From Nitrospirota bacterium (GTDB lineage: Bacteria > Nitrospirota > Nitrospiria > SBBL01 > JAADHI01), in the NCBI GenBank assembly GCA_029261165.1, contig JAJDBV010000033.1:1-45586 (forward strand): a stretch of DNA of 45,586 nt. Reading direction: 5' to 3'. Within the stretch, counting starts at the first letter, position 1. The number at the start of each line of letters is the position of its first letter. Below the pieces are notes generated by a model that worked only from the letters and a program-made list of their open reading frames with translations, was not told the DNA's origin and ran no database searches. Positions 1-45,586 of this stretch are shown here, one piece after another. The translations under genes and the position numbers were made by a program.

Positions 1-147
1 GATCAAAATCTTCGAATGACGTCTGATTGGTGTTGGTTTTCCGATACATGGCTCTCCAGGTGCAAGCTTTTGGGGGGTATAGGGAATATTCCCGTTCACT
101 TTCACCATCCTACTACATATGATTTCTTTTTAATATCAATACGTTAA

Positions 148-600
148 GTGGTATTCAGCAAGCCCTATTTACCCAAAGGCGAGCAAGACCGTTTTCGTAA
201 GAACCTTCAAAAGGCCTATGAACAAAAGAGCTACGGAAAAGCAAAACAGAAACTTTACACGATTCGAAAAGAATTGCAGCTGATCAACGAATCAGCGGTC
301 AGAAGTCTTGAAGAAGGCATGGAGGAAACCCTGACCTTACATCGCTTAGGACTTTTTGAGCAGTTAGGAATCAGCTTGAAGACGACCAACTGCATCGAAT
401 CATTGAACAGCCAACTGGAACAATATACGAGAAGGGTGACGTATTGGAAAAACAGTAACCAGCGGCAGCGGTGGGTTGCAACAGCTTTGCTGGAAATCGA
501 ACCCTCGCTTAGAAGGGTCAAAGGATATCGGTTTCTTCCATTACTAAAAAGCAATATGGAAAAATACGCCCAGGAGAAACATCAAACCAAAGCAGCATAG
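148..600 (+). pseudogene. IS256-family transposase, C-terminal remnant
   Basis: About 150 residues match the C-terminal third of IS256/mutator-family transposases, which are normally near 400 aa. Recognisable blocks are SLEEGMEETLTLHRLG, LKTTNCIESLN, WKNSNQRQRWVATALLEIEP and a final GYRFLPLL. The TTNxIE block probably holds the third acid of the DDE triad. The N-terminal DNA-binding part and the first two acids are absent, and an in-frame TAA sits directly before the nominal GTG at 148, so that start is not genuine. No matching inverted repeat is visible in the 147 bases upstream or just after the stop. The next ORF begins three bases after the stop in the same frame, so the IS end is itself damaged. 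It cannot transpose alone. Confidence 0.85.
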
Positions 601-603
601 GTC

Positions 604-1218
604 ATGGATCACTTTTCAACTAACTTTGGGATTGACTCTACAGATAGGATTGAAGCTCTTAATTGGGAAAATGTTAACTATACGATTGAATCTTTATATA
701 AAAGCAGTAAAAAAAGAGATAACTCCGTTCAAGAATATATGATGAAGCGCCTTGTTAATCAAGGTGCTAGAGTCGTGTTCAATGATGATAATTCGGGGGA
801 ATCTGCTGATATTGTTGCGATATTTTTAGAAGAAGAATTAATCCGTTTTGAAATGGTACATTGCAAATATTCTAAGGCAAGCTCTGGAGCGAGGCTATCA
901 GATCTATATGAGGTTTGTGGCCAAGCAATTGTATCTCTTCGATACAAATGGAAGCCGGAGGAACTGCTGAAGCATATGGAAAGAAGAAATGGTGTTGGAG
1001 TATTGAAGGGAAAAAGGTTTTATCATGGGAACGTCTCTGATGTTGACGATATTAGGAAAGCAGTAAAATACACGAATGTACAGTTTGAATTTGCTGTAGC
1101 TCAGCCTGGAGTAGAAAAGTCACATATATCTCAAGATATGAGCAATTTCCTAGGTTCCGTTTATTCGACGGTAGTTGAGATGACTGAGACAAAACTTAAA
1201 TGTTACTTTAATAGCTAG
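604..1218 (+). pseudogene. C-terminal nuclease domain of a helicase-nuclease, orphaned
   Basis: The 204 aa contain a PD-(D/E)xK-like signature: ESADIVAIF, then RFEMVHCKYS, then GARLSDLYEVCGQA. The block HCKYS...GARxxDLYEVCGQA is what I recognise from the extreme C-terminus of large DEAD/DEAH helicase proteins in accessory and defence regions. No helicase motifs (Walker A, DEAH) occur here. The ORF starts three bases after the IS256-type stop and in the same frame, so the helicase part was probably lost when the IS arrived or when the island was rearranged. Its first 45 residues (WENVNYTIES, then NSVQEYM) look like the linker seen before this nuclease in intact proteins. There is no good ribosome binding site before ATG 604. 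It might still encode a free nuclease domain, but a relic is more likely. Confidence 0.55.
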
Positions 1219-1434
1219 TCTCTTATAGTCCGCTTTTGGCCAAAGCAGCCTCACAATAACTAACCATCCTTCCTGTTAAAAGGGTTCCCTTCTGGTGGTT
1301 TAGACCCTTCCCGCACCTCATGAGGACTCCAAGACATTGTTTGTTCGATGCCACGGATGCTACTATGATACTACTGGTAATAGCAATCCGAACTTTGCGA
1401 CAGAACCAAAAATAGAGCGGTGTGAACTTATTTC

Positions 1435-1758
1435 TTATCTCACTATTGCCCTTAAGACTTTTACGGCAATTTTTAGTTGGTCTTCCGTTGCCTCTTTCAG
1501 CAAACTGTTTATAGTTTTTCTTAGCTCTTTTGGGTTTTCAGTTACATGAACAAATTCGAAAAAATCTTTCAATTCTACATCCAGAGTTGTCGCCAGCTTT
1601 GCAAGAGTATCAAAGGAGGGGAAGCTCCCTCCAACCTCTATTCTACTCAGATGCTTGGCATCTATCCCGACCCTTTCAGAGAGTTTTTCCTGAGATAACT
1701 CTTTTGACTTCCGAATTTCTTTTATCCTCGCTCCAAGTAGTCTTTTTTCTGTTTTCAT
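1435..1758 (-). CDS. XRE-family helix-turn-helix transcriptional regulator
   Basis: This 107-aa protein has an N-terminal HTH_3/Cro-C1 domain (residues about 8-65). It shows the typical run IKEIRKSKELSQEKLSE, then a recognition helix around AKHLSRIE, then PSFDTLAKLATTLDV. A short C-terminal helical tail (about 70-107) is probably the dimerisation region. It is a stand-alone DNA-binding repressor or regulator with no sensor domain. The start ATG (complement of 1756-1758) is preceded on the minus strand by GGAGG. That Shine-Dalgarno lies in one arm of an inverted repeat (1762-1769/1789-1796), and a second perfect dyad (1852-1870) lies in the upstream region shared with the divergent lipoprotein gene. 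Autoregulation is plausible. Confidence 0.88.
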   Translation of the reverse strand: MKTEKRLLGARIKEIRKSKELSQEKLSERVGIDAKHLSRIEVGGSFPSFDTLAKLATTLDVELKDFFEFVHVTENPKELRKTINSLLKEATEDQLKIAVKVLRAIVR

Positions 1759-1761
1759 AAA

Positions 1762-1796
1762 TCCTCCAAAGATGCCCTATGGTTATCCTTGGAGGA
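1762..1796 (-). promoter_or_regulatory. Inverted repeat covering the XRE-gene ribosome binding site
   Basis: TCCTCCAA at 1762-1769 is perfectly complementary to TTGGAGGA at 1789-1796, with a 19-base loop. In the minus-strand transcript the 3' arm of this hairpin is the GGAGG Shine-Dalgarno of the XRE gene. Folding would hide the ribosome binding site, so translation may be controlled by RNA structure, or the dyad may act as a DNA operator. The arms are seen directly; the function is inferred. Confidence 0.4.
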
Positions 1797-1851
1797 AGTT
1801 TATGTAACTACATATAATATAGAATATTATTGACAATACCCATATTATATG

Positions 1852-1870
1852 TTTAGTGTTCTACACTAAA
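1852..1870. promoter_or_regulatory. Perfect 8-bp dyad, candidate XRE operator
   Basis: TTTAGTGT (1852-1859) and ACACTAAA (1863-1870) form a perfect 8-bp inverted repeat with a 3-base TCT centre. This 19-bp operator-like size is typical of Cro/C1-type dimers. It lies in the very AT-rich interval (about 1800-1900) between the minus-strand XRE gene and the plus-strand lipoprotein gene, next to a TTGACA at 1830-1835, so it could control one or both promoters. No second copy was spotted nearby. Binding by the adjacent regulator is inference. Confidence 0.45.
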
Positions 1871-2032
1871 AACAGGTATTTCATTAATATTTCATCATTT
1901 AGAGACGGGAAGATGATCTAATCTGCAGTTTCTAATGAGACGGGAGGGAATATGTCTCTTACACTCAGCGTGAATCTCTCTGCCAACATGGGATTTAGAA
2001 AAAAACAATAACCTTTTTAGAAGGGAGAAATC

Positions 2033-2404
2033 ATGAAAGTTAACTTATTTACACGTAGGATATTGGGTCCTCCAAAAGCCAAATATTATATTTCAGTCTT
2101 TATATGCTTAGCGCTTCTTTCCGGTTGTGTTTCCGCAGCGATGCAGATGTACCGCCCAATAGGGGTAGAAAGTCAATATCGGATTCACGGAAAATCAGTC
2201 GGGCGGTTTTTCAAGATTTTCATCAATGATAAAGAGGTGATTACCGGCTCGACACGGTTTTTTGGCGGACGGACAGAAACCGCTGGTTCATACGAGACTC
2301 ACGCCGTCAACGCGTCCTGTGCGTACGACATGGGATTTTTTATAAACACGCTTGAGTGTATCGTATTCATCGATAATGAGAGAGCTGCGACGCTCACATT
2401 TTAA
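2033..2404 (+). CDS. Putative lipoprotein of unknown function
   Basis: The protein is 123 aa. Its N-terminus is a basic stretch (MKVNLFTRR), a hydrophobic segment (YYISVFICLALLSG) and a lipobox with the lipidated cysteine at about residue 32, so it is predicted to be anchored in a membrane facing the periplasm. The mature part (about 90 aa) contains KIFINDKEVITGSTRFFGG and two more cysteines (CAYDM and LECIV) that could form a disulfide. I do not recognise a family. A GAAGGGAG ribosome binding site precedes ATG 2033. It is followed within about 110 bases by another lipoprotein gene on the same strand, and the three exported-protein genes 2033-4611 probably form a unit. Confidence 0.7.
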   Translation: MKVNLFTRRILGPPKAKYYISVFICLALLSGCVSAAMQMYRPIGVESQYRIHGKSVGRFFKIFINDKEVITGSTRFFGGRTETAGSYETHAVNASCAYDMGFFINTLECIVFIDNERAATLTF

Positions 2405-2414
2405 GGACATCATC

Positions 2415-2522
2415 ATGAACGGTCAAACTCACGGGTTATTTGTAAATATGACCATCTTCTTTCTTTTGATCGAACCTCTCTTCAATGCCAAGACAGAGGA
2501 GGAAATACAATGTTTAAGCTAG
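2415..2522 (+). CDS. Possible 35-aa membrane leader ORF
   Basis: ATG 2415 is preceded by AAGGA at 2403-2407 with 7-base spacing and opens a 35-codon frame. The frame has a hydrophobic core (VNMTIFFLLIEPLF), reads through the Shine-Dalgarno of the next gene and stops at 2522, a few codons inside it. The overlap would let its translation couple to the 529-aa lipoprotein at 2510. It could equally be the decayed signal peptide of a lost exported protein. There is no homology that I recognise. Confidence 0.3.
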   Translation: MNGQTHGLFVNMTIFFLLIEPLFNAKTEEEIQCLS

Positions 2523-4099
2523 GCCTTGCTGTTACATTTTTTTTCGTCCTAACGGGCTGTGGAGGCGGAGGAGGAGACGCAGGACCTTCGCCGACCCCTG
2601 TCTCAGTAACGCTTTCAGGGACCGTCACCTATACACACGTCAAGGCCGGGCTAACGGGTCTTGAATATAGCAACCCTACGGAAAAACCGATCAGGGGTGC
2701 CGCCGTAGAATTGAGGGATTCAAGCGGTGTTGTACTGAAATCGGGTAACACCACCGAAACGGGGACCTATTCCTTTACGGCTCCGGTCAATACGGCACTC
2801 CGTGTGCTTGTAAAGGCAGCGCTTGGATCTACCAATACACCACACGTGAAGGTCGTGGATAATACCGGCAGCAGTGCTTTATATGCCATGACATTTGATA
2901 TCACGACGGGGGCAGTCGATCTCACTCAAAGTTTTAATGCCAACTCGGGTTGGGACGGGACAGCTTATACCGGGGTACGTGCCGCAGCCCCTTTTGCAAT
3001 TCTAGACACAATTTACCAGGCTGAAAAGTTGATCCTAGGAGCAGACCCTGCCGTCGTATTTCCTAACCTTACCGTCAATTGGAGCAAGAACAACAAACCG
3101 GCAGCCGGGGATAACTCGGTTGGCGATATAGAAACATCTCACTATGTAGCGAATAATCTTTTTATCCTCGGTGCGGAGAATCTTGACACAGACGAATATG
3201 ATTCCAGCGTGATCGCCCACGAGTGGAGTCATTATTTTGAGGACAAGCTAAGTCGAAGCGACAGCATTGGAGGACCCCATGGAGATCTAGACATTCTCGA
3301 TCCACGGGTCGCCTTCGGAGAGGGATTTGGGAATGCATTTTCCGGGATGGTTTTTAACGACCCAATTTACATTGATACAGATAGCCCTTCGCAAGCGAAT
3401 CCTGGCATTAGCATGAACCTCGAAGCTGATTCGGTGCTTGATGCTGACGTGGATGGCAATGGAACTGTTTTAGACGGTTTTTATTCGGAAAGCTCGGTCC
3501 AGGAAGTCGTTTACGATCTGTTTGATTCCGGTGTTTCCGACGATGACACATTAAGCCTTGGTTTTAAGCCAATCTATGATGTGATGGTTGGAGCACAAAA
3601 AAATACCCCTGCTTTTACCTCGATCTTCAGCTTTCTCCATGACCTCAAGGCGGCAAACAGCAGCTTGAGCGCTAATATTACAACACTGGCAGCGGCCGAA
3701 AATACCGGAAGCGGGGATGAGTTTGAAGACTTGGCATCTCCGATCTATACCTTTGTGCCCGTGGATGGGACCGTCGTTAACATTGATGTCGATGGATTTG
3801 GTTTACAGACATGGGAGACTTATGGTCCGATAACCGCAACTGATTCGGGCAATAAGTTGTTCAATGAGATGTTTTTCAAGTTTTCCATTCCTGCCAACGG
3901 AAACTATACGATTGAAGTGACCCCCACAGGGGGTGGCGACGTTTTCCTTGTGCTAAATGAAAAGGGGACTAAAACAACGGTGGACAGCTTTATCGCAGGG
4001 GTCAACGAGAGTTTGACAAAATCCCTCACTGTAGGTGACCATAGCATGTCCGTGGGTAGTTTTGGTGGACCTGCTTTGTTTACGGTTAGGATATTCTAG
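2510..4099 (+). CDS. Lipoprotein with HEXXH metalloprotease motif
   Basis: This 529-aa protein starts with a lipoprotein signal (MFKLGLAVTFFFVLTGC, lipid cysteine about 17). A glycine-rich and then proline-rich linker (about 18-30) follows, and then a carboxypeptidase-regulatory-like beta domain (about 33-100, VTLSGTVTY to TGTYSFTAP). The central region contains HEWSH at about residues 237-241, a zincin HEXXH motif, followed by a FGEGFGNAFSGM block that may supply the third ligand (glutamate) as in gluzincin-type enzymes. The last 85 residues (KFSIPANGNYTIEVTPTGGG) resemble a PPC-type pre-peptidase C-terminal domain. It is thus a probable surface or periplasmic zinc peptidase. A strong GAGGAGG site precedes ATG 2510. 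The next gene encodes another exported protein. Substrate is unknown. Confidence 0.72.
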   Translation: MFKLGLAVTFFFVLTGCGGGGGDAGPSPTPVSVTLSGTVTYTHVKAGLTGLEYSNPTEKPIRGAAVELRDSSGVVLKSGNTTETGTYSFTAPVNTALRVLVKAALGSTNTPHVKVVDNTGSSALYAMTFDITTGAVDLTQSFNANSGWDGTAYTGVRAAAPFAILDTIYQAEKLILGADPAVVFPNLTVNWSKNNKPAAGDNSVGDIETSHYVANNLFILGAENLDTDEYDSSVIAHEWSHYFEDKLSRSDSIGGPHGDLDILDPRVAFGEGFGNAFSGMVFNDPIYIDTDSPSQANPGISMNLEADSVLDADVDGNGTVLDGFYSESSVQEVVYDLFDSGVSDDDTLSLGFKPIYDVMVGAQKNTPAFTSIFSFLHDLKAANSSLSANITTLAAAENTGSGDEFEDLASPIYTFVPVDGTVVNIDVDGFGLQTWETYGPITATDSGNKLFNEMFFKFSIPANGNYTIEVTPTGGGDVFLVLNEKGTKTTVDSFIAGVNESLTKSLTVGDHSMSVGSFGGPALFTVRIF

Positions 4100-4122
4100 A
4101 TATCGGTTTTGTGGAGGTTGCC

Positions 4123-4611
4123 ATGATTAGAAAAACCAAAGACATCCTTTGGATATGTCTCGTAATGGTTTGTTCGATGCCGTTTATGGCTTTTGCAAAG
4201 CCCACAGCCCCCGTTGCGATAAAATATTCTGTCCCCAAGAATGTACAGATGGGCGACGCAGTTTCAACCATTATTCGGTTTGTCGCCCAAGCTGATTTGG
4301 AACGTCTCGAAGTGTCTGTTTCTCCCTACGAAGGTTTAATCCTGACTTCAAATGAAAAGAAGGTTCTATTCCTGGACATCAAAAGGGGAGAGACGCGAGA
4401 ACTGGGCGTCAAAATTCAACTGACCGATCCTGAAGTGGGGTATCTCTCCGTTTTTGCGACTACGACGACGGCCATCAGTACAAGGACCAAGAGCATCGCC
4501 ATCCGTTACGGAACAGCGGGACCTGTAACAAGCCAGAAGTTGAGATCCAAGAAACTGGTGGAAACTCCGGAAGGAGAGAATCTCATTCTTCTCCCAGGAG
4601 ACCCAAGATGA
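4123..4611 (+). CDS. Exported protein of unknown function
   Basis: I chose ATG 4123 because GGAGG at 4113-4117 sits five bases upstream; the longer frame from GTG 4111 would place the start within that site. The product is 162 aa with a Sec signal peptide (MIRKTKDILWICLVMVCSM to about AFA at residue 25). The mature part looks like an all-beta, Ig-like or bacterial-surface accessory fold (NVQMGDAVSTIIRFVAQADLE, then KRGETRELGVKIQL), with no cysteines or catalytic motif. It lies 23 bases after the HEXXH lipoprotein and is probably co-transcribed, so it may be a partner or periplasmic helper of that protein. The family is not recognised. Confidence 0.68.
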   Translation: MIRKTKDILWICLVMVCSMPFMAFAKPTAPVAIKYSVPKNVQMGDAVSTIIRFVAQADLERLEVSVSPYEGLILTSNEKKVLFLDIKRGETRELGVKIQLTDPEVGYLSVFATTTTAISTRTKSIAIRYGTAGPVTSQKLRSKKLVETPEGENLILLPGDPR

Positions 4612-4817
4612 AACAATAACGAGATACCTTCCTTAGAAAGCTCTCTCGTCATCACCCTAGGGTCATTTTCAAGAAGCCTTCTCCCTTGCCACCTAAAATA
4701 ACACCTAGTCGTTATTCCTAAAACCCAGAACGATAAAAACCCTACACTCCAGTTTTATCTGAGGGTGCATGAAATGATCTTCCGAGTCTGTTAGAAAACA
4801 AAAGCACTTTTTCCCTC

Positions 4818-4846
4818 TTGACTCAGTTACCCCTAAAAGGTATAAC
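4818..4846 (+). promoter_or_regulatory. Sigma70 promoter of the small RNA/leader
   Basis: TTGACT (4818-4823) and TATAAC (4841-4846) are separated by exactly 17 bases. This is one of the best sigma70-type matches in the window. Predicted transcription start is near 4852-4855, at the edge of an 8-bp dyad (4850-4857/4870-4877). The spacing and hexamers are seen; activity is inferred. Confidence 0.65.
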
Positions 4847-4851
4847 ATTGC

Positions 4852-4933
4852 ACGGATAAAAACTAAAATATCCGTGCTTTCTGGCAGTGAAGGCGAAGAA
4901 TCCTTAGTGATGGGTTTCTTCGCCTTTTTTTTT
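4852..4933 (+). ncRNA. Predicted ~80-nt small RNA or attenuated leader
   Basis: Directly after a consensus promoter come a dyad GCACGGAT/ATCCGTGC (4850-4857/4870-4877) with a 12-base A-rich loop, then a 10-bp perfect stem AGGCGAAGAA/TTCTTCGCCT (4891-4900/4916-4925) ending in a run of nine T. No ORF of useful length lies between promoter and terminator. The unit reads as a free small RNA of about 80 nt. Alternatively it is the 5' leader of the winged-helix operon (ATG 4984) controlled by premature termination, with the first dyad acting as an operator over the start site. It does not match a riboswitch class that I recognise. Signals are direct; the role is open. Confidence 0.5.
4891..4933 (+). 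terminator. Intrinsic terminator
   Basis: A perfect 10-bp stem, AGGCGAAGAA (4891-4900) with TTCTTCGCCT (4916-4925), has a 15-base loop and is followed by nine consecutive T bases (4925-4933). It would stop transcription started at the promoter at 4818-4846 after about 80 nt, and lies only 50 bases before the winged-helix gene. Confidence 0.75.
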
Positions 4934-4983
4934 AGATAAGCGTCTGTGCGTTGATGATTTGTCGAAGCACTCAGGAGGAGACC

Positions 4984-5229
4984 ATGGTAAAAATTGATGT
5001 CTTGAACCTTCTTGCCGAAAGGCCGGACATGGATGCAGCCACTGTTGCAGCATACTTTAATGGAAGCCGGGAGTCCGCCGGCATGATTCTCCTTAGACTA
5101 AACCGGCAGGGATTGATCAGCCGTTCTTTAGATCCGGATCAACGTGTTTTGTTCTACGCCCTCACCTCAAAAGGGTTTGACCGTCTTCGATACCTATTAG
5201 AGAGAGCGATGAAAAAAGAGGAGGATTAA
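4984..5229 (+). CDS. Small winged-helix DNA-binding protein
   Basis: The start at ATG 4984 is set by AGGAGGAG six bases upstream; the longer frame from 4951 has no such site. The 81-aa product reads as one winged-helix domain: helix VLNLLAERPDM, recognition helix region AATVAAYFNGSRESAGMILLRLNRQGLI, then a wing (SRSLDPDQRVLFYALTSKG) and a C-terminal helix (FDRLRYLLERAMKK). This is the MarR/PadR/ArsR type of fold, with no ligand pocket or metal motif visible. Its stop codon TAA is immediately followed by the ATG of the next gene, so the two are translationally coupled. In its place at the head of the integrative module it may control excision or the small-RNA promoter. Confidence 0.72.
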   Translation: MVKIDVLNLLAERPDMDAATVAAYFNGSRESAGMILLRLNRQGLISRSLDPDQRVLFYALTSKGFDRLRYLLERAMKKEED

Positions 5230-5691
5230 ATGCCAAGTAAACCACCCATTCAAAACCGAAGGAACAGTGCCCAGGGAGAATTCGCCAAAAAGAAAGAGGA
5301 GCATCGAAACTGGCTGTCACAGTGGAAAGATCGTGCAGTTTTGATGTTACCGACAGGCGCACCGGCGGACGCAAGGGCACGGCTTCGTAAAGCCATAGAA
5401 AAAGAATTAACCCCATATGGACCCAAAGACCCTGTTGGCGAAATAACCGATATTGTGACTGCCATCGTGGAGAAAGAAAAAACACGCCTTCAAGAAAAAA
5501 AAAGGGGGTCCGTCTACCGCTGGGTCGTTCCCGCCCTTGGAATAGCAGCGGTAGCCCTTAAAACATCCCCGGGCCAAAAGCTGATCAAAAAGGGGGTTGC
5601 GCTTATCGAAGATAAACTATCGAACTGGATTCAAAAAGACGCAAACGCGAAAGACCCCAAAGACGGATCGAAAGGAAGCTCCAGGCGATGA
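5230..5691 (+). CDS. Basic protein of unknown function in integrative module
   Basis: The 153-aa protein starts at ATG 5230 directly after the previous stop, with GAGGA as a ribosome binding site inside the upstream gene. It has a strongly charged N-terminal half (QGEFAKKKEEHRNWLSQWKDR; TGAPADARARLRKAIEKEL), one short hydrophobic segment near residues 95-111 (RWVVPALGIAAVALK) and a Lys/Asp-rich tail (KDANAKDPKDGSKGSSRR). The layout suggests a single-pass or membrane-associated protein, but no family is recognised. Its 3' end (5665-5691) is part of a direct repeat found again at 7212-7256, next to the ParB-methylase start. In the ancestral arrangement its TGA overlapped that gene's ATG. Confidence 0.6.
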   Translation: MPSKPPIQNRRNSAQGEFAKKKEEHRNWLSQWKDRAVLMLPTGAPADARARLRKAIEKELTPYGPKDPVGEITDIVTAIVEKEKTRLQEKKRGSVYRWVVPALGIAAVALKTSPGQKLIKKGVALIEDKLSNWIQKDANAKDPKDGSKGSSRR

Positions 5692-5709
5692 AACAAACGG
5701 CGGACCGAA
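5665..5709 (+). repeat. Direct repeat, copy 1 (orphan start of ParB-methylase gene)
   Basis: Bases 5665-5709 align without gaps to 7212-7256 with about 37 of 45 identical. The repeat holds the end of the 153-aa gene and an ATG (5688) followed by codons for KQTADR, matching EQTADR after the ATG at 7235. Copy 1 is therefore an orphaned start of the ParB-methyltransferase gene, cut off by the 318-aa/46-aa segment. Confidence 0.65.
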
Positions 5710-5744
5710 AGGATGTGAGATGGAAAGCACACTTTCAGGTTTTT

Positions 5745-6701
5745 TTAAGATTGGGGTCCATATGTAAATACAGAAAGGCCTTGTTGCCACTCCTCCCACC
5801 ATATCGGAAGCGAAACGAGGGTCGCAGCGTATGGATTCATATCAGAAGAATCATTGGGTACGGAAACATTGATTGTGCGCCCCTCAATTTTTGGATGTGG
5901 CAAATCGACATCGCTGCACTTATCCAAGTGAATGGTCCCTGCTGGTGGCGAGGAATCTCCTAGGAACCGGGTCGTGATGAGCACCTCGTGGGGACTTATC
6001 CACACATCAGGCTCCTCTCCAGTGAGGACCCCCTTCTTAGCAACACGATTCAGTATTGCACGCCGGATTTTGACGAGCTTCTTGATCCATGCAACATGAA
6101 TCTTACCATCCATACCTACTGGTTGTAGTTGAAATTGTGAAGTCTTATCCTCACCCTGTAAAGGGTTAACTTTCTTCAATTGTTTCTCAATGGGGGTCCT
6201 AATCCAGCGCTCGAACCCTTCATCTTTCATCCGCCGATGGAGCTGCTTATCAAGCAGTACCTTTGCAGCGACAGTAGCATGGTTTTTTGCCTTTCGCCTT
6301 ATTTTACCAAATTCTGTCCTCACCTCTTTTTCAAAAAGTGTATTCCGATTCAAAAGTCTTTCTATGAACTTGGATAATGATTCGAAAGTACACGCCTTAC
6401 CATCCTCTTTGAGTGTTCTTCTGATTAGGTAAGCTGCCCAAAAAGCCCATTCCGCCGTCTTAGGACGGCCACGCTGCATGCCATAGCGAGTCTGGGAAAG
6501 GATACTTTCTTCAGGTACTGTCGCCGGAGGGGAGGGCGGCGGGTAAGTGGAATTCATCAATGTCGAGAAGGCCAGACGGGAGAGGGCCGCCATATCAAGT
6601 AACGCCCCCATCTGAGTCTCGTCAATCCCCCATGTCACCTGCAGGTCTTGTAAATCTTCTAAGCGTATATCCGAAAGATACATCTTCACCAATGGTGACA
6701 T
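5745..6701 (-). CDS. Unknown 318-aa protein inserted in integrative module
   Basis: On the minus strand the start ATG (complement of 6699-6701) has GGAGGG six bases upstream; the 341-aa frame from 6770 includes this site and is less likely. The 318-aa product starts MSPLVKMYLSDIRLEDLQ. It has a proline-rich link (STYPPPSPPATVPEE, about residues 71-85), a basic helical middle (RTEFGKIRRKAKNHATVAAK; KQLHRRMKDEGFERWI) and a C-terminal part with several aspartates (DKCSDVDLPHPKIEGR; WWEEWQQ). No signal peptide, membrane segment or known catalytic motif is visible, and I do not recognise a family. It is transcribed against the module and divergent from a 46-aa acidic protein. A diverged direct repeat flanks the pair, so it appears to be a later insertion. 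Confidence 0.6.
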   Translation of the reverse strand: MSPLVKMYLSDIRLEDLQDLQVTWGIDETQMGALLDMAALSRLAFSTLMNSTYPPPSPPATVPEESILSQTRYGMQRGRPKTAEWAFWAAYLIRRTLKEDGKACTFESLSKFIERLLNRNTLFEKEVRTEFGKIRRKAKNHATVAAKVLLDKQLHRRMKDEGFERWIRTPIEKQLKKVNPLQGEDKTSQFQLQPVGMDGKIHVAWIKKLVKIRRAILNRVAKKGVLTGEEPDVWISPHEVLITTRFLGDSSPPAGTIHLDKCSDVDLPHPKIEGRTINVSVPNDSSDMNPYAATLVSLPIWWEEWQQGLSVFTYGPQS

Positions 6702-6846
6702 CTCATTCCCTCCGCCAGTGAAAACACCAAGCATCGACCTATTTATACAGGCTCGACGAAATGATAACAAATATGGCCATAATCTAACTCGTAAAACAGA
6801 TTCTAATCAAGGAAACACGATGAACCTTTTAGCCATGGAGGCACCT

Positions 6847-6987
6847 ATGAGCAAAGATGAAATGTTGGAGAGGATAGAAGCGCTGGAGACAGCGCTGGCA
6901 AAAATTATTGGTTTCGGCGGAGCAGTCTTAGGGAATGAAAATAACGACCCAAACGAGGAGGAAGAAGACGAGTTCTACCGGAGATAG
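6847..6987 (+). CDS. Small acidic protein, 46 aa
   Basis: GGAGG at 6837-6841 lies five bases before ATG 6847, so I take this start over the longer frames from 6718 or 6820. The 46-aa product begins MSKDEMLERIEALETALAKI, a short amphipathic or coiled-coil helix. It continues through a glycine-rich turn (GFGGAVLG) and ends in an acidic tail (PNEEEEDEFYRR). It is divergent from the 318-aa gene, with 145 bases between their starts, and followed by a G/C-rich hairpin. The size, the acidity and the divergent partner could fit an antitoxin-like, inhibitor or phage-type accessory role, but nothing in the sequence proves one. Confidence 0.5.
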   Translation: MSKDEMLERIEALETALAKIIGFGGAVLGNENNDPNEEEEDEFYRR

Positions 6988-6998
6988 TCAATGTCTTT

Positions 6999-7045
6999 GG
7001 GGAGGGGGGGGCTCAAAGTTCCGCCCCTCCCTGGAGTTTTTATTT
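6999..7045 (+). terminator. Probable intrinsic terminator after the 46-aa gene
   Basis: A G-run arm (GGGGAGGGG at about 6999-7007, with further Gs) can pair with CCGCCCCTCCC at 7021-7031, followed after TGGAG by TTTTTATTT (7037-7045). The stem is strong but the T-run starts about five bases after it. It would end the 46-aa transcript before the ParB-methylase gene. Confidence 0.5.
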
Positions 7046-7211
7046 AGGGCACCGGTGATGAAGCCGAAATGATTACCCTTGTCCCCATTTGGGTGCAAAT
7101 AACTTAGGTTCCACAGTGTTCACCACAGCTAACTTATATTGTGTGCCAAAACCCCGGAAAGGGCTTTCTGGCACAGGGTTCAACGATATCACGAGGTAAA
7201 GGCCAGGGAAA

Positions 7212-7256
7212 GGAACAAAAGGGAAATCCAGGCAATGGAACAAACGGCGGATCGAA
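7212..7256 (+). repeat. Direct repeat, copy 2 (functional ParB-methylase start)
   Basis: This is the partner of 5665-5709 (about 37/45 identical). It spans the ATG at 7235 of the ParB-methyltransferase gene. Upstream of the repeat, in the frame of the 153-aa gene, it still encodes a GTKGKSRQ-like stretch matching that gene's GSKGSSRR end, so the duplicated unit included the end of one gene and the start of the next. Confidence 0.65.
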
Positions 7257-8428
7257 TACAACTCAAGGAAATCATACAAGACCGCTCCGTCTGGCTCCGG
7301 TCTGAGTACGACACCGAGGCATTGAAGCGGTATCGGGAATCCATCGACCGTCTTCCACCGGTTAGAGTGGATCGATTCAGCCGCGTCCTTCTAGATGGGT
7401 TTCACCGAGTCAGAGTCCTAAAAGAAAAGGGGAATGAAGAGATCCCTGTGATCTTTGAGGAATGTTCAAGCAAAAAACAACTTGCACGGGCCTTGGAGTT
7501 GAACCTTCATGGGACACCCATCCCCATCGAGCAGCGCAACAAAGTCCTCATAAAACTGTCAAACCAGGGATTGACTCAGAAAGAGATCGCAAAGGCCTCC
7601 GGGCTCTCTCAAAAGCGAGTGTCCCAAATACTAGTTAATTCTAAACGGGACAGCCCCGATAAGAAGAAGCTCTTTGAGGCCATCCGTCTGGTAGAAGGAG
7701 GTAAATCGCTTCGGGAGGCAGAGAGGTCAACAGGCGTTCCGAAATCGACACTGGAGCGGGCCGTCCTGGAAGCAAAATCTCGGCAGGAAGTCATCATAAA
7801 GCACCTCCAATCCCGAGGCAGCCTGACCTCCCTTTTGCGATATCCCGACCGAGGACCCTGGGGGAAAGGAAGTTATTCAGGGAACGGCTCAGGCTATATC
7901 ATTGTGGACCTGCTCGATTACCTCAAGCCGAAGTCCGTTTTTGACCCCATGGAGGGATCGGGAACCACGAGAGAGGTCTGTTTTGACCTCAAGGTCGATT
8001 ATGAAGGGAGGGACTTAAACTCAGGGTTTGACCTACTCTCTTCCCCTCTCCCAGAACAAAAGTTTGATTTGATCTTCTGGCATCCTCCCTATTGGCCGGG
8101 GTTTAAATACAGCAGCCATCCAAATGACTTTTCCAATGTTAAGAAGATACAAGACTTCAAGGAACGCATACACGATGGTTTTGTCCGTCTGAGAGATCTT
8201 CTATCCCCTGATGGCCATCTCGTTATCATGATTGGGGATGGCAGAAAGAACGGGACCTTCTACCCCATCCATAGCGAAATCATACAATGGAAACTCCTCC
8301 CATTAGAGGCCGTCTTAGTCAAAACCGGAGACCACGAACGGCAAGGAGCTCACTTTCGCTACGGCCCAGCAAAGTTTATCCCGACACTTCATGAGTATGT
8401 CTTGATCTTTAAAGGGGGTAGCCAATGA
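7235..8428 (+). CDS. ParB-like/HTH/DNA methyltransferase fusion protein
   Basis: From ATG 7235 the product is 397 aa; an upstream TTG (7139) would add 32 residues of doubtful origin. Residues 1-95 form a ParB/sulfiredoxin-like domain with the motif LDGFHR (about 53-58). A first HTH (LTQKEIAKASGLSQKRVSQI, about 108-128) and a second (SLREAERSTGVPKSTLERAV) follow. The C-terminal half is an S-adenosylmethionine-dependent DNA methyltransferase with motif I FDPMEGSGTT (about 236-245) and catalytic motif IV HPPYW (about 283-287), where most amino-methyltransferases have DPPY. Such fusions are found in phages and integrative elements. The gene ends in an ATGA overlap with the serine recombinase. Modified base and target are unknown. 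Confidence 0.82.
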   Translation: MEQTADRIQLKEIIQDRSVWLRSEYDTEALKRYRESIDRLPPVRVDRFSRVLLDGFHRVRVLKEKGNEEIPVIFEECSSKKQLARALELNLHGTPIPIEQRNKVLIKLSNQGLTQKEIAKASGLSQKRVSQILVNSKRDSPDKKKLFEAIRLVEGGKSLREAERSTGVPKSTLERAVLEAKSRQEVIIKHLQSRGSLTSLLRYPDRGPWGKGSYSGNGSGYIIVDLLDYLKPKSVFDPMEGSGTTREVCFDLKVDYEGRDLNSGFDLLSSPLPEQKFDLIFWHPPYWPGFKYSSHPNDFSNVKKIQDFKERIHDGFVRLRDLLSPDGHLVIMIGDGRKNGTFYPIHSEIIQWKLLPLEAVLVKTGDHERQGAHFRYGPAKFIPTLHEYVLIFKGGSQ

Positions 8429-9012
8429 AAGTAGCCCTCTACGCCCGGGTCAGTACCCAGGGACAAGACACAGAATTGCAACTATCGGCCCTTCGATCTC
8501 ATGCCACGAATCGGGGATGGGAGATTACCGAAGAGTATGTTGACCGGGGGGTCTCCGGGGCCAAAGAGAGAAGGCCCGCCCTGGATCGTATGTTAAAGGA
8601 GGCTTGGATTGGAAGATTCAATGTGGTCTTGGTCTGGCGCTTCGACCGTTTTGCCCGGTCGGTGAAACATTTGATTTCCGCCCTGGAGAACTTCAAGAAA
8701 TTGAATATCGACTTTATCTCGCTACAAGAACAGTTTGATACCTCAAGCCCCATCGGACAGGCGATGTTCATTATCATCGGCGCAATGGCACAACTGGAGA
8801 GGGATATCATCAGAGAAAGGGTGAAGGCCGGGCTTGATCGGGCAAGGGCGAAGGGGGTTCGTCTCGGAAGACCACCTTCTTCAGCTAGACCGGATCAAGC
8901 ATTGGCCTTGAAAGAGAAAGGGCTTTCTCTTCAAGAGATTGCACATAAATTACATTGCAGCCGCTCCACGGCGCGAAGGAGAATCCAGGAGGCAAGAGAT
9001 GGACTTCCCTAA
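8425..9012 (+). CDS. Serine recombinase (resolvase/invertase family)
   Basis: This 195-aa small serine recombinase has the catalytic block YARVST with Arg8 and nucleophile Ser10. It also has the second arginine cluster FDRFARS (about 69-75) and the long E helix QLERDIIRERVKAGLDRARAKG leading into LGRPP. The C-terminal 45 residues form a resolvase-type HTH (LSLQEIAHKLHCSRSTARRRI). The length is normal for Tn3-resolvase/Hin-type enzymes that resolve or invert DNA. Its ATG overlaps the methyltransferase stop (ATGA) and its 3' end overlaps the excisionase-like gene. It may resolve element dimers or flip a segment; crossover sites were not identified. Confidence 0.9.
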   Translation: MKVALYARVSTQGQDTELQLSALRSHATNRGWEITEEYVDRGVSGAKERRPALDRMLKEAWIGRFNVVLVWRFDRFARSVKHLISALENFKKLNIDFISLQEQFDTSSPIGQAMFIIIGAMAQLERDIIRERVKAGLDRARAKGVRLGRPPSSARPDQALALKEKGLSLQEIAHKLHCSRSTARRRIQEARDGLP

Positions 9013-9196
9013 TGGTGATAAGAGACTTTTCTCACAAAAAGAGGCGGCAATCTACCTCGGCATCTCCTATTGGATGCTTCGAGACCTCATATTTAGAGGA
9101 GAGATTCCCTGCGTCCGAATGAAAAGAAGGGTATTGCTGGATTTGGTAGATTTAGATGCCTACATCGACAAAAGCAAAATCCATCATAATCCTTGA
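8999..9196 (+). CDS. Excisionase-like HTH protein (MerR/HTH_17 type)
   Basis: The start ATG 8999 lies inside the end of the recombinase gene (14-base overlap) and has AGGAGG at 8987-8992. The 65-aa product is a single helix-turn-helix domain of the HTH_17/excisionase type: LFSQKEAAIYLGISYWMLRDLIFRGEIPCVRMKRR followed by the LDLVDLDAYIDKSK tail. The shape (S-x-KEAAxYLGIS, then WMLRDLI, then IPCVRMKRR) is that of small recombination directionality factors and Tn-associated Xis proteins. Its position directly before the integrase gene supports a role in excision of the element. Confidence 0.8.
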   Translation: MDFPNGDKRLFSQKEAAIYLGISYWMLRDLIFRGEIPCVRMKRRVLLDLVDLDAYIDKSKIHHNP

Positions 9197-9233
9197 CATT
9201 TGGAGCGAATTGAGCGATCGATCAGGGTAGCCC

Positions 9234-10301
9234 ATGGGAAGAATATATAAGCGAGGGAAAAACTGGTGGATACAATATTACCGGGGGGGCCAACTCTACC
9301 GGGAGTCCAGCCGCTCTGCCCTGAAATCGGTTGCCTCTACCCTAATAAAGAAGAGGGAGGGCGATATCGCCGATGGAAGACTCCCCGCCCTTCAAGCCGA
9401 GAAGACAACGCTTGAAGACCTTGTTGAACTCTATATCCAGGATTACGAGATTAACAAGAAAAAAAGTATTGCCCGAGCCAGGCAATTGGCCAAGCATCTG
9501 ACAAAAGAATTTAAAGGGCTGAAAGCCCTCCAAATCACAAGCACGAGAATCAACGATTACATCTTAAGTAGACAGTCCGAAAACGCGGCCAACGCGACCA
9601 TCAACCTGGAACTTTCCGCCCTAAAGAGAATGTTTCATCTCGCCTCACGACAAACACCCCCCTTAGTCACTTCTCGGCCTCACATCGACCTTCTCAAGGA
9701 AGATAATGTCAGAAAGGGCTTCTTCACCCTGGAAGAATACAAACTCCTTAGAGCCGCCTTACCGGACCACATCAAGATTCCCTTTATTATTGGCTTCTGG
9801 ACGGGAATGAGGGCAGGAGAAATCGTAAATCTTAAATGGGAGCAGATAAATCCTGATGAAGGATGGCTACGACTAGAGCCTGGAACGACAAAGAATGGGA
9901 AAGGAAGATCGATTCCCTTGGTCCAAGAGGTGAGAGAAGTCCTCCAGAAGTGGAAAGACGACACCGGACTCCGTTACCCCCAGAGTCCATGGGTTTGCCA
10001 TTACAAAGGGGAACGACTGAGAAGGATACCCCATCGGACATGGGATAAAATCTGTGAACGAGTAGGCCTAAAGGGGAAACTCTTTCATGATCTTCGAAGA
10101 ACGGCGGTTCGGAATATGGTGAGGGCTGGAATCTCGGAGCGGGTGGCAATGGAAATCACGGGGCATAAAACCCGGTCGGTTTTTGACCGCTATGACATTG
10201 TAGATGAAACAGATCTTTCTAATGCAGCGATTCTTCTTCAGGAGGGGTTGAGAAATTCAGCGAGGATTCAAGAAGAGATTCACATCAGTTTGCCGGAATG
10301 A
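9234..10301 (+). CDS. Tyrosine recombinase/integrase
   Basis: The 355-aa integrase starts with an arm-type region (MGRIYKRGKNWWIQYYRGGQ). A SAM-like core-binding domain (about 60-150) and the catalytic domain follow. The catalytic residues are visible: Arg193 in TGMRAGE, HDLRR with His285 and Arg288, His311 in TGHKTRS, and the nucleophile Tyr320 in FDRYDI. Length and order are normal for phage and island integrases. The start ATG 9234 has an AGGG-type site, and the gene lies 37 bases after the excisionase-like gene and points at the 3' end of tRNA-Arg, the likely attachment site. Confidence 0.93.
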   Translation: MGRIYKRGKNWWIQYYRGGQLYRESSRSALKSVASTLIKKREGDIADGRLPALQAEKTTLEDLVELYIQDYEINKKKSIARARQLAKHLTKEFKGLKALQITSTRINDYILSRQSENAANATINLELSALKRMFHLASRQTPPLVTSRPHIDLLKEDNVRKGFFTLEEYKLLRAALPDHIKIPFIIGFWTGMRAGEIVNLKWEQINPDEGWLRLEPGTTKNGKGRSIPLVQEVREVLQKWKDDTGLRYPQSPWVCHYKGERLRRIPHRTWDKICERVGLKGKLFHDLRRTAVRNMVRAGISERVAMEITGHKTRSVFDRYDIVDETDLSNAAILLQEGLRNSARIQEEIHISLPE

Positions 10302-10365
10302 GCACAATCCTGATCACAATTTCTGTTTTTCAATCTCTCGGAAACTCATAACTCGTTGATATTAT

Positions 10366-10442
10366 TGGTGCCCCCGGGGTGATTCGAACACCCGACACAC
10401 GATTTAGGAAACCGTTGCTCTATCCACCTGAGCTACGGGGGC
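10366..10442 (-). tRNA. tRNA-Arg (anticodon CCU)
   Basis: Read on the minus strand it folds as a full cloverleaf: acceptor GCCCCCG/CGGGGGC, D-stem GCTC/GAGC, anticodon stem ACGGT/ATCGT with loop TTCCTAA (anticodon CCT), T-stem GGGTG/CACCC with TTCGAAT, and an encoded CCA end. It decodes AGG. The 3' end faces the integrase gene, 64 bases away, so its 3' half is the probable attB-derived sequence of the integrated element and has been restored to full length. Confidence 0.95.
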
Positions 10443-10585
10443 TTTTGTAATTTTTGATTCGATATGCTGAAGTTCGCATGTTATCACATCAAATCTTGTC
10501 TGCCAAGAGAGAGAACTCTCTCAGTGAGTATCCCTTTTGGGCCTTATCGGCTTGACAAAATCAGCCCAATTCGTTAGGCATAGGG

Positions 10586-11167
10586 ATGTCCTTTTATTCC
10601 TCCCGGGAAAAACTGCTTGATCTTCTTTTTCATCGTGCCTTTCGTTATTCTGAAGAGCCGACCTTTAAACTCACTTCCGGAAAAATGAGTTCGTTTTATA
10701 TCGACTGCAAGAAAGTCTCTCTCGATCCGGAGGGGGCCTATCTCATTGGGGAGGAAATCTTTGAGCGGATCAGCGCGATGGAGGAGATCGGCGGGATTGG
10801 AGGCATGACCCTGGGGGCCGACCCGATCGCAACGGCGGTATCCGTGGTCAGTTTTCTCAAGAAAAAGCCGATTCCCGCTTTCATTGTTCGTAAGGAACCG
10901 AAAGGGCATGGGAGTGGACAGCAGGTTGAGGGCGCATTAAAAAAGGGAGCCAAACTGGTTGTTGTGGAAGATGTGGTCACCACGGGTGGGTCGACGATCA
11001 GAGCGGTGGGCGTCCTGAGAGAGGCCGGATACAAGGTGACAAAGGTAATCTCTTTGATCGACCGTAAGGAGGGTGGGGGAGAGCGGATTTCACAGGAAAA
11101 AGTTGAATTTGAGAGCCTCTACACGATTGATGATTTTATGCGTCTCGTTCGCTTGCAGCGATCATAG
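10586..11167 (+). CDS. pyrE: Orotate phosphoribosyltransferase
   Basis: This 193-aa protein is of normal family length. It transfers the phosphoribosyl group of PRPP to orotate to give OMP, the fifth step of pyrimidine synthesis. The PRPP-binding loop is visible as VVVVEDVVTTGGST (about residues 124-137). Other family features are the N-terminal FRYSEEPTFKLTSGKMS block with the conserved YIDCK and the basic catalytic stretch VRKEPKGHG. The start codon ATG 10586 has only a weak GGG upstream, with a TTGACA at 10552-10557. It is the first core gene after the tRNA-Arg/integrative element and is followed by a cysQ-like gene. Confidence 0.93.
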   Translation: MSFYSSREKLLDLLFHRAFRYSEEPTFKLTSGKMSSFYIDCKKVSLDPEGAYLIGEEIFERISAMEEIGGIGGMTLGADPIATAVSVVSFLKKKPIPAFIVRKEPKGHGSGQQVEGALKKGAKLVVVEDVVTTGGSTIRAVGVLREAGYKVTKVISLIDRKEGGGERISQEKVEFESLYTIDDFMRLVRLQRS

Positions 11168-11208
11168 GATAGAGATCTCTGTCCCAAGGTTTGCAGAGGA
11201 TAACGAAT

Positions 11209-12012
11209 TTGGAACACCAACAGGACATTGATAAGGACGTGTCGTCATTTTTACCCGAACTGGTCGCGCTCGCGGAGCGGGCGGGTCAAGCCATCATGGC
11301 GGTCTATGTTCAGGCCGATTTTGGGATTACGTACAAGGAAGATGAATCTCCCCTCACAAGCGCCGATATGGCCGCCCATCATCTAATTCAGGCTGGATTG
11401 GAAGCGCTGACTCCCGATTTTCCCGTCCTTTCGGAAGAATCGACCGCACTCCCTTTTGATGTCCGCCAGGAATGGGAGAGCTGTTGGCTGGTAGATCCAC
11501 TGGACGGGACGCGGGAGTTCATTAAGCGCAATGATGACTTTACAGTTAATATCGCCCTTATTCAGAAGGGGATACCGACCCTTGGTGTTGTCCACGCACC
11601 TGCACTGGGTCTGACCTATTATGCCGCCCATGAATCCGGTGCCTTTAAGCAAGTTCGGGGGGAAGCCCCGAAGCGTATTCAGACAGGTGATTACCGGAAA
11701 CAAAAACTGAAGGTTGTGATCAGTCGGTCACACGGCAAAGATATCACGGCCCGTCTTCTCGAAAAGAAAATTGATTACGATTGCATGCGGAGGGGAAGTT
11801 CATTGAAGTTATGTCTTGTTGCTGAAGGGGCTGCCCACTTATATCCCCGATACGGACGGACGATGGAATGGGATACCGCTGCGGCAGATTCCGTGGTCAC
11901 CGAGGCCGGGGGATCGGTCACTGACCTGAAGGGAAATCGATTACGGTACAACAAGCCCGACCTTGCAAATCCTGAATTTCTCGTCAGAGGGAATCCGCCC
12001 TTCCCTTTATGA
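11209..12012 (+). CDS. cysQ: CysQ-like 3'(2'),5'-bisphosphate nucleotidase
   Basis: This inositol-monophosphatase superfamily member shows the metal-binding motifs LSEES (ExxS after TPDFPV) and LVDPLDGTREFIKRNDDF, the form typical of CysQ. The second signature EWDTAAADSVVTEAGG lies near the C-terminus. CysQ-type enzymes hydrolyse 3'-phosphoadenosine 5'-phosphate (PAP) to AMP, clearing a by-product of sulfate activation. I prefer TTG 11209 (AGAGGA eight bases upstream), giving 267 aa; TTG 11191 in the same frame would add six residues. The gene converges on the citrate synthase-like gene, and their 3' ends overlap by six bases. Strict substrate choice (PAP or inositol phosphate) cannot be read from sequence. 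Confidence 0.85.
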   Translation: MEHQQDIDKDVSSFLPELVALAERAGQAIMAVYVQADFGITYKEDESPLTSADMAAHHLIQAGLEALTPDFPVLSEESTALPFDVRQEWESCWLVDPLDGTREFIKRNDDFTVNIALIQKGIPTLGVVHAPALGLTYYAAHESGAFKQVRGEAPKRIQTGDYRKQKLKVVISRSHGKDITARLLEKKIDYDCMRRGSSLKLCLVAEGAAHLYPRYGRTMEWDTAAADSVVTEAGGSVTDLKGNRLRYNKPDLANPEFLVRGNPPFPL

Positions 12013-13146
12013 GATCTCTTCTCGTTTGTTGAGAGGAATATATTCCCTTTCTTTCTCTCCGACATACCGGCAGCGAGGGCGGATCAGGCGGTTATGATCA
12101 TGCTGTTCGATGATGTGGGCCGCCCAGCCGGCGATCCGGCTGCAGACAAAGAGGGCGGTGTCGAATGTCACGGGAATCCCGAGCAGATAATAGACTGATG
12201 CGGAATAGAAATCGAGGTTCGGATAGAGCCCTTTTTCCCGAAGCATGATCTCTTCTATTTTTTCCGAGAGCGCATACCACTTTTGATTTCTTTTCCGTTC
12301 CCCCAGCGATTTCGCGACTTCTTTCATGATCCTGGAGCGCGGGTCCTCTTTTTTTAAGACACGGTGTCCGAAGCCCATGATCCGCTCCTTCCGGTGAAGC
12401 CGCTCAATAATATCCTTTTCGGGGTCCCCCGCCTGATCGACCTCCAGGAGCAACCTCATCACCGCTTCATTCGCCCCGCCATGGAGCGGCCCTTTTAAAG
12501 AGCCGATAGCAGAGGTCACGGCAGAATGCAAATCAGACAGAGAAGAGGCGGTCACGCGGGCGGCAAAGGTCGAGGCGTTGAACTCATGTTCGGCATAAAG
12601 AATCAGTGAGATCTCCATCGCCCGGATGTCGGCGGGATCCGGAGAAATACCTGTCATCAGAGTGAGGATGAACTCGGGATGGCTGAGGGCGGCATCGGAC
12701 GTCACGGCCTCTTGCCCTTTTACATGTTGTCTGAACACGCCGAGGAACATCGGTATTTGTGAGGTCAGGCGAATCGCTTTTCTCCTGTTGGCCTGATCGT
12801 CATTTGCGTCCCGATCCGAATCCTCCATGCCGGAGATGGAAACCGCCGTCCTTAAGACATCCATCGGATGTGCCGAAGGGGTGGTTGATTTCAAAAATAC
12901 CCGAACGCGTTCGGAAAGGTTTCGGGAGCGGAGGAGGATTTTTCTGAATTTGTTGAGCTCTTTCTGGTCCGGCATCTGACCCATGAGGAGAAGATAGGCG
13001 ACTTCCTCAAATGTGGACTGCTCGGCCAGCGCTTCAATCCGGTAACCCCGATAGGACAGTCCTCCGGATTTGTGATGGACATGGCAGATGGCCGAATCGC
13101 CCGCCCTGATTCCCTCCAGGCCGGAATGAACCTCTTCGCTGCTCAT
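12007..13146 (-). CDS. prpC: 2-Methylcitrate synthase / citrate synthase family
   Basis: At 379 aa it has the length of type I prokaryotic citrate and methylcitrate synthases. Active-site blocks are present: GPLHGGANE (histidine for oxaloacetate binding), IMGFGHRVLK (second histidine) and PNLDFYSAS (catalytic aspartate). The N-terminus SAICHVHHKSGGLSYRGYRIEALAE is typical of the family. It condenses propionyl-CoA with oxaloacetate to 2-methylcitrate. The assignment to PrpC over a plain citrate synthase rests on its place as the third gene of a prpD-prpB-prpC operon. The start ATG overlaps the prpB stop (ATGA at 13143-13146). The 3' end meets the convergent cysQ-like gene with no room for a terminator. 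Confidence 0.88.
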   Translation of the reverse strand: MSSEEVHSGLEGIRAGDSAICHVHHKSGGLSYRGYRIEALAEQSTFEEVAYLLLMGQMPDQKELNKFRKILLRSRNLSERVRVFLKSTTPSAHPMDVLRTAVSISGMEDSDRDANDDQANRRKAIRLTSQIPMFLGVFRQHVKGQEAVTSDAALSHPEFILTLMTGISPDPADIRAMEISLILYAEHEFNASTFAARVTASSLSDLHSAVTSAIGSLKGPLHGGANEAVMRLLLEVDQAGDPEKDIIERLHRKERIMGFGHRVLKKEDPRSRIMKEVAKSLGERKRNQKWYALSEKIEEIMLREKGLYPNLDFYSASVYYLLGIPVTFDTALFVCSRIAGWAAHIIEQHDHNRLIRPRCRYVGEKEREYIPLNKREEIS

Positions 13147-14012
13147 TTCTTCCTCTTTTCCCCTTTGGATGGAGGGGCATCATAACCGATCAGTTGATAC
13201 AGGGCCTGACGGGTCTGCATTTTCCCGATCATCCCGACCGAGGTTCCCTCCTTTTTCAATTGTGCCAGTCCTTCTTCGATTCCTTTCGCCGCAATCCTGA
13301 GGAGGGTCATCGGGAAGAGGACCAAGCGGTATCCCATCTTTGAGAGCACCTCAAGGCCCAGGGGCGGACTCTTCCCAAACTCCGTCATATTGGCCATCAG
13401 GGAGGCGGGGACCGCATCAGCAAATCTGGAAAATTCATCGGCCGATCTGAGGGCCTCAGGAAAGATGATATCGGCACCGGCATCGAGATAGCGTTTCGCA
13501 CGATTGACTGCGTCCTGGAAATGCGTTACGCCTCTGGCATCGGTCCGGGCGATAATTAGGAAATCGGGGTCCTGACGTGCCCTTACCGCGGTCTTGATCT
13601 TCTCCGCCATCTCCAAGGCGGAGATCACTTCTTTTCCAGAAAGGTGGCCGCACCGCTTTGGAAACACCTGGTCCTCGATTTGAATCGCAGCGACGCCGGC
13701 AGCTTCAAAGGCTTCTACGGCCCGATGGAGCTGAGGCCCTTCACCAAACCCGGTATCGGCGTCGGCAATGACCGGAATCCCAACCACCTTCGTGATATAC
13801 CGAACTTGTGTGATCACTTCAGTCAAGGTTAAGGGGCCGGTGTCGGGGAGACCTGCGACGCCATTGGCCATGCCGGCACCGGAGATGTAGATTGCCTCGA
13901 ATCCGGCCTGTTCGATCTGCAAGGCCGAAAGCGCATTATAAGCCCCCGGGAGAAGAAGGGTCTTTTTTTTGATCAGCCTGCGCAGCCGTTTTCCGGGGGA
14001 GGCGGTCTTCAC
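13143..14012 (-). CDS. prpB: 2-Methylisocitrate lyase
   Basis: The 289-aa protein belongs to the isocitrate lyase/PEP mutase superfamily: PGAYNALSALQIEQAGFEAIY at the N-terminus, the metal-binding stretch VIADADTGFGEG, and the catalytic loop KRCGHLSGKE. The KRCGH motif is the signature of true lyases and carries the catalytic cysteine. It cleaves 2-methylisocitrate to succinate and pyruvate, the last step of the methylcitrate cycle. It overlaps prpC at its 3' end and prpD at its 5' end by four bases each, so the three genes are translationally coupled. Confidence 0.93.
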   Translation of the reverse strand: MKTASPGKRLRRLIKKKTLLLPGAYNALSALQIEQAGFEAIYISGAGMANGVAGLPDTGPLTLTEVITQVRYITKVVGIPVIADADTGFGEGPQLHRAVEAFEAAGVAAIQIEDQVFPKRCGHLSGKEVISALEMAEKIKTAVRARQDPDFLIIARTDARGVTHFQDAVNRAKRYLDAGADIIFPEALRSADEFSRFADAVPASLMANMTEFGKSPPLGLEVLSKMGYRLVLFPMTLLRIAAKGIEEGLAQLKKEGTSVGMIGKMQTRQALYQLIGYDAPPSKGEKRKK

Positions 14013-15412
14013 CGTTGCTTCCCCTTTATCCTGAAGAGGGCGAGAATGTCACCGATTGACTTTTCCTTTTCCAGATTCCAAAGGCGATCAAGAATAGTTT
14101 GAATTCTTCTCTTCGATAACAAGGGTTCAGCAAGAAGATGGAACTTTGCTTCAACCTCGGTGTCGGTCATCTGGTTTTTCGGGTGACCTCTGGGATGGTC
14201 AACGCGTTTGGAATAGACCTTTCCGCCTGTTCTGACTTCTACCGTATTTGCGATAGCCCCCGGATAGGCGGTCGAGAGTTCAGGGTCGGGAACCACCTGA
14301 ATTCGTTTCATGAGGGAATAAAGTTTTGGGTCGGAGATCCTTTTTGAGTCAAACTGCCGGAGTCCGACCTCTCCATCCAGCATAGCCACTGCGACGCAAT
14401 AGGGCAGGGAATGATCGGCTGTTTCCCGGGTCTTGGGATGCCACTTTTCCGGATCACGCCCGATGATTTCATGAGAAATCTTAGATGTCCGGACCACGAT
14501 CTCGTCGATACGGCTTGGTTTCACGTCCTTGAGTTGTTCACGAAGTCCGAGCGTCGCTTCAACAGCGCTCTGTGCATGATACTCGACCGGATAATATTTG
14601 ATGTAGGTCTCTAAGATCTTGAAGGGGCCTTCCAGAGGGAGGGCCGGGAGATCGAATGATCCGGAAACAATCTGCATCATTCCTTTCTCTCCCTCAAAAA
14701 TGGGAGCCGGGCCTGTCATTCCGAGCCGCGCCAGGGAAACGGCAAAGAGGCCGTTTTTGGCCGTATTGGCAAAGGCGGCCGCCTTCCACATTGAAAGTTC
14801 TCCAACGCGTGTCTGGCGGAGGGCATAGTTAGAAGTTCCGGAGAGGCCGAGGGCATGGCAGGTCTTTGTTTCTGAAAGCCGCCAGAGTTTTGCAGCGACC
14901 AATGCCGTCGAAAAAGCGCCAAAGACCACGTGGTCCCAGCCCCTTGGGCGGAGGGCAGCGGCATCGCAGAGGCGGCACTGGACTTCGTAGCCGAGGAGAA
15001 TTGCCTCGATCAACCTCTTTCCCCCCTCTCCCGCAACCTCGGAAACGGCGAGCGCCGCGGCGATATTGTCACTGGGATGGGCCGGTTCTTTCGACAGATA
15101 GGTGTCGTTGTAATCCAGAAAACGGACAGCGGTCCCGTTGGCAAAGGCCGCCAGATCCGGCGTCGTCTTCCAGGCGGTTCCGAGCAGGGTTGACCCCAAG
15201 TGGCACCGGACAGATTGTGCGGTGTCGCGAGCAATTTGCGCCGGCGTCGCGGTCCATCCTCCGAGCGCGCAGCCAAAGGCATCGATCAGGCGTCGTTTGA
15301 CCTCATGGACGGTTTTGGATGGTAGTCTACGATTTTTGAGTTCGCGGGAGTAACGGGCCAAACGCCTGGCAAGAGTCTGCTTCAAACCGATCTTCGACAC
15401 CGCTCCCCCCAT
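14009..15412 (-). CDS. prpD: 2-Methylcitrate dehydratase, MmgE/PrpD family
   Basis: The 467-aa protein matches the MmgE/PrpD family over its whole length: VKRRLIDAFGCALGG near residue 45, FLDYNDTYLSKEPAHPSDNIAAALAV with the characteristic DN residues, GYEVQCRLC, LGLSGTSNYALRQTR and KYYPVEYHAQSAVEA. It dehydrates 2-methylcitrate toward 2-methyl-cis-aconitate, without an iron-sulfur cluster. It is the first gene of the operon and is preceded by a TTGACA-17-TAGAGT promoter (15448-15476). The nominal ATG at 15412 lacks a clear ribosome binding site; a GTG about five codons in follows GGGGGAG but too closely, so the exact start is uncertain. No prpR, prpE or aconitase gene is in the window. Confidence 0.92.
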   Translation of the reverse strand: MGGAVSKIGLKQTLARRLARYSRELKNRRLPSKTVHEVKRRLIDAFGCALGGWTATPAQIARDTAQSVRCHLGSTLLGTAWKTTPDLAAFANGTAVRFLDYNDTYLSKEPAHPSDNIAAALAVSEVAGEGGKRLIEAILLGYEVQCRLCDAAALRPRGWDHVVFGAFSTALVAAKLWRLSETKTCHALGLSGTSNYALRQTRVGELSMWKAAAFANTAKNGLFAVSLARLGMTGPAPIFEGEKGMMQIVSGSFDLPALPLEGPFKILETYIKYYPVEYHAQSAVEATLGLREQLKDVKPSRIDEIVVRTSKISHEIIGRDPEKWHPKTRETADHSLPYCVAVAMLDGEVGLRQFDSKRISDPKLYSLMKRIQVVPDPELSTAYPGAIANTVEVRTGGKVYSKRVDHPRGHPKNQMTDTEVEAKFHLLAEPLLSKRRIQTILDRLWNLEKEKSIGDILALFRIKGKQR

Positions 15413-15447
15413 CGTGTCTATTGAGACTGGTTCTAGGATCTCTACTC

Positions 15448-15476
15448 ACTCTACAAACCTTTCCGTTGGGTGTCAA
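15448..15476 (-). promoter_or_regulatory. Sigma70 promoter of the prpDBC operon
   Basis: On the minus strand TTGACA (complement of 15471-15476) and TAGAGT (complement of 15448-15453) are separated by 17 bases, giving a predicted start near 15441 and a leader of about 30 bases before prpD. No clear operator dyad overlaps it. Confidence 0.6.
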
Positions 15477-15507
15477 ATAGGCGGGAGGGTAAGCGTTAAA
15501 AGTTGGG

Positions 15508-16371
15508 CTATGAATGGGGATTCTCGGCTGACTGGATTTCTTGGCTAAAGGCGGCCACCTCGACTAATTTATGTTCAAGCGTCTCGGTGATCTCCTCGAT
15601 CAAAGGCGCGCTCAAGTCCAGTATATTCCATGCCTCCGGATGGATGGGAGGGATAAAATAGTTTCCTGTGTTACCAAATCCGCTTGTCCTAATCAAAATA
15701 TCGGCCACGTGGATGACAGCTGTCTCGGTTCGGTACGTCCCCGACTTCTCAACATCATGGTGACATGCGATCGGTTCACATAATGTTTCAGGCAGTCCCC
15801 AAGCCCGCGCTGCCCATCCTCCGATTTCAGCATGGTCAACCTCAAGCACCTCCCTTTCTGCTTCCTTCAGAGAGATCTCCTTATTTTTGACCCCTGAGAG
15901 GAGATTTTCATATTGATCTCCAAGTTTTGTCTTCAAGATCACTCTTCCGATATCGTGTAAAAGGGCCGCTGTTGCGGTCTCCTCTGCCTTGGCCACTTTT
16001 AGGTGTTTTGAGATGATATTGGCGGCGGTGGCAGTACCCAGTGCGTGTTCCCAGAGTCCCAAGGAATTTTTATCGATCATCTCAAAAATCATTGAGGTCA
16101 AGACAAGTCCCTTGATGGTTTTGGTGCCGAGCATGACCATTGCTGTCGAGATGGTTGCGACCTGGCCCGGAAAGCCGTAAAATGGGGAATTTGCGAGACG
16201 GAGGATCCTGGCGGACAGGGTCTGATCGGATGAGATCAACTTGGAGATCTCTTTAAAAGAGGTCTTGTTGTCGCCTACCAGAGAGAGTATTTTTACGATG
16301 GTCCCGGGAATGGTGGGGAGGCATCGGACGTCCTTGATGACTTTTAAAAATGTATTGTGTTTATTATCCAT
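15508..16371 (-). CDS. HDOD-domain signalling protein
   Basis: The protein (287 aa from ATG 16371; a TTG four codons upstream is possible) has an HDOD domain, the HD-related output domain of unknown chemistry. Seen are LPTIPGTIVKILSLVGDNKTS, then ISSDQTLSARILRLANSPFYG, and the degenerate HD block AALLHDIGRVILKTKL followed by VDHAEIGGWAARAWGLPE and IACHHDVE. Such proteins act in signal transduction linked to cyclic-di-GMP, motility or stress. No GGDEF, EAL or receiver domain is attached. It stands alone on the minus strand upstream of the prp genes, with its own intergenic region and no strong ribosome binding site. Confidence 0.88.
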   Translation of the reverse strand: MDNKHNTFLKVIKDVRCLPTIPGTIVKILSLVGDNKTSFKEISKLISSDQTLSARILRLANSPFYGFPGQVATISTAMVMLGTKTIKGLVLTSMIFEMIDKNSLGLWEHALGTATAANIISKHLKVAKAEETATAALLHDIGRVILKTKLGDQYENLLSGVKNKEISLKEAEREVLEVDHAEIGGWAARAWGLPETLCEPIACHHDVEKSGTYRTETAVIHVADILIRTSGFGNTGNYFIPPIHPEAWNILDLSAPLIEEITETLEHKLVEVAAFSQEIQSAENPHS

Positions 16372-16773
16372 AAGTGCTTTCAATCGTTGCGCAGAGCTTG
16401 GGACTGGTCTTTTGAAGCTCCGCCCTTTATGCGAGGGAACGCACGAATACGTCTTAGAATCTTATCGGATGGAGAGGAAGAAAGCTTTAATATCCTCATG
16501 GTTTTGGTGGAAAAGACCTCACCCGGAGAGGGAAATTCCTTGCTAGGATCGGCCCTTTTTAAGGCGAAACTTTGCTTTTCAAGTCTCTGGTTTTTCAGAG
16601 GATCTCTCCCTTACCGGAGAGATCCCCATTCTCAATACCAACCGTGGTAATATGCTGGGATCGTGATGGCTTTTTACAGCGAGGCCTTTAACCCGACTCT
16701 CGGTAAATGAATGAGAGACTTGGTTCGACAATTTCCTGCAGAATAAATCAAAATAAACATTGTTGAGGTCGTT
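16372..16773. other. Intergenic region with hairpins, no gene seen
   Basis: This gap of about 400 bases between the divergent HDOD and endonuclease genes contains no convincing ORF. Two adjacent inverted repeats lie in it: CTCTG/CAGAG at 16585-16600 and a perfect 10-bp stem GGATCTCTCC/GGAGAGATCC at 16600-16625. Neither is followed by a T-run. No clear promoter pair was found. Confidence 0.5.
16600..16625. repeat. 10-bp perfect hairpin
   Basis: GGATCTCTCC (16600-16609) and GGAGAGATCC (16616-16625) pair perfectly around a six-base loop. A smaller hairpin with a T-rich loop (16585-16600) abuts it. No T-run follows on either strand, so it is not a standard terminator. It may be a protein-binding dyad or part of a palindromic intergenic repeat. 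Confidence 0.5.
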
Positions 16774-17574
16774 ATGATTCATTTGTTGTTCGCAATATTC
16801 ATAACTTTTCTTCCGTTTGAAGGGAATGCTCAAGCCGCTCCGGATCTTCTCAAAAGAGAATATCACGGGTTCACCCTCTGGCTTGATTGTGAGAAACACC
16901 ATGGTGCCGTTGCCTTCTACTATGAAATTGGTAAGGACAAAGGCAATGTCAGCCACAGAAATGTAAAGTTTGACTATGACCGAAAGGTTCCACTAAACTG
17001 CCAGCCTCAGTCTTGGCGTTCCTACCGGACAACAACTGTTGATCCATTTTTTGGGACATGGGATCGAGGGCACTTGGTTCCAGCGAACCATATGGATAGC
17101 AGTAAATCCACCTTGATGGATACTTTTTCCTTGACCAATACACTTCCTCAAAACTCGACCTTCAATCAGGCGAAAGGGGCCTGGCATCAGACAGAGATCA
17201 TCACCGAATGCTACAGAGACATTAGCCCTTTAAAAGTATGGGGCGGGGTTATCTGGGGACATGATCCGGAGGATGATTTTTTCACTGGGACACACGGGGT
17301 TAAGACGCCGGACCGTTGGTGGAAACTCATCTACCGCTTAGATAAAAACGAGTCCGTCGCCTGGGTGTTTCCGAATCGGCAGTCGGCCAAAGCTTCTAAT
17401 ATCGATCATTTCCTGGTATCCATCAAGGATCTCAAATCACGGCTTGACTTTATGCCGGACCTTGGCGAAATCGAGGGATTAGACCTTGATGAAGAGAGGC
17501 TGAAACCGAGCTGGCCTGTTACACAATCCGGGGAAAAACTCACCTGCGAAGGGCAAACCACATCGAGTGGTTAA
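16774..17574 (+). CDS. Secreted DNA/RNA non-specific endonuclease
   Basis: This 266-aa protein has a short Sec signal peptide (MIHLLFAIFITFLPFEGNAQA, about 21 residues), so it acts in the periplasm or outside. The beta-beta-alpha-metal nuclease signature WDRGHLVPANHMDSS contains the DRGH active site, with the catalytic histidine and the later metal-binding asparagine in NTLPQNSTFNQAKGAWHQTE. This is the family of Serratia nuclease and NucA. All key residues are present and the length is normal, so it should be active. It may scavenge nucleic acid or degrade extracellular DNA. GAGGT precedes ATG 16774. No inhibitor gene of the NuiA type was noticed next to it. Confidence 0.92.
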   Translation: MIHLLFAIFITFLPFEGNAQAAPDLLKREYHGFTLWLDCEKHHGAVAFYYEIGKDKGNVSHRNVKFDYDRKVPLNCQPQSWRSYRTTTVDPFFGTWDRGHLVPANHMDSSKSTLMDTFSLTNTLPQNSTFNQAKGAWHQTEIITECYRDISPLKVWGGVIWGHDPEDDFFTGTHGVKTPDRWWKLIYRLDKNESVAWVFPNRQSAKASNIDHFLVSIKDLKSRLDFMPDLGEIEGLDLDEERLKPSWPVTQSGEKLTCEGQTTSSG

Positions 17575-17654
17575 AAGATGGTTTTGTCCATTCTGATCGG
17601 AATTATTTTTATGATATGGTTGTTCTCATGAATCTTTATTAAGGAGGATTAAAT

Positions 17655-17750
17655 ATGGGCCAAAAAGACAAAGGTAAAAAAGAAAAACAAACGAAGCCTA
17701 AACTCACTCTAAAGGAAAAGAGGAAAGCGAAGAAAGAAAAGAAGGCATAA
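17655..17750 (+). CDS. Lysine-rich 31-aa protein
   Basis: ATG 17655 follows a perfect AAGGAGG (17641-17647). The 31 codons encode a product that is about half lysine: [17 protein letters not shown], then [14 protein letters not shown]. The strong ribosome binding site and the clean stop argue that it is real. Such small lysine-rich proteins are common beside nucleoid or ribosome-associated genes, but I do not assign a family. The VF530-type DNA-binding gene begins 38 bases downstream on the same strand, so the two may be co-expressed nucleic-acid-binding proteins. Confidence 0.6.
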
Positions 17751-17788
17751 TCGCCTCGCTGGCCCAAAAGAAAGACAAAGCCCGATTC

Positions 17789-18007
17789 ATGAGTAAGCAC
17801 CAAGCCAATAACCCACTGCACGGCATTACCCTGGAGCAGATTGTGAATAGCCTGGTTGCGCATTACGGCTGGAGCGCGTTGGGTAAACGCATCAACATCC
17901 GGTGTTTCAACAGCAACCCATCCGTAAAGTCCAGCCTGAAATTTCTGCGAAAGACGCCTTGGGCAAGAAAAAAAGTCGAAAACTTGTATATTGCCATGCA
18001 GAAGTAG
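17789..18007 (+). CDS. VF530 family (DUF2132) DNA-binding protein
   Basis: The 72-aa protein matches the VF530/DUF2132 family across its length: [33 protein letters not shown], then [22 protein letters not shown]. The family is small, alpha-helical and DNA-binding in the one case of known structure (from Vibrio); its cellular role is not settled. ATG 17789 has no strong ribosome binding site. It lies just after the lysine-rich 31-aa gene, so reinitiation or coupling is possible. Confidence 0.9.
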
Positions 18008-18223
18008 AGGATTAGAATCTACTGCGAGCGACTCATGCACTTAATGGACACAATTTTCCAGAACATTTCTCGCTCACCGTATAGACACATACGCCTCCGC
18101 TCAAAACAACCTGGAAAATCGGTCCCTTAAGCACCTTAGGCGCTCTCGCTACGATTCTATCTGTTGGGAAATCCAGGCAACCGGAATAGCTACAAACAGA
18201 AATCTCAAACAAAAGGAGCAGAT

Positions 18224-18616
18224 ATGAAAACACACAGCCGATGCGACCTGTTCCTTATAATATCTGTTCTGGTTGCAGTGCTGTTTGTGCAAGGATGTGT
18301 CACGAAAGAACGATATCTGATGCAGGTTTCAGAATCGCAGGTCCTTACAGACCAACTCAAAGAGGAACAACAAAAACGTGGTGATTTGGAAAAGGAAGCG
18401 GTCGGTCTTAAAAAGCAAATCGAAGACATCAAGACGGAACTGATGGATACCAAAGAAAATGCTGCAAACACAGAAAAGAGTTTGAGGAGGTCGCTTGCCG
18501 CCCGCAAACAGCAACGGGATGTTGCCATGCAGATGGGCGCAATGATCGAGCGATCTCTCAATCAGGAAATTCAGCGTTTAAGAGATGAGCTAGCAAAAAT
18601 AAAGCGTAAGCGATAG
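18224..18616 (+). CDS. Coiled-coil lipoprotein
   Basis: AAAGGAG places the start at ATG 18224; the longer frame from 18164 lacks support. The product is 130 aa with a lipoprotein signal peptide (LFLIISVLVAVLFVQGC, lipid cysteine about 25). An almost continuous helix follows: TDQLKEEQQKRGDLEKEAVGL, then KKQIEDIKTELMDTKENAAN and a basic C-terminus (RLRDELAKIKRKR). The heptad-like spacing predicts a long coiled coil, as in Lpp-like or OmpA-associated spacer lipoproteins. It has no catalytic motif. The next gene starts 26 bases after it. Confidence 0.7.
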   Translation: MKTHSRCDLFLIISVLVAVLFVQGCVTKERYLMQVSESQVLTDQLKEEQQKRGDLEKEAVGLKKQIEDIKTELMDTKENAANTEKSLRRSLAARKQQRDVAMQMGAMIERSLNQEIQRLRDELAKIKRKR

Positions 18617-18642
18617 AGGCTTCTCTTTTGGAGGATCAAAAA

Positions 18643-19368
18643 ATGCCTGAATTTATCCCTGCAGAAATACTCAAAAAAGGTTTCGATATTTTTGGTCATT
18701 TCTACTCGGTGATTTTAAAGTCAGGAGATAAGATTGACTGCCGAAGCGTTCTCGAAATTGTGGCGAAGCAAAATAAACCCGCTGAAAGAGATGCCATATT
18801 AAAGCAATCTCCTGACGCGATATTTATCATGATGAATCCAGGGTCATCATTCCCCTTGGAAGAAGTCAATAACGCCTTTTCTGAAGAACAGATAAGTCAG
18901 CTTGCCGTATCTTTGGTGCCAACGAGGCCGGATACCACGCAGTATCAAGTCATGAGAGTGATGCATTATTGTGCATGGGATCATGTGCGCGTGTTGAACA
19001 TCTCCGATATGAGAGATCCTAAGAGTGGAAAATTTATTGAGCGTTTTAGAAATATTGAGAAAATAACAGGATTTCAATCCCACTCTATTTTTTCAGATGA
19101 CCGAACGGATGAGCTGAAAAGCAGGTTAAAAAAGAGGACTGGAGCACCCATTGTTTGTGCTTGGGGCGTCAGTGCCGACTTAGACCCACTTATTCAAAGA
19201 TGTTTAGCCGGGATCTCTAGAATGCCCGCGCGGGCGGATCTTGCCGGACTTTTGAAGCCGGGGACGGATAATAAATATTTTCATCCATTACCCACCTTGC
19301 AAAAACAAAAAGTAAAGTGGGTCAACGATATGCTTAGAGAAATCAAAACCGAACAAGCGACCGACTAA
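18643..19368 (+). CDS. DUF1643-like protein
   Basis: I take ATG 18643 because GGAGG at 18630-18634 precedes it; an ATG five codons upstream lacks one. The 241-aa protein contains IFIMMNPGSSFPLEE, then RPDTTQYQVMRVMHYCAWDHVRVLNISDMRD and IVCAWGVSADLDPL. The arrangement (MNPS/G near the start, a Thr-containing second block, VxNLxD and a WG motif) resembles the DUF1643 family, often found in accessory regions and phages, with unknown function. The match is by pattern, so the family call is moderate. No signal peptide is present. Confidence 0.55.
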   Translation: MPEFIPAEILKKGFDIFGHFYSVILKSGDKIDCRSVLEIVAKQNKPAERDAILKQSPDAIFIMMNPGSSFPLEEVNNAFSEEQISQLAVSLVPTRPDTTQYQVMRVMHYCAWDHVRVLNISDMRDPKSGKFIERFRNIEKITGFQSHSIFSDDRTDELKSRLKKRTGAPIVCAWGVSADLDPLIQRCLAGISRMPARADLAGLLKPGTDNKYFHPLPTLQKQKVKWVNDMLREIKTEQATD

Positions 19369-19544
19369 ATGCTTAATGCCTCGCCCTTTTATCGGGGACA
19401 CTTCGATGTGTCTGGAAAAGTCGCCATGTGGATTGACCGTATTCTAATAGATTCTTGCGCTTTGTCCTGATATCTGCTACTTTTTGGTTGTTATTTTGAT
19501 ACTATTTCCCTTAGGGGACCTTTTATTTATTGGTCATAAATCTT

Positions 19545-20279
19545 ATGGAAAAAATTTCCATTCAAAAATGGATCTGGCCTTGCGGAAGAATCCTCCTGGT
19601 CTGTTTTCTCATGGCCGGGTGTGCCGGGACAGAGGAAAAGTCAGAGCTGCTCTCCTTACTTGGGATCGATGAGGATATTGTCGATGTTTCATCCGAAGAG
19701 GTCGACAATATTTACGACGCCTTGACGCTTTTGAAGCGTGGGGAGGCACACTTTGTCAAAAAAGAATATGATGAGGCCGCGGCAGAGTTCCAACGTTTCC
19801 TGACACTCCATCCCTTTAACCGGATGGCCTCCTTTGCTCAGTACCGTCTTGGCATGAGCTATTATAAGCAGATGCATACCATTGACCGTGATCCGGCGCC
19901 GATGGAAAAGGCGATAGCAGCACTGCAAAAAGTGGTGGCCAACTATCCCAGAAGCCTTTATGTCGATGATGCAGCGCTAAAAATCGCGGCACTCAGGCTC
20001 CGCCGGGCGGAACATCACTTCAATGTTGGTTTCTTTTATTATAGGACGGATGCTTATCCGGCGGCGATCTCTCGTTTTCAAAAGGTCTTTCAAGAGGGAG
20101 GGGAAGGCTCCCTTCTCGAGAAAACCCTCTATTATCTCGGCCTTTCCCACTACGAGGCCGGAAACCGGGAGGCCTCTGCCGAATCCTTTCGCCGTCTGCT
20201 CAACGAATACCCCGATTCTCCTTACACCCTGAAGAGCGAAAAGATGCGAACCTCCCTTGATGTTCCTTCCTCATCATAG
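19545..20279 (+). CDS. bamD: BamD-type outer-membrane assembly lipoprotein
   Basis: ATG 19545 gives 244 aa; a TTG 15 bases upstream is possible. The N-terminus is a lipoprotein signal peptide with lipobox LMAGC (cysteine near residue 22). TPR-like repeats follow: LLKRGEAHFVKKEYDEAAAEFQ, then MASFAQYRLGMSYYKQ, MEKAIAALQKVVANYP and EKTLYYLGLSHYEAGNRE. The set and the length are those of BamD (YfiO/ComL), the essential lipoprotein of the BAM complex that inserts beta-barrel proteins into the outer membrane. It starts a run of same-strand genes through mfd; the next start is three bases after its stop. Confidence 0.85.
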   Translation: MEKISIQKWIWPCGRILLVCFLMAGCAGTEEKSELLSLLGIDEDIVDVSSEEVDNIYDALTLLKRGEAHFVKKEYDEAAAEFQRFLTLHPFNRMASFAQYRLGMSYYKQMHTIDRDPAPMEKAIAALQKVVANYPRSLYVDDAALKIAALRLRRAEHHFNVGFFYYRTDAYPAAISRFQKVFQEGGEGSLLEKTLYYLGLSHYEAGNREASAESFRRLLNEYPDSPYTLKSEKMRTSLDVPSSS

Positions 20280-20282
20280 AAA

Positions 20283-20729
20283 ATGCGTTATTATCCTATT
20301 TTTCTTGATCTGAAAGCGCAGCATGTGGTTATGGTCGGAGGTGGGGCTGTGGCCGAGCGGAAGGTGGCGACTCTTTTAAAGTCCGGTGCCGATGTGACAG
20401 TTGTCAGTCCGAGTGTCACACGTCGTCTGGCTGGCTGGATCTCCCAGAAGAAGGTCAGACATATTCGGCGGGCGTACCGGAAAGGAGATCTGGGCCAGGC
20501 GGTTATCGCCTTCACGGCAACAGACAGTGATAGGGTGAACCAAGAGGTCGCGGAGGACGCTGAACAAAAAAATATCTGGATCAATGTTGCCGACCAATCC
20601 GTTCCAGGCAACTTTATTCTCCCGGCGATTTTTACAAAACGGGATGTAACGGTCGCGGTTTCTACCGGGGGAAAAGATCCCCGCCGCGCGGTCAAGATCA
20701 GAGATTCCCTGAGAGGAGTTACCCTTTGA
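20283..20729 (+). CDS. Precorrin-2 dehydrogenase / sirohydrochlorin ferrochelatase (CysG-N, Met8-like)
   Basis: The 148 aa are the Rossmann NAD-binding part of the siroheme synthase N-domain: YPIFLDLKAQHVVMVGGGAVAERKVATLLKSGADVTVVSP. ATDSDRVNQEVAEDAEQKNIWINVADQSVPGNFILPA and the conserved tail VTVAVSTGGKDPRRAVKIRD follow. It oxidises precorrin-2 to sirohydrochlorin and may insert iron, leading to siroheme for sulfite and nitrite reductases. It is shorter than the roughly 200-220 aa of Met8/CysG-N enzymes, because the C-terminal helical part is missing, so chelatase activity is doubtful. Its TGA overlaps the TTG start of the next gene. Confidence 0.88.
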   Translation: MRYYPIFLDLKAQHVVMVGGGAVAERKVATLLKSGADVTVVSPSVTRRLAGWISQKKVRHIRRAYRKGDLGQAVIAFTATDSDRVNQEVAEDAEQKNIWINVADQSVPGNFILPAIFTKRDVTVAVSTGGKDPRRAVKIRDSLRGVTL

Positions 20730-21700
20730 AAAAAATAGAGCCGCTCCCCTGGGAGAAACTGAAGACCTATTCTATAAAGGACCGCATCAGCAAGGTCCGA
20801 AAAGAGGACCTGGCCACCCCGCTTCCCTCTGGAAACGGGGTGGCCCCTTTTCTTGATACGCTGCCGCAGATCCTGGCGGCAAAAGATCTGCACGAAATTA
20901 TTGCGGCCATGGCCAAGGCCTACCATCAAGACAAGATGATTTCTCTGGCACTTGGGGCCCATGTGATCAAGGTGGGATTAAACCCCCTGATTATTGATCT
21001 CATGGAACGGGGCATCGTCTCTTCTATCGCTCTGAATGGCGCAGGAATTATTCACGATTTTGAACTGGCCTACATTGGTTCGACCTCTGAAGATGTTGCG
21101 GCTGAATTAGAAGATGGACGCTTTGGCATGGCAGAAGAGACGGCGACCCATTTAAATCGCGCGATTACCAAGGGGGCCGCGGAAGGGATCGGGATCGGTG
21201 AAGCGGTTGGGACGATGATTCTTGGAGGGAAGTTCCCCCACACAAAATACAGCCTTCTGGCGGCAGGGGCGCGTCTTGGCATCCCGGTGACGGTCCATGT
21301 GGCGATTGGGACGGATATTATTCACATGCACCCCTCTGCGGATGGGGCCGCGATCGGGAAGGGATCTTTTCTCGATTTTCGCCGTTATACAGAGTGCATG
21401 GCGAAGTTGGAGGGGGGCGTATATTTGAATATCGGTTCCGCTGTTCTCCTGCCCGAAATCTTTTTGAAGGCCCTTTCCCTTTCGAGAAACCTTGGGCGGA
21501 CGGTCCAGGATTTTACCGTGGTCAATCTGGACTTCATCCAGCATTATCGCCCCCTCACGAATGTCGTAAAGCGGCCGACACAGAGGAATGGAAAAGGATA
21601 TTCCCTGACCGGCCATCATGAGATTATGGTGCCGCTTCTGATCGCCGGGCTTCTTGCCGAGTTGGGTACTGATAAAAAAGAAAATAAAAGCTCAATATGA
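20726..21700 (+). CDS. Deoxyhypusine-synthase-like conserved protein
   Basis: The start is TTG 20726 with GAGAGGAG seven bases upstream; the TTGA overlaps the previous stop. The 324-aa protein shows blocks that I associate with bacterial deoxyhypusine-synthase-fold proteins: MISLALGAHVIKVGLNPLI, IALNGAGIIHDFELAYIGSTSEDVA, then GTDIIHMHPSADGAAIGKGS and LEGGVYLNIGSAVLLPEIFLKAL. The HDFE and GTD motifs resemble NAD- and spermidine-binding parts of that fold. Bacteria lack eIF5A, so the true substrate is unknown; homospermidine-synthase-like chemistry is one possibility. It is embedded between a siroheme gene and rfaE2 in one overlapping operon. Confidence 0.6.
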   Translation: MKKIEPLPWEKLKTYSIKDRISKVRKEDLATPLPSGNGVAPFLDTLPQILAAKDLHEIIAAMAKAYHQDKMISLALGAHVIKVGLNPLIIDLMERGIVSSIALNGAGIIHDFELAYIGSTSEDVAAELEDGRFGMAEETATHLNRAITKGAAEGIGIGEAVGTMILGGKFPHTKYSLLAAGARLGIPVTVHVAIGTDIIHMHPSADGAAIGKGSFLDFRRYTECMAKLEGGVYLNIGSAVLLPEIFLKALSLSRNLGRTVQDFTVVNLDFIQHYRPLTNVVKRPTQRNGKGYSLTGHHEIMVPLLIAGLLAELGTDKKENKSSI

Positions 21701-22209
21701 AAAATACCAAGCTCATGACACTGGTAGATCTCACCAAGCAGGTCCGTGCATTCCAGAAAAAAAAGAAGAAGGTGGTCTTTACCAACGGCTGTTTTGACAT
21801 CCTGCATGTCGGCCATATCCGATATCTCTCGGCAGCGCGGGCCTTGGGGGATGTCTTAATCGTTGCGGTCAACTCTGATCGATCGGTTCGCGCGTTGAAA
21901 GGAGAACAACGGCCCATTGTCCCGCAAAGAGAGCGGCTCGAGGTCCTCGCGGCTTTATCTTTTGTCGATTATCTACTTCTTTTCACAGGAAAGACGCCCG
22001 GAAGGTTGATCAACACGCTGGGGCCGGATATCCTGGTCAAGGGGGGGGATTGGTCTTTGGAAGAAATTGTCGGTAGAAAACAGGTGGAAGCACGTGGCGG
22101 AAAAGTTGTTCGCATCAAGGTGGTCCGGGGGGCCTCGACAACGGGCCTGATCGAACGCATCGTGGAGAAATCGCTCCCCGCTGCTCCTTCCAGGACCCGT
22201 GCGGTATGA
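21697..22209 (+). CDS. rfaE2: D-glycero-beta-D-manno-heptose 1-phosphate adenylyltransferase
   Basis: The 170-aa protein is a stand-alone nucleotidyltransferase of the HldE C-terminal type. The class I signature KVVFTNGCFDILHVGHIRYL holds the HxGH motif. VAVNSDRSVRALKG and RPIVPQRERLEVLAAL follow, then DILVKGGDWSLEEIVGR and the C-terminal GASTTGLIERI block resembling ISTTxI(I/V)xxI. It transfers AMP to heptose-1-phosphate to form ADP-heptose for the LPS inner core. The kinase half (RfaE1) is not in this window. Its ATG overlaps the previous stop, and its own TGA overlaps the mfd start. Confidence 0.93.
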   Translation: MKNTKLMTLVDLTKQVRAFQKKKKKVVFTNGCFDILHVGHIRYLSAARALGDVLIVAVNSDRSVRALKGEQRPIVPQRERLEVLAALSFVDYLLLFTGKTPGRLINTLGPDILVKGGDWSLEEIVGRKQVEARGGKVVRIKVVRGASTTGLIERIVEKSLPAAPSRTRAV

Positions 22210-25200
22210 TGATCCATCAGCTTCAGGCGTCCTATTTTTCCCCGGTGATGGAAGCGATCGAGGCAGGAGCCTCAAAGATCAAAGTAAACGGCCTATGGGG
22301 ATCATCGGAGGCCTTTTTCCTGGCCTCCCTTGTTCGAGAAGGAAAACCTTTTTGCCTCGTTGCCCCATCTTGCGCCCAGGCGGAACAAGTCTTCCAGGAG
22401 ATCCGGTTTTTTGTTGAAATCGATCCGGTTTCTCCACCCCCTTCATTTGAACTGCTTTTCTTTCCGCCCTGGGACATCCTTCCTTACGAACCCGCCGCGC
22501 CGCGTCCGGACTGGATTGCCCAACGATTGCGAACACTTCATCGTCTGGAGTCGGGGACTGCAGCCTGTGTCGTCACCTCGATTGAGGCCTTTCTGCAAAA
22601 GGTGGTTTCCAAGATCTTCCTAAGTGAACGTCAAGAAGTCATTCGGATTGGCGATTCCCTTTCTATGGAAGCACTGGTCGAACGACTTGACCAAGTCGGT
22701 TATGAGGTCACCGGCGGGGTGACGCAGTATGGAGAGCTTGCTGTTCGGGGGGGGATTATTGACCTTTTTCCGCCGACCGAAACGCATCCGGTTCGGATCG
22801 AATTTTTTGGAGACCAGGTTGAATCAATTCGGGCCTTTGACCCTGAATCACAGAAATCGATCAAGCCGATCAATGCGGTCGAGGTCATCCTTGGCCGGGA
22901 AAACATCTTCGACCCTAATTTTTACCGGAGCCCTTTTTCAGATCATCTTTCTTCCGAGACGCTTCTGGTCTTTGATGAGCCCGATGAGGTCGTTCAAAAG
23001 GGAAAGCGCTTCCTTGAGGAGGCGGAAGACGGCGCTCTTTTTGCTGAGAAACGAAACACGAAATATCCGAAGGTGGAAGATCTCTATCTTCCCTTGACGC
23101 ACCTTGTTGATGTGGGGAAGGGTCGTGCAAGCATCGACCTTGAATCGCTTTCCTTGAGGCAGGAAAGAGGTGTTGAGAGATTTACATTCGACACCCATTC
23201 TGTGTCGTCCCTTGGGCTGGGCCGCCCCGGTCAACCCTTTTCTGAAATGATTAAGATACTGGACGGCCTGCGGCGGGACCACATGGTCATGGTCTCGGTC
23301 AGGAACGAAGGTCAGCTCACCCGATTCCAACACCTTTTTTCTGATCATGAAATCCCCTGGACCTTATGGAAGGGAGAAAAGGGAAATGCGCTTTCATTCC
23401 CATCGCCCATCTTCCTGGCAGTCGGGCCGATTGCCGAAGGATTTTCCCTTCCCGAAGTCAAAGCGGTCTTTCTGATTGAAAAATCATTGTTCGGAAGCGG
23501 TCGCGTCTCAAGCCCCCGGCAACAGAAGTCTCGTGCCGCGACAACGAGCGTAAAAGACAACAGGGAAACCTTTCTCTCATCGTTTAAGGATTTAAAACCT
23601 TCTGATTATGTGGTCCATGTCCATCACGGGATTGGCCGCTTTGTCGGCTTGAAACGACTGGGGATTCGCCAGGAAGAAAGGGGGCCTCAACAGGAGTCCG
23701 ATTTTTTGGTCCTTGAATATGCCAAGGGAGACAAGGTCTATGTCCCGCTCGATTCTTTTGAGCTTGTTCAGCGGTATATCGGTCTTGAGGGGAAGCCCCC
23801 CCGTCTCGACCGGCTGGGAGGCGGCTCGTGGAATAAGACGAAGGCGCGGGTTCGTAGTGAGATCAGGGAGATGACGCAGGAACTTCTTGACCTTTATGCT
23901 CACCGTGAAGTGGTCGAGGGCCATGCCTTTTCTACACCAGAAGCCCTGGCCGAAGAATTTGCCGCCTCGTTTGAATATGAGGAAACCCCGGATCAGCTCC
24001 GATCGATTGAAGAGGTCATTCGGGACATGGAAAAAGCGAAACCGATGGACCGGCTTGTTTGCGGAGATGTTGGGTACGGAAAAACGGAGGTTGCGATGCG
24101 GGCGGCCTTTCATGCGGTCATGGACAATAAGCAGACCGCAATCGTTGTTCCAACCACACTTCTGGCCCAACAGCATTTCCAGACCTTTGTGAAACGCTTC
24201 GCACCCTTTCCAATCCGTGTGGAGGTGATCAGCCGTTTTCGGACGCGCCGTGAACAGAAAGAGATCATTTCCGCCCTGGGAGAGGGACGCGTCGACATCC
24301 TGATCGGGACTCATCGGCTTCTCCAGGGGGATATCAAATTTCGGGATCTCGGGCTGCTTGTTATCGATGAAGAACATCGCTTTGGTGTCCGCCACAAAGA
24401 GCGGATGAAGCAGATACGAAAGCAGGTTGATGTTCTGACCCTCACGGCCACCCCGATCCCCCGAACCCTGCAGATGGCGCTGGCAAAGGTGAGAGATCTC
24501 TCCGTCATTGAAACCGCGCCTGCCGACCGACTTTCTGTTCGGACCATTCTTTCCCCCTTCGACGCGGCAATTGTCCGGGAGGCGGTTTTCCGGGAACTCG
24601 TGCGTGGCGGTCAAATCTTCTTTGTTCATAACCGGGTACATAACATCGAGCAGATTGGAACCTTCCTCTCCGAACTGATTCCGGAGGCCAAGATTGGGAT
24701 CGCGCATGGCCAAATGCGTGAGCACGTCCTTGAAGAGGTCATGCTCAAGTTTGTTTCAAAAGAATACAATCTCCTGGTGACGACCACGATCATCGAATCC
24801 GGGATCGACGTTCCGTCTGCAAATACCATCATTATCAATGATGCGGAACGCTTCGGACTGGCAGAACTCTACCAGCTTCGGGGAAGGGTCGGCCGCTCAG
24901 GCGATCAGGCCTATGCCTATCTCCTGGTGCGTGAGGGGCGGATTTTGACGGAAGAATCCCGCCAACGCCTTCAGGCCATCCATGAATTTACTGAACTCGG
25001 ATCGGGGTTTCGGATTGCGGCACGTGACTTGGAGATCCGGGGGGCAGGGAACTTGTTGGGGCAAGAACAATCGGGGCAAATTGCGGCCATCGGCTTTGAA
25101 CTCTACCTGAGAATGATTGATGAGATGGTCCAGGAATTAAAGGGCACCCCCGCCGAAAAGGAGATCGAACCGGCGCTCCAATTCAGCACCTCTGCTTTTA

Positions 25201-25610
25201 TCCCGGATACTTATATCGATGATTCCTATCAACGCCTTGTGATGTATAAACGTCTTTCGAGTTGCCATGACCTCTCAGAGGTGGAATCGATTCGCTCCGA
25301 ATTGGAGGACCGTTATGGTCCGGTTCCAGATCCATTGGTTCATCTCTTGCAGATCATCCAGTTGAAAAAGCTGGCCTTGCCGATCCGAATTACTCAAATT
25401 GAGGAGCAGGAAAAAACGATACGCTTTGTCTTCGATGAATCGACACCTCTCTTAGAAGCCGACCTCCATCGGGTTTTAAATCAATTCAAGGGGAAGATTC
25501 ATTTTACCTCTCCGTATTCATTTGAACTCAAACCGAGAAGCAAGCACTGGGAAGACCTTTATTTAGAGACCGCGCATTGCCTGAAGGTCTTACAGAAGAA
25601 GGAGGGATGA
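22206..25610 (+). CDS. mfd: Transcription-repair coupling factor
   Basis: At 1134 aa it has full Mfd length. Residues 1 to about 440 form the UvrB-homology region (FFPPWDILPYEP; TGGVTQYGELAVRGGIIDLFPP). The CarD-like RNA-polymerase-interacting domain follows (SDYVVHVHHGIGRFVGLKRL, near 460). The RecG-like helicase carries Walker A GDVGYGKTE, DEEH in LLVIDEEHRFG, TATPIPRTLQMAL and the RGRVGRSG motif VI. The C-terminal TRCF domain (SAFIPDTYIDDSYQRLVMYKRL) ends the protein. Mfd removes stalled RNA polymerase and recruits UvrA to the damaged template strand. It is the last gene of the overlapping bamD-to-mfd run. Confidence 0.97.
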   Translation: MMIHQLQASYFSPVMEAIEAGASKIKVNGLWGSSEAFFLASLVREGKPFCLVAPSCAQAEQVFQEIRFFVEIDPVSPPPSFELLFFPPWDILPYEPAAPRPDWIAQRLRTLHRLESGTAACVVTSIEAFLQKVVSKIFLSERQEVIRIGDSLSMEALVERLDQVGYEVTGGVTQYGELAVRGGIIDLFPPTETHPVRIEFFGDQVESIRAFDPESQKSIKPINAVEVILGRENIFDPNFYRSPFSDHLSSETLLVFDEPDEVVQKGKRFLEEAEDGALFAEKRNTKYPKVEDLYLPLTHLVDVGKGRASIDLESLSLRQERGVERFTFDTHSVSSLGLGRPGQPFSEMIKILDGLRRDHMVMVSVRNEGQLTRFQHLFSDHEIPWTLWKGEKGNALSFPSPIFLAVGPIAEGFSLPEVKAVFLIEKSLFGSGRVSSPRQQKSRAATTSVKDNRETFLSSFKDLKPSDYVVHVHHGIGRFVGLKRLGIRQEERGPQQESDFLVLEYAKGDKVYVPLDSFELVQRYIGLEGKPPRLDRLGGGSWNKTKARVRSEIREMTQELLDLYAHREVVEGHAFSTPEALAEEFAASFEYEETPDQLRSIEEVIRDMEKAKPMDRLVCGDVGYGKTEVAMRAAFHAVMDNKQTAIVVPTTLLAQQHFQTFVKRFAPFPIRVEVISRFRTRREQKEIISALGEGRVDILIGTHRLLQGDIKFRDLGLLVIDEEHRFGVRHKERMKQIRKQVDVLTLTATPIPRTLQMALAKVRDLSVIETAPADRLSVRTILSPFDAAIVREAVFRELVRGGQIFFVHNRVHNIEQIGTFLSELIPEAKIGIAHGQMREHVLEEVMLKFVSKEYNLLVTTTIIESGIDVPSANTIIINDAERFGLAELYQLRGRVGRSGDQAYAYLLVREGRILTEESRQRLQAIHEFTELGSGFRIAARDLEIRGAGNLLGQEQSGQIAAIGFELYLRMIDEMVQELKGTPAEKEIEPALQFSTSAFIPDTYIDDSYQRLVMYKRLSSCHDLSEVESIRSELEDRYGPVPDPLVHLLQIIQLKKLALPIRITQIEEQEKTIRFVFDESTPLLEADLHRVLNQFKGKIHFTSPYSFELKPRSKHWEDLYLETAHCLKVLQKKEG

Positions 25611-25650
25611 CGATGGTCCGAGGGAAGGCCGAAGGCATCCCAAATTTTGT

Positions 25651-25803
25651 GCTTGGGAAATTTTAAACCGAATAAAAGATGGAAAGGAAGGGGTCGCCTT
25701 TCTCGAAGGGAAAAAAGAGCGCATCTTTCTTGAATGGATCAAAAAATTAAGGCGTCGCACGGAGGTAATTATCAATGAAGAGCTGCTCCACAAATTTTCT
25801 TAG
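25651..25803 (+). pseudogene. C-terminal remnant of a second peptidyl-prolyl isomerase
   Basis: The frame through 25651-25803 reads EILNRIKDGKEGVAFLEGKK, then ERIFLEWIKKLRRRTEVIIN and ends ELLHKFS-stop. This is the usual end of PpiC/SurA-type proteins: a basic helix, then WIKxLRxxxxVxIN. No PpiC domain or start codon precedes it in this frame before it runs into the mfd end. It overlaps the first 29 bases of the surA-like gene in another frame. The best reading is that a tandem second isomerase gene after mfd was deleted down to its tail. Confidence 0.55.
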
Positions 25804-26758
25804 AACGATTCTCTGGGGGACTCTCCTCCTGGTTTGGGCCGTCTATCCCGTATGGGGTGCTGTCGTGATTGATCGCATCGTAGCCGTGGTCAATCGAGAA
25901 ATTATCACGCAGAGTGATCTCGACCTTGCCGCGATATCGGATGGGAGGACACGCCTGGAAGAGGGTCAAGTGATCTCGGATGAAGACTCCTCTTTTTACC
26001 AAAAAAAAATATTGGGTTTGATGATTGAGGAAAAACTCATCCTTCAAGAGGCGAGGCGGAAAGGCATCGGGGTGTCCGCTTCCGAGCTGGACTTTGCTTT
26101 GAGCGATATTGAACGCCAGAATAAACTGCCTGATCGGGCATCTTTAAAAAGCGCTGTTGCTCAAGAAAATATCGCGTGGGATCGATATGTGAATGATCTG
26201 GAAAACCGCTTGATTGCCATGAAACTGATCAATCTTGAAGTTGAATCGAATATGGTTCTGAACGATGCAGAGGTTCAGGCCTATTATCAGGACCATCCTG
26301 AACGGTTTAAACTTTCAAACCGGATTCGACTCAGGCAGATCTTGTTCCGGGTTTCAGAAGCCTCGACAGCAGCGCAGGTCGAAGACATCCGGCTGAAAGC
26401 GGAGGAGGTCCTTGCCGAAGCGAAAAAAAATACCGCGTTTATCGGTCTTGTCCAAAGATACAGCGACGGCCCTGAAAAAAGGGAAGAAGGGGACCTTGGG
26501 TTTTTTAATAAGGGAGATCTTGCCGATATAATCGATCAAGTTGTTTTCAATCTCAGAGAGGGAGAGATCAGTCCGATTGTTCGAACGCCCATGGGGTTCC
26601 ATATCTTCAAAGTTGAGAAACGGCAGGAAGGACGCTTGCGTCCTTTCGACAGGGCTCGTCCTGAAATCGAAGAGATCATTATATCGGAAAAGCGGGAACA
26701 TCTTCGAAGGAAATGGCTTGATGCGCTGTGGGAGCGGTCCTTTGTCGAAATAAAATAG
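25775..26758 (+). CDS. surA: SurA-type periplasmic peptidyl-prolyl isomerase
   Basis: The 327-aa protein has a Sec signal peptide (FLRTILWGTLLLVWAVYPVWG, about 28 residues). The SurA N-domain follows (VVIDRIVAVVNREIITQSDL, then LGLMIEEKLILQEARRKGIGVSASEL), and then one PpiC/parvulin domain (RIRLRQILFRVSE; LVQRYSDGPEKREEGDLGFFNKG; PMGFHIFKVEKRQEG). SurA escorts unfolded outer-membrane proteins to BAM, which fits its nearness to bamD. It has one parvulin domain where E. coli SurA has two. GGAGG precedes ATG 25775. The gene ends at the edge of a long palindromic repeat. Confidence 0.88.
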   Translation: MKSCSTNFLRTILWGTLLLVWAVYPVWGAVVIDRIVAVVNREIITQSDLDLAAISDGRTRLEEGQVISDEDSSFYQKKILGLMIEEKLILQEARRKGIGVSASELDFALSDIERQNKLPDRASLKSAVAQENIAWDRYVNDLENRLIAMKLINLEVESNMVLNDAEVQAYYQDHPERFKLSNRIRLRQILFRVSEASTAAQVEDIRLKAEEVLAEAKKNTAFIGLVQRYSDGPEKREEGDLGFFNKGDLADIIDQVVFNLREGEISPIVRTPMGFHIFKVEKRQEGRLRPFDRARPEIEEIIISEKREHLRRKWLDALWERSFVEIK

Positions 26759-26759
26759 T

Positions 26760-26900
26760 TGTAAGGGTTCATCAGCACACCTCTCTTTGGCTTCGCGAGA
26801 ACCATCCCTCTAAGGAGACCTTACGGTTCTGCGTTCCTCGTACCTTGCCATGAAGGATGGGTCTCGCGAAGCCAAAATAGGGGCATGCTGAACCCTTACA
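26760..26900. repeat. ~140-bp palindromic repeat between convergent genes
   Basis: Bases 26760-26800 are complementary to 26862-26900 apart from a central mismatch: TGTAAGGGTTCA pairs with TGAACCCTTACA, and TTTGGCTTCGCGAGA with TCTCGCGAAGCCAAA. The pairing continues inward through CCATCC/GGATGG. The palindrome fills the space between the convergent surA and engB genes and contains the engB stop codon. It could act as a two-way terminator or be a non-autonomous mobile palindrome of the MITE/REP kind. Its central part shares a core with the repeat at 42184-42238. Confidence 0.65.
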
Positions 26901-27513
26901 GGTCAATGTTCTTTGAGTCTTGCCGCTTTGTGGGCGGTGTTTTTGTTAGGACCGCCTCGATCTGGCTCCAGACTGCGTCTTTCCCCTCTTTTTTAAGTGT
27001 CGATGTGATCACCAGGTTTGAAACTGCAAACACTTTTTTGACTCCATCCTCCTGCTTTTTTCGTTGTGAGCGCTTGATTTTATCTCCTTTCGTCGCGATA
27101 TAAAGGGTTTCAAGTTGAATCGCATTCAGCCAATCCTTTACTTGCAGGTCAATCGCCTGGCCAGGATGCCGGAGATCAATCAACATCAAAACGGCCCGGA
27201 GCATTTCCCGTTTGGAGAGGTAGTCTTCCAGCATGGTCCCAAACTGCTCCCGCTGCCCTTTCGGAACGCGGGCGTATCCATACCCGGGAAGGTCCACCAG
27301 ATAGAAGGCCTGGTTGATCTTGAAATAATGAATCAACTGTGTTTTCCCCGGCGTTCGGGAAATATAGGCGATTTTCCGTCCCAACAGATAATTGATCAAC
27401 GAGGACTTTCCGACATTCGAGCGCCCGATCATGGCGATCTCAGGCATTCGGTCCCGAGGACCATCATCCCAGGAGGGAGTGCCCTTCACATATTCAACAG
27501 AGGTGAGCTTCAC
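26896..27513 (-). CDS. engB: Ribosome biogenesis GTPase EngB/YsxC/YihA
   Basis: The 205-aa TRAFAC GTPase has P-loop GRSNVGKSSL (about residues 30-39), the G2 region with RTPGKTQ, G3 DLPGYGYA, and G4 ATKGDK. This is the EngB subfamily, which assists large ribosomal subunit assembly. The length is normal. The stop codon (complement of 26896-26898) falls inside the right arm of the palindromic repeat, so the last residues (KRQDSKNIDL) may be specific to this copy. It starts divergently from tRNA-Leu. Confidence 0.95.
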   Translation of the reverse strand: MKLTSVEYVKGTPSWDDGPRDRMPEIAMIGRSNVGKSSLINYLLGRKIAYISRTPGKTQLIHYFKINQAFYLVDLPGYGYARVPKGQREQFGTMLEDYLSKREMLRAVLMLIDLRHPGQAIDLQVKDWLNAIQLETLYIATKGDKIKRSQRKKQEDGVKKVFAVSNLVITSTLKKEGKDAVWSQIEAVLTKTPPTKRQDSKNIDL

Positions 27514-27626
27514 TTTTTTAACCCCGATTTATTCCTTTTTTGAAGGCATGTGCGCATAGTACAACAGCGATTCTAGCATAACAAGTTCCACCGAGATCCG
27601 GTCGCACGGTTTTAGCCGACAATAAC

Positions 27627-27656
27627 TTGACAGAAACAAGGCGGAAAATCTATAAT
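27627..27656 (+). promoter_or_regulatory. Sigma70 promoter of tRNA-Leu
   Basis: TTGACA (27627-27632) and TATAAT (27651-27656), both perfect consensus hexamers, are separated by 18 bases and end 11 bases before the first base of the tRNA-Leu. This is a clear stable-RNA promoter. Confidence 0.85.
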
Positions 27657-27667
27657 GTCGCCGATTT

Positions 27668-27752
27668 GCCGAAGTGGTGGAACTGGTAGACACGCACGTT
27701 TGAGGGGCGTGTGGGGCAACCTGTGGGGGTTCAAATCCCCCCTTCGGCACCA
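27668..27752 (+). tRNA. tRNA-Leu (anticodon GAG)
   Basis: An 85-nt class II tRNA has acceptor GCCGAAG/CTTCGGC, anticodon stem CACGT/GCGTG with loop TTGAGGG (anticodon GAG), a long variable arm (TGGGGCAACCTG region), T-arm GGGGG-TTCAAAT-CCCCC and an encoded CCA. It decodes CUC and CUU. It is transcribed from a perfect-consensus promoter just upstream. No integrated element is seen at its 3' end. Confidence 0.96.
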
Positions 27753-27955
27753 GTTTATCCAGTCGAGTATATATAGCGAGCGAAATCCTTGTCCTTACCG
27801 GGGCGGTGTTTTTCAATTCAGATGAGTCAGCGGTTTCAAGTTCCGTAATCGTGGCATCGGTAATGCCATTTGTATATGTTATTATTATAGGTGCAACCGT
27901 TGAACATCATCCTGGGATCCGCAATCGCGGCATTTGGGATCATCGGATTATTTGA

Positions 27956-29359
27956 ATGTCGTTTGCCTCCTGGTTGAAAAAGAGGAAGTGGATTGTTATC
28001 GGGCTCCTGGTCGGAGCCATCCTCTTATCGATCCCGGTCCCGGCCGGACTTACTCCCATCGGAATGAAGGCCCTGGCATTGGTCATCGTGGCCTTTATTT
28101 TCTTTATTACCGAGCCGATCCCGCTTCCCGGTGTTGCCCTTTTCATCGCGGTTTCTGAAGCCCTGCTCGGCTTGGCAAAACCGACTGCGGTTGCCCAATC
28201 CTTTATGAGTGATTCCGTCTTCTTTATTATGGGATCGCTCATGATTGCGACTGCGCTTGTTAAACAAAACCTGGATAAACGGATCGCTCTGGCTATCGTC
28301 CGGGTCACCGGACCATGCGTCGACCGCATCATGCTTGGGTTGGTCTCTGTCTCCGCACTGCTCGCCTCTTTTATCGGGGAACACACGGTCTCGGCGATGA
28401 TGCTTCCCGTGGGGGTTTCTTTGATCCGATTTACGTCAACGGATCAAAGAAAGGTGAAGAACCTTTCCATCGTTATTCTCCTTTCGATTGCCTACGGGGC
28501 AATGATTGCCGGCATTGGAACGCCTTCAGGCGGGGCGAGGAACGCGATTATGTTGGCCTACTGGAGGGAACTTTTTGATATTGAAATGGGTTATTTTAGT
28601 TGGATGAAGATTGCTTATCCGATCATTTTACTTGAAATTCCCTTCATTACCTACTTCCTCTATAGATCCTTCACCCCTGAGGTCAAAGATCTCTCACCTG
28701 CGATAGAGAGTATGCGGCTTCAGGTTCAGGAAGAGGGACGGATGACCCAGCAGAGCTGGACCACCATCGGAATTTTTTTAGTGACGGTATTGATGTGGAT
28801 GACCATTTCAGATAAGATCGGACTCGGGATCACGGCCTTAATCGGAGTGCTTCTCTTCCTGGTCGCGGGTGTTGTCCGTTGGGAGGACTTGAATAACAAT
28901 GTCAGTTGGGGAACAATCTTAATCTACGGGGGTGCCATTTCCCTCGGCATCATGATGAAACGAACGGGTGTTGCGGAATGGCTTTCATTGTCTCTTCTTG
29001 AGTGGCTGGAGCCGACCGGGATCAAGAGTGGTATTCCACTCCTTGCAGCGATGAGTGTCATTACCATCGTATTCGCCTCAATCATGACCAGCGGACCGAC
29101 AGTCGGATTACTAGGCCCGATCACGCTCAATGTCGCGAGTCTCTCCGGGACCTCCCTGATGGCCGCTGGATTTGTGACCGTGATCTCCTCTTCCTTTGTG
29201 TATTTGACTGCAGTGGCTTCTCCCGCATGCAATATTATGTACGGGAGCGGCTATCTGAAGCGGTCAGACTTTGTGAAGGCCGGCTGGAAACTGACCCTGA
29301 TTTCTTTTCTCCTCTTGCTTCTGATCTGTGGGGGCTATTGGAGCCTCTTGGGTCTTTAG
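27956..29359 (+). CDS. DASS-family (SLC13) anion:sodium symporter
   Basis: The 467-aa integral membrane protein has about 11-12 hydrophobic segments. Family signatures are FFITEPIPLPGVALFIAVSEALLG near the first helices, DSVFFIMGSLMIATALVK, and two hairpin-type motifs: GAMIAGIGTPSGGARNA (the first SNT-like site) and SIMTSGPTVGLLGP (the second). This is the divalent anion/sodium symporter family, which carries dicarboxylates, citrate or sulfate. The first site reads GTPSGG in place of the usual SNT, so ion or substrate choice may differ. It is 12 bases before a tandem UspA gene and probably co-transcribed, which suggests control or stress coupling of transport. Confidence 0.85.
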   Translation: MSFASWLKKRKWIVIGLLVGAILLSIPVPAGLTPIGMKALALVIVAFIFFITEPIPLPGVALFIAVSEALLGLAKPTAVAQSFMSDSVFFIMGSLMIATALVKQNLDKRIALAIVRVTGPCVDRIMLGLVSVSALLASFIGEHTVSAMMLPVGVSLIRFTSTDQRKVKNLSIVILLSIAYGAMIAGIGTPSGGARNAIMLAYWRELFDIEMGYFSWMKIAYPIILLEIPFITYFLYRSFTPEVKDLSPAIESMRLQVQEEGRMTQQSWTTIGIFLVTVLMWMTISDKIGLGITALIGVLLFLVAGVVRWEDLNNNVSWGTILIYGGAISLGIMMKRTGVAEWLSLSLLEWLEPTGIKSGIPLLAAMSVITIVFASIMTSGPTVGLLGPITLNVASLSGTSLMAAGFVTVISSSFVYLTAVASPACNIMYGSGYLKRSDFVKAGWKLTLISFLLLLLICGGYWSLLGL

Positions 29360-29371
29360 AGTTTACTTGCG

Positions 29372-30310
29372 ATGAAAGTGTTGATGTGTACGGATGGAGA
29401 AGAATATGCGGAAGCGGCCATTCAATTTGGCGGAAGGCTGGCGAAGGAGATGAATGCGGATGTTGGTGTCGTCCATGTCCGCCCCCCAATTGCACCTTCC
29501 ACCCGCGTCCAGTTGATGACGGCACGGAAAAAATTGGGAGAATGGGATCTTGATCTTCCCGGAGTGGACTACCTAGCGCGTGCGAATAAGATTTTAACAA
29601 AAGTTGGACTTACCAAGGTCCGCGCTTCAAAAGGCAGACGGAGCCATACCTTTCGTAAAGGCGTTGATGGGGCAACCGAACTGCAACTGGAGGGGATTCA
29701 TGGAGAAAATGTCCGTTTTCGTTTACGGGAAGGAAATGTCGTTGATGAGATTCTGGAGGAGGCCAACCGTGGAAATTACGACCTGATTATCGTCAGCTCT
29801 CGCGGACATAAGGGATTATCACGTTATTTTGTCGGAAGCACTGCGCTACGAGTGGCCGATCTTGCCGCATGCAGTGTCTTGATCGCAAAAAATATCCGGG
29901 AAGATGATAATTTCCTCCTTTGTACCGACGGATCCCCTCTCGCCGAGAAGGCGGAGATTAAGGGTGCCGAGATGGCCCGTGCATTGGGGGCGAAGGTCAC
30001 GATTCTCTCTGTAGCGGAAGAGGAAACGGGACGTAAAGGCGCGGTCCGAATGGCACGAAGGGCCGAGATGATCTTGGGGCAAATGGGGATTGAGGCGACA
30101 CAGAAAGTCCGTGTCGGACGGCCTTCTGAAGAGATTATTGATGAGGCTCTGGATCATGACATTGTCGTGATGGGGGCGAGTGGAAGTTCGACCGTCAAAA
30201 AGTTTTTTCTTGGCAGCGTCCCGCTGAAGGTCATTGAATACGGGGAATGTCCCGTCCTCATTTTTCGGGAAAAGCGCGGAAAGATATCATTGGATATCAA
30301 TACCGCATAA
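29372..30310 (+). CDS. Tandem universal stress protein (two UspA domains)
   Basis: The 312-aa protein holds two UspA domains. The first (about 1-175) carries the ATP-loop motif VVSSRGHKGLSRYFVGSTALRV, an insertion after residue 60 and the end block ACSVLIAKN. The second (about 180-300) has LLCTDGSPLAEKAEIKGAEMA and VMGASGSSTVKKFFLGSVPLKV. Both G-x2-G-x9-G(S/T)-type loops are recognisable, so nucleotide binding is plausible. It is cytoplasmic and sits 12 bases after the DASS transporter; UspA proteins paired with transporters are often regulators of them. Confidence 0.9.
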   Translation: MKVLMCTDGEEYAEAAIQFGGRLAKEMNADVGVVHVRPPIAPSTRVQLMTARKKLGEWDLDLPGVDYLARANKILTKVGLTKVRASKGRRSHTFRKGVDGATELQLEGIHGENVRFRLREGNVVDEILEEANRGNYDLIIVSSRGHKGLSRYFVGSTALRVADLAACSVLIAKNIREDDNFLLCTDGSPLAEKAEIKGAEMARALGAKVTILSVAEEETGRKGAVRMARRAEMILGQMGIEATQKVRVGRPSEEIIDEALDHDIVVMGASGSSTVKKFFLGSVPLKVIEYGECPVLIFREKRGKISLDINTA

Positions 30311-30392
30311 GCGGTTTGGCCGGGACTCACCCTGGATCTTAGCGTGAGTGGCCACCTGTGTAATAACATAAGTGATAACATAAGGAGAACAG

Positions 30393-30482
30393 ATGTCACG
30401 TGTTGTAAAAAAAAGAAGAAAAAAAATGCGAAAACACAAACATAAAAAACTGTTGAAAAAGACAAGACATAAACGCCGGTAG
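30393..30482 (+). CDS. bS22-like / COX24 (AURKAIP1) domain ribosomal protein
   Basis: ATG 30393 has AAGGAG six bases upstream. The 29-aa product starts MSRVVKKRRKKMRKHKHKK and ends LLKKTRHKRR, matching the bacterial COX24/AURKAIP1 domain family. The mycobacterial member is the small 30S subunit protein bS22. It binds rRNA near the decoding or intersubunit region, so this is probably an accessory small-subunit protein. It lies between the UspA and the 75-aa gene on the same strand. An imperfect hairpin (ACTCAC/GTGAGT arms near 30324-30350) precedes it. Confidence 0.85.
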   Translation: MSRVVKKRRKKMRKHKHKKLLKKTRHKRR

Positions 30483-30517
30483 TCGTTAACCGCAGGGATA
30501 AGGACGAGGAAGAAACC

Positions 30518-30745
30518 ATGGCAAAGCTGAAGCGCGTCAAGATTCGGGTCAGAACACTGCGGGCCAGTTATGAAGGTTACATGACGGTTCCTCAAATGCG
30601 GAAGAGGATCTCCGATGTCTTGAATGAGGAAGGCCGACGTTTTATCAACTTAACTGATGTCCTCGTCGATGGTAATGAAGACCCCATTGCATTTGTTTCG
30701 ATCAACAAGAGTATGATTGAGTCGATCCTGGAATGTGACGAATAG
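30518..30745 (+). CDS. Conserved protein of unknown function, 75 aa
   Basis: This small soluble protein has the sequence pattern VKIRVRTLRASYEGYMTVPQ, then RKRISDVLNEEGRRFINLTD and a V-D-G-N-E-D-P-I-A-F-V-S-I-N-K end. I recall similar short proteins with the order RTLxAxYxG...RxSDVLN...FxNLTDV in other Gram-negative genomes, with no function assigned (possibly the DUF6812 group). ATG 30518 is preceded by AGGAAG-type purines. It follows the bS22-like gene at 35 bases. Confidence 0.65.
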   Translation: MAKLKRVKIRVRTLRASYEGYMTVPQMRKRISDVLNEEGRRFINLTDVLVDGNEDPIAFVSINKSMIESILECDE

Positions 30746-30838
30746 TACCTTCACAAAGCCGACCTTTCGCTTTACAAGCCTTCTCCGGCCTGTGCTATAC
30801 TGTGTGCACAGAAATTAAGCTGGGAGGTTGTGTTGCAT

Positions 30839-31918
30839 ATGACGGAAGAGAAGGTTGTGGAAGCCCTCGCCCAGGTGATTGAACCGGGCGATTCTAAAGA
30901 TGTCATCCACCTGGACAAGGTAAGAGACCTCAAAATCAACGGGAAGGATGTTTCGTTTCGCCTGATCTCCCCGGCCGCTTCGCCCCCTCAGCAGGATGAA
31001 ATAAGAAGACATATTGATCATGCCCTCCACCAGGCCCTCCCGGATATCGGACAGGTCCATATTCACTTCCAGGCAAACACCCAAGGCCCTTCGCAGGCAG
31101 CGGCACCCCCGGCTGAGGAAAAATATATCCCTGGGGTCAAGAGCGCGATCGCGGTCAGCAGCGGAAAAGGGGGGGTCGGAAAGTCGACTGTGAGCGTCAA
31201 TCTGGCGGTCGCCCTGGCCCAGGAAGGTGCACGCGTCGGGCTGTTAGATGCTGATATTTATGGGCCGAACATCCCCCTCATGATGGGGATTAAAACCCCG
31301 CCCTCTCCCCAGGGAGAAAAGATCATGCCGGCGGAAAACCACGGTGTCCGCTTTATCTCGATGGCATTTTTTGTTCCGGAAGATACCCCGATGATCTGGC
31401 GGGGCCCCATGGTTCATGGGGCGATCCAGCAGTTGCTGCGTGATGTGGCATGGGGCGAACTTGATTATCTCCTCGTCGATCTTCCTCCCGGAACGGGGGA
31501 TGCCCAGCTTTCCATCGCCCAGCTGGTGCCGCTGAGCGGGGCCGTCATCGTCACGACCCCTCAGGAAGTTGCCCTCCTTGATTCCCGGAAGGGGATGGCC
31601 ATGTTTAAAAAAGTCAGTGTGCCGGTCCTGGGGATCGTAGAAAACATGAGTTATTTTGAGTGTCCGCACTGCCAGGAAAAGACAGAGATCTTTGATCGTG
31701 GCGGCGGGCGTGCTGCGGCAGAGAAATTGAGTGTCCCTTTTCTCGGAGAAGTTCCGATTGATCCCGCCATTCGAGAGGGGGGTGATCATGGTGTCCCTAT
31801 TATGATCTCAGATCCGGACTCAACCCAGTCGAAGGCTTTTGCCGAGATTGCTCAGCGAATGACAAAAGAACTCTCCATTACAAAATCGCAACAGATCGGT
31901 TTGAAAATAATTCAGTGA
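30839..31918 (+). CDS. mrp: Mrp/ApbC-type iron-sulfur cluster carrier ATPase
   Basis: From ATG 30839 (359 aa; TTG 30833 fits the GGGAGG at 30822-30827 better in spacing and would add two residues). Residues 1 to about 85 form the MIP18/DUF59-type N-domain. The P-loop NTPase follows, with the deviant Walker A SSGKGGVGKSTVSVNLA, then LLDADIYGPN, and LVDLPPGTGDAQLSIAQL. The C-terminal ECPHCQEK provides the CxxC that bridges a 4Fe-4S cluster between two subunits. Mrp proteins load clusters onto apo-enzymes. The N-domain has no visible cysteine. The 3' end overlaps the convergent zinc-ribbon gene by seven bases. Confidence 0.94.
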   Translation: MTEEKVVEALAQVIEPGDSKDVIHLDKVRDLKINGKDVSFRLISPAASPPQQDEIRRHIDHALHQALPDIGQVHIHFQANTQGPSQAAAPPAEEKYIPGVKSAIAVSSGKGGVGKSTVSVNLAVALAQEGARVGLLDADIYGPNIPLMMGIKTPPSPQGEKIMPAENHGVRFISMAFFVPEDTPMIWRGPMVHGAIQQLLRDVAWGELDYLLVDLPPGTGDAQLSIAQLVPLSGAVIVTTPQEVALLDSRKGMAMFKKVSVPVLGIVENMSYFECPHCQEKTEIFDRGGGRAAAEKLSVPFLGEVPIDPAIREGGDHGVPIMISDPDSTQSKAFAEIAQRMTKELSITKSQQIGLKIIQ

Positions 31919-32205
31919 GAGTCATCAGGGGGCCGCAGCAAGGCGCTTAAAAATCTTTGGGGTTCTTTTGAGTCCAGGAGCGATTCAAGCGCTTCTTTTG
32001 GAAGGAAGGTCCCATTACAGTTCCTGCAGCGCATTGCCCTGACGCCAAACGTCTCAAGCGCTTCTAAAATGGCGTCACACTGCGGGCACTTCCCTTGCGG
32101 TGAGGTTTTCTTCTTTTTCTTTTCAATGAGTGCTTTATTCAAGGCGTAGAAGTAGGCTTCTTCCTTGTTGTATCCCTGCTTTTTAAGATCGTCTTCCAAG
32201 TCCAT
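31912..32205 (-). CDS. Small zinc-ribbon protein
   Basis: The 97-aa protein has a lysine-rich helical N-terminus (EKKKKKTSPQGK) followed by a four-cysteine ribbon: CPQC, then 14-15 residues, then CRNC, and a GTFLPKEALESLL tail. That is the zf-TFIIB-like pattern (CPxC...CxxCxGxWLxxxEL), here with a reduced, divergent tail. It may bind zinc and nucleic acid or protein; no partner is known. GGAAGAGA on the minus strand precedes the ATG at 32205. It lies between mrp (convergent) and the ABC export operon (same strand, upstream). Confidence 0.65.
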   Translation of the reverse strand: MDLEDDLKKQGYNKEEAYFYALNKALIEKKKKKTSPQGKCPQCDAILEALETFGVRAMRCRNCNGTFLPKEALESLLDSKEPQRFLSALLRPPDDSH

Positions 32206-32239
32206 AGGTCTCTTCCTCTTTCAACAGGGAAGGGGGGGG

Positions 32240-33463
32240 CTACTGATATCGTAGCGCCTCTGCTGGATCGAGTCGGGCGGCTTTATAGGCCGGATAAAGA
32301 CCGAAAGTAATTCCAACCGCCATCGCGAAAAAGAAGCCGAGAAAGACCGCACTCGGCAATATCACGGCGTTCCAGCCTGTGATGGCCCGACTGGCCAGTA
32401 AACCGAAGCCCATCCCCATCAGACACCCGAGTAAAATTCCAATCACACCACCAAACAAGCTGATGGCGGTCGACTCAATGAGGAATTGGGCGAGTACCGC
32501 ACGACGGCTTGCGCCGAGGGCCTTCCGGAGTCCGATCTCAGCCGTCCGTTCCGTTACCGTAACCAGCATGATGTTCATGATGCCGATCCCGCCGACCATC
32601 AGGGAGAGGGCGGCTGTTCCTCCGAGGATGACACGAAAGGTGAAGATGATCATTTCGGTATTACGAATCAGTTGGTCCTGGCTCCGGATTACAAAATCTT
32701 CAACGCCATCATGGCGTTGAAGCAGGAGGTTCCGAATCATTTCGTCAGTTTTTTTCATATTTCGACGGTGGTCCACCTTGACGACGAACGAAGTCAGCTT
32801 GTCGTTTCCATTGAACAGCTTGATGGCTGTTGTGGCCGGGATCAAAAGGGTATCATCATAATTAATCCCGTGAAGACTCCCTTTTTCTTTTAGGATACCG
32901 ATCACGACAAAGCGTTGGTTCCCGATCTTCAGATCCTTTCCGAGGGGATCCTCTTCCTCAAAAAGGTCTTTTACGATCTCTTTCCCAAGCACAGCCACCT
33001 TTTTAAAGCGATCCGTATCTTCCTCAGAAAGAAAACGACCTCGGTCGATCTCGTAATTTTGAATTTCTAGGTAGCTCTCAAGTACCCCTTCTGCCATGCC
33101 GCTTCGGTCATTATCTCCATGTCGGAGATGCGTCCGGACATTGATCACGGGCGTCACTTTCTCGGCATGAGGGATCATCGCCTTCACGATTTCGGCATCT
33201 TTGTATCGAAGTCCTTTTGAACGGCCTACGGTATTTCGACGGTCCTCTTTATCCATTTTCTTTGGACGAACCGATAAGAGATTGGTTCCGAGTTTCTCGA
33301 TCATCTCAACAATCATCCGTTCCCCCCCCGCCACGATCGACGACATGGAAATGACGGCCGATACGCCGATGATCACGCCGAGCATCGTGAGCGCGGAACG
33401 GAGCTTGTTTGACGACAGATTCTTAATCGCGTCTGTAAAAATTTCGATAAAATTCATGGTCAC
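32240..33463 (-). CDS. MacB-like ABC transporter permease (FtsX domain)
   Basis: At 407 aa it has the MacB_PCD-FtsX arrangement. It shows the first membrane helix with RSALTMLGVIIGVSAVISM, a large periplasmic domain (about 45-270), and three C-terminal helices with GGIGIMNIMLVTVTERTAEIGLRKALGASRR, the signature of type VII ABC permeases. It ends YPAYKAARLDPAEALRYQ. Unlike MacB, the ATPase is a separate gene just upstream in the operon (33470-34171). With the adaptor and the TolC-like protein it should make a tripartite pump or mechanotransmission exporter for a small molecule, lipid or peptide. Confidence 0.92.
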   Translation of the reverse strand: MTMNFIEIFTDAIKNLSSNKLRSALTMLGVIIGVSAVISMSSIVAGGERMIVEMIEKLGTNLLSVRPKKMDKEDRRNTVGRSKGLRYKDAEIVKAMIPHAEKVTPVINVRTHLRHGDNDRSGMAEGVLESYLEIQNYEIDRGRFLSEEDTDRFKKVAVLGKEIVKDLFEEEDPLGKDLKIGNQRFVVIGILKEKGSLHGINYDDTLLIPATTAIKLFNGNDKLTSFVVKVDHRRNMKKTDEMIRNLLLQRHDGVEDFVIRSQDQLIRNTEMIIFTFRVILGGTAALSLMVGGIGIMNIMLVTVTERTAEIGLRKALGASRRAVLAQFLIESTAISLFGGVIGILLGCLMGMGFGLLASRAITGWNAVILPSAVFLGFFFAMAVGITFGLYPAYKAARLDPAEALRYQ

Positions 33464-33469
33464 CGCGTC

Positions 33470-34171
33470 CTATCGAAAATGTTCCATCTGTTTTCGGGGA
33501 TCTTCACTGCCGATGATACGGCCATCCTTGATCGTGATTGTCCGGTCGGTCAGGCCGGCCAGCTCCTTGTCGTGGGTCACCAGGATGAGCGTATGGCCGT
33601 GCTTGTGAAGCGTATGCAGAAGCTCGATGATCTCTCCTCCTGACTTGGAATCGAGGTTGCCGGTTGGCTCATCCGCCAGGATGATGTCGGGATTATTCAC
33701 CAGGGCCCGGGCAATGGCAACCCGCTGCTGTTGTCCGCCTGAAAGCTGGTTTGGCCGATGATGGATTCGGTCTGAAAGGCCAACCTGGGACAATGCCTCC
33801 CTGGCCCGCGCCATACGTGCCTCTTTTGGAAGGCCGGCGTAAAAGAGGGGGAGTGCCACATTGGCCAATGCGGTGTTTCGCCCGAGCAGATGAAAAGTCT
33901 GGAAGATAAATCCGATCTTTTCATTCCTGATTCGGGCCAGGTCCCGGTCTGAGAGGTTTTGAACTTCTTCTTCCTTGAACAGATAACAACCGTTTGTCGG
34001 TCTTGAAAGGCATCCGATCACATCAAGAAGGGTGGTCTTACCGCTTCCGGACGGACCAACGATCGAAACAAACTCGCCCGAATCTATCGTGAAGCTGTTC
34101 TGGTGGAGGGCGTGGACCGCCACTTCTCCCATCTGATAAACTTTGCTAACTGCTTTGAATTGGATCAGCAT
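33470..34171 (-). CDS. ABC transporter ATP-binding protein (LolD/MacB type)
   Basis: The 233-aa nucleotide-binding protein has Walker [10 protein letters not shown], the Q-loop region [18 protein letters not shown], signature [17 protein letters not shown], Walker [10 protein letters not shown], and the H-loop ILVTHD. The [19 protein letters not shown] stretch is typical of the LolD/MacB branch that drives type VII permeases. It lies six bases from the permease gene and 21 from the adaptor gene. Confidence 0.95.
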
Positions 34172-34192
34172 CTACGTTAAACGGTAAAAAGG

Positions 34193-35341
34193 CTAGGCGC
34201 CTCTTCGTCGTTCCTTCTCTTCCATCGTCGGCAGGACGATCTGATCCCCTTCGTTTAATCCATCCTTGATGACTGCAATCGTCTCATTTTTTATCCCAAT
34301 GCTAACAGGATGGAGCTGGTCTTCGCCGGTGCGTTGGCGAACAGTGACGGTCGGTTTCCCGTCGACCTCCTGTAAGGCGGTTAGCGGAAGGTAAAGGACA
34401 TCTTTCTCAATCTGAGTGATGATGTCGACATTTGCGGTCATAGAGGGCATCAGGCGTTGATCGAAATTGGCCAGTTCGACCGTCACTTCGTAGGTCACCA
34501 CATCATTCTCTTTCTCTCCTTTTGGAGAGATCTTGGCAATCCGGCCCTCATACACCTCGAAAGGAATTGCATCTAACTGAATGACAACCGGCTGTCCTTC
34601 CCGTATCCGGTTGATGTTTACCTCATTGATCTTTGTCTTTACCCACATCTTTGAGAGGTCGGCGATTCGCAATAGGGCTGTCCCACCGGTGATGGTTGAT
34701 GTGCCGGAAGAGACGATTTCACCCACGGCAACATTCACCTCAAGAACCCTCCCGGAAATTGGGGAAAAGATGGTATAGTCATCCAAAGACTCAGATGTCA
34801 AAGCGCGATTGAAGTATTTTTTGAATAGCGCTTTGTCGCCATCCAGGGTGAGCAGGAGTTTTCGTTTTGCCAGGTTTAAGCGGATTTTCGCATTTTCAAG
34901 GCCTTTTTCGGCATCTTCCAGGATTTTTCGAGAGACAAACCCCTTTGTAAACAACTCTTTCATACGGTGAACCTCCCGTTGGTTCTCTTTGAGGTTGAGT
35001 TGTTCCTGTTCGATCGATGCTTGGGCTTCAGCGACCTTCCGCGCTTGGTTCGATTCCGGCTGAATCGTTGCCAAGGGCTGACCCACCTTGACGTCATCTC
35101 CCCCTTGAACAAAAAGTTGCTTCACCTCGCCAGCTTGTTCCGACTTGATTTCAACAACATTGGCGGGTTCCAGTGATCCTGTTTCTGCCGCCTTGACAAC
35201 CACATCCCCTTTTTTGACAAGGACCAGATCCTCACTTCTGACTTCCTCTCCGTTCCCCTTACGAAAGGCATAAATCGTTGCCGCCAAAAGGAAGAATGTC
35301 GCGATGAAGGTGAGTATTTTATGAAGGCGTCTCGACCCCAT
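34193..35341 (-). CDS. MacA/HlyD-type periplasmic adaptor
   Basis: The 382-aa membrane-fusion protein starts with a single membrane anchor (ILTFIATFFLLAATIYAF). A lipoyl half (VVVKAAETGSLEPANVVEIK), an alpha-helical hairpin (about 90-170) and the second lipoyl half (YTIFSPISGRVLEVNVAVGE) follow. Beta-barrel parts end in GDQIVLPTMEEKERRRGA. It bridges the inner-membrane ABC permease and the outer-membrane TolC-like channel. Its start overlaps the end of the upstream outer-membrane gene by 23 bases, so translation is coupled. Confidence 0.93.
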   Translation of the reverse strand: MGSRRLHKILTFIATFFLLAATIYAFRKGNGEEVRSEDLVLVKKGDVVVKAAETGSLEPANVVEIKSEQAGEVKQLFVQGGDDVKVGQPLATIQPESNQARKVAEAQASIEQEQLNLKENQREVHRMKELFTKGFVSRKILEDAEKGLENAKIRLNLAKRKLLLTLDGDKALFKKYFNRALTSESLDDYTIFSPISGRVLEVNVAVGEIVSSGTSTITGGTALLRIADLSKMWVKTKINEVNINRIREGQPVVIQLDAIPFEVYEGRIAKISPKGEKENDVVTYEVTVELANFDQRLMPSMTANVDIITQIEKDVLYLPLTALQEVDGKPTVTVRQRTGEDQLHPVSIGIKNETIAVIKDGLNEGDQIVLPTMEEKERRRGA

Positions 35342-36851
35342 ATTTCTCCAAGAGCGTTCCGGTGGCCCCGTCTAGACTGGCAAGCGATTTATTGTAATCA
35401 AGCACGGCCTTCAACGCTTTTACTCTTGCTTCCGCCAAATCATCTTGAAATTCGAGGAGGTCGTTGCTGCTGATTAATCCGAGAGAAAACCGCTCGGTTC
35501 CGGCGGAAAGCTGCCGTTCTGCAAGAACCCTGGCGCGGCGGGTGGTCTTGATTCGATGAAAATCAGTCCTGACGCGTCGAAGGGCCTTTTTCACCTCCAG
35601 GGTGATCTGTTGAACAATCTTGGTTTGGGCCAGGATTGCCTTGTTTTGTTCGGTTTTTTCTTTTTTAAAGTTGGCCCGTGCCCTGCGATTTCCAATGGGG
35701 TACTGAAGCTCAAGACCGACTTCCCATCGGAAGGATTCTTTTGAAGTAATTTGATCAAACCCCTGCGCGTAGGTTTGGCCGAGGCCGTTTAGACCGAGTC
35801 TGCCGACAAAATCTAGAGAAGGGAAAAGTTGATTCTTTGCAATTCTGAGAAGCAGTGCGCGGTTCCGGAGGTTCAAGTGATTTTCCTCAATTTCCGGTCG
35901 CCGTGTCAGGGCCACTTTCAAGGTCTTTCCCCTTTCGATAGGCCTCTCTGTGTCCATCGGTTTATCGGTCGGATGGAGGGAGGGAGGGTCGATCAGCGAT
36001 TGCTCCGGAAGGTTCAGGAGGCGCCGGAGTTCATCTTCCTTATCTTCAATCTCTTTTTCGGCGATGACAACCGATTCCTCCCGAGAAGCGGCCCCGGCTT
36101 CAGCCACCAGAATTTCTATCGGTGCCAGGAGACCCAGCTCGACCTTCGCCCGATTGGCTTCGAGAAGTTGTCGGGCCGATTGGAGTGCCTGCTGTTTTAC
36201 CTTCAGGTTCTCTCTCTGAAAGACAAGGTCCCAATAGGTGCTGTTAATATCGAATAGAAGGGTTGAGACCTTTGACCGGAAGGCCGTCCGAGAAATGGTG
36301 ATGTCGGTTTGTGCGATGTGCACCAGACCTTGCGTAATCTCTCGCCCTAATCCTTGGAGAAGGGGCTGGGTCACGGTGAGGACGGCATCGCCTGTGAAGG
36401 TCGGATTAAAAACCTGACCCGAATTCCGGGTTGACCGCGTTTGGTTCAGAGAAAGGCCATAATCCCCCCCCCACCGCAGGCGTTGCTTTAATCCTGCCTG
36501 GAAATTCACTTTTGTTTGTTTAAGCTTGTTTGTGCCGAGGACAGTGGTATCTATCGTCGATGAGGTCGTTTGGGTGCTTCGGTCCGTCCGTGTACCCATG
36601 CGGAGGGCGGGATCAAATTGGGCATCCTCGAGAGTAAGACTTAACTCACGTAACCGAATCGTTTCCCTTTCAATCCGGATGTCCACATTGTTTTCCAGGG
36701 CAATCGTGATGGCATCTGTTAAAGACAAGGGCACTGAGGGGGACGCCGCCCCGCTGAGTGAAGGGGCCTGGATAATAACAAACAGGGCCATCAACACTGA
36801 CAGAAAACCGCTTTTATGAACCTTTTTCACGCGCGACAACAATGGCTTCAT
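35319..36851 (-). CDS. TolC-family outer-membrane efflux protein
   Basis: The 510-aa protein has a signal peptide (SGFLSVLMALFVIIQAPSLSGAA) and two outer-membrane-efflux repeats with the usual LTDAITIALENNVDIRIERE start. A long helical part includes RQLLEANRAKVELGLLAPIEILVAEA and the second-repeat equivalent ERFSLGLISSNDLLEFQDDL. It forms the trimeric outer-membrane channel of the exporter. It is the first gene of the four-gene minus-strand operon. A TTGAAT-17-TATTCT promoter lies so close (36863-36891) that the leader would be only about five bases, so the true start may be internal. Confidence 0.93.
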   Translation of the reverse strand: MKPLLSRVKKVHKSGFLSVLMALFVIIQAPSLSGAASPSVPLSLTDAITIALENNVDIRIERETIRLRELSLTLEDAQFDPALRMGTRTDRSTQTTSSTIDTTVLGTNKLKQTKVNFQAGLKQRLRWGGDYGLSLNQTRSTRNSGQVFNPTFTGDAVLTVTQPLLQGLGREITQGLVHIAQTDITISRTAFRSKVSTLLFDINSTYWDLVFQRENLKVKQQALQSARQLLEANRAKVELGLLAPIEILVAEAGAASREESVVIAEKEIEDKEDELRRLLNLPEQSLIDPPSLHPTDKPMDTERPIERGKTLKVALTRRPEIEENHLNLRNRALLLRIAKNQLFPSLDFVGRLGLNGLGQTYAQGFDQITSKESFRWEVGLELQYPIGNRRARANFKKEKTEQNKAILAQTKIVQQITLEVKKALRRVRTDFHRIKTTRRARVLAERQLSAGTERFSLGLISSNDLLEFQDDLAEARVKALKAVLDYNKSLASLDGATGTLLEKYGVETPS

Positions 36852-36862
36852 AAGTCCGATTC

Positions 36863-36891
36863 AGAATAACAAATGCCTCAAGAAAATTCAA
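36863..36891 (-). promoter_or_regulatory. Possible promoter of the TolC/MacA/ABC operon
   Basis: On the minus strand TTGAAT (complement of 36886-36891) and TATTCT (complement of 36863-36868) are 17 bases apart. The predicted start at about 36856 is five bases from the annotated ATG, implying a near-leaderless mRNA or a later start codon. Confidence 0.4.
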
Positions 36892-37019
36892 TCGCCTAGA
36901 TAAACCAAGATCACCTGCCAAAACGAGCCGACCTTTGTCGATAACGTGGGATCTCCCCTTCTTACCCCGTTGACCTAGACCATGCTACCGAAGGACCAGG
37001 TCGGTGCAATGGAATGCCC

Positions 37020-37048
37020 TTGACAAGGCAATGTAAATAGGAGATAAT
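37020..37048 (+). promoter_or_regulatory. Sigma70 promoter of rpsU
   Basis: TTGACA (37020-37025) and GATAAT (37043-37048) with a 17-base spacer predict transcription from about 37055, giving a leader of about 70 bases that contains a terminator-like hairpin before rpsU. Confidence 0.7.
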
Positions 37049-37075
37049 CCGATCCGACAAGTAAGGATGGTTTCT

Positions 37076-37105
37076 CCCCAGGTGAGGTGGTGCTGGGGTT
37101 TTTTT
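37076..37105 (+). terminator. Terminator-like hairpin in the rpsU leader
   Basis: CCCCAG (37076-37081) pairs with CTGGGG (37093-37098) around an 11-base loop, followed by seven T bases. It lies between the rpsU promoter and the rpsU ribosome binding site, so it would act on the rpsU message as an attenuator or autoregulatory leader structure. Confidence 0.6.
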
Positions 37106-37124
37106 AATTTAAGGGAGATTTTTT

Positions 37125-37331
37125 TTGATCAAGGTTTATGACAACCAGATCGAGAAGGCTTTAAAAGCCCTCAAGAGGCAGCTTGCCAAAGAGGGGCTTT
37201 TAAAGGAACTGAAGCGACGAAGTTTTTACGAAAAACCTTCGGTAAAGCGGAAAAGAAAACAGAAAGAAGCCAGAAAGAAGCGCCTTAAAGCCCTCCGTGC
37301 CAGTTTTATCCCTGGAAGTCCTGGCAGATAG
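37125..37331 (+). CDS. rpsU: 30S ribosomal protein bS21, TTG start
   Basis: The 68-aa basic protein matches bS21: VYDNQIEKALKALKRQLAKEG, then LKELKRRSFYEKPSVKRKRK and an arginine/lysine-rich tail slightly longer than usual (LKALRASFIPGSPGR). bS21 helps the small subunit bind mRNA. The only sensible start is TTG 37125, with AAGGGAGA (37111-37118) seven bases upstream; the rare start should lower output. A strong promoter and a leader hairpin precede it. Confidence 0.93.
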   Translation: MIKVYDNQIEKALKALKRQLAKEGLLKELKRRSFYEKPSVKRKRKQKEARKKRLKALRASFIPGSPGR

Positions 37332-37577
37332 CTTCCCTCCTTGTATCTTCTTTCTTCGCCTGCCCCTCCTCTCTGTGGGAATGAGTTCTTAAATCGCGAG
37401 TCTCAAAATAGGGTCTTCCGCTATGAACTTGACCTTATTTTATTGACCTGCTAGACTCCATCGACCGATAAGACGCTCATGCCATAATTGCAGAATCGGG
37501 AGCCTCTGCTCATCGCCTACGTAGACGTTGCGGTCGGTCAAAAGTCCTGATCCTTGTCTTCGCAGATGACTTGACCG

Positions 37578-37606
37578 TTGCCCGACATTCAATTGCGCAG
37601 TATATA
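37578..37606 (+). promoter_or_regulatory. Sigma70-like promoter upstream of the 57-aa gene/queE
   Basis: TTGCCC (37578-37583) and TATATA (37601-37606) are 17 bases apart; the predicted start near 37613 leaves a 12-base leader with AAGGGGAG before ATG 37625. Confidence 0.55.
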
Positions 37607-37624
37607 TTAGGTTGAAGGGGAGAG

Positions 37625-37798
37625 ATGGAAGCGCGACGCGGCGAACGACGGAAACTGACACGCGGCTACGGCCCCGAACGTCGCGTCATCGACCTGCTTC
37701 CTCCCAGTGCAGATCTTCGCCGGGCTGAACAGCGAAGAAAAGACCGTCGCCAGGATGACCGACGCAAGAAAAGAACTTTACCCCTCGCCTCTTTATAA
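37625..37798 (+). CDS. Arginine-rich 57-aa protein
   Basis: ATG 37625 has an AAGGGGAG ribosome binding site and a promoter-like pair 20-45 bases upstream. The product is very basic and polar: MEARRGERRKLTRGYGPERR, then a short neutral middle (VIDLLPPSADL) and a second charged run (RRAEQRRKDRRQDDRRKKR). There is no recognised family; the composition suggests RNA or DNA binding or disorder. It ends 24 bases before queE and is likely co-transcribed with it. Confidence 0.55.
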   Translation: MEARRGERRKLTRGYGPERRVIDLLPPSADLRRAEQRRKDRRQDDRRKKRTLPLASL

Positions 37799-37822
37799 AC
37801 CCAAATTGGTCGTACCAGATGA

Positions 37823-38458
37823 ATGAAGATCAATGAGATTTTTAAAAGTATCCAAGGGGAGTCGAGTTATGCGGGACTCCCCTGTGTTTTTGTGAGGACC
37901 ACAGGGTGTCATCTCCGTTGTCGATGGTGCGATACGGCTTATGCCTTTCACGAGGGGCATGAATACTCTGTCGAATCCATCCTTCAAGAGGTGCGACGTT
38001 TCGAGTGCCGTTTCGTAGAGTTGACCGGTGGCGAACCTCTCCTTCAAGAGGAGAGCCCTCTGCTGATCGCAACGCTCTTGAATGAAGGCTATCAGGTTCT
38101 GGTTGAAACAGGCGGGAGCGTGCCGATCAAACAGGTCGATTCCCGAGCGATCATCATCATGGACATCAAGTGTCCCGGGAGTGGGATGGATCATACCACG
38201 CTTTGGGAGAATCTGGCGTGCCTGAAAGACCAAGACGAGGTCAAGTTTGTCATTGCCGACCGATCCGATTACGACTGGGCCAAGGGCATCCTCAACCAGT
38301 ATTCAGTGCTTCAGGACAAGATCATACATTTCTCTCCGGTCTTCGGACAGATGCCGGCGAAGGAACTGGCTGGATGGATTCTGGAAGAAGCGCTTCCGGT
38401 TCGCTTTCAATTACAAATGCATAAATATATCTGGGACACCGCGATGAAGGGAATCTAA
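37823..38458 (+). CDS. queE: 7-Carboxy-7-deazaguanine synthase
   Basis: The 211-aa radical SAM protein has the N-terminus MKINEIFKSIQGESSYAGLPCVFVRTTGCHLRCRWCDTAYAF, in segments: IQGE (family hallmark), then CHLRCRWC, a Cx3Cx2C cluster motif typical of QueE. ELTGGEPLLQ is the GGE substrate/SAM motif. QueE turns 6-carboxytetrahydropterin into 7-carboxy-7-deazaguanine for queuosine and archaeosine-type modifications. No queC, queD or queF gene is in the window. The start at ATG 37823 has no good ribosome binding site; coupling to the 57-aa gene is possible. Confidence 0.93.
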   Translation: MKINEIFKSIQGESSYAGLPCVFVRTTGCHLRCRWCDTAYAFHEGHEYSVESILQEVRRFECRFVELTGGEPLLQEESPLLIATLLNEGYQVLVETGGSVPIKQVDSRAIIIMDIKCPGSGMDHTTLWENLACLKDQDEVKFVIADRSDYDWAKGILNQYSVLQDKIIHFSPVFGQMPAKELAGWILEEALPVRFQLQMHKYIWDTAMKGI

Positions 38459-38469
38459 GAGGATTTAGT

Positions 38470-40023
38470 ATGGAAATTACTGTTAAACAGGGAACTGTTC
38501 TAAGGGCAAAAGGGCAAATCCTCATCCTTACCCACCATGAAGGGGAGGATCTTGCGAAAGAGATCGCCTTGGTCGATAAGGCCATCGGTGGTTTGTTCCG
38601 AGAAGTGATCTCGACGGAAGGTTTCTCAGGAAAATTCCTTCAGAGCACCCTTATTCGGCCAAATGGCAAGATGGGTTTTCCGCGCCTCCTGGTTATCGGG
38701 CTCGGAAAACGGGACGAGTTAACGCTTGATCATATCCGCAAGGGGATGGGGCATGCTGCAACACTTGTCCGGAAAATGGAATTGGAGCAGATTTCGATAC
38801 CGGTTTACGCGAAGCAAGTGAAGCGGGTTTCAATCTGTGATTTGTCTCAGGCCATCGTTGAGGGGATGATGCTGGGTCTCTATCAATTTCAGCGATATAA
38901 AACAGAGCGCCCGAATACAAAGGAAATCAAGAACTGTACCCTGTTAGGATCTGAGGGGAAGTCCATCCCTGATATCCGTATCGGCGCGAATCGTGGAAAT
39001 CGGATTGCTGAGGCGGTGTGTTATGTCCGGGATCTTTGCAACACGCCTTCCAACATGGCAACGCCGAGTCATCTTGCGGAAGAAGCCCTACGGATCGGGG
39101 CGGAACATGGCATGCGTGTCGAGATCTATGACCGGTCGGAAATTGAAAAGATCGGCATGGGCGCCCTGCTTGCCGTTGCCCAGGGGACGGCTGAACCTCC
39201 CAAATTTATTGTCCTTGAATATGAGGGAGCGCGACCCGCTTCCAATGTCAGACAAGGCACTCGAAAAAAGAAAAAGAAGCCGATTGTCCTGGTGGGAAAG
39301 TCGGTTACCTTTGACTCCGGAGGGGTCTCCCTCAAGCCCTCTGATAAAATGGAACTGATGAAGTACGACATGTCCGGCGGGGCCACCGTTCTGGGTGTGA
39401 TGCGTGTGGTGGCCGAATTGAACCTGCCGATCCATATCGTTGCCCTTCTCCCCGCGACCGATAATATGCCAAGCGGGACGGCAGTCCACCCCGGGGACGT
39501 GGTCACGACCTTGTCCGGAAAAACGGTGGAAGTGATTAACACAGATGCCGAAGGAAGACTTTGCCTGGCAGATGCCCTTACTTACGCAGCGCGGTACAAA
39601 CCGGCCGCAATCATTGACCTCGCAACCTTGACCGGTGCCTGTGTCGTGGCCCTCGGCCAACATGCTGTTGGCCTGATGGGAAATGATCAAAAAATGATCT
39701 CTCAGATAGAGACTGCGGGAAGAGAAACAGAAGAGCGGGCCTGGCAGCTTCCGCTCTGGGAGGCTTATTTCAGCCAGATCAAAAGCGATGTCGCTGATTT
39801 AAAGAACGTCGGTGGACGCGGTGGCGGGGCCATTACGGCGGGACTCTTCTTAAAGCAGTTTGTGGGAAAGACCCCCTGGGTTCATCTTGATATTGCGGGG
39901 ACCGCCTGGAAGCATGAGGGAGGACACCCTTATATACAAAAAGGGGCAACCGGAATTCCTGTGCGGCTTTTGATACAATTTTTGACAAATCTGTCCAAGA
40001 AGTCCGGGGGTGCATCTCGATGA
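38470..40023 (+). CDS. pepA: Leucyl aminopeptidase (cytosolic, M17)
   Basis: The 517-aa protein has the M17 family catalytic C-domain: VGKSVTFDSGGVSLKPSDKM, then MKYDMSGGATVLGVMRVVAEL and the signature NTDAEGRLCLADALTYA with the metal-binding Asp/Glu residues. TLTGACVVALGQHAVGLMGND and SDVADLKNVGGRGGGAITAGLFL follow. The N-domain (1 to about 160) is the variable macro-like part. It removes N-terminal residues from peptides with two metal ions; in some bacteria PepA also binds DNA. GAGG precedes ATG 38470, 12 bases after queE, and its TGA overlaps the nagZ start. Confidence 0.96.
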   Translation: MEITVKQGTVLRAKGQILILTHHEGEDLAKEIALVDKAIGGLFREVISTEGFSGKFLQSTLIRPNGKMGFPRLLVIGLGKRDELTLDHIRKGMGHAATLVRKMELEQISIPVYAKQVKRVSICDLSQAIVEGMMLGLYQFQRYKTERPNTKEIKNCTLLGSEGKSIPDIRIGANRGNRIAEAVCYVRDLCNTPSNMATPSHLAEEALRIGAEHGMRVEIYDRSEIEKIGMGALLAVAQGTAEPPKFIVLEYEGARPASNVRQGTRKKKKKPIVLVGKSVTFDSGGVSLKPSDKMELMKYDMSGGATVLGVMRVVAELNLPIHIVALLPATDNMPSGTAVHPGDVVTTLSGKTVEVINTDAEGRLCLADALTYAARYKPAAIIDLATLTGACVVALGQHAVGLMGNDQKMISQIETAGRETEERAWQLPLWEAYFSQIKSDVADLKNVGGRGGGAITAGLFLKQFVGKTPWVHLDIAGTAWKHEGGHPYIQKGATGIPVRLLIQFLTNLSKKSGGASR

Positions 40024-41132
40024 AACTTGCACGGAAAGTGGGACAGATTTTAATGGCGGGGTTTGAGGGCACAAGCCCGTCTAAAGAGATCCAGAATCTG
40101 ATCAAAGAATATGATCTTGGCGGGGTTATTCTTTTTTCCCGTAATATCGAGGATCCGAGCCAGTGTGCCCGGCTGACCAAGGCCCTCCAGAAGTTTTCAT
40201 CAGACGCGCCGCTATTCATCGCGGTTGATCAGGAGGGAGGACGGGTTTCACGCCTCCCCCTGCCATTTACGCAATTTTCCTCGGCCAGGACGATTGGACA
40301 ATGTGATACCATTTCCCTGACTTACAGTCATGCGGAGGCGATCGCAAAAGAACTTCGGTCTGTCGGGATCAATATGAACTTTGCCCCCGTTCTTGATATC
40401 GACACAAACCACAAGAATCCAATTATTGGGGATCGTGCGTTTGGAGAAACCCCCACGATTGTTTCAAAGCATGGATTGGCCATGATGGTTGGGATGATGG
40501 ACCAAAAGGTCATCGTATGCGGTAAACATTTTCCAGGTCACGGGGATACCGCTGCAGATTCACATGAGACCCTTCCAGAGCTTGACCACCCCCTCAGCCG
40601 CTTGGTTGACATCGAACTAAAACCATTCATTCACGCCGTTGAAAACCGCATCCCCTGTATTATGACTGCCCATGTACGTTATCGGGGCATCGATGACCGT
40701 CTTCCCGCTTCACTTTCTAAAAAGGTCATTGGGCAACTATTGAGAAAGACCATCCAGTTCAATGGAGTTGTCATTACAGACGACTTGGAGATGAAAGGAA
40801 TCACATCCGATTTTTCCGTGCCCGAAGCTGCAGTCCGGGCCGTAAAGGCAGGGAGCGACTTGATCCTGGTTTGCCACTCACCCGATCAACAAGCCGCCGT
40901 CCTGGAGGCACTCATTCATGCCTTCGAAAAAGGGACCCTCTCTGAAGAGAAACTGGACGCGTCGCTCGCCCGTCTCCTCGCATTAAAGGAACGCTTCCTC
41001 CTCCCTCCCCCGGCTATCCGCGCGCCTCTGATCAAAAAAATTGTCGGATGTACTACACATCGTGCGCTCGTCAAAGAAATCGAGAAAAAAAGTCGTGCGG
41101 CCATAAAGAAGCAAAGCAAGTCGGGTAGCTGA
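40020..41132 (+). CDS. nagZ: Beta-N-acetylhexosaminidase (GH3)
   Basis: The 370-aa GH3 enzyme has GVILFSRNIEDPSQ, AVDQEGGRVSRLP, FAPVLDIDTNHKNPIIGDRAFG and the NagZ motif KHFPGHGDTAADSHETLPEL, whose His/Asp loop is the acid-base dyad of this group. TDDLEMKGITSDFSVPEAAVRAVKAGSDLILVC carries the nucleophile aspartate. NagZ removes GlcNAc from muropeptides in peptidoglycan recycling. There is no signal peptide, as expected for the cytoplasmic enzyme. The ATG overlaps the pepA stop. A C-terminal tail rich in lysine follows. Confidence 0.94.
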   Translation: MKLARKVGQILMAGFEGTSPSKEIQNLIKEYDLGGVILFSRNIEDPSQCARLTKALQKFSSDAPLFIAVDQEGGRVSRLPLPFTQFSSARTIGQCDTISLTYSHAEAIAKELRSVGINMNFAPVLDIDTNHKNPIIGDRAFGETPTIVSKHGLAMMVGMMDQKVIVCGKHFPGHGDTAADSHETLPELDHPLSRLVDIELKPFIHAVENRIPCIMTAHVRYRGIDDRLPASLSKKVIGQLLRKTIQFNGVVITDDLEMKGITSDFSVPEAAVRAVKAGSDLILVCHSPDQQAAVLEALIHAFEKGTLSEEKLDASLARLLALKERFLLPPPAIRAPLIKKIVGCTTHRALVKEIEKKSRAAIKKQSKSGS

Positions 41133-41136
41133 GAGC

Positions 41137-41793
41137 GTGGCACTCATCAAGAATTACATCGATGTGATGCTGCATCTGGATAAACACCTCAATGGAATCT
41201 TTCAGGATTATGGCCTCTGGATCTACTTTATCCTTTTTCTGATCATCTTCTGTGAGACAGGCTTGGTTGTGACCCCTTTTCTCCCAGGGGATTCCCTCCT
41301 GTTTGCCGTCGGTGCCCTGGCTGCAGGGAATGGGCTCAAGATAGAATGGTTGATCCCGGCCCTCATCGTCGCGGCGGTTGCCGGAGATGCCGTGAACTAC
41401 CGGATAGGACACTATTTTGGTCCTAAAATATTTAGCAAAAAAAGTGGCCGCTTCTTAAACCGGGCACACCTTGATCGTACCCGGCACTTTTATGAAAAAT
41501 ATGGAGGAAAAACGATAATTATTGCCCGTTTCGTTCCGATTATCAGAACCTTTGCACCTTTTGTTGCCGGAATCGGACGAATGGATTATTGGTATTTTAC
41601 CGGATACAATATCTTCGGTGGGATATTGTGGATCGTTTCATTTCTTGCCGGAGGATATTTCTTTGGGCAGTTGCCGCTGATTAAAGAAAACTTCACGCTG
41701 GTGATTCTTGGGGTCATCGGCATCTCTCTCCTCCCCATGCTCATCGAATTTCTCCGCGTCCGATATGGGGCGAGCCAAGGCCGGGAAGCATAA
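41137..41793 (+). CDS. DedA-family membrane protein
   Basis: The 218-aa protein with about 4-5 membrane segments has the SNARE-associated/DedA signature: FFCETGLVVTPFLPGDSLLFAVGALAAGNGL (in segments GLVVTPFLPGDS), then GDAVNYRIGHYFGPKIF, FYEKYGGKTIIIARFVPIIRTFAPFVAG and YWYFTGYNIFGGILWI. The R-F-x-P-x-x-R motif is essential in members that flip or transport undecaprenyl phosphate or phospholipid. The start is GTG 41137, five bases after nagZ, so it probably follows nagZ in one message. The link with peptidoglycan recycling fits lipid-carrier flipping. Confidence 0.9.
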   Translation: MALIKNYIDVMLHLDKHLNGIFQDYGLWIYFILFLIIFCETGLVVTPFLPGDSLLFAVGALAAGNGLKIEWLIPALIVAAVAGDAVNYRIGHYFGPKIFSKKSGRFLNRAHLDRTRHFYEKYGGKTIIIARFVPIIRTFAPFVAGIGRMDYWYFTGYNIFGGILWIVSFLAGGYFFGQLPLIKENFTLVILGVIGISLLPMLIEFLRVRYGASQGREA

Positions 41794-41808
41794 GGAAGGT
41801 CGATAAGC

Positions 41809-42141
41809 ATGTCTGCTAAAGTGTGGTGGCCTTTATTTCCCCTCCTGTTCTTCATTGTTCTTTGTTGTCTTATTACCGCAATCGTCCGTGTCGTAAAGCG
41901 CGGAAAACCGACCCGGAAAGAATGGACGATATTGCTCTCCGCCCTCGTTTTTTATTTCCTGACCTTTGCCCTGGGCCGTTGGCGCTGGTTGCACATGCCC
42001 TTATCAAATATCGCAGAACTGTTCATGATCTATAATGTCTACTACTTTTTCAAAAAAAACCAGAAGGATATTGCCTGGCTTCATATCATCTCTCTGATTG
42101 CCATCGTCATCGACTTTGCGCTGCATTACATCCTGGTATAG
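41809..42141 (+). CDS. Small integral membrane protein of unknown function
   Basis: The 110-aa protein has three or so hydrophobic segments: WPLFPLLFFIVLCCLITAIVRVV, then WTILLSALVFYFLTFALG and IISLIAIVIDFALHYILV. Basic loops (KRGKPTRKE; KKNQKD) lie between. No family is recognised. It starts 15 bases after the DedA gene and may be the last gene of the pepA-nagZ-dedA run. AGGAAGG precedes ATG 41809. Confidence 0.65.
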   Translation: MSAKVWWPLFPLLFFIVLCCLITAIVRVVKRGKPTRKEWTILLSALVFYFLTFALGRWRWLHMPLSNIAELFMIYNVYYFFKKNQKDIAWLHIISLIAIVIDFALHYILV

Positions 42142-42183
42142 CACATGCCGAAACCGCCGATTCGCCTGACATACTGCTTTATC

Positions 42184-42238
42184 GGTCTTTCGCGGCTCCT
42201 CAACGTACAAGGAGTACGCCTCGGTTGCCAGAAAGACC
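42184..42238. repeat. Hairpin repeat sharing a core with 26760-26900
   Basis: GGTCTTTC (42184-42191) and GAAAGACC (42231-42238) pair perfectly, and inside lies CTCCT (42196-42200) with AGGAG (42210-42214). The minus-strand core GCGTACTCCTTGTACGTTG resembles GCGTTCCTCGTACCTTG in the centre of the palindrome at 26760-26900 (about 15 of 17 matched bases with a two-base gap), so both may belong to one repeat family. Confidence 0.5.
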
Positions 42239-42283
42239 TCTGGCCTTGTCTCTCAGGCGACTTGACGGTTTCCTGAGGATTTG

Positions 42284-42319
42284 TGAATCAAGGGGTCATG
42301 GTTTAGACCCCTTGATTCA
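42284..42319. repeat. 14-bp perfect inverted repeat
   Basis: TGAATCAAGGGGTC (42284-42297) and GACCCCTTGATTCA (42306-42319) pair perfectly around an eight-base loop. No T-run follows on either strand. It is the longest uninterrupted stem in the window and could be a terminator of unusual form for the pepA-dedA run, a recombination or attachment site, or the core of a mobile palindrome. Confidence 0.6.
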
Positions 42320-42512
42320 TGAGGCTGGCCAACGTCTACATCGAAAACATGTCATACTAGAGACCGATCAAAAGATTCGACAAACCTCACACCTTCTTCT
42401 ACATGACCCCCCATACTACGGCTGCGAAAACGACTACGGAAAAGGCGTGTTTCAAAGAGAAGATTTCCCTCGTTGAAGGGCCCTTTTAAGGACCATTAAA
42501 GGCCGTTTCATC

Positions 42513-42635
42513 ATGTCATTAAACGACACAAAACAGATACGGGAACTCTTCAAAGGCTTTAAAATAGAGAAAGCAACAACCACCTACCCCGTGGCCGCTA
42601 CCAAAAAAAGAAAGCCAAAGAGTTGTTGCTTATGA
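42513..42635 (+). CDS. Doubtful 40-aa ORF
   Basis: ATG 42513 opens 40 codons starting MSLNDTKQIRELFKGFKIEK and ending KRKPKSCCL. The polar start and basic tail look protein-like, but there is no ribosome binding site at a usual distance and I recognise no homologue. It may be a fragment of a lost gene. Confidence 0.2.
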   Translation: MSLNDTKQIRELFKGFKIEKATTTYPVAATKKRKPKSCCL

Positions 42636-42757
42636 ACTTTTAATGGGCAGCCGAAGTCGTGTCGATTCGCCTTCCGAATATCTTTGGATTTGAAGTGATA
42701 AAATGATACCATTCTGATTTTTGTAATCTATTCAGGGATGCATCGCGGGGGTGGAGT

Positions 42758-43108
42758 ATGGCCGACTACAAGACCGTTAACGAGATTGGCCGTGGCGGCT
42801 TCGGCGTCGTTGAGGAAGTTGAAGACACAAGTGGACAGCCATTCGCTCGAAAGACGTTTAAACCTGCTGAGTACATTCCCGACATCGCCCACAATCGTCT
42901 CCGTAAACGCTTTAAGCGTGAGGTAAGAATACAAGCTGAACTTGGTGGCAGAGAGATAATGCCAGTGTTAGCCTCGGATCTCAACGCGGAGAAGCCGTGG
43001 TTCGTAATGCCGCTTGCGGAGAAAACATACGAGCAGCAGATTACGGAAGACCGATCTTTGGGCAGCGTTGATATTGACGCGATAGCCGATATCTATGAAT
43101 GGTCTTGA
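42758..43108 (+). CDS. Ser/Thr protein kinase, N-lobe part (frameshifted)
   Basis: This 116-aa frame is the N-lobe of a eukaryotic-like protein kinase: glycine loop GRGGFGVV (residues 11-18), catalytic Lys32 in ARKTF, and the alphaC region RLRKRFKREVRIQAELGG. The hinge MPVLASDLNAEKPWFVMPLAE follows. It stops at TGA 43106, just before the catalytic loop, which continues in the +1 frame (from ATG 43095). The break can be a mutation, a sequencing error or programmed shifting at TCT-TGA. GGTGGAG precedes ATG 42758. No signal or membrane segment is present. Confidence 0.7.
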   Translation: MADYKTVNEIGRGGFGVVEEVEDTSGQPFARKTFKPAEYIPDIAHNRLRKRFKREVRIQAELGGREIMPVLASDLNAEKPWFVMPLAEKTYEQQITEDRSLGSVDIDAIADIYEWS

Positions 43109-44105
43109 GCAGCTACACGAACTTGGGTATGTTCATCGTGACCTGAACCCTAAGAACGTGCTTTTTTCTGAGGACCACTGGAAACTCTCAGATTTTGGTG
43201 CGGTCTTGCCTCCCATGGGACGCACGGTTACGCTCACCGAAGGCACTATCATCTACACCGAACGGTACTGTGCTCCAGAACAAAGAAATGATTTCCATAG
43301 TGCAATGCCCTCAGCTGATATTTATTCCTTTGGCTGCATACTGCACGATATTTTCGGGGCACAGGACCGCATACCTTACTCCAAGCAAACTGCGGAAGGC
43401 CCTGTCGGTCTTATTATCGAGAAATGCACTGAACTCAATCCTGCACGTCGTCCTTCTGTCATGGTGCTCCGCGGTATGCTCCTGGACATACTTGTCGAGA
43501 TTGGGGGCCATTGCGCGGTTGCCGACAAGAGGTCAGGCGATTGGCTCGAACGCCTCACATCGGTCGATGACTGGAGCGACGACGACTTTGGGGAGTTTGC
43601 GAGGTTCTTCGCACACCTCGATATTAAAGAGCGTACTGATGGCCATGAAGTCGAATGGGTGTACTCACTGTCTACACCTTTTCTTACCCGAATGCCCACT
43701 GAAGCCATAATCAAAATTGTACAGCGTAACGACGGTGTTTCGGCGGCCATAATCGAGAAGTATTGTGACTGGGCGCGGTCAATGCGGTTTCTTTTTCATT
43801 TCGCTGATACCGTTTGCACTAGGCTGACCGCGATCTTCGACAATGGTGATCCTGCGGCAAAAACCATGGCAATGGTTGCACTTATCCATTTAGGGTCAAC
43901 ACATAATCGCTGGTATGTAATGCGCAGCTTGCTGTTTAGGTGTCGTTCAGACCAAGTGACGCCGGAAGTGGCCCGTCGCATCGAGATTGAAATCAAAACT
44001 GAAGAACTTGAATCCGAGTTTCAACACTGCGTCTTTGAGGTCGATTGGAACGTTCAAACTCTGGCACTAAATTTGGCAAAATTATTGGTTGATTCCGATG
44101 GCTAA
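43095..44105 (+). CDS. Ser/Thr protein kinase, C-lobe part plus helical C-terminal domain
   Basis: The 336-aa frame continues the kinase: ELGYVHRDLNPKNVLF (catalytic HRD with Asp16 and Asn21), SDFG (33-35 DFG) and YCAPEQRN (APE). DIYSFGCILHDIFG and the KCTELNPARRPSV end block follow. After residue 140 there are about 190 residues of unknown helical sequence (HEVEWVYSLSTPFLTRMP; TAIFDNGDPAAKTMAMVALIHLG) that could be a HEAT-like sensor. It starts at ATG 43095 without a ribosome binding site, overlapping the N-lobe frame by 14 bases. All catalytic residues exist across the two frames, so a shifted or repaired product could be active. The stop overlaps the DUF5131 remnant. Confidence 0.7.
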   Translation: MNGLEQLHELGYVHRDLNPKNVLFSEDHWKLSDFGAVLPPMGRTVTLTEGTIIYTERYCAPEQRNDFHSAMPSADIYSFGCILHDIFGAQDRIPYSKQTAEGPVGLIIEKCTELNPARRPSVMVLRGMLLDILVEIGGHCAVADKRSGDWLERLTSVDDWSDDDFGEFARFFAHLDIKERTDGHEVEWVYSLSTPFLTRMPTEAIIKIVQRNDGVSAAIIEKYCDWARSMRFLFHFADTVCTRLTAIFDNGDPAAKTMAMVALIHLGSTHNRWYVMRSLLFRCRSDQVTPEVARRIEIEIKTEELESEFQHCVFEVDWNVQTLALNLAKLLVDSDG

Positions 44106-44202
44106 AGACTCAAAGATAGAGTGGACTCACCACCAATTTAATCCTTGGTGGGGGTTTACTAAATGTTCATCTGAACATTGGGGCCATCCTCTTAATTCCT
44201 AA
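44098..44202 (+). pseudogene. DUF5131 (phage Gp37/Gp68 family) N-terminal remnant
   Basis: ATG 44098 overlaps the kinase stop by eight bases and opens 34 codons: MAKDSKIEWTHHQFNPWWGF, then TKCSSEHWGHPLNS. The start SKIEWTxxxxNPWWGCTK is the hallmark of DUF5131/Gp37-Gp68 proteins, which normally run about 250-300 aa with a CxxxC-type metal-cluster motif after this block. Here the first cysteine is Phe and the frame ends at once, so only the N-terminal tip remains. The coupling shows that the kinase and a full DUF5131 gene were once one operon. Confidence 0.6.
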
Positions 44203-44212
44203 TTGTGCTTGG

Positions 44213-45478
44213 GTGAACGAGATGAAGAAAAGAGTATTCGTACCTATTGAAAGCCATCTCTTTGCATCCCCGGAAAAGAAGATGCGTGGTGAATGTTCTG
44301 ATGTTGGCCTTCTCGCCGAAGCCCTGGTTCTATTCGATCAGGTTGATATGAATATCACGTCAGCACAAAATCTGGCTGACGTTCTTAGAGGATTTCTACG
44401 GTCATTCGACTCAATTGATCCATTTCTAGACTTGATCGAAGCAGGTGCCATCCGTGTCCACTACTTTGATTTCATTTCCGCGCCCATAGAAAAAGAAGGG
44501 GTGTTATCCTACTGGAATATACAAGATGAAGGGGCAGAGAAATCTCATCGGAATTCCTTCCAACGCAAGATATTCTACACCTCCACAATTGAAAACCTGC
44601 TGCCTAAGGCAAGACACCGGAATCGACTCTATGATGTTGTAATGCGATCCGCTCTTATTGATGGGAGCGAAGACTATACCAAGGCGATTGAGGCAGCCCG
44701 CGAGGCCGCGAAGTCTTATGAAGATATTGAGTTCTCACTTAATGCATTCAAGGACTCATTACCTCAAGAGAAAAAACGACTCTTTCCCGATAAGATCACT
44801 GTTACCGCTGAATATGACGAAAAGAAAAAGCTCACTCGTCACCACTACAATTTGAACCTTGACAGCCTGCGCCCCCACCTCCCCAATCTTAACTGTGGAA
44901 AACACATCACTGGTGTAGGCCTAGTTCAGACTCATAGAATTCTTTATGCTAGCCGTCTTCATGGTTTCGATACATATCTTCCGAGTCCGCTATCGGTCAT
45001 TGTGTTTTCCAAAATGGACTCCTTTTGCGATAAAGGGAGGCAATTTTCAAAAACAACAGTGGACTTACAGGAGAAAGCTTGTTTCCCTGATATTCGCGGC
45101 TCCTTCAACGAGGGCAGTATCAATTGGAAGGATGTCTTGGTAATCCGTGGTAAGGCTACGCGATTTCAAGAATGGTTTTCGATATATGGTGGGAAGTCGG
45201 AAATTGCGCAAGCAACTTACGGAAAAGAGTACCGGACAAGCACTGGATTAACAAGCTATCGGGAGAAAATATTTTCGATTGCGACATATGCCTCTGTTAC
45301 CACTGGAGCAGGTCTCGGAGCGAGCATCGGTGGAGCAAGAGGTGCGGTTGCTGGTGCATTAGTGGGGGGCTCAGCGGCTTTCGCTAAAGACCTGCTAAAA
45401 GCTTCCGATGAAGAAGGTTGGCAGCCGCGTTTCTTTGGGAACTGGATACACAAAAGACCGCGCCAGAAAAGTCAATGA
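44213..45478 (+). CDS. Unknown 421-aa protein with C-terminal glycine-rich membrane-like segment
   Basis: GTG 44213 gives 421 aa; ATG 44222 (MKKRVFVPIESHLF) is an alternative and neither has a strong ribosome binding site. I do not recognise a family. Visible features are an N-terminal module (GLLAEALVLFDQVDMNITSA; DPFLDLIEAGAIRVHYFDF) and a charged middle (KAIEAAREAAKSYEDIEFSL; KKLTRHHYNLNLDSLRPHLP). A later part is GSINWKDVLVIRGKATRFQEW. Near residues 360-400 comes an alanine/glycine-rich stretch (VTTGAGLGASIGGARGAVAG, then ALVGGSAAFAKDLL) like a glycine-zipper membrane segment. It lies 10 bases after the DUF5131 remnant and on the same strand as the kinase, so it may be the effector or target of a kinase-containing system. 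Confidence 0.6.
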   Translation: MNEMKKRVFVPIESHLFASPEKKMRGECSDVGLLAEALVLFDQVDMNITSAQNLADVLRGFLRSFDSIDPFLDLIEAGAIRVHYFDFISAPIEKEGVLSYWNIQDEGAEKSHRNSFQRKIFYTSTIENLLPKARHRNRLYDVVMRSALIDGSEDYTKAIEAAREAAKSYEDIEFSLNAFKDSLPQEKKRLFPDKITVTAEYDEKKKLTRHHYNLNLDSLRPHLPNLNCGKHITGVGLVQTHRILYASRLHGFDTYLPSPLSVIVFSKMDSFCDKGRQFSKTTVDLQEKACFPDIRGSFNEGSINWKDVLVIRGKATRFQEWFSIYGGKSEIAQATYGKEYRTSTGLTSYREKIFSIATYASVTTGAGLGASIGGARGAVAGALVGGSAAFAKDLLKASDEEGWQPRFFGNWIHKRPRQKSQ

Positions 45479-45586
45479 TTAGGGCTATGCAAGTGGACAT
45501 AATCAATTCCTCCAGCGGACGAAATCCTGTGGATACCTAATCATTTAGAGCGGGACGTTCCACAAAAAGAAGCAATCTGCGGGGGG

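What the first reader, a model, noticed from the sequence alone, without database searches (positions are those of the whole stretch)
5665..7256. Diverged direct repeat shows a gene pair inserted at a gene start
The 45-bp repeat (about 37/45 identical) carries the end of the 153-aa gene and the start of the ParB-methylase gene at both borders of a 1.5-kb segment with a divergent 318-aa/46-aa pair. So the ParB-methylase start was duplicated and the first copy orphaned. This is how a cargo (possibly toxin-inhibitor or defence) gene pair might be loaded between two coupled genes.
Basis: seen in the sequence. Interest (0 to 1): 0.6.

Follow-up and report, generated by a model that had tools for sequence, protein, structure and literature searches.

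The report
Gene pair spliced between coupled genes
In a mobile element of a Nitrospirota bacterium, two small genes have been inserted exactly where two neighbouring genes once overlapped, and the overlap was copied to both sides so that neither neighbour was damaged; this is real but an ordinary kind of mobile-element remodelling.

Summary
The 45-bp diverged direct repeat is real: 37/45 identical, the only 45-mer pair with 35 or more matches in the 45.6-kb window, and just two copies in the host genome. The insertion reading is supported. The 153-aa gene family was found at three other loci. In each, its end abuts or overlaps the next element gene, with no 318-aa/46-aa pair between: L003 (TGATG, followed by the same ParB-methylase), L123 (ATGA, excisionase-like gene) and L122 (20-nt overlap, excisionase-like gene). 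The L122 junction aligns with copy 1, marking it as the native end of the 153-aa gene; copy 2 runs into the native ParB-methylase start. So the overlap was duplicated, leaving an orphan start in copy 1 and an orphan gene tail in copy 2. The insert also brings a hairpin/T-run terminator, so the integrase-side genes are probably expressed separately.

The 'toxin-inhibitor or defence cargo' guess is not supported. Homologues of the 318-aa protein (35% and 26%) lie divergent from excisionase–integrase genes of other elements. A resident gene, perhaps a regulator of mobility, is likelier, but its function is untested. The 46-aa gene has no detected relative. How the insert arrived is unresolved.

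The parts
4984..5229 (+). 81-aa winged-helix (MarR-like) gene, upstream partner of the 153-aa gene
   Evidence: Weak MarR/HTH Pfam matches; the order is kept in L003, L122 and L123 at 52-55% identity
5230..5691 (+). 153-aa gene (p153) of unknown function; its TGA lies within ATGA at 5688-5691
   Evidence: Homologues in L003, L122 and L123, always followed directly by another element gene
5665..5709 (+). Repeat copy 1: native end of p153 plus an orphaned copy of the ParB-methylase start (ATG 5688)
   Evidence: aligns with the L122 p153 end (2/500 strict and 0/500 lax shuffles reach the score), copy 2 does so much less
5710..7211 (.). Inserted segment lying between the two repeat copies
   Evidence: Absent at the same junction in L003, L122 and L123
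5745..6701 (-). 318-aa gene (p318) of unknown function
   Evidence: No family match; homologues in L084 (35%) and L100 (26%) divergent from excisionase/integrase genes
6847..6987 (+). 46-aa gene with an acidic tail, divergent from p318; GGAGG a few nt upstream of its ATG
   Evidence: Open frame; no relative in any other locus held
6995..7042 (+). Strong G+C-rich hairpin followed by a T-run; probable terminator of the 46-aa gene
   Evidence: Fold -32.2 kcal/mol, z -2.1; the T-run is seen in the sequence; the consensus scan did not list it
7142..7175 (.). 10-nt inverted repeat TGTGCCAAAA/TTCTGGCACA in the presumed promoter region of ParB-methylase; possible operator
   Evidence: function not tested
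7212..7256 (+). Repeat copy 2: duplicated p153 tail plus the native ParB-methylase start (ATG 7235)
7235..8428 (+). ParB-like/HTH/DNA-methylase fusion
   Evidence: Pfam N6_N4_Mtase 8.9e-09, HTH_3; PHROG ParB-like partition protein 8.2e-08
8425..9012 (+). Serine recombinase (resolvase family)
   Evidence: Pfam Resolvase 1.8e-46; 68-71% identical in L002, L085, L097 and L098
8999..9196 (+). Excisionase-like HTH_17 gene
   Evidence: Pfam HTH_17 4.5e-07
9234..10301 (+). Tyrosine integrase
   Evidence: Pfam Phage_integrase 3.6e-21
10366..10442 (-). tRNA-Arg(CCT), the integration site of this element family
   Evidence: the same tRNA lies near the same integrase in L085, L097 and L098; 47-bp att repeat in L097

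Best explanation
The window holds the integrase end of an integrative element at tRNA-Arg(CCT). Its ancestor had marR-p153-ParB-methylase-resolvase-excisionase-integrase, with p153 and ParB-methylase overlapping stop to start. In this lineage a roughly 1.5-kb segment with the divergent p318/p46 pair and its own terminator was placed at that overlap. The overlap was duplicated on both sides, so p153 kept its stop and ParB-methylase kept its ribosome-binding region and start. Copy 1 therefore carries an orphan start and copy 2 an orphan p153 tail. Shown: the repeat, its polarity, and relatives without the pair. Inferred: the event was a recombination or duplication between related junction sequences rather than transposition; ParB-methylase to integrase is now transcribed separately from p153; and p318 is an element-resident gene, perhaps controlling the recombination module.
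For: The repeat is unique and beyond chance. L003 keeps marR-p153-ParB-methylase without the pair. The ATG overlapping its p153 stop is the best of 270 ATGs in that contig when matched to copy 2 (20/30; next best 16) and encodes MEPTIHRI against MEQTADRI. L123 has an exact ATGA overlap and L122 a 20-nt overlap between p153 and the next gene, again without the pair. The L122 p153 end aligns with copy 1, much less with copy 2. The pair is absent upstream of ParB-methylase in L002, L085 and L097. A hairpin with T-run follows the 46-aa gene. p318 homologues are divergent from excisionase/integrase in L084 and L100.
Against: Only one relative (L003) carries p153 directly before ParB-methylase, on a 5.8-kb contig that ends inside that gene, and there the coupled start is cut short after 8 codons and the real frame starts 108 nt on. 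The L003/copy 2 match is weak by free local alignment (74-92 of 500-1000 shuffles reach it under lax scoring); it stands out only when anchored at the start codon. A loss of the pair in L003 leaving that spacer cannot be fully excluded, though neither strand of the insert gave a convincing match to the spacer (one weak minus-strand match, score 30 against a shuffle maximum of 29). A 45-bp duplication is longer than transposon target duplications, and no terminal inverted repeats or recombinase gene were found in the insert. The p318 role rests on gene position only.
Confidence: 0.77

Rival explanations
1. The pair was ancestral at this junction and was lost in the other lineages; the 108-nt spacer of L003 would be its scar.
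For: L003 has an unexplained 108-nt spacer after a coupled start that reads only 8 codons.
Against: Three of four p153 loci lack the pair, two of them with clean overlaps to a different next gene. Copy 1 is duplicated sequence, which needs a prior uninterrupted junction in any case. The L003 spacer shows no convincing match to the insert.
Confidence: 0.1
2. Copies 1 and 2 are two binding or crossover sites (for the ParB-like protein or the serine recombinase) kept by selection, and the pair is a cassette that can be excised between them.
For: A resolvase-family recombinase and a ParB/HTH protein are encoded immediately downstream; the repeat is imperfect yet recognisable.
Against: No copy of the 45-mer in other elements of the family beyond homologous p153 tail sequence; no exact match to the core in viral contigs; no evident inverted symmetry inside the repeat; only two copies in the genome.
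Confidence: 0.07
3. The repeat arose by chance in purine-rich coding sequence and p318/p46 simply lies between two unrelated genes.
For: The region is purine-rich and has weaker internal near-repeats.
Against: Score 50 against a shuffle maximum of 34, unique in the window, and placed exactly at the stop/start of the two genes.
Confidence: 0.03

Closest known systems
Small integrative elements inserted in tRNA 3' ends (tyrosine integrase plus excisionase with variable genes)
   Same: Integrase beside tRNA-Arg(CCT) in four genomes, a 47-bp att repeat bounding a 10-kb relative in L097, a conserved integrase end and a variable remainder
   Different: The integrase end also carries a ParB/methylase fusion and a serine recombinase; the left end of this element is not in the window
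Accessory-gene (moron-like) insertions in phages and mobile elements: extra genes with their own promoter or terminator between two co-oriented genes (own knowledge)
   Same: A short segment with its own probable terminator lies between two genes that adjoin in relatives
   Different: Here the overlapping junction itself is duplicated on both sides, and the p318 family is tied to integrase modules rather than to cargo
ParB-like proteins fused to DNA methylases
   Same: ParB-like N-terminal half, HTH and N6/N4 methylase domain
   Different: The ParB_N match in Pfam is below the cut-off (E 0.2); no partner ParA was found beside it

Membership tests
Insertion with duplicated junction between coupled genes | Direct repeat at both borders beyond chance | tested here: met
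Insertion with duplicated junction between coupled genes | Relatives with an uninterrupted junction | tested here: met
   L003 (same gene pair, TGATG, with a 108-nt restart); L123 (ATGA) and L122 (overlap) with other downstream genes
Transposon insertion | Terminal inverted repeats, a short target duplication or a transposase in the insert | tested here: not met
   No such repeats at 5710/7211; p318 has no transposase match; 45 bp is too long for usual target duplications
Toxin-antitoxin or defence pair | Match of either protein to known toxin, antitoxin or defence families | tested here: not met
   No PADLOC, Pfam or NCBIfam match of note for p318 or p46
Toxin-antitoxin or defence pair | Two genes kept together in relatives | tested here: not met
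   p318 homologues in L084 and L100 have no p46-like partner by tblastn; with only two homologues this is weak evidence
Integrative element at tRNA-Arg(CCT) | Integrase next to tRNA 3' end, conserved site among relatives | tested here: met
Integrative element at tRNA-Arg(CCT) | Both att sites of this copy | tested here: inconclusive
   No second att in the window; two tRNA 3'-end fragments on other contigs of the genome

The most novel reading that the evidence does not exclude
The p153/next-gene overlap is a repeatedly used docking point: a 45-bp junction that the element's own recombinase or ParB-like protein recognises, so that gene cassettes such as p318/p46 can be loaded and removed without damage to either neighbour.
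Probability: 0.05. Interest if true: 0.6.

Novelty: new member of a known kind. Interest (0 to 1): 0.27.

Why it matters
It is a well-preserved example of how a mobile element can gain genes between two overlapping, probably translationally coupled genes without destroying either: the overlap has to be duplicated. It also draws attention to two uncharacterised families of Nitrospirota mobile elements, the marR–p153 module and the p318 protein that accompanies integrase genes. The mechanism as such is not new.

Tried and rejected
Toxin/defence cargo: no family match and no conserved partner. Transposon: no terminal repeats or transposase. Longer duplication: a lax alignment ran to about 109 columns, but anchored extension on both sides was at chance level. 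att site inside the window: no tRNA 3'-end repeat of 11 nt or more near the left. Relatives of p318 in viral contigs, phages and plasmids: none. Weak p318 matches in G469 and G424 did not hold up on looking at their loci or with the profile. Structure of p318 from a single sequence: mean pLDDT 34.6, unusable, so no fold search was run. An alignment-based fold was not sent because the homologues come from loci that the tool does not admit. Literature searches gave nothing on this module.

Full report
Observation. Two 45-bp segments, 5665-5709 and 7212-7256, match at 37/45 positions. No other 45-mer pair in the window reaches 35 matches, the Smith-Waterman score is 50 against a maximum of 34 in 200 dinucleotide shuffles, and the 30-nt core is found only at these two places in the 2.9-Mb genome. 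A lax alignment suggests a longer repeat, but extension outward from either border is no better than shuffled flanks, so I keep 45 bp. In copy 1 the 153-aa gene (p153) ends in the TGA of ATGA (5688-5691). In copy 2 the ATG at 7235 begins the ParB-methylase frame, and the p153 stop has become TGG.

Context. Downstream lie a serine recombinase, an excisionase-like HTH_17 gene and a tyrosine integrase, next to tRNA-Arg(CCT). The ParB-methylase–recombinase–integrase block recurs in other Nitrospirota genomes: L002, L085, L097 and L098. In L085, L097 and L098 it lies near the same tRNA, and in L097 a 47-bp tRNA repeat bounds a 10-kb element. The integrase end is constant and the rest is variable. 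The left end of this copy is not in the window.

Empty junctions. L003 (Nitrospirales OFTM238) has marR–p153–ParB-methylase with no p318/p46. Its p153 stop overlaps an ATG (TGATG), and of 270 ATGs in that contig this one matches the copy 2 start best (20 of 30; next 16), reading MEPTIHRI against MEQTADRI. By free local alignment the same match is not significant; the strength comes from its position. The frame then stops, and the ParB-methylase frame proper starts 108 nt after that ATG, so the junction is uninterrupted by the pair but not perfectly clean. A profile search for p153 across 269 genomes of the class found two more loci in one genome. L123 has an exact ATGA overlap between p153 and an excisionase-like gene, and L122 a 20-nt overlap with an excisionase-like gene followed by an integrase. 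Neither has the pair. Three of four p153 loci thus show p153 abutting or overlapping its next gene.

Polarity. The L122 p153 end aligns with the p153 tail and copy 1 of the window (0/500 lax and 2/500 strict shuffles reach the score), while copy 2 aligns much less well. Copy 1 is therefore the native p153 end. Copy 2 runs into the ParB-methylase frame and shares CGAATA..ACTC beyond the repeat with L003, so it is the native start. The right half of copy 1 and the left half of copy 2 are the duplicated parts. This is what an insertion at an overlap needs: without duplication one of the two genes would lose its stop or its start.

Consequences for expression (inferred). The 46-aa gene is followed by a strong hairpin and a T-run, and a T-run also lies just after copy 1 (near 5738-5744, seen in the sequence). 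Transcriptional and translational coupling of p153 to ParB-methylase is thus probably broken, and the integrase-side genes need their own promoter between about 7045 and 7230. An inverted repeat at 7142-7175 is a possible operator there. The simple promoter scan found no sigma-70 match at that place.

What the pair is. p318 has no match of note in Pfam, PHROGs, PADLOC or NCBIfam and no relative in viral contigs, phages or plasmids. Two homologues were found in the class: L084 (35%) and L100 (26%). In both, the gene is divergent from an excisionase-like gene and integrase at a tRNA-Lys(CTT)/tRNA-Arg(CCG) locus. In the window p318 is likewise divergent from the integrase-side genes. A resident gene of integrative elements, perhaps a regulator of their recombination genes, is the likeliest reading, but it rests on position alone. 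A single-sequence structure prediction failed (pLDDT 34.6). The 46-aa gene has no detected relative.

Mechanism of arrival. No terminal inverted repeats, no transposase and an unusually long duplication speak against a classical transposon. Recombination between two related elements that shared the junction, or duplication of the junction followed by insertion, fits better, with copies that have since diverged by 18%. This step is inferred.

Verdict. The insertion reading is supported, with the caveat about L003. The toxin or defence reading is not supported. The case is an instructive but ordinary example of modular evolution of integrative elements.

Noticed in passing
G000 contig C41 (L107:7632) and C54 (L108:2138): Two fragments of the tRNA-Arg(CCT) 3' end (56 and 29 nt identical to the window's tRNA region); ARAGORN finds no tRNA there. 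Beyond the anticodon loop both are followed by similar sequence with repeated CTACTCCAGC-like motifs, suggesting att sites of further elements or tandem remnants.
   Followed up: partly
L097:398-10505: A 10-kb relative of the element with both att sites (47-bp tRNA-Arg repeat) and a Prim-Pol primase/polymerase gene upstream of the ParB-methylase.
   Followed up: partly
L122:7130-9302 and L123:1365-3329: Conserved MerR-like, MarR-like, p153, excisionase-like gene order in two places of one genome; p153 family members share a hydrophobic segment near the C-terminus.
   Followed up: partly
window 7142-7175: Inverted repeat TGTGCCAAAA/TTCTGGCACA upstream of ParB-methylase; its GCTTTCTGGCA arm also occurs upstream of the marR gene, near 4876.
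   Followed up: no
window 7203-7247 and 5659-5713: Weaker near-repeats inside and beside both repeat copies (85% over 20 nt at spacing 25; 83% over 18 nt at spacing 37), perhaps traces of earlier slippage in purine-rich sequence.
   Followed up: no
L003:4503-4611: The ParB-methylase of L003 seems to have lost its coupled start (MEPTIHRI then stop) and restarts 108 nt downstream; the origin of the spacer is unexplained.
   Followed up: partly
L085:8000-8812 and L097:7080-8465: In two relatives the ParB-like N-terminal half of the methylase is missing or replaced, while the methylase half is kept next to the recombinase.
   Followed up: no
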